From Gammaproteobacteria bacterium (lineage in GTDB: Bacteria; Pseudomonadota; Gammaproteobacteria; Steroidobacterales; JABDMI01): a stretch of DNA of 32,226 bases. Shown here piece by piece: positions 1-32,226 of this stretch (the first letter of the stretch is position 1; every line of letters begins with the position of its first letter). The translations under genes and the position numbers were made by a program. Location: assembly GCA_013001575.1 (NCBI GenBank), contig JABDMI010000101.1:1-32226 (forward strand). Reading direction: 5' to 3'. Under the pieces are notes generated by a model. That model was not told the DNA's origin, searched no databases, and saw nothing but the letters and a program-made list of their open reading frames with translations.

Positions 1-104
1 TTACTATTTTCATACTCGTAACTTATAAACTCGACAGAGTTTAAGTGCTCAAGATTGTTTAAAAAAAACGAACTAACTTCTTTTTTCATTACTTCAATAC
101 TCAT
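1..104 (-). CDS. Partial unknown ORF, second cassette-like gene
   Basis: An open frame begins with ATG at 104-102 and runs off the left edge, so only about 34 codons are visible. The predicted start reads MSIEVMKKEVSSFF. No family is recognised. The ATG lies about 18 bases after the degenerate end (121-130) of the attC-like site, which is where a gene normally starts in an integron cassette. It has the same orientation and the same AT-rich composition as the ORF at 178-528. The ribosome-binding site is weak. A second in-frame ATG at codon 6 is an alternative start. The truncation and short length keep confidence low. Confidence 0.35.
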   Translation of the reverse strand, partial: MSIEVMKKEVSSFFLNNLEHLNSVEFISYEYENS

Positions 105-120
105 ATCTTAAGTTCTTGTG

Positions 121-183
121 CACATAATGTTTTAGCTAATAGGTGCTACTTTAGTAGCATCCTTATTCAGCGACTTGTTATGC
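121..183 (-). other. attC-like integron recombination site
   Basis: Read on the minus strand, the site opens with GCATAAC (183-177), matching the inverse core RYYYAAC. It closes with a degenerate core around 130-123 (ATTATG, two mismatches to GTTATGC). Between them lies an imperfect inverted repeat. Its inner arms are perfect, TGCTAC (144-149) and GTAGCA (154-159). Its outer arms, GCTAATAGG (135-143) and CCTTATTCAGC (161-171), pair only with two unpaired bases, like the extrahelical bases of attC sites. The total of ~63 bases fits the short end of known attC lengths. The weak closing core is the main doubt. Confidence 0.5.
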
Positions 184-528
184 GGTTGCATTACTTAACT
201 CTTGTGCAACTGCTAGTTTGATTTGATTACTTTTACTTTGCTTTTGAGTATAAGCATGGAAATCACGATACTCAACTATAGGTGCAATTTTAGAATCGTT
301 ACGATCAAGCTCAATAGAAACAAGACGGTCACCTGATAAGTAAATTAAAAGAATGTCCTCGCCTTGATCAGGTATCCACTCAAGTATATAAGCATTATCT
401 GGGTTTTCACCAAGTTTCAAAAGAACATTTTTAAAAGCCGAGACAGATTTTGCACCAAACTGATGTTCATGAGTACAAATCAACTCAGCACGATACTCAT
501 TTTCTGTCCTTGTTCCTCTAAGCTTCAT
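178..528 (-). CDS. Hypothetical protein, gene-cassette-like (116 aa)
   Basis: This encodes a 116-residue soluble protein with no signal peptide or membrane segment. I do not recognise its family. The middle (about residues 45-75) is rich in hydrophobic strands and acidic residues (ILEWIPDQGEDILLIYLSGD), and the C-terminus is polar. The gene sits as an integron cassette would. A core-type GTTATGC (minus strand, 550-544) lies about 20 bases upstream of the ATG. The TAA stop is embedded in the GCATAAC half-site of the attC-like element, a hallmark of cassettes. Composition is AT-richer than the neighbouring lapB, in keeping with acquired DNA. The ORF is probably real, but its function cannot be inferred. 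Confidence 0.5.
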   Translation of the reverse strand: MKLRGTRTENEYRAELICTHEHQFGAKSVSAFKNVLLKLGENPDNAYILEWIPDQGEDILLIYLSGDRLVSIELDRNDSKIAPIVEYRDFHAYTQKQSKSNQIKLAVAQELSNATA

Positions 529-542
529 TTTTATTTTTTTAT

Positions 543-550
543 CGCATAAC
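543..550 (-). other. Core-like recombination site (GTTATGCG)
   Basis: On the minus strand this reads GTTATGCG, about 20 bases upstream of the ATG of the cassette-like ORF. It is the exact complement of the inverse core at 177-184, so the ORF is bracketed as a cassette would be. A second TTATGCGA copy occurs 31 bases further right (573-580), and TTATTCAGCGAC is shared by 163-174 and 555-566. It may be the boundary of attI or of a secondary integration site. Confidence 0.4.
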
Positions 551-561
551 AGTTTTATTCA

Positions 562-576
562 GCGACACAGTGTCGC
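562..576. repeat. Perfect short palindrome GCGACAC-A-GTGTCGC
   Basis: Two 7-base arms (562-568 and 570-576) are separated by one base. The same two arms recur at 686-692 and 709-715 with a 16-base spacer, so this is one motif used twice within 150 bases. It lies directly beside the cassette-boundary core site. Confidence 0.6.
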
Positions 577-680
577 ATAATTCTATGTCGGTAATTATCC
601 ATTAATGTTTGGTTAAATACCACGATTTATTCAAACTAAACAATAACATAGACTAAACAAACGTCATAATAAAGTTCCGT

Positions 681-715
681 AAAAAGCGACACAATGATTC
701 TGAATCTAGTGTCGC
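681..715 (-). terminator. Rho-independent terminator downstream of lapB
   Basis: On the minus strand GCGACAC (715-709) and GTGTCGC (692-686) form a stem that continues inward as GATTC/GAATC, giving a nearly perfect 30-base palindrome. A TTTTT run follows (685-681). It lies about 200 bases past the lapB stop and is oriented to end lapAB transcription before the cassette region. Confidence 0.55.
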
Positions 716-918
716 ATTTTCACCTGAAAAACCCCCATATTCTTTAACACTGCTTCTAAATCAATGTGTTAATAGAAATAGAGTACATTTGTTAATACGA
801 CTGTCGGTTTTTAGCAAAGTGAAACAAACAAAACTCTATGAGTCACATTTATGTGAATGAAGTCTTCATTTCGTGTCTACTCTTGGATATATGCCTCTGG
901 TTTCATTAGCGATATTGA

Positions 919-2100
919 TTAGCGATACTGCGCCGTTGCTTTTGCCGTATCCCAGGATTTGCAGCCCGGGCAATTCCATTGATGATGGCTACTGGCGTAA
1001 CCGCAGGAAACGCACTGAAATGCGGCTTTGCCATGCCCGGTGAGTTTTAAAACTCCCAGAATTGCATTGAAGCGTTCATCCGGTAAATCTTCAGGCGTGG
1101 ATCTCAGGTCATCCGGTAATAAAGTGTGCAAGGCATTGAACTGCTGACCTTGCCTGATGTATTCCAGTACAATTTTTCGTGTGCCCGGCGTTTGTACCAG
1201 ATCGTGTCGCACCAGTGACGAGACCAAGACATCCACATACTGCGGATGCGCGTCCAGGATCTTCAATAATTGCTCGTCAAACATTTGTGTATTGTTTTCT
1301 TCCTGCGCAAGCCGAAAGAACGACGGCATGATCTCGGCCACCAAATTGATGTCGTGTTCCATAATCAGCGCCATTTGCTTAACCACCTGCTCCGGCTTGC
1401 CCTCTTTCGCGGCAATACGCGTTGCGATGATCTTGGCACGTAAAAAATCCTTGGCATACTTAAGTGCGCCCTTTAAATGTAATTTGGCTTGATGCAGATC
1501 ATTTTTGTGCAAAGCCAGTTCCGCCAATTCACAATAGTAATGCGCCAGCCTTTGCACATCCTGCTTGTCCTTGCTTTGTGCTTCGGCAACTTTAATTGCC
1601 TTTTCCCAGTCTTTTTGTTGCTCATCCAGACTCAAGATACGTTTTTGTGCAAGATCGTAATGATCACCCGGTTTTTCTATTTGCGCGTACAAGGCCTCTG
1701 CTCGATCAAGCAGGCCGGCGCTCAAATAATCTTCAGCCAGATTGAATAAAGCGTTTTGTTTTTCAACTTTGTTTAAATTCGGTCGGGCGATAAGGTTTTG
1801 ATGCACGCGGATTGCACGGTCGATCTCGCCGCGTTTGCGATACAAACTGCCCAGGGCAAAATGGGTTTCCACCGTCTCGTGGTCCACTTCCACCATTTGC
1901 AAAAACACATCCAAGGCTTTGTCGGGTTGCTCGGTGAGCATGAAATTCAAACCACGCATGTAGTCGGCATTCAGGTTCAAAGGCGGTTGTGAATTCTTGC
2001 GCGCTTCACGCCGTGCCGCTTTCACCCCGGCTTTCCAAGAAAAATACACCGCTGCGGCCAGCACACCCAAATAGGCGATGGTTTTTAGAGTTTCAATCAC
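919..2100 (-). CDS. lapB: Lipopolysaccharide assembly protein B (LapB/YciM)
   Basis: LapB is an inner-membrane-anchored TPR protein that controls LPS synthesis by promoting turnover of LpxC via FtsH. The 393 residues match the family (E. coli 389). A single N-terminal membrane anchor (about residues 5-24) is followed by basic residues and then a long series of TPR-type helices (about 45-340). A C-terminal rubredoxin-like zinc ribbon follows, with cysteines C363, C366, C377 and C380 in two C-x2-C knuckles. The start is GTG; no strong Shine-Dalgarno is seen. lapA lies 43 bases upstream in the same direction, as in most gammaproteobacteria. A terminator-like hairpin sits downstream at 681-715. 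Confidence 0.93.
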   Translation of the reverse strand: MIETLKTIAYLGVLAAAVYFSWKAGVKAARREARKNSQPPLNLNADYMRGLNFMLTEQPDKALDVFLQMVEVDHETVETHFALGSLYRKRGEIDRAIRVHQNLIARPNLNKVEKQNALFNLAEDYLSAGLLDRAEALYAQIEKPGDHYDLAQKRILSLDEQQKDWEKAIKVAEAQSKDKQDVQRLAHYYCELAELALHKNDLHQAKLHLKGALKYAKDFLRAKIIATRIAAKEGKPEQVVKQMALIMEHDINLVAEIMPSFFRLAQEENNTQMFDEQLLKILDAHPQYVDVLVSSLVRHDLVQTPGTRKIVLEYIRQGQQFNALHTLLPDDLRSTPEDLPDERFNAILGVLKLTGHGKAAFQCVSCGYASSHHQWNCPGCKSWDTAKATAQYR

Positions 2101-2143
2101 GTGAGGTCTTTAGTTAATTATTGATTACTGGTCGAATACTGGA

Positions 2144-2446
2144 TCAGTCCAGCTCTTGCATCGGGAGTTTACGCAGGTTTTCCACTTCTTTTTGCTTGGT
2201 GCGTAATTCTTTACCCAGTTTTCTGGCCTTGTTGGCGCGTTTCACCCATGGCAGGAACATCGACAAAATTCCGGTGAACATGCCAAGTGCAAAAAAGCCC
2301 AATAGAGCCTCGCCCAGTTTGAGCTCGAAGGTGGCAAACAAGAGATTGAGTTCAACCACCTCTTTATTAGTCCAGATCAAGGTTATTGCGATCCAGGCGA
2401 CCAGAACAAAAAAGACGATAAAGATCAGGGTGCGTAAAAATTTCAT
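2144..2446 (-). CDS. lapA: Lipopolysaccharide assembly protein A (LapA domain)
   Basis: A small inner-membrane protein of 100 residues with the LapA (DUF1049) layout: membrane segment 1 at about residues 4-24, a short loop, membrane segment 2 at about 46-66, then a basic, coiled-coil-like cytoplasmic tail ending in KLPMQELD. It partners LapB in LPS assembly control. The start ATG follows AAGG with a 7-base spacing (AAGGCTGGAAC-ATG). A TATAAT-like box lies in the short gap after ligA, so lapAB may have its own promoter as well as read-through from ligA. In enterics lapAB follows ihfB; here it follows ligA. Confidence 0.88.
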   Translation of the reverse strand: MKFLRTLIFIVFFVLVAWIAITLIWTNKEVVELNLLFATFELKLGEALLGFFALGMFTGILSMFLPWVKRANKARKLGKELRTKQKEVENLRKLPMQELD

Positions 2447-2520
2447 GTTCCAGCCTTTTTATATCGATACGAATGAAGGGATCGGGTATTGATCTTGGAT
2501 GTTTGGATTATAAGGCAGAA

Positions 2521-4596
<2,076 letters not shown>

Positions 4597-4603
4597 TCAG
4601 GCG

Positions 4604-5347
4604 TCAGGCATCTTCCAGGCGATGCATGAAATTTACAATCTCATCACGAATCAATTGCGCGCGCTGGGTGCTGAATGTACTGCGTTCGGCGTCGAGTATT
4701 TCGCCTGACATTTGTTGCGCCACTTGACGTGCGGTTTGCACCATTTCATTAAAGGTTGTGACCGGATCATGTGGCCCGGGCAGTACCAGAAAAAAAGAAA
4801 TTCCAGGGGTCGTGAAAGAATCGATCGCATCGACCTCAAAATAACCCGGCTTGATCATATTGGCGACACTGAATAGCGAAACATCCGGATTTTGCAGACT
4901 TTCGCGATGGTAAATTTTGTATTTACCGTGCTTTAAACCGAAATGCTCCAGGGTGCGGCACAGTTTATTGCCTTTGAAAGTCTCGCCCGGTTTGGCCGTG
5001 ACGTGTAAAACAATAATGTGCTGGTTTTCATCGGCGGCTTCTTGTGGTGCATTGTTTTCATCGCCAAAACCTGAGCCCGACTCTCGGGCAAATTCAGAGT
5101 TGTCACTTTCAGACGTTAAGGCGGAATCCGCGCTCGCCGGTTTGATGATGCGTACCTCACTCACCCCGAAGTCTTCTTCGATCTTTACCGGATCATCGGC
5201 ATACAACACGTCTTTGCCAAGCTCCTCGTCATCATAGGTCTCGAACAGATTACGTGCTTTGGAATTATTGGAAAACCGCGACCACACAATGGTGCCCAGG
5301 AACACCACCAGTGCCACACCCAATAATATCCATCGAAATTCGCTCAT
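4604..5347 (-). CDS. zipA: Cell division protein ZipA
   Basis: ZipA anchors the FtsZ ring to the inner membrane. The 247-residue product has the typical layout: an N-terminal membrane segment (residues ~4-22, FRWILLGVALVVFLGTIVW), an acidic and variable linker (~30-105), and a C-terminal FtsZ-binding domain (~108-245) starting near IIVLHVTAKPGETFKG with the conserved GYFEVDAIDSFTTPGI stretch. The linker is short compared with E. coli ZipA (328 aa). It lies between smc (92-base gap) and ligA (13-base gap), the conserved order in Pseudomonas-like genomes. The Shine-Dalgarno is weak. Confidence 0.92.
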   Translation of the reverse strand: MSEFRWILLGVALVVFLGTIVWSRFSNNSKARNLFETYDDEELGKDVLYADDPVKIEEDFGVSEVRIIKPASADSALTSESDNSEFARESGSGFGDENNAPQEAADENQHIIVLHVTAKPGETFKGNKLCRTLEHFGLKHGKYKIYHRESLQNPDVSLFSVANMIKPGYFEVDAIDSFTTPGISFFLVLPGPHDPVTTFNEMVQTARQVAQQMSGEILDAERSTFSTQRAQLIRDEIVNFMHRLEDA

Positions 5348-5439
5348 AGTTAATAATTTTTCATCGTAGTAATAACCTTTGCATCATACAACAGGAACTC
5401 TTTACACAACAACAAATTACGCTATGCAATTGCCCGGTT

Positions 5440-8400
5440 CTACAAATTCGCCATTTCTACTGCTTCATCGACATCGACAGCCACAATACGCGACACGCCA
5501 GGCTCATGCATGGTCACGCCCGACAACTGCTTGGCCATTTCCATGGTGATCTTGTTATGCGTAATGAAAATGAATTGCACCCGGTCAGACATCGAACGCA
5601 CGATATCGCAATAACGCCCAACATTGGCGTCATCCAGCGGGGCGTCGACCTCGTCGAGCATACAAAATGGTGCAGGATTGAGATCAAAGATCGAGAACAC
5701 CAAGGCAACCGCGGTCAGGGCTTTTTCACCCCCGGATAATAAATGGATAGTGCTATTGCGTTTACCCGGCGGGCGCGCCATAACTGTTACCCCGGTGTCC
5801 AGAAGATCGTCACCGGTTAATTCCAAATACGCATGACCGCCACCGAACAAGCGCGGGAACTTTTCTTTAAAGCCCTGATTGACCTTATCGAAGGTTTCTT
5901 TAAAACGCGTACGGGTTTCTTTATCAATTTTCTTGATGGCGTTCTCGAGAATATCCAGTGCTTCCGTCAGATCATCGTTTTGCTGATCAAGATAGATCTT
6001 GCGTTCCGACTGCTCTTTGAATTCTTCGATCGCGGCAAGATTTATAGCACCCAGACGTTGAATGCGCCGCTCGAGCAACGCCAGGCGTTCTTGCCAAGCT
6101 TCGATGGTGGCTTCTTCATCGAGTTGTTCGGCCAGTTCGGCAAACGCAAAACCGGTTTGTTGCAACTGTTCGTTCACGGTGTCGCGACGCACCCTAATCT
6201 CTTGTAAAGCCAGGGTCACTTTTTGTAATTCTTCCCGCGCAACTTGTACTTCGCCTTCAGCCTTGAGACGATCTTGTTCTTGTTGCTTTAATTTGGTTTC
6301 GATCTCTTCGAGTGCATTGCGTGCCGCCTTGACCTCATTCTCAATCTCAACACTTTGTTTTAAGAGGTCGGCTAGTTCCTGCTCTTGTGCTTTTTGCGGC
6401 TCCACCCCGACGCGTAACTGACGTTGCAAGCCCGAACTTTGTTCTTCGAGTTGCGCGATCTGGTTTTGCATGCGCTCCAGATTTTGTGTCAGTGATTCAT
6501 GCGCCGCCTTGCGGGCTTCAAAGCGAACCGCGAGTGCCTGATACTGCTCCTGATCGGCATGCGCCTTGCTGCGTGCGGCTTGTAAGGTACTGCGCACCGC
6601 TTCGCGGGTGCCGTCCAGTTCTTGTTGTTTGTCGGCAAATCCGGCCAAGGTATTCAGCGCTGCGTCCAGACGGGTACGCGCTTCACGGGTTTGTACTTCA
6701 CCGTCACTGATGCGCTGTTCCAGTGTGGCCAGATCCGAGTCCATATTGGTGATACGCGCACTCAGTTCACTGCGCTGTTCTTGCTGACTTTCAAGGCGTG
6801 CGCGTAGATCGGCGAACTGTCGGTTTGCCCGGTTGGCTTCGCTTTGCTGTTCATCGCGCTCTTGTTCTTGATGTTTGATCTGGCTACGCAATTGTTGCTG
6901 TTGCTCGGCCTGTGCACTGATCTGTGCGTCCAGTTCGGCAAGCGTGCTTTCCAGTTCGCGGGTTTCCTGTTCACGCGCCAAGACCCCTGCGCGGGTATCT
7001 TCATCACGACTCACGCGTACCCAGTCGGGACCCAACCAAACGCCATCAGCGGTGATGACCGACTCGTGACTCTTGAGGGTGTTTTGTTGCTGAAGTGCAG
7101 CACTCAATGAAGGTGCGGTGTATACCGACTGCAAGACACTAAGCTGACTGAACTCGCCCTGCACTTGCTGAGCCAAAGAGTTTTGTGTACTGGAATTCTG
7201 TTGCTTGTCTACCAGAATGCCATGACCGCTTTGCAGTTGCGCCAGGTCATCCACAAAATGGCGAATGCTATCCACGCATACCGCTTCCAGGGCAGGACCC
7301 AAAACAGTCTCAAGCGCTTTTTCCCAGCCTGCATTAACCTGCAGTGACTCACCCAGACGCGGCGCGGCGTCCAGACCTTCTTTTTTCAGCCAGGCATTCA
7401 AATGATCGGATTTTTTACCCAGTGCGGCTTCTTGCAGGGCCTTAAGCGAGGCCAGGCGACCACTGGCTTTTTGTTGCTCACGGCGCATCCCGTCCAGGCT
7501 TTTACCCAGTTCGCGTTCTTGTTCACGCAGGCTGGTGATGTTTTGGGTGGTTTCATCCAGACGCGCTTGCAGTTGACTGACCATGCTTTCCTGACTGCTT
7601 TGACCTGCCATCAACTCAGTCAGTTTTTGTTCGAATGATCCCAGCGAAAACGTGCCGCGTTCGGTACGCAATTTGTCGCGACGATTCAATTCCGCCGACA
7701 TCTGGCTTTCCAAATGCTCAATACGGGTTCGTTCAACGTGGGTGCTTTTTTGTGCTTCACTGGATGCCGCATTCAGCTCTTCCCACTCACGCATCCAGGT
7801 TTGCATGTTCTCTTCGGCTTGTTCCAGTTCGCTACGCGAAGCCTGTAATTTGGCTTCGGTTTCGGCTTGCTGGGGTTCGAGCTCGCGAATCTCTTCGGCA
7901 AAAATAGCGATCTGTTCCTGGTCACGTTTGATGTGACTTTGAATCTCTTTGACCGCATTTTCAGTTTGCCCGAGCTGCTCTTGTTGTCGCTGTCGCAGTT
8001 CTTTGGCGTGCTGAATGCCTTGCTCCAGCCGCGATATGTCGGAACCGGTTTTGTAAAAACGCCCCTGAGCCTCATTGAAGGTGTCATTGGCTGCAGTTTG
8101 TTCCTGACGACTTTTTTCAATACTTGCTTCAATTTCACGTTGTGCGGCGAGCACTTTCTGCACGGCTGTTTCATGTTCGTTTAGAAATTTTTCTTGTTCT
8201 TCTGACTGCCCTTGCATATCACGCAATCGCAATGCAAGAAGTTCGGCTTTGGCCTGACGTTCCTCTTGTTTGAAGAGCTTGTATTTTTCCGCCGCTTTGG
8301 CCTGACGATCAAGATGCAATAACTGTTTTTCGATCTCTTCGCGCAGGTCGTTCAAGCGATCGAGATTTTCGCGCGTGTGCTTGATGCGATTAGAAGTCTC

Positions 8401-8934
8401 GCGGCGACGTTCTTTGTATTTGGAGATACCGGCCGCCTCTTCCAGAAAGACCCGCAGATCCTCGGGCTTGGCCTCGATCAATTTCGACACCATGCCTTGT
8501 TCGATGATCGAGTAACTACGTGGACCCAGGCCGGTGCCCAGGAAAATACCGGTAATGTCTTTTCGCCGGCACTTGGTACCGTTTAGAAAATAGTCAGAAG
8601 TGCCGTCTTTGGTGACCTTGCGCATCACCGAGATCTCGGTGTATGCCGCGTATTGACCCCCAATGGTGCCGTCAGCGTTATCAAAGATCAATTCGATGCT
8701 CGCGGTGGAGGCCGGTTTGCGCGAACTCGAGCCATTAAAAATGACATCGGCCATCGAATCACCACGCAGTGTTTTGGCGGAAGATTCGCCCATCACCCAG
8801 CGCACCGCATCTATAATATTGGATTTGCCGCAGCCATTTGGTCCTACCACCCCGACGAGGTTGGAGGGAAAATCGATGGTTATCGGGTCAACAAAGGATT
8901 TGAATCCTGCGAGTTTGATCTTGCTTAAACGCAT
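5440..8934 (-). CDS. smc: Chromosome segregation/condensation ATPase SMC
   Basis: An SMC ATPase of 1164 residues, normal for bacterial SMC, which compacts and resolves chromosomes with ScpA/ScpB. Visible elements: N-terminal Walker A GPNGCGKS at residues 31-38; a long coiled coil (about 170-500); a hinge region (about 515-640, LGESLQVNAGWEKALETVLG); a second coiled coil rich in Q, E and L (about 670-1000); the ABC signature LSGGEK starting at residue 1066; and Walker B with catalytic Glu (CMLDEVDAPLDD, E1095). The ATG is preceded by GGA at about 7 bases. It is the first gene of the smc-zipA-ligA run and is divergent from queF. No scpA or scpB is visible in the window. Confidence 0.97.
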   Translation of the reverse strand: MRLSKIKLAGFKSFVDPITIDFPSNLVGVVGPNGCGKSNIIDAVRWVMGESSAKTLRGDSMADVIFNGSSSRKPASTASIELIFDNADGTIGGQYAAYTEISVMRKVTKDGTSDYFLNGTKCRRKDITGIFLGTGLGPRSYSIIEQGMVSKLIEAKPEDLRVFLEEAAGISKYKERRRETSNRIKHTRENLDRLNDLREEIEKQLLHLDRQAKAAEKYKLFKQEERQAKAELLALRLRDMQGQSEEQEKFLNEHETAVQKVLAAQREIEASIEKSRQEQTAANDTFNEAQGRFYKTGSDISRLEQGIQHAKELRQRQQEQLGQTENAVKEIQSHIKRDQEQIAIFAEEIRELEPQQAETEAKLQASRSELEQAEENMQTWMREWEELNAASSEAQKSTHVERTRIEHLESQMSAELNRRDKLRTERGTFSLGSFEQKLTELMAGQSSQESMVSQLQARLDETTQNITSLREQERELGKSLDGMRREQQKASGRLASLKALQEAALGKKSDHLNAWLKKEGLDAAPRLGESLQVNAGWEKALETVLGPALEAVCVDSIRHFVDDLAQLQSGHGILVDKQQNSSTQNSLAQQVQGEFSQLSVLQSVYTAPSLSAALQQQNTLKSHESVITADGVWLGPDWVRVSRDEDTRAGVLAREQETRELESTLAELDAQISAQAEQQQQLRSQIKHQEQERDEQQSEANRANRQFADLRARLESQQEQRSELSARITNMDSDLATLEQRISDGEVQTREARTRLDAALNTLAGFADKQQELDGTREAVRSTLQAARSKAHADQEQYQALAVRFEARKAAHESLTQNLERMQNQIAQLEEQSSGLQRQLRVGVEPQKAQEQELADLLKQSVEIENEVKAARNALEEIETKLKQQEQDRLKAEGEVQVAREELQKVTLALQEIRVRRDTVNEQLQQTGFAFAELAEQLDEEATIEAWQERLALLERRIQRLGAINLAAIEEFKEQSERKIYLDQQNDDLTEALDILENAIKKIDKETRTRFKETFDKVNQGFKEKFPRLFGGGHAYLELTGDDLLDTGVTVMARPPGKRNSTIHLLSGGEKALTAVALVFSIFDLNPAPFCMLDEVDAPLDDANVGRYCDIVRSMSDRVQFIFITHNKITMEMAKQLSGVTMHEPGVSRIVAVDVDEAVEMANL

Positions 8935-8955
8935 TAAGTATCCGTTCTTTTCTTG

Positions 8956-8961
8956 ATTATA
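8956..8961 (-). promoter_or_regulatory. Candidate -10 box for smc
   Basis: The minus strand reads TATAAT here, about 22 bases upstream of the smc ATG in the divergent smc/queF spacer. No good -35 hexamer is found at 16-18 bases, so the assignment rests on the -10 box alone. Confidence 0.35.
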
Positions 8962-9099
8962 AGGCCGTGAAACGACAAAAGTGACGCCTGGCTATGTCAC
9001 ATTCAGGGGCGATAGTGTAAAGTGTGCTCCCGCAAAAGACCACCAAAAAAACGGTGAAATTCCGGGTCATTTGCAGAGATTTTTTTTATTGCCGATTTA

Positions 9100-9543
9100 A
9101 TGAGCGAAAGCATGAGTAACACACCCGAAAACGCACAAATTGAAGCCAGTCGCAATCGCACCAAAGCGGCTAGTGAAATGCTGGCATTTGAAAATCCGCA
9201 CCCACAACGGGATTACACCATACGGATCGAAACGCACGAATTCACCTGTATCTGCCCGGTTACCGGACATCCAGATTTTGCCAGCCTCAAACTTGAGTAC
9301 ATTCCAGACCAGAAATGCGTGGAATTGAAGTCCTACAAACTGTATTTGTGGTCATATCGTGAGCAAGGCGCTTACCATGAGGCCGTTACCAATCAGATAC
9401 TCAACGACCTGGTGAGCCTGTTAGACCCGCGATTCATGCGTCTGAGTGCGAAGTTTAATGTGCGCGGCGGGGTTTACACCGATGTTATCGCTGAACACCG
9501 GCAAAAAGGCTGGGTAACTAATCCGGCAGTAAAACTTCCATAA
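9100..9543 (+). CDS. queF: NADPH-dependent 7-cyano-7-deazaguanine reductase, type I QueF
   Basis: QueF reduces preQ0 to preQ1 in queuosine synthesis for tRNA. The 147 residues match the short, single-domain type I enzyme rather than the ~280-residue E. coli form. The catalytic cysteine is C52 in CPVTGHPD and the partner aspartate is D59, with the same 7-residue spacing as C55/D62 of the B. subtilis enzyme. The QueF motif [20 protein letters not shown] (residues 105-124) is complete. Two ATGs 12 bases apart (9100 and 9112) are possible starts. Neither has a strong Shine-Dalgarno; GAAAG before the second slightly favours 9112. It is divergent from smc. No other queuosine genes are adjacent. Confidence 0.93.
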
Positions 9544-9554
9544 TGCGTCAAATC

Positions 9555-9582
9555 TTGTCATGATAGGATTTTCAGGTATGAT
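9555..9582 (+). promoter_or_regulatory. Sigma70-type promoter for dksA
   Basis: TTGTCA (9555-9560), a 16-base spacer and TATGAT (9577-9582) lie just after the queF stop. The predicted start of transcription near 9589 gives a leader of roughly 97 bases before the dksA ATG, long enough to hold the hairpin at 9660-9676. Confidence 0.55.
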
Positions 9583-9659
9583 TCTGACGCTGCATAAATA
9601 AGCAAAAATATATTGCTAACAATTTAGACACATTGGCTGGGTAGTAAACTCACGCAAAA

Positions 9660-9676
9660 AACCGTTAAGCACGGTT
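9660..9676 (+). promoter_or_regulatory. Hairpin abutting the dksA ribosome-binding site
   Basis: AACCGT (9660-9665) and ACGGTT (9671-9676) form a 6-base-pair stem with a 5-base loop. The Shine-Dalgarno GAGAGG starts at the very next base (9677-9682), and the ATG is at 9686. A stem placed here could influence ribosome access, but no experimental counterpart is known to me. Confidence 0.4.
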
Positions 9677-9685
9677 GAGAGGTAT

Positions 9686-10639
9686 ATGACTATGGCAACT
9701 CGTAAGAAAACCAAAAAGAAAAACACCAAGAAAAAAGTCAGCAGAAAAAGCACTGCACGCAAGACTACGGCTAAACGTAAGTCTACGAAAAAGAAAGCGG
9801 CCAAAAAGAAAGTTGCCAGAAAAACCACTAAGAAAAAAGTAGCGCGCAAGTCTACGAAAAAGAAAGCGAGCAAAAAGAAAGCGTCCAAGAAAAAAGTTGC
9901 CAAGAAGAAAGTTACGAAACGCAAAACCAGCAAGAAAAAAGTAGCACGTAAGTCATCTAAAAAGAAAGCGACCAAGAAAAAAACCGCTAAAAAGAAAGTT
10001 GCCAAGAAAAAAACTGCTAAAAGAAAAACCAGCGCTAAAAAGAAAGTGACTAAAAAAGCCACCTCAAAGAAATCAGCGTCAAAGAAAACAACTGGCAAAA
10101 AAACCACTGCTAAAAAAGCAGCCAATAAATACACAGCACCAACCAAGGTGGCTGTCGCGCGTGTGCGTGCGGTGAAACCTGAAAAAAGAAAAAAGAACGC
10201 CGATGCTTTAAAGCCGAGTTCCTTTGGCCCTATACACGGCGTGGACCCCTATAAGCCCAAACGTGGTGAAGCGTATATGAGCAGTGACATGCAAAATCAT
10301 TTTCGTGATGTCTTGCATGCCTGGAAACGTGATCTGATGGAAGAAGTGGATCGCACAATGGATCACATGCAAGACGATGCTGCGAACTTTCCTGATCCAA
10401 GCGACCGCGCCACTCAAGAGTCGGAATTCAGCCTTGAATTACGCACCCGTGACCGTGAGCGCAAACTGCTTAAAAAGATCAATGGCTCCTTGGAAGACTT
10501 GTCACTCGGTGACTACGGCTACTGCGAAGCCTGTGGTATCGAGATCGGCTTACGTCGTCTGGAAGCCCGCCCTACTGCTGGTTTGTGCATCGATTGTAAA
10601 ACCCTGGATGAGATCCGGGAAAAACAACGGGGCAAATAG
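9686..10639 (+). CDS. dksA: RNA polymerase-binding factor DksA with long lysine-rich N-terminal extension
   Basis: Residues ~172-317 are a full DksA, the RNA polymerase secondary-channel factor that works with ppGpp. They include the coiled-coil tip aspartates D237 and D240 (E. coli D71/D74), the zinc cysteines C280, C283, C301 and C304, and the ending IREKQRGK. All key residues are offset by exactly 166 from E. coli DksA (151 aa). The extra N-terminus is extraordinary: 69 of the first 150 residues are lysine, in units such as KKKVARKS and KKKASKKK. There is no acidic residue before E166. This resembles histone H1-like tails (for example AlgP-type) and suggests DNA or RNA binding. GAGAGG lies 3 bases before the first ATG and 9 before the second (9692); the second (MATRKK) has the better spacing. 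gluQ follows, as in many relatives. Confidence 0.95.
9779..9868 (+). repeat. DNA repeats encoding the lysine-rich DksA tail
   Basis: An identical 21-base stretch (AAGTCTACG then AAAAAGAAAGCG) occurs at 9779-9799 and again at 9848-9868, 69 bases (23 codons) apart. Related units such as AAGAAAAAAGT and AAAAAGAAAG recur from 9700 to about 10060. The extension therefore probably grew by in-frame duplication. Many A-runs of 5-7 bases make it prone to slippage and sequencing error. Confidence 0.75.
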
Positions 10640-10677
10640 TCACGATTGATTCAATCACGACTGAATCCAGTATTGTG

Positions 10678-11595
10678 ATGACAACATCCAAGGGGCAGAT
10701 CTATCGCGGTAGGTTTGCCCCTTCGCCGTCTGGGCCCTTGCACTTTGGTTCACTGCTTGCAGCTCTGGGTAGTTTTTTGCAGGCTCGCGTCCAACAAGGA
10801 AAATGGCTGGTGCGTATTGAAGATCTGGATCCGCCTCGTGAGATTCCGGGAGCGGATAAATTAATTCTGAACAGTCTTGAGACGCATGGTTTGCACTGGG
10901 ACGAGGCGCTGATGTATCAAAGCCAGCGCAGTGAGGCTTATGAACATACCCTGCAAGAATTGCACAAACAAGGCTTGCTGTTTTACTGTGACTGCAGCAA
11001 CAAACAAATACGCGCCCGACAAAATTCAGAAAAACTTGAGCGCAGCCTGTTAGCCAGTGGTGTTTATCCTGGCACGTGCAGAAGCCAAACAGAACACCGG
11101 GAAAACTGCGGAATTCGTTTGCGGGTCAGCGACCAGATCTTGATGTTTAAGGATCGGGTTTACGGCTTAGAGGCACAAGACCTGAAAAACGAGGTAGGTG
11201 ATTTTGTTTTGAAACGACGCGATGGCTTATACGCATATCAGCTCGCCGTAGTGGTTGACGACATCGCCCAAAACATTACAGAAATTGTGCGCGGGGTTGA
11301 TCTGCTGGATTCAACGCCACGCCAATTGTATTTGTATCAATGCCTGGGTGCTTCCCCACCTGACTACCTGCATCTGCCGCTAGCCTTGAGTCCGGACAAA
11401 AAGAAACTCAGCAAACAAACCGGCGCCAAAGCACTGGACGACAAAAATGCGGCCAGAAACCTGACTGACGCCCTGGTCGTTCTTGGTCAAGCTCCGCCGA
11501 AGCATTTGCACCAAGAGAGCGTTAAAAGCATTTTGGATTGGGCAATTTCTCATTGGAACGTTTCGAGTATTCCATCACAAAGTACTGTTATTTAA
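10678..11595 (+). CDS. gluQ: Glutamyl-Q tRNA(Asp) synthetase
   Basis: GluQ (YadB) attaches glutamate to the queuosine base of tRNA-Asp. The 305-residue product has the truncated GluRS catalytic core without an anticodon-binding domain. It shows RFAPSPSGPLHFGS with the HIGH-like HFGS at residues 22-25, zinc ligands C104, C106, Y130 and C134, VDDIAQNITEIVRGVDLLDS, and the KMSKS counterpart KKLSK. The ATG at 10678 is chosen; an in-frame GTG directly before it is possible. It starts 38 bases after dksA, the conserved dksA-gluQ pairing. Together with queF 1.1 kb upstream it places two queuosine-related genes on either side of dksA. Confidence 0.93.
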   Translation: MTTSKGQIYRGRFAPSPSGPLHFGSLLAALGSFLQARVQQGKWLVRIEDLDPPREIPGADKLILNSLETHGLHWDEALMYQSQRSEAYEHTLQELHKQGLLFYCDCSNKQIRARQNSEKLERSLLASGVYPGTCRSQTEHRENCGIRLRVSDQILMFKDRVYGLEAQDLKNEVGDFVLKRRDGLYAYQLAVVVDDIAQNITEIVRGVDLLDSTPRQLYLYQCLGASPPDYLHLPLALSPDKKKLSKQTGAKALDDKNAARNLTDALVVLGQAPPKHLHQESVKSILDWAISHWNVSSIPSQSTVI

Positions 11596-11639
11596 TATAT
11601 TTTCAATTCGTTTGATTCGGACCACTAAATAAATCGCAC

Positions 11640-11669
11640 TTGTATTTAGATAGTTATACCGCGTAGAAT
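11640..11669 (+). promoter_or_regulatory. Candidate sigma70 promoter for phaR
   Basis: TTGTAT (11640-11645), an 18-base spacer and TAGAAT (11664-11669) lie in the 133-base gap between gluQ and phaR. The predicted leader is about 50 bases. Confidence 0.45.
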
Positions 11670-11728
11670 GTGCGAACGCATCACAATTGTAATAAATCGC
11701 AAAATAACTAAAAAACTGGACAGTGCTG

Positions 11729-12196
11729 ATGAGTGAAACCAGAGTAATCAAAAAGTATCCAAACCGACGCTTATACGATACCGAAGAAAGTCGCTACATA
11801 ACCTTGAGCGATATTCGCAAACTCGTGAATGATCAGGTTGAATTTGCCGTGATCGAGAAAAAGACGGGTAATGACATCACTTGCCAGATCCTTCTGCAAG
11901 TCATCACCGAACAAGAAACGCACGGCAACACGGTACTGAATCGCAACTTCCTGTCACAGATCATCAACTCTTATGGCAGTAATGTACAAGGCATGGTGGG
12001 TGGGTATCTGGAACAAAGCATGAACATGTTCATGCAACAACGCAAACAAATGCGTGAACGCATCAAGAACGTACTCGACATGGACCCAACCGGAATTGCC
12101 TCTAAAAACTATACCCGCTGGTTGGCTTTACAGGATGAAGTAATCAGCAAGTTCAGCAAAGACAAACCTGTAAAAGAAAAACAGGAAGAAGAGTGA
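11729..12196 (+). CDS. phaR: Polyhydroxyalkanoate synthesis repressor PhaR
   Basis: PhaR-type regulators bind PHA granules and DNA and repress phasin and related genes. The N-terminal DNA-binding PHB accumulation domain is clear (VIKKYPNRRLYDTEESRYITL, residues ~5-25). The PHA-binding region follows (about 60-110, NRNFLSQIINSYG...MQQRKQMRERI). The tail is charged and ends KQEEE. The ATG at 11729 is preferred because GGA lies 8 bases before it; an upstream in-frame GTG at 11723 would add two residues. No phaC or phasin gene is in the window, so the PHA link is inferred from the family alone. A strong bidirectional terminator follows. Confidence 0.9.
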   Translation: MSETRVIKKYPNRRLYDTEESRYITLSDIRKLVNDQVEFAVIEKKTGNDITCQILLQVITEQETHGNTVLNRNFLSQIINSYGSNVQGMVGGYLEQSMNMFMQQRKQMRERIKNVLDMDPTGIASKNYTRWLALQDEVISKFSKDKPVKEKQEEE

Positions 12197-12225
12197 AGCA
12201 ATAACACTTATTGAAAAGATATATT

Positions 12226-12256
12226 AAAAAGGCAGGTCGTCAAACCTGCCTTTTTT
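12226..12256. terminator. Bidirectional terminator between phaR and the TerC gene
   Basis: GGCAGGT (12231-12237) and ACCTGCC (12244-12250) form a perfect GC-rich stem with a 6-base loop. It is flanked by AAAAA on the left and TTTTTT on the right, so it can end transcription from both convergent genes. Confidence 0.9.
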
Positions 12257-12260
12257 ATTT

Positions 12261-13055
12261 TCAGGCTTCAACTGACACTTTGCGTGACTTTTTCATCAAT
12301 AACTTTTTCTGATACCGTGACTGCACGATATCCGACAAGACCATCACCACGATCACAAAGTAGAATGTGGTTTTATTCATTACCGTGATCGGTTTATCAA
12401 AGAACTCCAGATGCGCGATGTGTCCGCCCTCACTTAACAACATAATTCCAACCACTAAAAGTATGAACAGGCCAAGAACTTCATACATGCGGTTTTTCTC
12501 CAGGAAGGAAGTAACACCATCGGCGAGTACGATCATCAAGCCACCACCGATCAGGATAGCGGTTGCCATGACCACAACGTTATCTCCGGCAAGTGCAATG
12601 GCCGACAAAATAGAATCAAAGGAAAACACCACGTTCATGACCACGATCAACATGATGACATTTGCCACGGACTTGGACGAACTGTCATGCACAGCGTCCT
12701 GTTCCAGATTCATCATGTGCCAGATCTCTTTGATCGCGGTGTAGATAATAAAAACACCACCAAACAGCACAATAATACTGTGTAAATTAAAAGTGCCTTC
12801 AACCACACCATCCCAATTGATCTCGGCGACGGGCTTTTGCACCAGAGCAATGAGCTTCACCAGGATGATCAATAAAATGATCCGAAAAATCACCGCCAGC
12901 GCAATACCCATCTTACGCACATAAGACTGCCGCTCGGCCGGGGCACGACGAGACTCCAGCGAGATATACAATAAGTTGTCAAAACCTAGTACGGCTTGCA
13001 ACATGACCAACATACAAAGGTCGACTAAGTTTCCGAGCGTGAATAAATTTTCCAT
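12261..13055 (-). CDS. TerC family integral membrane protein
   Basis: A 264-residue polytopic protein with about seven membrane helices and the two TerC signature repeats: GFDNLLYISL near residues 24-33 and FSFDSILSAIAL in the middle. Each carries an acidic residue within the membrane. Members of this family include Mn2+ exporters of the Alx/MeeY type and tellurite-resistance-associated TerC; which role applies here cannot be read from sequence. The C-terminus is basic (KKLLMKKSRK). No Shine-Dalgarno is evident before the ATG (the upstream minus strand is C-rich), so the start is a little uncertain. No manganese riboswitch-like leader was recognised in the short upstream gap. Confidence 0.85.
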   Translation of the reverse strand: MENLFTLGNLVDLCMLVMLQAVLGFDNLLYISLESRRAPAERQSYVRKMGIALAVIFRIILLIILVKLIALVQKPVAEINWDGVVEGTFNLHSIIVLFGGVFIIYTAIKEIWHMMNLEQDAVHDSSSKSVANVIMLIVVMNVVFSFDSILSAIALAGDNVVVMATAILIGGGLMIVLADGVTSFLEKNRMYEVLGLFILLVVGIMLLSEGGHIAHLEFFDKPITVMNKTTFYFVIVVMVLSDIVQSRYQKKLLMKKSRKVSVEA

Positions 13056-13110
13056 GGGCTTTTGGGGGTCTGGTGGTAAAAATTAGTGGCTATGATAGTT
13101 GCTTAAGCGC

Positions 13111-13698
13111 CTAGCGTCCACGCTTAAACTGTAGAGTTATGTCAGCAATGCGTTTGCCGTAAGCTTCGGCAGTCGCAATATCGCCATTACCGGGCGAATG
13201 CGGCGGATTGACCTGGAAACTGCTGGCCATTGGACCAATTGAGGCGCCAACCCGATTGTGGTTATCGCTGGACGGCCCCTGCAGGTTCTCCATGCTATCC
13301 GGATCATCGGCAGATGGCAGCATGGCCAGACCCACGTAGATCATGCCATGCTGCATGGCGTTAATGAATAATGAGGTCAGGGTATTCAATTTATCACCGG
13401 CGAATGAACCCGAATTGGTAAATGCGCCGGCAATCTTGTTTTTCCAGGCCATGCTGAACCATTTACTCGCCGCAATCTCCTGAAATTTCTTCATGTCGGC
13501 TGACACATTGCCCATATAGGTCGGGCAACCAAAAATAATGGCATCGGCCGATTCCAGCAGATCGATATCTTCGCCCGCTTCGGCCACAGTAAAGATCTCA
13601 ACACTAACTTGTTCGGATTGTGCACCACGTGCCACGGCTTCGGCTTGCATTTTGGTATGCCCCAACCCGCTGTGATACACCACGGCTACTTTAATCAT
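13111..13698 (-). CDS. Flavodoxin-fold FMN protein, WrbA/NADPH:quinone reductase-like
   Basis: This 195-residue flavodoxin-like protein begins with VAVVYHSGLGHTKMQAEAVA, the FMN-phosphate loop of the WrbA/flavodoxin family. FGCPTYMGNVSADMKKF and AGAFTNSGSFAGDKLNTL follow; these shape the flavin pocket in WrbA-type proteins. It probably binds FMN and may reduce quinones with NAD(P)H, but the substrate is not determined by sequence. It is cytoplasmic, with no signal peptide. AAGG sits 7 bases before the ATG. It lies upstream of the TerC gene in the same direction with a 55-base gap; cotranscription is possible. Confidence 0.82.
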   Translation of the reverse strand: MIKVAVVYHSGLGHTKMQAEAVARGAQSEQVSVEIFTVAEAGEDIDLLESADAIIFGCPTYMGNVSADMKKFQEIAASKWFSMAWKNKIAGAFTNSGSFAGDKLNTLTSLFINAMQHGMIYVGLAMLPSADDPDSMENLQGPSSDNHNRVGASIGPMASSFQVNPPHSPGNGDIATAEAYGKRIADITLQFKRGR

Positions 13699-13744
13699 GT
13701 ATAAACCTTATTAATTCTATTGCGAATTTATGCTACGAGCGAAG

Positions 13745-14128
13745 TCACTCAATCCATAGCCATTCGACCAGTGGAATATTCTTAGCCTTGGCAAAGCTCG
13801 CGGTGATCAGGATCTCTTCATCGGCGTCGTGAAAATGTCCGCGCCACAAAAATTGCACTAATTCAACGCGCTGCAGAGAACCCAGATACTCCAGTGTTTC
13901 CAGAGGGCCAAAACGGGGATTCATATCATTACAGGTTTCAGTGAACACCTCTTCGTCGATCTGATCAATGAATTCATCGGTACACAAGGTGGAAAATTTT
14001 TCGTAATCGCAGCGAGTATGGGCATCGATAACCTGCAAGATCACCGCATGCACCTTGGCGATTGCCGTTTCTTCGTTGTCTCCCAAAAACCCGAATAAAC
14101 TGGCGTTGGCTTTTTCAATGGCTGACAT
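13745..14128 (-). CDS. NTF2-like/SnoaL-fold small protein
   Basis: A 127-residue acidic protein whose pattern fits the cone-like NTF2 fold: an N-terminal helix (VHAVILQVIDAHTRCDYEKFSTLCTDEF), a beta-rich middle, and a final strand ending VEWLWIE. The function is unknown; such proteins may be enzymes, binding domains or adaptors. The second of two nearby ATGs (14128) is chosen because AGGA lies 7 bases upstream of it. The first (14134) would leave only one base after the same Shine-Dalgarno. It is followed 46 bases later by the flavodoxin-like gene in the same direction. Confidence 0.65.
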   Translation of the reverse strand: MSAIEKANASLFGFLGDNEETAIAKVHAVILQVIDAHTRCDYEKFSTLCTDEFIDQIDEEVFTETCNDMNPRFGPLETLEYLGSLQRVELVQFLWRGHFHDADEEILITASFAKAKNIPLVEWLWIE

Positions 14129-14182
14129 ATGCATATCCTGATCGGTAATACTGCAATTGTACTTGAATAGTCTTACGGCAAC

Positions 14183-14205
14183 AAAAAACCCTGCACCAGG
14201 CAGGG
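14183..14205 (-). terminator. Terminator downstream of ppiC
   Basis: On the minus strand CCCTGC (14205-14200) and GCAGGG (14194-14189) pair around a 5-base loop and are followed by TTTTTT (14188-14183). It lies about 75 bases after the ppiC stop and just before the NTF2-like gene, separating the two units. Confidence 0.8.
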
Positions 14206-14280
14206 CTTTGGATTGACATGACAGATTTTATATTTCCTGACATGTACAGCTCAGGCAACTTAACACTGCCAAGCCAGTTA

Positions 14281-14562
14281 TTAATCGGTACGGCTCGTGA
14301 TCTCTAACAAGTGATAACCAAATTGGGTTTTCACCGGACCATGCACCATACCCAGATCACCTGCAAATACGACCTTGTCGAATTCCGGAACCATCATACC
14401 TGGACCAAACTCGCCCAGATCCCCACCGCGCTGTCCTGACGGACAACTGGAATGCAGCATGGCGACTTCAGCAAAATCTTTTCCGCCTTCGATCTCGGTT
14501 TTCAGTTGATTGCATTGGTCTTCGGTTTCAACCAGGATGTGGCGGGCTGTTGCTTTAGTCAT
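14281..14562 (-). CDS. ppiC: Peptidyl-prolyl cis-trans isomerase, parvulin PpiC
   Basis: A 93-residue stand-alone parvulin, the same length as E. coli PpiC, which speeds proline isomerisation in the cytoplasm. The whole protein is one PpiC domain: ARHILVE at the start, FAEVAMLHSSCPSGQRGGDLGEFGPGMMVPEF in the centre, and the closing VKTQFGYHLLEI strand with its conserved His. It has no signal sequence, which separates it from SurA/PpiD. AGG lies 8 bases before the ATG. It is downstream of ihfB in the same direction with a 130-base gap, and ends at a strong hairpin terminator. Confidence 0.93.
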   Translation of the reverse strand: MTKATARHILVETEDQCNQLKTEIEGGKDFAEVAMLHSSCPSGQRGGDLGEFGPGMMVPEFDKVVFAGDLGMVHGPVKTQFGYHLLEITSRTD

Positions 14563-14692
14563 AATAAGTACCTGTTTTGAATTAAATTAAATTGCAGATG
14601 CATGGTTCGCATCCAGTCATTTGGGTTTTGAATTTATTTGTAAGGATTTAAGAAAGAATTCGCAGAATCGTTAATCCGTATGATCTGGGCCT

Positions 14693-14995
14693 TTAGTCTT
14701 TAATTGGATAGATCTTGCCAGCATTCACCATTTCTCTCAGGTCTTTGCCGGGCTTGAAATGCGGCACATTTTTACCGGATAAAGAAACCGCATCACCGGT
14801 TTTCGGATTACGGCCCAGGCGCGGGGCCCGATAATGCAAGGAAAAACTGCCAAAGCCTCGGATCTCAATGCGTTCGCCATTGGATAAGGAATTACTCATC
14901 ATTTCTATGGTGTGTTTCACCGCCAGTTCAACATCCTTAACCGGTAGATGTTTTTGTTTTTTGGCCAGGCGTTCGATCAATTCAGCTTTAGTCAT
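14693..14995 (-). CDS. ihfB: Integration host factor subunit beta
   Basis: IHF-beta is the partner of IhfA in the DNA-bending heterodimer. The 100 residues (E. coli 94) show the HU/IHF fold: [11 protein letters not shown] at the start, [25 protein letters not shown] covering the beta arms with the intercalating proline in RNPKTG, and [12 protein letters not shown] near the end. The IHF-beta-type R-G-F-G-S-F motif is intact. GGAAG lies 7 bases before the ATG. It follows rpsA, the conserved gammaproteobacterial order, but a strong terminator lies between them and it appears to have its own promoter. Confidence 0.95.
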
Positions 14996-15074
14996 TTTGT
15001 GACTTCCCGTTTTTCAATTTTCTTTTATGGCTCAAGGACTTAAAAGCATGAGCAATTTATAATCAGAAATCATT

Positions 15075-15103
15075 ATTATACATTTTGCATTGTTTTTCAA
15101 TAA
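15075..15103 (-). promoter_or_regulatory. Candidate promoter for ihfB
   Basis: On the minus strand TTATTG (15103-15098), a 17-base spacer and a consensus TATAAT (15080-15075) sit between the rpsA terminator and the ihfB start, in a strongly AT-rich stretch. The -35 match is weak and the -10 match is perfect. Confidence 0.5.
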
Positions 15104-15162
15104 CTTAGCGATATTTTTTAGTTTACGCTCAAAAGACAGTGTTGATTCGTGGCCCAAAAACG

Positions 15163-15189
15163 AAAAAACCGACGCCTAAACGTCGGTTT
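15163..15189 (-). terminator. Terminator after rpsA
   Basis: Minus strand AACCGACG (15188-15181) and CGTCGGTT (15174-15167) form an 8-base-pair stem with a 6-base loop, then TTTTTT (15168-15163). It starts about 45 bases after the rpsA stop. Confidence 0.88.
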
Positions 15190-15233
15190 ATTTCACATTA
15201 CAAAGTATCTGTAACTTATTGTTTTACATATAC

Positions 15234-16904
15234 TTAATCAGACGATGTCATCAAGTCTTTGAGCTGATCGCCCAAGCTGGTTCCAGCTGTGGACGCCGAC
15301 TGATAATCACGCATGGCTTCTTGCTCTTCGTGACGATCTTTGGCTTTGACCGACAAGGAAACCACGCGGGTTTTGCGATCCAGACCAACAAACTTGGCCT
15401 CAACCTCGTCGCCTTCTTTGAGCACAGAGCGCGCATCTTCAACCCGGTCGATCGACAAGTCGGAAGCCTTCAATTGACCAACAATGCCATCACCCAGGTC
15501 AACCAGAGCCGCTTTCGCGTCTACTTCAGTAATCACACCTTTGACGATTGATCCTTTCGGATTGGCCGCCAGGTAGGTTGAGAACGGGTCATTGCTCAGT
15601 TGCTTAACGCCTAATGAAATACGCTCACGATCCGGATCAATACTCAGGATAACCGCTTCAACATGGTCGCCCTTGTTGTAATTGCGCACCGCTTCTTCAT
15701 CCGGGATGTCCCAGGAAATGTCAGACATGTGCACCAGACCGTCAATATTGCCCGGCAGACCAACGAATAAACCAAACTCCGTAATGGATTTGATGTTGCC
15801 TTCGATCTTGTCGCCTTTGGCGTATTGCGCAGAGAACTCGTCCCATGGATTGGCTACACACTGTTTCATGCCCAAAGAGATACGGCGGCGATCTTCGTCG
15901 ATCTCCAGAACCATAACTTCTTTTTCATCACCCAGTTGTACTACTTTAGCCGGGTTAACATTTTTGTTGGTCCAGTCCATTTCAGAAACGTGAACCAGGC
16001 CTTCAACACCGTCTTCGATCTCGACAAAACAACCGTAATCGGTAATGTTGGAAACCTTGCCAAATACGCGGGTGTTTGGCGGGTAACGACGGGTAATATT
16101 TGTCCATGGATCATCACCAAGCTGTTTCATACCAAGTGATACGCGATTACGCTCGCGGTCAAACTTGAGCACAACCACTTCGATCTCGTCACCTACGGCA
16201 ACGATCTCTGACGGATGACGTACACGCTTCCAGGCCATATCGGTAATGTGCAGCAGACCATCGATACCACCGAGGTCAACGAATGAACCGTAGTCGGTAA
16301 GGTTTTTAACCACACCTTTAAGACGCGAACCTTCTTCCAGGTTCTTGAGGAGCTCGTCACGTTCGGCCGAGTTCTCGATCTCGAGAACAGCACGACGCGA
16401 GACCACAACATTGTTGCGACGCTCATCCAGTTTAATTACTTTAAATTCGTGCTCCTTGCCTTCCAGATAGGATGGATCACGGATAGGACGTACATCAACC
16501 AGGGAACCTGGCAAGAAGGCACGCACATGGTCGATATCGACTGTGAAGCCACCTTTAACCCGGCTGGTGATGACACCCTTGATGTTCTCACTGGTTTCAA
16601 ACGCATGCTCAAGCACTTTCCAGGTGCGGGCACGTTTGGCTTTTTCACGCGACAAACGCGTTTCACCAAAACCATCTTCCAGAGAGTCGAGTGCTACTTC
16701 AACGTCGTCACCAACGTTAACCTCGAGCTCGCCAGCGGCGTTTTTAAATTGTGCGATAGGAATTACCGCTTCAGATTTTAGTCCGGCATGGACAATTACA
16801 AAATCGTCCTGGATATCTACAACATTACCGATGATGATCTCGCCGTTATTAAACGATTGGTTGGCAATGCTTTGTTCAAATAGTTCTGCAAATGATTCAG
16901 TCAT
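15234..16904 (-). CDS. rpsA: 30S ribosomal protein S1
   Basis: S1 helps mRNA bind the 30S subunit. The 556 residues match E. coli S1 (557) when the start is placed at [12 protein letters not shown] (ATG at 16904). A longer open frame extends 26 codons upstream but its residues do not fit S1. Six tandem S1 RNA-binding repeats are visible, with recurring phrases such as [27 protein letters not shown] and [11 protein letters not shown]. No Shine-Dalgarno precedes the chosen ATG, as in E. coli rpsA, whose structured leader is read without one and is repressed by S1 itself. cmk lies upstream, and a large hairpin with a T-run sits in the leader (16981-17009). Confidence 0.96.
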
Positions 16905-16980
16905 AAAATAAGGAGCCGATTGACTCCGCCTCAAATAAATTTTTAAACGAAAGAGTTGTCCTTTTTCTTCCGGGTTAAAC

Positions 16981-17009
16981 AAAAAAAGTTTGCTTTATCC
17001 AAAGCAAAC
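16981..17009 (-). promoter_or_regulatory. Perfect hairpin with GGAT loop and T-run in the rpsA leader
   Basis: Minus strand GTTTGCTTT (17009-17001), loop GGAT, then AAAGCAAAC (16996-16988), followed by seven T (16987-16981). It lies between cmk and rpsA, about 77 bases before the rpsA ATG. The GGA apical loop resembles the S1-binding hairpins known in gammaproteobacterial rpsA leaders, while the T-run resembles an intrinsic terminator. A second small stem, GGAG/CTCC, lies just before the start codon. Confidence 0.65.
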
Positions 17010-17067
17010 AGGTTGAAAACTTACTTCATCGAAATATTGATCAGATCCGGAATTAAACCATTCTGTC

Positions 17068-17757
17068 TTACGACATCAAATCTTCCACCAAGCGCACGAC
17101 GATTTGCATAACTTCATCAATACCAATATTGGTGGTGTCGATCTGTATTGCGTCATCGGCGGGTTTGAGAGGAGAACTGCTGCGTGAGGCGTCACGTTCA
17201 TCCCGAGCTAATATACCCGAGTAAAGCCCATCAATTTTAGCGGAAATCCCCTTCCCTAACAACTGCTTATGGCGTCTTTGCGCCCGTGCTTTGGCACTGG
17301 CTGTCAGGTAAAGCTTGAGCGCAGCCTGCGGAAAGACCACTGTGCCCATGTCACGACCGTCTGCGACCAGCCCATTCTCTGTGGCGTAATCACGCTGGCG
17401 TTGCAACAAAGCCTCTCGAACCTCGGGCAGTACCGCGACTTTTGAGGCCCTTTCACTGATGGCTTCTGCACGTATGGCCAGACTCACATCCTCGCCATTC
17501 AGTAGGACCCGGGTTTCGTCATCGGCGTCTTCTGAGTGGAACACCACTGGCAGATTTCTGGCGATATTGACCAGTGCCGGGACGTCAGCAAGACCGATAT
17601 TCTCTTGTTCAGACTGCAAGGCCACCAGGCGATACAAAGCCCCGGAATCGAGCAGATCCCAGCCCAGTTTTTGAGCCAAAAGACGCGAGATCGCGCCTTT
17701 GCCAGAACCACTGGGGCCGTCAATCGTGATAATTTTATTATTTTTAATTTCAGTCAC
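17068..17757 (-). CDS. cmk: Cytidylate kinase
   Basis: Cmk phosphorylates CMP and dCMP. The 229 residues (E. coli 227) include the P-loop DGPSGSGKG (residues ~13-21), the CMP-binding ALYRLVAL region, VADGRDMGTVVFPQA, and the lid region with RAQRRHKQL. The start codon is GTG, giving MTEIKNNKIITIDGPSG; no clear Shine-Dalgarno is seen. It lies between aroA (56-base gap) and rpsA, as in most gammaproteobacteria. Confidence 0.95.
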   Translation of the reverse strand: MTEIKNNKIITIDGPSGSGKGAISRLLAQKLGWDLLDSGALYRLVALQSEQENIGLADVPALVNIARNLPVVFHSEDADDETRVLLNGEDVSLAIRAEAISERASKVAVLPEVREALLQRQRDYATENGLVADGRDMGTVVFPQAALKLYLTASAKARAQRRHKQLLGKGISAKIDGLYSGILARDERDASRSSSPLKPADDAIQIDTTNIGIDEVMQIVVRLVEDLMS

Positions 17758-17813
17758 TTAAGATATTTTATTAAAGTTAAATATATTTAAACATCCAGTG
17801 AATTCTAACACGC

Positions 17814-19139
17814 TTAAGCCATCAAACTCTCAAGGTCAGCGAGAAACGCAGGCCAGGACACATCCACCGCTTTTGGCTCAAGAACATTAATTCTGGACGG
17901 CGAGACAAGTGCTGCCACCATGCCCGTCATGGCCAAACGGTGATCGTGCGCGACCTGCCAATCAGCCGGAGCTTCGAGCATGGGTAGCTGCTGTTTGCCA
18001 CGGATGACCGCCCCGTCTCCAGCACTGATCTCGCAATCCACGCCAATGGCTTTGAGGTTGTCGATCATCAAACCAAGGCGATCACTTTCCTTGACCCTAA
18101 GTTCGTGCAATCCTTCAAATACACTCTCGCCTTCTGTCAAAGAGGCCGCCAACATCAGGACCGGGATCTCATCGACCATGTCGGAAACCTCGGCAGGATT
18201 GATGTGTACGGGATTGAGTTTACTGTGGGAAATGCGCAGATCGGCGACCGGCTCTTGTCCCAAAAAGCGACTGTTCTGAATCTCGATTCGCGCCCCCATT
18301 TTTCGCAAGGCGCGGATCAGACCAGTGCGCGGCGGACTCATCCCGACCTCATTGAGAATGACATCACTGTCAGGCACTAATGCGGCAGCAACCAATATAA
18401 AGGCGGCACTGGATGGGTCGGCGGGAACCGTGACGTCTGTACCTGCAAGTTTTTGACCGCCTTGTATAACAACCCGATTCGCACCCGTAGTTTCAATGAT
18501 TGTTGATTCCAGTTGCACACCAAAACTTGGTAACATTTTTTCGGTATGGTCACGACTGCGCTGGGGCTCGACCAGGGTGGTTTGTCCGTTGGCCTGCAAG
18601 CCTGCGAGCAACACGCAGGATTTGACCTGGGCACTGGCCACACCGGAATGGTATTCAATGCCGTGTAACCCGCCGCCATGAATTTTTATTGGCGGTTTGC
18701 CATCTTCGGTAGTCACACTCGCGCCCATGCCACGCAAGGGAACCGCTACCCTTTCCATTGGACGTTTGTTCAATGACGCATCACCCGACAAACTGATCTC
18801 AATATTTTGCCCTGCCACGGCACCACACAACAAGCGCATTCCGGTACCGGAGTTCTGGCAATCGATCATGCCACTGTCAGGTGCCGTGAAACCTTTCTGC
18901 CCAACGCCTTTGATCACAACCATGTCGTCGGTCTTTTCCACAAGCGTGGCGCCCAGATCGATCACGGCCTGCAAGGTGGCTTCCGCATCGGCGGAGTTGA
19001 GAGGATGATGCACTGTGGTTATACCCTCTGCCATTGCACCGAAAATATAAGCTCGTTGGGTAATGGATTTATCACCGGGAACACGCAGTGTGCCGGCTAA
19101 CGGTTTGCTCTTGGCATTAAACAGGATGGATTTTGACAT
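17814..19139 (-). CDS. aroA: 3-phosphoshikimate 1-carboxyvinyltransferase (EPSP synthase)
   Basis: AroA joins shikimate 3-phosphate and PEP in the chorismate pathway. The 441 residues show PGDKSITQRA (21-30), NSGTGMRLL (96-104), GDASLNKRPM, SAQVKSCVLLAGL, RDHTEKML and the C-terminal DHRLAMTGMVAALV. The GDKS, SAQ-V-K and R-D-H-T-E signatures place it near the class II/Pseudomonas-type group. The position that is Ala in glyphosate-insensitive CP4 is Gly98 here. The usual N-x-T-R motif reads S-P-P-R (in GMSPPRTGL). In Pseudomonas this domain is fused to TyrA; here it stands alone, 32 bases after hisC and followed by cmk. Confidence 0.95.
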   Translation of the reverse strand: MSKSILFNAKSKPLAGTLRVPGDKSITQRAYIFGAMAEGITTVHHPLNSADAEATLQAVIDLGATLVEKTDDMVVIKGVGQKGFTAPDSGMIDCQNSGTGMRLLCGAVAGQNIEISLSGDASLNKRPMERVAVPLRGMGASVTTEDGKPPIKIHGGGLHGIEYHSGVASAQVKSCVLLAGLQANGQTTLVEPQRSRDHTEKMLPSFGVQLESTIIETTGANRVVIQGGQKLAGTDVTVPADPSSAAFILVAAALVPDSDVILNEVGMSPPRTGLIRALRKMGARIEIQNSRFLGQEPVADLRISHSKLNPVHINPAEVSDMVDEIPVLMLAASLTEGESVFEGLHELRVKESDRLGLMIDNLKAIGVDCEISAGDGAVIRGKQQLPMLEAPADWQVAHDHRLAMTGMVAALVSPSRINVLEPKAVDVSWPAFLADLESLMA

Positions 19140-19171
19140 TGTCGGTTATCTGTTACTTCAATTTTTTTATG

Positions 19172-20296
19172 TCACTTCAGTATTTTTTGCAAAGCCTGAA
19201 CAAAAAATTCGTTCTCTTGTTTAAGACCAATGCTCACTCGCAAATGATTTGGCAGTCCGTAATTACCAACCGGACGAACAATCACACCCGCCTCCAGCAA
19301 TTGACGATTCAAGCCGCTCGCCTCCTCGCCCATATCGACTAAAAGGAAATTGGTTGCACTGGGTATTACCGTCAGACCTAAGGCTTTCAGTTCACGGGAA
19401 AGATAGGCTTTACCGGTTTCATTGAGTTCGACTGAGCGTTGTAGATAATCTTCATCCTGCAAAGCGGTTTGTGCGGCGACCAAAGCAAGTGAATTTACAT
19501 TGAATGGCGGACGAATGCGATTCAAAAGATCCGCCACATCAGGATGCGATAAGCAATACCCCACCCGGAAACCGGCTAGGCCGTAAGCTTTTGAAAAGGT
19601 TTTAGAGACGACAAGATTAGGATATTTACTTAACCACTTCGAGGTGTCTGGAATATCCTGATCAGTCACGTATTCCGTATAGGCTTCATCTACAACTACC
19701 AGTGCTGTATCCGGGACATTGGCCACAAAGGCCTCGAGTTCAGCGGAATCGATCCAGGTACCGGTGGGGTTATTCGGGTTGGCAATAAAAATAAGACGAG
19801 TATTCTCATCGACCAATTCCGCCATGGCTTTAAGGTCATGCCCCAATGGTTGCGAGTGAGAAACCGGATTAGCGCTTGCGATTCGTGCTTCGGCATTCAC
19901 CGCTTTGGTTGCGATTGGATAAACAGCAAATGCATATTGCGAGAAAACCGAATTGTGTTGTGGGGTCAAAAATGCCTGGGCCAGTAATACCAACACATCG
20001 TTTGAACCATTACCTAAAGTAATCTGATTCGGATTCAAGCCATGCTTTTCTGCAAGCTGGTCTTTTAATTCAAAACCAGACGCATCCGGATAACGCGCTT
20101 GCTCATCCAAAGCCGCAATGACTGCAGATTTAACCCTGTCACTTGGCCCTAACGGATTCTCATTGGACGCAAGTTTTACAATCTGCTCAAGACCCAACTC
20201 GCGTTGTAGTTCCGACACGGGTTTACCTGGAACATATGGCTTAAGGTCTCGTACACCGGCTTGGGCAAGTGAGTAGAAATCGATCTGTTTCGACAT
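19172..20296 (-). CDS. hisC: Histidinol-phosphate/aromatic aminotransferase
   Basis: A PLP class I/II aminotransferase of 374 residues. It shows the HisC pattern: LASNENPLGPS (residues 42-52), LGNGSNDVL, NPNNPTGT (173-180), D203 in VDEAY for the cofactor nitrogen, PLP lysine K236 in SKTFSKAYGLAGFRVGY, and the C-terminal LRVSIG arginine. Its place beside aroA matches the HisC2-type copy found in pseudomonads, which is thought to serve aromatic amino acid or histidine synthesis; sequence alone does not settle the substrate. No other his genes are nearby. A hairpin with a nine-T run ends only about 22 bases before the ATG. Confidence 0.9.
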   Translation of the reverse strand: MSKQIDFYSLAQAGVRDLKPYVPGKPVSELQRELGLEQIVKLASNENPLGPSDRVKSAVIAALDEQARYPDASGFELKDQLAEKHGLNPNQITLGNGSNDVLVLLAQAFLTPQHNSVFSQYAFAVYPIATKAVNAEARIASANPVSHSQPLGHDLKAMAELVDENTRLIFIANPNNPTGTWIDSAELEAFVANVPDTALVVVDEAYTEYVTDQDIPDTSKWLSKYPNLVVSKTFSKAYGLAGFRVGYCLSHPDVADLLNRIRPPFNVNSLALVAAQTALQDEDYLQRSVELNETGKAYLSRELKALGLTVIPSATNFLLVDMGEEASGLNRQLLEAGVIVRPVGNYGLPNHLRVSIGLKQENEFFVQALQKILK

Positions 20297-20317
20297 AGAA
20301 TTTAACAGTATTTAAAT

Positions 20318-20366
20318 AAAAAAAAAGGACAGTCTTTTAACTAGGTATCCAGTTTAGCCTATCCTT
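20318..20366 (-). terminator. Strong terminator-like hairpin between serA and hisC
   Basis: Minus strand AAGGATAG (20366-20359) pairs with CTGTCCTT (20332-20325). Inner complementarity AACTGG/CCTAGTT extends the stem, and nine T follow (20326-20318). The T-run ends about 22 bases before the hisC ATG, leaving no room for a separate promoter between them. It may therefore act as a partial terminator or attenuator for hisC-aroA-cmk. Confidence 0.75.
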
Positions 20367-20412
20367 CAGTGAGGTGCTTAATAAGCGACAATTGCTTTTA
20401 CGCTTGTAGAAC

Positions 20413-21597
20413 TCAGGCGGCGGCATCCAGTGAACGTACCATTAGTACGCCTTTGATACCCGCAATCTCTTTGACCAGATCTCCGTTGGACCCGCCTTCG
20501 ATATCGATGACTGTATAGGCCACGTCACCTCGTGATTTATTCAAAAGATCGATGATATTAATATCGTGATCGGCCAATATGGTGGTGATCTGACCAACCA
20601 TGTTTGGAATATTGGCATTCGCAACCGTAATACGGGCCGCACCCGGCGCTCGTGGCATGATGGCTTCCGGGAAATTCACTGAATGCCGGATATTGCCGTT
20701 TTCCAGATACTCGCGAATATTTTCGGCGACCATCACCGCGCAATTCAATTCAGCTTCAGCGGTGGAGGCGCCCAAATGTGGAAGCGCAATCACACGTGGG
20801 TGGTTTTTCATGTCGTTGATCGGGAAATCGGTCACGTAGTAACGCAGTGTTTCCTCATCGAGTCGTGCCAGCAAGGCATCTTCATCCACAATACCGTCGC
20901 GAGCGAAGTTTAGAACCACGGCGTCATTCTTGAGTAATTTGATGCGGTTCTCATTGATCAGATTTTTGGTGCCTTCCACTAATGGCACATGCACACTGAC
21001 CAGATCGGCGCGTGTACACAGGTCATCCAAACTAACTGCCTGTTCAACCCCGGCCGACATATTCCAGGCATTACGTACCGTGATGCTAGGATCAAACCCG
21101 ATCACCCGCATACCCAGGGCCAGCGCGGCATTGGCAACTTCCACACCAATGGCTCCCAGACCAACCACGCCTAGAGTTTTACCCGGTATCTCGTAGCCGA
21201 CGTATTGTTTTTTGCCCGCTTCGACGGCTTTTTTAAGGTCACCACCTTGCAGCTCCAGATCTTTTACGTATTGCCAGGCAGCCGGGATATTGCGCGCCGC
21301 CAAAAACATTCCGGCCAATACAAGTTCCTTAACCGCATTGGCGTTGGCACCCGGCGCATTCAATACCGGGATGCCCATTTGGCCATACTTTTCGATCGGG
21401 ATGTTATTAACCCCGGCGCCGGCACGCCCAACGATCTTGACCGTATCTGGCATGTCAAAGTCGTGCATTTTGAAAGAGCGCAACATGATGGCATCAGGGT
21501 GTCCGATCTCGGAGGCGACTTCGTAAGTTTCACGAGGAAAATGATCCAGACCTTCTGGTGCGATGTTATTCAGGGTAAGTACTTTAAATGCAGTCAT
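20413..21597 (-). CDS. serA: D-3-phosphoglycerate dehydrogenase with ACT domain
   Basis: SerA oxidises 3-phosphoglycerate, the first step to serine; SerC, encoded just upstream, does the second. The 394 residues contain RAGAGVNNIP, the Rossmann motif GLGAIG (146-151), R233 in NFARDGIVDE, H274 in PHLGAST, and a C-terminal ACT domain (about 322-394) for serine feedback. The segment that holds the catalytic Glu in E. coli SerA reads TDFPINDMKNHP here, with Asn261/Asp262 at that place. The protein resembles the ~390-residue type I associate with clostridia and fusobacteria more than the E. coli type. It occupies the slot where Pseudomonas has pheA. Confidence 0.88.
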   Translation of the reverse strand: MTAFKVLTLNNIAPEGLDHFPRETYEVASEIGHPDAIMLRSFKMHDFDMPDTVKIVGRAGAGVNNIPIEKYGQMGIPVLNAPGANANAVKELVLAGMFLAARNIPAAWQYVKDLELQGGDLKKAVEAGKKQYVGYEIPGKTLGVVGLGAIGVEVANAALALGMRVIGFDPSITVRNAWNMSAGVEQAVSLDDLCTRADLVSVHVPLVEGTKNLINENRIKLLKNDAVVLNFARDGIVDEDALLARLDEETLRYYVTDFPINDMKNHPRVIALPHLGASTAEAELNCAVMVAENIREYLENGNIRHSVNFPEAIMPRAPGAARITVANANIPNMVGQITTILADHDINIIDLLNKSRGDVAYTVIDIEGGSNGDLVKEIAGIKGVLMVRSLDAAA

Positions 21598-21640
21598 GTG
21601 GTCTTTTCTCTTTTACAAATTTAATAAATTATTAATGTCT

Positions 21641-21699
21641 TCCCTGTAAAGGCAGGGATCCAGAATTGCCTATTCATTGGATTCCTGCCTGCGCAGGAA
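21641..21699. repeat. Dispersed palindromic repeat, composite copy
   Basis: Two small stems, TCCCTG/CAGGGA (21641-21658) and TTCCTGC/GCAGGAA (21682-21699), are joined so that GGCAGGGATCCA pairs with TGGATTCCTGCC at 11 of 12 bases. This is the pattern of the small extragenic palindromic elements common in many bacterial genomes. A shorter relative lies at 23421-23437. It sits between serC and serA. Confidence 0.65.
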
Positions 21700-21720
21700 A
21701 AACGAAAATGAAAGTGCGAA

Positions 21721-22800
21721 TCAAACGTGGTCTTTCTCAAACTCCGCCATGAAATTCACCAGGGCCTCAACACCGGCCAAAGACATAGGATTGTAAATAC
21801 TGGCACGCATACCACCGACCGAACGATGCCCTTTGAGATTTTTCAGTCCTGCTGCTTCAGCCAACTCAAGGAATTTGGCGTCCAGATCAGGTTTTGCCAG
21901 GGTAAATGGAATATTCATGCGCGAACGCGCATTGACGGCAACCGGATTAGCATAAAAAGCCGATTTGTCGATTGCGTTATAGAGTAATTGGGACTTGCGG
22001 GCATTCAAGTCACCCATGGCCGACACTCCGCCCTGGGCCTTGACCCATTTGAACACTTTACCCGCCATGTACCAGGCAAAGGTTGGTGGTGTGTTCGACA
22101 TCGAACCGGCATCCGCCATGGTCTGGTAATCAAACACCGGGGAGACTTTTTGCCCAGTGCGTTGCATCAAGTCTTTTCTTACGATGACGATGGTTAGTCC
22201 TGCCGGCCCGATATTCTTTTGTGCACCGGCGTAAATGATGCCGTATTTATTCACATCAATTTCTTGTGACAAGATTGACGATGACATATCTGCAATCAGT
22301 AATCTATCGCCCACATCCGGTGCCGTATTAAATTCAACGCCGTGTACAGTTTCGTTTGAACAAATGTGCACGTATTGCGACTCATCACTCAGGTTCCAGG
22401 AAGAAACATCTGGGATCTCGGTGAATTTAGACGCCGCAGTATCGGCCGCCACATTCACCTTCACAAAGGTCTTGGCATGGGCCACAGCTTTTTTGCTCCA
22501 CTGACCGGTGATCACATAATCCGCGGTATCGTCGGGTTGGCACAGGTTTTGTGGCACAAATGAAAATTGCCCGGTCGCACCGCCCTGCAAGAACAATACG
22601 GCGTAATCGTCGGAGACCCCCATTAGATCGCGCACATCCTGTTCGGCGGATTCGGCAATCTCGACAAAGGTTTTGGAACGATGACTGTGTTCCATGATGG
22701 ACATGCCACTGCCCTGGTAATCGAGTAATTCTTGTTGGACTTCGCTTAAAACGGACTCCGGCAGAGTGGCCGGACCAGCACTGAAATTGTAGGCGCGCAT
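21721..22800 (-). CDS. serC: Phosphoserine aminotransferase
   Basis: SerC makes phosphoserine from phosphohydroxypyruvate and also acts in pyridoxal phosphate synthesis. With the ATG at 22800 it has 359 residues (E. coli 362) and begins MRAYNFSAGPATLP, matching the family start; an upstream TTG would add eight poorly supported residues. Visible features: FLQGGATGQF (PLP phosphate site), the PLP lysine K195 in AGAQKNIGPAG, and the C-terminal GHRSVGGMRASIYN. No Shine-Dalgarno is evident. serA follows after a 123-base gap holding a palindromic repeat. The leader contains three hairpins, one of them terminator-like. Confidence 0.95.
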   Translation of the reverse strand: MRAYNFSAGPATLPESVLSEVQQELLDYQGSGMSIMEHSHRSKTFVEIAESAEQDVRDLMGVSDDYAVLFLQGGATGQFSFVPQNLCQPDDTADYVITGQWSKKAVAHAKTFVKVNVAADTAASKFTEIPDVSSWNLSDESQYVHICSNETVHGVEFNTAPDVGDRLLIADMSSSILSQEIDVNKYGIIYAGAQKNIGPAGLTIVIVRKDLMQRTGQKVSPVFDYQTMADAGSMSNTPPTFAWYMAGKVFKWVKAQGGVSAMGDLNARKSQLLYNAIDKSAFYANPVAVNARSRMNIPFTLAKPDLDAKFLELAEAAGLKNLKGHRSVGGMRASIYNPMSLAGVEALVNFMAEFEKDHV

Positions 22801-22829
22801 GTTGGTTATAGGTCTTGTAGACAAATTGA

Positions 22830-22908
22830 GGCATTTTTCATGCCTTGGGTAAAAGAAAAAGCCTAAAATTTGTTCAATTTAGGCTTTGGAACACGACTTA
22901 AAACGTGT
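22830..22908 (-). promoter_or_regulatory. Structured leader of serC with terminator-like hairpin
   Basis: Three stems occur in order of transcription: ACACG/CGTGT (22908-22891); a long stem AAAGCCTAAA/TTTAGGCTTT (22887-22858) followed by TTTTT-C-TTTT (22860-22851); and GGCAT/ATGCC (22844-22830), about 30 bases before the serC ATG. The T-run stem points in the serC direction although no minus-strand gene lies just upstream, which suggests attenuation. Confidence 0.5.
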
Positions 22909-22914
22909 GTATGA

Positions 22915-22945
22915 ATGATACAGGTTTATGTGAAAGATTTGTTAA
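22915..22945 (-). promoter_or_regulatory. Weak candidate promoter for serC
   Basis: Minus strand TTAACA (22945-22940) and TATCAT (22920-22915) are separated by 19 bases, longer than ideal. If real, transcription begins just upstream of the three leader hairpins. Confidence 0.3.
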
Positions 22946-23053
22946 GGATTTTTGACGAATTTTAGATTCAAATGAAACAAATTGTAAGAGTAGACTGAGA
23001 TCAATCTATTGCTGCTAAACTTGGTCAAAATATTTAAGGACCAGCCCTCAATC

Positions 23054-23395
23054 ATGCAAAAACTCAAACTACTAAACGTAATTCTCATGGGTCTTTTAGG
23101 CCTCGCCTCGGCCGCGGCTAAAGTCACTAAAGCGCCACAGGAGCTGGAATTCTTTGGCAATGCCGGATTAAGTGAAACTCTGGTGATGGTGTTTGGTGTA
23201 ATTCAGTTAGTGAGTGCGATATTACTCTTCGTACCCAAAACCAGAAAGATTGGTGCGAGTGTACTTGCCCTGACATTCCTTTTCTCGACGGTGTTGATCT
23301 TCATGAGCGGCAATATTCAATTTGCAGTTTTCTCATTACTTCCGGTAGTGCTACTCGGATTCATTGTGTTAGAAAAAACAAAGCCCATCGAATGA
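23054..23395 (+). CDS. DoxX-like small integral membrane protein
   Basis: A 113-residue protein with four hydrophobic segments (about residues 5-23, 42-60, 64-84 and 87-107) and an LGLASAAAKVTKAPQELEFF stretch after the first helix. This resembles the short DoxX-like membrane family, and a FVPKTRKIGA turn separates helices 2 and 3. The function is unknown; related proteins are linked to redox or sulfur roles in a few species. The ATG at 23054 is chosen; AAGGA lies 13 bases upstream, a long spacing, and an in-frame TTG at 23009 is the alternative. It is divergent from serC and convergent with gyrA, and appears as a single-gene insertion between the two. Confidence 0.65.
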   Translation: MQKLKLLNVILMGLLGLASAAAKVTKAPQELEFFGNAGLSETLVMVFGVIQLVSAILLFVPKTRKIGASVLALTFLFSTVLIFMSGNIQFAVFSLLPVVLLGFIVLEKTKPIE

Positions 23396-23420
23396 TGAGC
23401 TTGTTATAAGGCTTGGTTGA

Positions 23421-23437
23421 TCCCTGCCTTCGCAGGA
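23421..23437. repeat. Short palindromic repeat between the DoxX-like gene and gyrA
   Basis: TCCCTGCCTTCGCAGGAA is followed by TGACGAAAA. The arms CCTGC/GCAGG close on a 4-base loop. The motif matches one half of the composite repeat at 21641-21699. It lies between the convergent ends of the two genes, where it may also help stop transcription. Confidence 0.6.
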
Positions 23438-23448
23438 ATGACGAAAAA

Positions 23449-26046
23449 TTATTCCTCAGAGTCGTCCGACGTTTCCAGGGTAACCACTTCTTCGTCTTCA
23501 ATTTCCGCCGCTTCGATCTTAACCAGTCCAACCAGGGCATCACCTTTATCCACGCGGATCAGGCGCACGCCCTGAGTGTTTCGACCAACTACTGAAATGC
23601 CGGCAACTTTAGTACGGATCAGGGTACCGTTAGCGGTGATGATCATACAGCCGTCGGCTTCTTTAACCTGTATAGCTCCTACCAGGTCACCATTACGTTC
23701 GGTCGCTTTAATCGCGATCATGCCTTGTCCACCACGGTTCTTCGCCATGAAATCGGTGTGCTTGGTACGTTTGCCGTAACCGTTCTCACACGCCAAAAGA
23801 ATGTGCCCTTCTTCTTCAACCACGATCAGTGAGATCACTTTTTGATTGGCTTTTAATCGTATACCCCGTACCCCGGCCGCGGTGCGACCCATAGGACGAA
23901 CTTTGTCTTCGGGGAAGCGGATGGCCTTCCCACTGCTGGCAAACAACATAATGTCTTGTGAGCCGTTAGTTACTGCCACATCGATCAAGGTGTTGTCATC
24001 GCGTAATTCGATGGCTTTCAAACCTGTGGTGCGTGGACGCGCAAAGGCCGTTAGTGCGGTCTTTTTGACGGTGCCATTCGAGGTTGCCATAAACACAAAA
24101 TGATCATCATCAAAGTCGCGAATGGACAATACGGCATCGATGGTTTCGCCTTTTTCCAGAGGTAATAAATTCACAATGGGTTTACCACGGGCATTGCGAC
24201 TCGCAATCGGTAGCTCATACACTTTCAAGGTATACACTTTACCGGTGCTGGCAAAACACAACAGGCTGTCGTGTGTACTGGCGATAAACAACTTGTCTAC
24301 GTAATCTTCGTCTTTGGTTTTGGTGGCTGATTTGCCACGCCCACCACGACGTTGCGCCTGGTAATCCGATACCGGTTGGGCCTTGGCATAACCGCTGTGC
24401 GACAAGGTCACCACCACGTCTTCTTCAGTGATCAGATCAGTGATGCTCAGGTCCAGATGATTGGTTAAGATCACGGTACGCCGCGGATCGGCGTATTCTT
24501 CAGACACAGCCACCAGTTCCTGACGAATCACTTCAGACAAACGCTCACGACTACTCAGAATATCCAACAGGTCTTTGATGACTTCAAGAATTTCGCGATA
24601 TTCATTAACGATCTTGTCTTTTTCCAGACCGGTCAGGCGATGTAAACGCAGATCCAGAATGGCTTGCGCCTGCATTTCGGTTAAACGGTATTCACCGTCC
24701 ACCAGACCAAAGCCTTCACCAATTTCGTCGGGACGTGTGATGACATCGCCCGCGCGTTCCAGCATTTCTGAAACCAGATCCGGCGCCCAGGATTGGGCTA
24801 CCAGTTTGGCTTTTGCCTCAGCCGGGGTCGATGCGGATTTGATCAGTGCAATGACCGGGTCGATGTTGTTCAAAGCGATCGCCAAGCCTTCCAGGATGTG
24901 CGCGCGTTTACGCGCTTTGGCCAGGTCAAATATGGTCCGGCGGGTCACCACTTCACGGCGATGGCGTAAAAATACCTGCAACACATCTTTGAGGTTTAAC
25001 AGTCGCGGTTGACCATCAACCAGCCCAACCATGTTGATACCAAATACATGTTGTAAGGGGGTTTGTTTGTAAAGATTATTCAAAACCACATCGGCTACTT
25101 CGCCACGACGTAATTCGATCACCACGCGCATGCCGTCTTTGTCGGACTCATCCCGTAATTCGGTAATGCCTTCAATCTTTTTGTCTTTAACCAGGACCGC
25201 TATTTTCTCAATCAAGCGCGCTTTGTTTACCTGGAACGGCAATTCGGTAATGATAATGGCTTGCTTGTCGGCTTTTTTGGTGTCTTCGATATGGGTTTTG
25301 GCGCGTAGGTATATACGCCCTTTGCCAGTGTGATACGCATCATAAATGCCTTTTGCTCCATTAATGAATCCTGCCGTCGGAAAATCCGGCCCAGGCAGAA
25401 ATTGCATTAATTCCATGATGCTTAGATCAGGATTTTCGATCAGGGCAATACAGGCATCCACAACTTCTTTGAGATTATGCGGTGGAATATTGGTGGCCAT
25501 ACCCACTGCAATACCGGAAGAGCCGTTGACCAGGAGATTGGGAACGCGCGTTGGTAAGACCGCAGGCTCGTGTTCGGATTCATCATAGTTCGGCACAAAA
25601 TCAACCGTATTTTTTTCAATATCGGCCAGCATTTCATGCGCGATCTTGGCCATGCGTACTTCGGTGTAGCGCATGGCCGCCGGTGAATCACCGTCAACCG
25701 AACCAAAGTTACCCTGCCCGTCGATCAGCATGTGTCGCATCGAGAATGGTTGCGCCATTCGTACCATGGTGTCGTAAACCGCGGTATCACCATGCGGATG
25801 GTATTTACCGATCACATCACCCACGATACGGGCCGATTTTTTATAGGACTTGTTGTAGTCATTCCCCAGCTCTTTCATGGCGTACAAAACCCGGCGATGC
25901 ACCGGTTTGAGCCCGTCGCGTACGTCCGGTAAGGCCCGACCCACGATCACGCTCATGGCGTAATCCAGATAAGACTGTTTCATCTCGTCTTCCAGGGTAA
26001 TCGGGAGGACTTCTTTGGCGAAACTGTTTTTCTCAAATTCGGTCAT
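23449..26046 (-). CDS. gyrA: DNA gyrase subunit A
   Basis: GyrA cuts and rejoins DNA in the gyrase A2B2 complex. The 865 residues (E. coli 875) contain the active-site tyrosine Y127 in [10 protein letters not shown], the quinolone region [17 protein letters not shown] with Thr88 and Asp92 (E. coli Ser83/Asp87), and six beta-pinwheel blades in the C-terminal domain. The GyrA box QRRGGRG and an acidic tail ending SDDSEE are also present. Thr at the Ser83 position is also the wild-type state in Pseudomonas aeruginosa. GGA lies 6 bases before the ATG. mtnA is upstream in the same direction. A hairpin with a T-run and an extended -10 box lie in the gap. Confidence 0.97.
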
Positions 26047-26093
26047 TTTTTATCCGTTTTTCGGGGAATAGTAAAAATAGTGATTTTTATAAT

Positions 26094-26131
26094 AAAAACA
26101 GGTGCTTAGAGCGTATCTAAAAGCACCTGTT
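26094..26131 (-). terminator. Hairpin with T-run between mtnA and gyrA
   Basis: Minus strand AACAGGTGCTT (26131-26121) and AAGCACCTGTT (26107-26097) make a perfect 11-base-pair stem with a 13-base loop, followed by TTTTT (26098-26094). It is best read as the end of the thr-mtnA transcript. If the promoter at 26166-26174 is real, it lies inside the gyrA leader. Confidence 0.75.
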
Positions 26132-26165
26132 AGAGCAGCGTGTAGGCTTGCAAAAACTGGCTCGA

Positions 26166-26174
26166 ATTATACCA
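26166..26174 (-). promoter_or_regulatory. Extended -10 promoter candidate for gyrA
   Basis: The minus strand reads TGG-TATAAT (26174-26166), a full extended -10 element, about 50 bases after the mtnA stop. No convincing -35 is present, which extended -10 promoters can tolerate. Confidence 0.45.
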
Positions 26175-26222
26175 AAAACTGACTTGGTTTTCCCGAGTAA
26201 ATTCTGTGTAAGAACTGCCGTT

Positions 26223-27278
26223 TCAGTTCGCTTTCCAGGCCTGAAGCTGAACTTGAAATTCATCACTTTTTGATCGATGCACAAGCCCTTTTTCAGTTAC
26301 GATCGCATCTATCAGATGATGAGGAGTTACATCAAAGACCGGATTGTAAAAATCCAGGCCCTTGGGTGGCTTTTGCCGGCTTGCCGAGTGCCATAATTCT
26401 TCGGCCTCACGCTGCTCAATGGGAATTTGCCGGCCATCTGACAATTCATGATCCAGGGTACTGCTGGGGGCGGCAACCATGAATTTCACCCCGTGGGCTT
26501 TCGCGAGAACCGCCAATGCGTAAGTTCCGATCTTGTTGGCGGTATCACCATTTGCGGCAATGCGGTCAGCACCCACGATGACCCAATCGACTTTGCCATG
26601 CTGCATCAGCAGCGCTGCGGCAGAGTCGGCCTGAAGTGTGCAGGGTATATTGTCCCGCATTAACTCCCATACAGTTAAGCGCGACCCTTGTAACCACGGA
26701 CGAGTTTCATCCACATAGACTTTGGAGAGCAAGCCCTTGGCCCAAGCCGTACGGATCACCCCAAGTGCCGTACCATGCCCTCCTGTTGCCAAGGCGCCGG
26801 TGTTGCAATGGGTCAGGGCCCGGGTTTCTTCATGCAACAAAGATGAACCGTATTCACCAATGGCTTTGTTCATTTGAACATCCTCAGCATGAATCTGTTT
26901 GGCTTCCTGGAGCGCAATGTCGAAAGCAGCGTCTTTAGAGTCCACACTGCCAAGAACTTTTTGCATTCGTTCTAATGCCCAAAACAAGTTCACCGCGGTT
27001 GGTCGTGAATCGGCGAGTGTTTTAATATCTTGTTGTAATGTGTTTTGCCAATCAGGCTGGGAAGATTTTCTTAACTGTAAACAAGCGAGCGCCACAGCGT
27101 ATGCGGCGCTGATGCCGATCGCCGGGGCGCCGCGCACCACCATTTGTTGAATTGCACGTGCCACATCCAATGCCGTTGTATAACTCAACCACACTTCCTG
27201 GTCAGGCAGTAAACGCTGGTCGATCAGTTGGAGTTGATTGTTATCCCATTGGATTGGCGAAAAATTCGAACCAGACAT
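26223..27278 (-). CDS. mtnA: S-methyl-5-thioribose-1-phosphate isomerase
   Basis: MtnA converts methylthioribose-1-phosphate to methylthioribulose-1-phosphate in methionine salvage. The 351 residues show VRGAPAIGISAAYAVALA (about 48-65), the catalytic cysteine C158 in THCNTGALATGG, DETRPWLQGSRLTVWEL, the catalytic aspartate D238 in VGADRIAANGDTANKIG, and the C-terminal FDVTPHHLIDAIVTEKG. C158/D238 correspond to C160/D240 of the B. subtilis enzyme. It starts 14 bases after thrC and is probably cotranscribed with the thr operon. No other salvage genes are in the window. The mtnA-gyrA neighbourhood is shared with pseudomonads. Confidence 0.94.
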   Translation of the reverse strand: MSGSNFSPIQWDNNQLQLIDQRLLPDQEVWLSYTTALDVARAIQQMVVRGAPAIGISAAYAVALACLQLRKSSQPDWQNTLQQDIKTLADSRPTAVNLFWALERMQKVLGSVDSKDAAFDIALQEAKQIHAEDVQMNKAIGEYGSSLLHEETRALTHCNTGALATGGHGTALGVIRTAWAKGLLSKVYVDETRPWLQGSRLTVWELMRDNIPCTLQADSAAALLMQHGKVDWVIVGADRIAANGDTANKIGTYALAVLAKAHGVKFMVAAPSSTLDHELSDGRQIPIEQREAEELWHSASRQKPPKGLDFYNPVFDVTPHHLIDAIVTEKGLVHRSKSDEFQVQLQAWKAN

Positions 27279-27292
27279 GAAGAATACCGGGT

Positions 27293-28558
27293 TCAGTCTT
27301 CCAATAGAATTTCACGCAAGGCTGCATACTCAGCGGGCACATCTATTGACAGCAATTCGGAATCTTGCACTTTGGCCAAAGCGTCTGGCAGATCCACCGC
27401 TATGCCATTCACACTCATGACATCCAGGAATTTGGCTGGATGCGCCGTACCCAAGACCGCCGTGTGATCCCATAATTGTGCGGCAAATAAAGCCAGTGAA
27501 GTGTGCGGGTCGGCAATGTAGCCGTTTTTAGCCACATGCTGCATCATTTCACGGGTTTGCTGCTCAGTTACCGAAACCGAGAATAAGGACTCGTTCACTT
27601 TGATGTTGTAATTCGCCGCCAAATGCGAGACCCGGGGGAAATTGTTCGGACGCGCCACATCCATTGCATTACTGATGGTTTCAACAGTGGGTCTGGGATC
27701 CCATTTTTTTGTTTCAAAAAATCGCGGCACGGTGTCATTAGCATTGGTCGCGGCAAGAAAGCGTTCTATCGGCAAACCCATGGCCTTGGCCATCAGTCCG
27801 GCGGTTACATTGCCAAAATTTCCGCTGGGCACACAGACGTTTCTCACAGTGGGACGTTGCGCCAAGATCTCAAAGTAATAACAGATCTGGGCCAGCAAGC
27901 GTGCGACATTGATCGAATTGGCCGTGCTGATAGAAACCTTGTCACGCAAATCATCATCGCTAAAAGCTTGTTTGACCATGGCCTGGCAAGCATCAAAATC
28001 GCCATCCACTGCCAGGGTTTGAATATTATAGCCAAGGGTGCAAAAAAGTTTTTCCTGCAAAATTGAGATCTTGCCTTTCGGATACAAAACCACGACCGGG
28101 GTTTTCTCTTGCCCAAAAAATGCATGCGCAACAGCCGCTCCGGTATCGCCGGAAGTTGCCGTGAGTATTGTGGTTTCTTGTTCACCCAAGACGTGATCCA
28201 GACAACGCGCCAAAAAGCGTGCACCAAAGTCTTTAAAGGCAAGCGATGGCCCGTGAAACAATTCCATCACATAGCGGTCCCTTTTTTCATTCACGCAAGG
28301 GATTTCAATGGGGAAATTAAACGCCTCTGTGACAATCCCGGTCAAGCTGTCTTTGTCGATATCCGGTTCAACAAATGGTGCCAGTATCTCGATACTGCGC
28401 TCGACAAAATTCATCTCGAGCAGACGTTCTATCTGCCGGTCCAGGTATTCAGGTATTTTTTCAGGCATAAACAAGCCCTGTCGAGAACCCAAACCACGTT
28501 GAATGGCTTCGCCAAAACTGACCGTTTCGGATTTATCTTTTAGATTGTAGTAACGCAT
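27293..28558 (-). CDS. thrC: Threonine synthase
   Basis: ThrC turns O-phosphohomoserine into threonine using PLP. The 421 residues (E. coli 428) begin MRYYNLKDKSETVSFGEA, typical of the short gammaproteobacterial type. The PLP lysine is K109 in FHGPSLAFKDFGARFL, and TATSGDTGAAVAHAF, NSINVARLLAQICYYF and VPSGNFGNVTAGLMAK cover the cofactor and substrate loops. The ATG follows the thrB TAA stop with no base between, so translation is coupled. mtnA follows after 14 bases. Confidence 0.96.
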   Translation of the reverse strand: MRYYNLKDKSETVSFGEAIQRGLGSRQGLFMPEKIPEYLDRQIERLLEMNFVERSIEILAPFVEPDIDKDSLTGIVTEAFNFPIEIPCVNEKRDRYVMELFHGPSLAFKDFGARFLARCLDHVLGEQETTILTATSGDTGAAVAHAFFGQEKTPVVVLYPKGKISILQEKLFCTLGYNIQTLAVDGDFDACQAMVKQAFSDDDLRDKVSISTANSINVARLLAQICYYFEILAQRPTVRNVCVPSGNFGNVTAGLMAKAMGLPIERFLAATNANDTVPRFFETKKWDPRPTVETISNAMDVARPNNFPRVSHLAANYNIKVNESLFSVSVTEQQTREMMQHVAKNGYIADPHTSLALFAAQLWDHTAVLGTAHPAKFLDVMSVNGIAVDLPDALAKVQDSELLSIDVPAEYAALREILLED

Positions 28559-29515
28559 TTAAACCAACCTGGCACCATGCCGATCACAGTTCGCCCTAAC
28601 GACGAATCCACCCTCCTGACAGTATTCAGAAGCTAGATAATCCACTATACCGTCAACATCATGTTGTTTGTCGACTAGCGCAAAAATAGTTGGCCCTGAA
28701 CCGGATATACCCGACGCCAAGACCTTGAATTGGTTACGCAAACCCTGAGTTACCGTGTCAAACTCCGGCAAAAAGCGTGCCCGGTATGGCTCAGCGATCA
28801 AGTCTTGAATATTGGCCGCCGCCCTGTTCAGGTCATTTCGATGCAAGGCATCGACAAAATGCGCCAGATACTGCATTTGACTGATCACAGCTGAGCGTGG
28901 ATACGCTTGCGGTAAAGCTTGTCGCGCCTGAGCGGTTGGTACATCCACACCGGAATACGCCAACACCAATGACCAGTCCTCGGGCCAGGGTAATAGATTA
29001 GTTTGACTGCTGCCCGCGTGACACAAGCGCAATCCACCTAAATAGGTGGGCGCAATATTATCGTAATGCACACTACCACTTGCACCCGCTTCACAAGCCC
29101 CCATGATCTTAAGGATCTCCTGATCGGTAAAGGGCGTATTGTAAAAAGCGTTTAGCGCCATACAGCTTGCAACAACCGATGTGCCACTTGATCCCAGACC
29201 CGAACAGATGGGCAGATTTTTTTCCAACACCAAATTCACCGGCACTATTAATTCTACGCCGGCCTTTTGGCTTAAACGTTGATTGAATATTTCCAATGCT
29301 TTCCAGACCAGATTGTCATTAATATCTGGTGGCAGGATGTTTGCATATGCACCGTTGAGTGCCAGTGAGTTATCGTCAGCAGCGGCAATCGTGACGGTAT
29401 CACCTAATATGCGATCCGGTGAGGAAACCGCAAGTCCGAGCAGATCAAATCCCACGGAAAAATTTCCAACTGAAGCCGGAGCAAAAACCGACAATGGCAT
29501 AGGTGTTTCGCTCAT
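28559..29515 (-). CDS. thrB: Homoserine kinase
   Basis: ThrB phosphorylates homoserine. The 318 residues form a GHMP kinase: FAPASVGNFSVGFDLLGLAV at the start (residues 11-30), the ATP loop LPICSGLGSSGTS (101-113), and the C-terminal glycine-rich GISGSGPTIFAL motif. The ATG overlaps the thrA stop by 4 bases (ATGA), and the TAA abuts the thrC ATG, so all three thr genes are translationally linked. Confidence 0.95.
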   Translation of the reverse strand: MSETPMPLSVFAPASVGNFSVGFDLLGLAVSSPDRILGDTVTIAAADDNSLALNGAYANILPPDINDNLVWKALEIFNQRLSQKAGVELIVPVNLVLEKNLPICSGLGSSGTSVVASCMALNAFYNTPFTDQEILKIMGACEAGASGSVHYDNIAPTYLGGLRLCHAGSSQTNLLPWPEDWSLVLAYSGVDVPTAQARQALPQAYPRSAVISQMQYLAHFVDALHRNDLNRAAANIQDLIAEPYRARFLPEFDTVTQGLRNQFKVLASGISGSGPTIFALVDKQHDVDGIVDYLASEYCQEGGFVVRANCDRHGARLV

Positions 29516-32022
29516 CGGTCAGCCGGTCCTCGCAAGGTTCGCAAAATATCCCCGAAGACCCCGGCAGCGGTCACTTCAGCGCCGGCTCCGTAACCGCGCA
29601 AGATCAGCGGTTTGGGATTATAGTATTGGGTGTTCAGTACCAACACGTTTTCGCCGTCACGCACACTGGCTAGTGGGTCGGATGCATCCACGGCCTCAAT
29701 TCCCACTTTGCATTTTCCCTGGTGCAAACTGCCAACGTAGCGCAACACTTTATTTTCTTGCTTGGCTGCGCTAATGCGTTCTTGCATTTCGTCATTCAGA
29801 TTTGGTAAGGCGATAAGCATTTCATCCACACTGAGCTCATCAAAGCTCGGGGGTGTCAGTGCTTCAACCTCAATATCGGCGAGCTCCATGTCAAATCCAA
29901 CTTCGCGGGCAATGATCAATAATTTACGTGCCACATCCATTCCGGAAAGATCATCGCGGGGGTCCGGCTCGGTGAAGCCCATGTCTTTGGCTTTGAGAAC
30001 GGCCTCTGAAAAACTCATACCATCTTGTAACAATCCCATTATCAGGGACAAAGACCCTGACAAGATGCCCTGGAATCCAAACAAGGTATCTCCGGAACGC
30101 AATAACGATTGCAATGTGTCCAGCACCGGCAAACCGGCACCTACATTGGTTTCGTATAAGAATTTACGCAAGCTCTGTTTAGCGGCAGTGCGTAATTCGG
30201 CGTAGTAAGCCTGATCTTCGGTATTGGCCTTTTTATTGGCGGCAATAACATGAAACCCGGCGCGTAAAAAACTCGCGTATTGACGACCAAGGGTTGCATT
30301 GGTTGAACAGTCCACAATAACCGGGTTTAGTAAGCCATAACGTTGATGCAAATTGGTCACAGTGGCGTAGTCATACGCTTCACCCTGTTGCTCTAGTTGT
30401 TGTTTCCAGTTATCCAGATCAATCCCGTCCGGTGCGTGTAAAAGTTGACGACTGTTGGCAATGGCGCACACACGTAGACCGATGTGTTGTTCTTTTAGTA
30501 AATCCTGTTGACGTTGAATTTGTGCCAATAATTCGGCTCCAACATTTCCGCAGCCCAGCAAGATCACATCGAGTGGCAATAACTCACTGAAAAAGGCTGC
30601 GTGTGTTGCTTTTACCGCTAACGGTGCCGAGTCGTGTTTGACCACCAGGGCGATGGCACTTTCGGTTGATCCCTGGGCGATGATCTCGACATTCACACGA
30701 GCGGAAGCAATGGCTTGCAAAAAGCGTGCGGCAACCCCGCGCTGATGTTTCATACCATCACCGACCAGAGACACGACCGAACGGCGTTGATTTAATATAA
30801 TAGGCTCCACCAAATGTTGTTCGAGCTCAAAATAAAATTCGTCTTCCAGGGCTTTTTTCGCCACTGCGGCATTCTCGGATGCCACACACAAGGTCAGACT
30901 GTATTCGCTTGAGGATTGAACGATCAACAGTATCGATACATCTTGTCGTGCCAAGGCATCGGAGACGCGACGTGCAAATCCCACCATGCCACGCAAGCCC
31001 ATTCCACTTAGAGTTAACACACTGACATTTTCCAGATGCGTCACACCTTTCACCAAGCGCGCTTGATCAGTCTGTGGACTCGCATGTATCAAAGTGCCAG
31101 GATGCTCGGGTTTGTCAAAATTGCGAATCTCGCAGTCGATCTTGTGCAGGGTCAAGGGCAACAAAGCCTTTGCATTAATGACTTTTGCACCGAAATACGA
31201 CAACTCCATGGCCTCGGTATAACTAACCTCATGCAATAACTGACTATTGGGCACGATGCGCGGGTCTGCGGTATAAATTCCGTAAACATCTTTCCAGATC
31301 TGGCAAAGCCGGGCTTGCAATGCAGCTGCAACACCGGCGGCGGAATAATCCGAACCATTGCGTCCCAGGGTCACAGTTTGATCGGATTGTTCGGGCGAGC
31401 GGTAACTTGCCACAAAACCCGGAATAACCAGCACTTGCGTTTGGGCCTCGACAAAATCATTCAGACGAGCCTGGGTATGTGCTATATCAAAACGCGAACT
31501 TAACGGGGCACGCCTGGCAGAGTCTTCCTGAGCACGAATGTTATCCGGTGTACACCATTGCGCACTCAGACCACGTGATTGCAGGATTGCCGTGAGTATT
31601 TGACTGGAGAGCAACTCTCCGACCACCAGTATTTCAGCCCGGGTTGTGTCAGGACACAAGTCGAGCATGCGAATACCGGAAAGTTTTTGCTGAATGTCAT
31701 CCAGACTGATATCCAAAGTATTGTGTAAATTTTGTATGTAGTTTGCATTCAGATTCAGGGCACTGATGCAATCAATATGCCTTGATTTGAGTGTCTGGAT
31801 CAGATCAGACAGATCGTCATTATTCTCCAAGGCAACCCGTATGGTGTTTTCCAGGGCGTCTGTTATACCAAATAAGGCCGATGTGACCACGGCAACACGC
31901 TGCGATGTGGTGTAAGACTCAACAATATCTGCAATCTTTTGCAGTGAGTTGGCCTCACGCAGGGCTGACCCACCGAATTTTTGTACCAGCCAATCTGAAT
32001 TTGTATTTACGAGAGCATTCAT
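29512..32022 (-). CDS. thrA: Bifunctional aspartate kinase/homoserine dehydrogenase (ThrA-type)
   Basis: One protein carries the first and third steps from aspartate to threonine. The 836 residues (E. coli ThrA 820) start with the aspartokinase domain: KFGGS at 15-19 and TLGRNGSDYSA from 218. Two ACT domains follow (about 330-480), the site of threonine feedback in E. coli. The homoserine dehydrogenase domain has GCGNVG (490-495) for NADP and the substrate region SGSLSLIMGLLQDGMSFSEAV with DPRDDLSGMDVARKLLI. The ATG at 32022 lies inside the stop of a 33-codon leader ORF (ATGA overlap). A promoter and a terminator-like hairpin lie upstream. Confidence 0.96.
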   Translation of the reverse strand: MNALVNTNSDWLVQKFGGSALREANSLQKIADIVESYTTSQRVAVVTSALFGITDALENTIRVALENNDDLSDLIQTLKSRHIDCISALNLNANYIQNLHNTLDISLDDIQQKLSGIRMLDLCPDTTRAEILVVGELLSSQILTAILQSRGLSAQWCTPDNIRAQEDSARRAPLSSRFDIAHTQARLNDFVEAQTQVLVIPGFVASYRSPEQSDQTVTLGRNGSDYSAAGVAAALQARLCQIWKDVYGIYTADPRIVPNSQLLHEVSYTEAMELSYFGAKVINAKALLPLTLHKIDCEIRNFDKPEHPGTLIHASPQTDQARLVKGVTHLENVSVLTLSGMGLRGMVGFARRVSDALARQDVSILLIVQSSSEYSLTLCVASENAAVAKKALEDEFYFELEQHLVEPIILNQRRSVVSLVGDGMKHQRGVAARFLQAIASARVNVEIIAQGSTESAIALVVKHDSAPLAVKATHAAFFSELLPLDVILLGCGNVGAELLAQIQRQQDLLKEQHIGLRVCAIANSRQLLHAPDGIDLDNWKQQLEQQGEAYDYATVTNLHQRYGLLNPVIVDCSTNATLGRQYASFLRAGFHVIAANKKANTEDQAYYAELRTAAKQSLRKFLYETNVGAGLPVLDTLQSLLRSGDTLFGFQGILSGSLSLIMGLLQDGMSFSEAVLKAKDMGFTEPDPRDDLSGMDVARKLLIIAREVGFDMELADIEVEALTPPSFDELSVDEMLIALPNLNDEMQERISAAKQENKVLRYVGSLHQGKCKVGIEAVDASDPLASVRDGENVLVLNTQYYNPKPLILRGYGAGAEVTAAGVFGDILRTLRGPADR

Positions 32023-32120
32023 GGAACTTGTTTATTCTTGTTGATTGATGCGACTAGCAAGGCAATGCCAGACAACACAAAAAAAGAGACAATCGCTTGT
32101 CTCTCACACACGTATATCAT
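32019..32120 (-). CDS. 33-aa leader or small membrane protein overlapping thrA
   Basis: ATG at 32120-32118 is preceded by GGGAG with a 4-base gap (GGGAG-TGTT-ATG), one of the best Shine-Dalgarno sequences in the window. The frame runs 33 codons and its TGA overlaps the thrA ATG by 4 bases, an operon-like join. The peptide begins MIYVCERQAIVSFF and has a hydrophobic core at about residues 9-26, then a basic, polar end. It contains four isoleucines but no threonine, so it is not a Thr-rich peptide like E. coli thrL. The terminator-like hairpin at 32079-32104 lies inside its codons 6-14. It may be a regulatory leader peptide, a genuine small membrane protein, or chance; its function is unknown. 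Confidence 0.5.
   Translation of the reverse strand: MIYVCERQAIVSFFVLSGIALLVASINKNKQVP
32079..32104 (-). terminator. Terminator-like hairpin in the thr leader (candidate attenuator)
   Basis: Minus strand AGAGACAA (32104-32097), loop GCGA, then TTGTCTCT (32092-32085) and seven T (32085-32079, sharing one base with the stem). The stem is perfect and the loop is GNRA-type. It lies between the thr promoter candidate and thrA. Confidence 0.75.
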
Positions 32121-32155
32121 AACACTCCCTGATGCTTTCTAATACCGCTGATTAG

Positions 32156-32183
32156 AGTATAAGTAGGCAAGAAATGTGAACAA
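32156..32183 (-). promoter_or_regulatory. Candidate promoter of the thr operon
   Basis: Minus strand TTGTTC (32183-32178), a 16-base spacer and TATACT (32161-32156) give a predicted leader of about 125 bases before thrA. A second consensus TATAAT box occurs further upstream (32195-32190) without a good -35. Confidence 0.5.
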
Positions 32184-32226
32184 TGAGCGATTATAATTCG
32201 GCTTTCGATTCAAGACCACAAAGAGA

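Follow-up and report, generated by a model that had tools for sequence, protein, structure and literature searches.

A conserved hairpin in the thrABC leader of a gammaproteobacterial genus is probably an intrinsic terminator

Analysis of the 32 226-nt window, i.e. the whole of contig C101 from the gammaproteobacterial genome G000 (2.25 Mb, 132 contigs), revealed a terminator-type hairpin followed by a run of T, situated between a promoter-like site and thrA and found again before the same gene in a congener, G002. We consider it probable, from the comparison of the two genomes, that this element is an intrinsic premature terminator, i.e. an attenuator, in the leader of the thrABC operon, conserved in the genus. 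This reading fits both genomes and assigns the element to a known kind, that of leader terminators with no sensor identified (PMC2965389). With the premature terminators lacking a known sensor that have been found in genome surveys (Naville and Gautheret 2010, PMC2965389) it has in common a 5′-leader terminator recognised without its sensor; that paper, whose main text is silent on threonine and thrA, describes the sensing parts of attenuators as diverse and fast-evolving.

The operon lies on the minus strand in the order thrA, thrB, thrC, the names being taken from NCBIfam: thrA (29512..32022; NF006959, E 1.1e-299) encodes the bifunctional aspartokinase/homoserine dehydrogenase I, thrB (28559..29515; TIGR00191, E 3e-68), which has an ATGA overlap with thrA, the homoserine kinase, and thrC (27293..28558; TIGR00260, E 4e-90) the threonine synthase. 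The upstream side of the leader is bounded by the contig end at 32226, so that the neighbouring gene there is outside view. The genomes compared include two more members of the genus, G001 and G002, and no other genera of the family; the G001 contig begins within thrA, and an intact leader is therefore available in two genomes (G000 and G002). ThrA of G002 is 75% identical to that of G000, and the locus is conserved, with a distance of about 15 kb between thrA and rpsA in both.

The hairpin (32084..32105, minus strand) has a perfect 9-bp stem, with arms at 32105-32097 and 32092-32084, closed by a GCGA loop (32096-32093), and is located 56 nt before thrA and about 80 nt after the likely transcription start. 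A run of seven T (32079..32085, minus strand), the prospective U-tract, can be read directly in the sequence; its first two T are able to pair at the stem base. The description given in the first-pass annotation, a GNRA-loop hairpin with seven T inside an open reading frame (ORF), is thus confirmed on the minus strand. The stability of the stem, which contains three G-C pairs, is moderate, at -10.6 kcal/mol in G000 and -7.0 kcal/mol in G002, and formation of the hairpin is predicted to be near certain in the leaders of both. An outer stem wrapping the G000 hairpin (z -2.4) was considered and dropped, the score falling to z -1.2 when the full leader was folded, with z -0.2 for the G002 leader. 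Chance is an unlikely source of the hairpin, because 8 sites in the window satisfy the strict hairpin and T-run definition, whereas dinucleotide shuffles contain 0.25 on average.

Conservation in the congener carries most of the argument. The G002 hairpin, GAGACATGCGCATGTCTC, is followed by eight T and lies about 33 nt before thrA; over hairpin and T-run 22 of the 25 bases are identical, at the same place before the gene, and one stem pair, A-T in G000 and T-A in G002, has undergone a compensatory swap. The surroundings are far less alike, with 27 of 70 positions identical (14 gap columns) from promoter to hairpin and, downstream of the hairpin, 17 of 33 (29 gap columns). The alignment thereby shows hairpin and T-run to be conserved within the genus beyond their surroundings. 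Both genomes contain a single exact copy of the core GAGACAN6TGTCTC, in each case before thrA. In G001 a one-mismatch palindrome was found on contig C151, near a contig end, beside a gene other than thrA, the product of which we take, from its sequence, to be TsaD-like. A search for relatives among viral contigs found none.

The likely thrABC promoter of G000, TGGTCT-17-TATAAT (32190..32218, minus strand), has a perfect -10 and a poor -35 element and aligns with TGGACA-17-TATAGT of G002 (L003, 1319-1347), which ends 72 nt before the hairpin. From this promoter-like sequence transcription would likely start near 32183. The first-pass annotation had also proposed a promoter candidate, and a promoter-like site is indeed present, but the one conserved in G002 (32218..32190) falls just beyond the interval it reported. 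It had named a transcription start left of 32079 as the finding that would count against it; the conserved site is upstream of the hairpin, and this check therefore does not go against the annotation. The neighbour upstream of thrA in G002 is an amidohydrolase gene on the opposite strand, and since this gene is divergent, the G002 hairpin is not the terminator of an upstream gene. Together with the promoter-like site preceding the hairpin in both genomes, this places the hairpin within the thrA leader. What the two genomes display is therefore a conserved stem and U-tract between a promoter, recognised by resemblance and alignment only, and the first gene, as expected of a leader intrinsic terminator; the terminator between promoter and thrA that had been suggested earlier is, from the G002-conserved hairpin and the upstream promoter-like site, likely.

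If so, RNA polymerase would start near 32183 and in some fraction of rounds would halt at the hairpin and T-run, so that thrABC would be expressed from read-through transcripts only. On the read-through mRNA, a small ORF that spans the hairpin may be translated in the G000 species and hand ribosomes over to thrA, the Shine-Dalgarno (SD) sequence of which is weak (-0.7 kcal/mol to the anti-SD); this would be species-specific. We infer that transcription terminates here in vivo and that this termination is modulated. In the leaders of G000 and G002 we see no Thr/Ile leader peptide and no conserved antiterminator, and pairing of the 5′ arm of the stem with upstream RNA is no better than in shuffled sequences for either genome, so that termination may be constant and partial and not regulated. 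Should the terminator work, early termination would control the making of threonine in this genus with no need of the classical peptide that counts threonine, and the case would illustrate, on a small scale, that leader terminators persist while their sensors change.

The small ORF itself (32019..32120, minus strand) comprises 33 codons, spans the hairpin and ends in an ATGA junction with thrA at 32022-32019. Its peptide, MIYVCERQAIVSFFVLSGIALLVASINKNKQVP (33 aa), contains no Thr codon. A GGGAG SD-like site (32125..32129, minus strand) lies 4 nt before the ATG, and its predicted interaction with the anti-SD (-8.0 kcal/mol) is the strongest among 21 window starts tested. The strong SD, the hydrophobic 33-codon ORF without Thr and the ATGA junction, all reported in the first-pass annotation, can therefore be read in the sequence as it had stated. 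Conservation of the ORF in relatives, which it had put forward as a check, was not found: in the aligned leader of G002, the sole congener with an intact leader, there is no counterpart of the ATG, the GGGAG or the ATGA overlap. In G002 one frame across the hairpin starts at an ATG that lacks a clear SD and ends 2 nt short of thrA; no similarity was found between its peptide and that of G000. This open frame is uninformative, because each of the three reading frames of G002 is open in the stretch that separates hairpin and thrA; the equal length of the two ORFs (33 codons) was likewise judged a coincidence, given the different start, the lack of an SD and the three open frames after the hairpin. 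When the hairpin was held fixed and its flanks were shuffled, an ATG-initiated ORF of at least 25 codons ran through the hairpin in 36% of the sequences; when any start codon was allowed and an SD core was required, the figure was 8.5%. The small ORF thus weakly exceeds the chance expectation and is probably mostly due to chance. No family match was found for its peptide, whose hydrophobicity is a consequence of T-rich codons. For the annotation of leader peptides this is a caution, as chance can read a convincing ORF into a T-rich hairpin.

Several other explanations have to be weighed against a leader terminator of thrABC. It is rather unlikely, in our estimation, that the hairpin ends a small RNA, or another short transcript, started at the same promoter, with thrA expressed by read-through or in some other way. 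The unit from promoter to terminator measures about 100 nt in both genomes, as a small RNA might, but the sequence that separates promoter and hairpin lacks conservation (27/70), it has no match in Rfam, and the gap from T-run to thrA (about 33 nt in G002) is too short for a promoter. From the sequence, a small-RNA terminator and attenuation can hardly be told apart. Unlikely as well is an attenuator of the thr operon in which the thrL peptide was replaced by a new, peptide-independent sensing of amino-acid supply, or by ribosome initiation itself through the strong start set against the stem.

We give somewhat less credence to the model of the first-pass annotation, in which ribosomes translating the 33-codon ORF would block the hairpin and let the polymerase through, as in pyrBI. 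E. coli pyrL provides a real precedent (PMC5021804, PMC10135430), and the strong SD, an ORF that spans the hairpin, the ATGA junction with thrA and the weak SD of thrA all speak for such a model; the G000 leader ORF, like PyrL, reads through a terminator. Against it, the start, SD, overlap and peptide are not kept in G002, and comparable ORFs are frequent by chance in shuffles. A conserved translated leader ORF spanning the terminator is not what we found, the SD-led ORF being present in G000 only. The geometry is also unfavourable, since only 15 nt separate the A of the ATG from the beginning of the stem. A ribosome would have to initiate and advance while the polymerase covers the roughly 40 nt from ATG to T-run, and a pause of the polymerase at the start of the ORF would be required. 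A ribosome needs about 100-200 nt to catch up with the polymerase (PMC4824070), and for a terminator placed 30 bp past a start codon in E. coli, nearly the same geometry, translation cut the termination efficiency by only ∼10% (Li et al., PMC4824070); by these data, 15 nt is a short distance for a ribosome to reach the polymerase before the terminator. Pausing makes pyrBI an exception (PMC4824070); its attenuation requires the polymerase to pause within a leader rich in U (PMC10135430). The G000 operon differs from pyrBI in that ribosomes would start 15 nt from the stem, in the absence of the ORF from the congener and in making threonine. As the ORF is not conserved and a pause would have to be assumed, we regard control of termination by translation of the ORF as improbable and the earlier claim as unsupported.

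It seems very improbable that the inverted repeat serves as the DNA operator of a repressor and not as an RNA hairpin. In favour, GAGACATGCGCATGTCTC, which lies downstream of a promoter-like site in G002, forms a perfect palindrome; against, seven to eight T directly follow the repeat in both genomes, as terminators need, and the exact palindrome core is present only once in either genome, which speaks against a regulon.

The least probable alternative is a divergent thrL-type attenuator with an overlooked leader peptide. The leader could plausibly descend from one of this type, since, outside the genus, the thrA genes nearest to these are preceded by thrL-like leaders containing runs of Thr/Ile. 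The most similar full-length ThrA proteins that we found beyond the genus, those of G740, G533 and G645, are 45-46% identical, and the corresponding leaders are classical-looking, e.g. MRIFNSLNTIIITTTTIIRWWS, with sub-threshold matches to Thr_leader. Yet, whichever frame is read, the leaders of G000 and G002 contain no run of Thr/Ile codons, unlike loci L065-L067, no antiterminator exceeds chance, and Thr_leader was not found at thrA among the matches listed for the genomes of the genus, nor in the window stretch. An Rfam scan of the window and of the leader gave no match, Thr_leader (RF00506) being absent from the window leader at the gathering threshold or at E<=5. This is by itself weak evidence, because control outgroups with obvious thrL-like leaders score 31-46 bits against Thr_leader, also under the 55-bit cut-off. 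With the thr operon attenuator of Enterobacteria and their relatives (thrL, RF00506), the element shares an intrinsic terminator in the thrABC leader; it differs in having no Thr/Ile-rich peptide in the genus, no visible antiterminator, an AT-richer stem and, in G000, a hairpin within the ORF and not after it. It had been described from the outset as unlike thrL, with no Thr codons and the hairpin inside the ORF, and this holds. As the parts of thrL are absent from the genus and no antiterminator rises above shuffles, we do not file the element as a thrL attenuator.

Beyond the genus, the regions upstream of thrA were scanned at 57 loci. A stem of at least 7 bp with a T-run close to thrA was found only in this genus and in one outgroup with thrL, the loop limit of the scanner causing two other thrL outgroups to be missed; three other loci among the 57 gave weak matches with stems of 5-6 bp. 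In genomes of family f4, which belongs to the same order, a GC-rich terminator of the form CCCCGC...GCGGGGATTTTTTT lies about 115 nt upstream of thrA at L013 and L020, and a similar one can be seen by eye further upstream at L031; it may end a co-directional upstream gene. The ThrA of the genus is nearer to the thrL-bearing ThrA of other families in the class (45-46%) than to those of its own order (at most 40% among the genomes searched), which suggests transfer or differential loss. A record labelled 'Marinicella' (L032, CALDFB010000100.1) was rejected as a comparison, its contig starting within thrA and its ThrA being nearer to those of the f154 genomes (57-59% identical) than to that of the genus (47%); this contig may be misbinned or its thrA transferred.

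A second 9-bp hairpin followed by TTTTTTT occurs in the window at 17009..16988 (minus strand), between cmk and rpsA (start near 16907). It is kept in G002 with a compensatory change from T-A to C-G and the same TTTTTTTGTTTAACCC next to it, and is either the terminator of cmk or a terminator in the rpsA leader.
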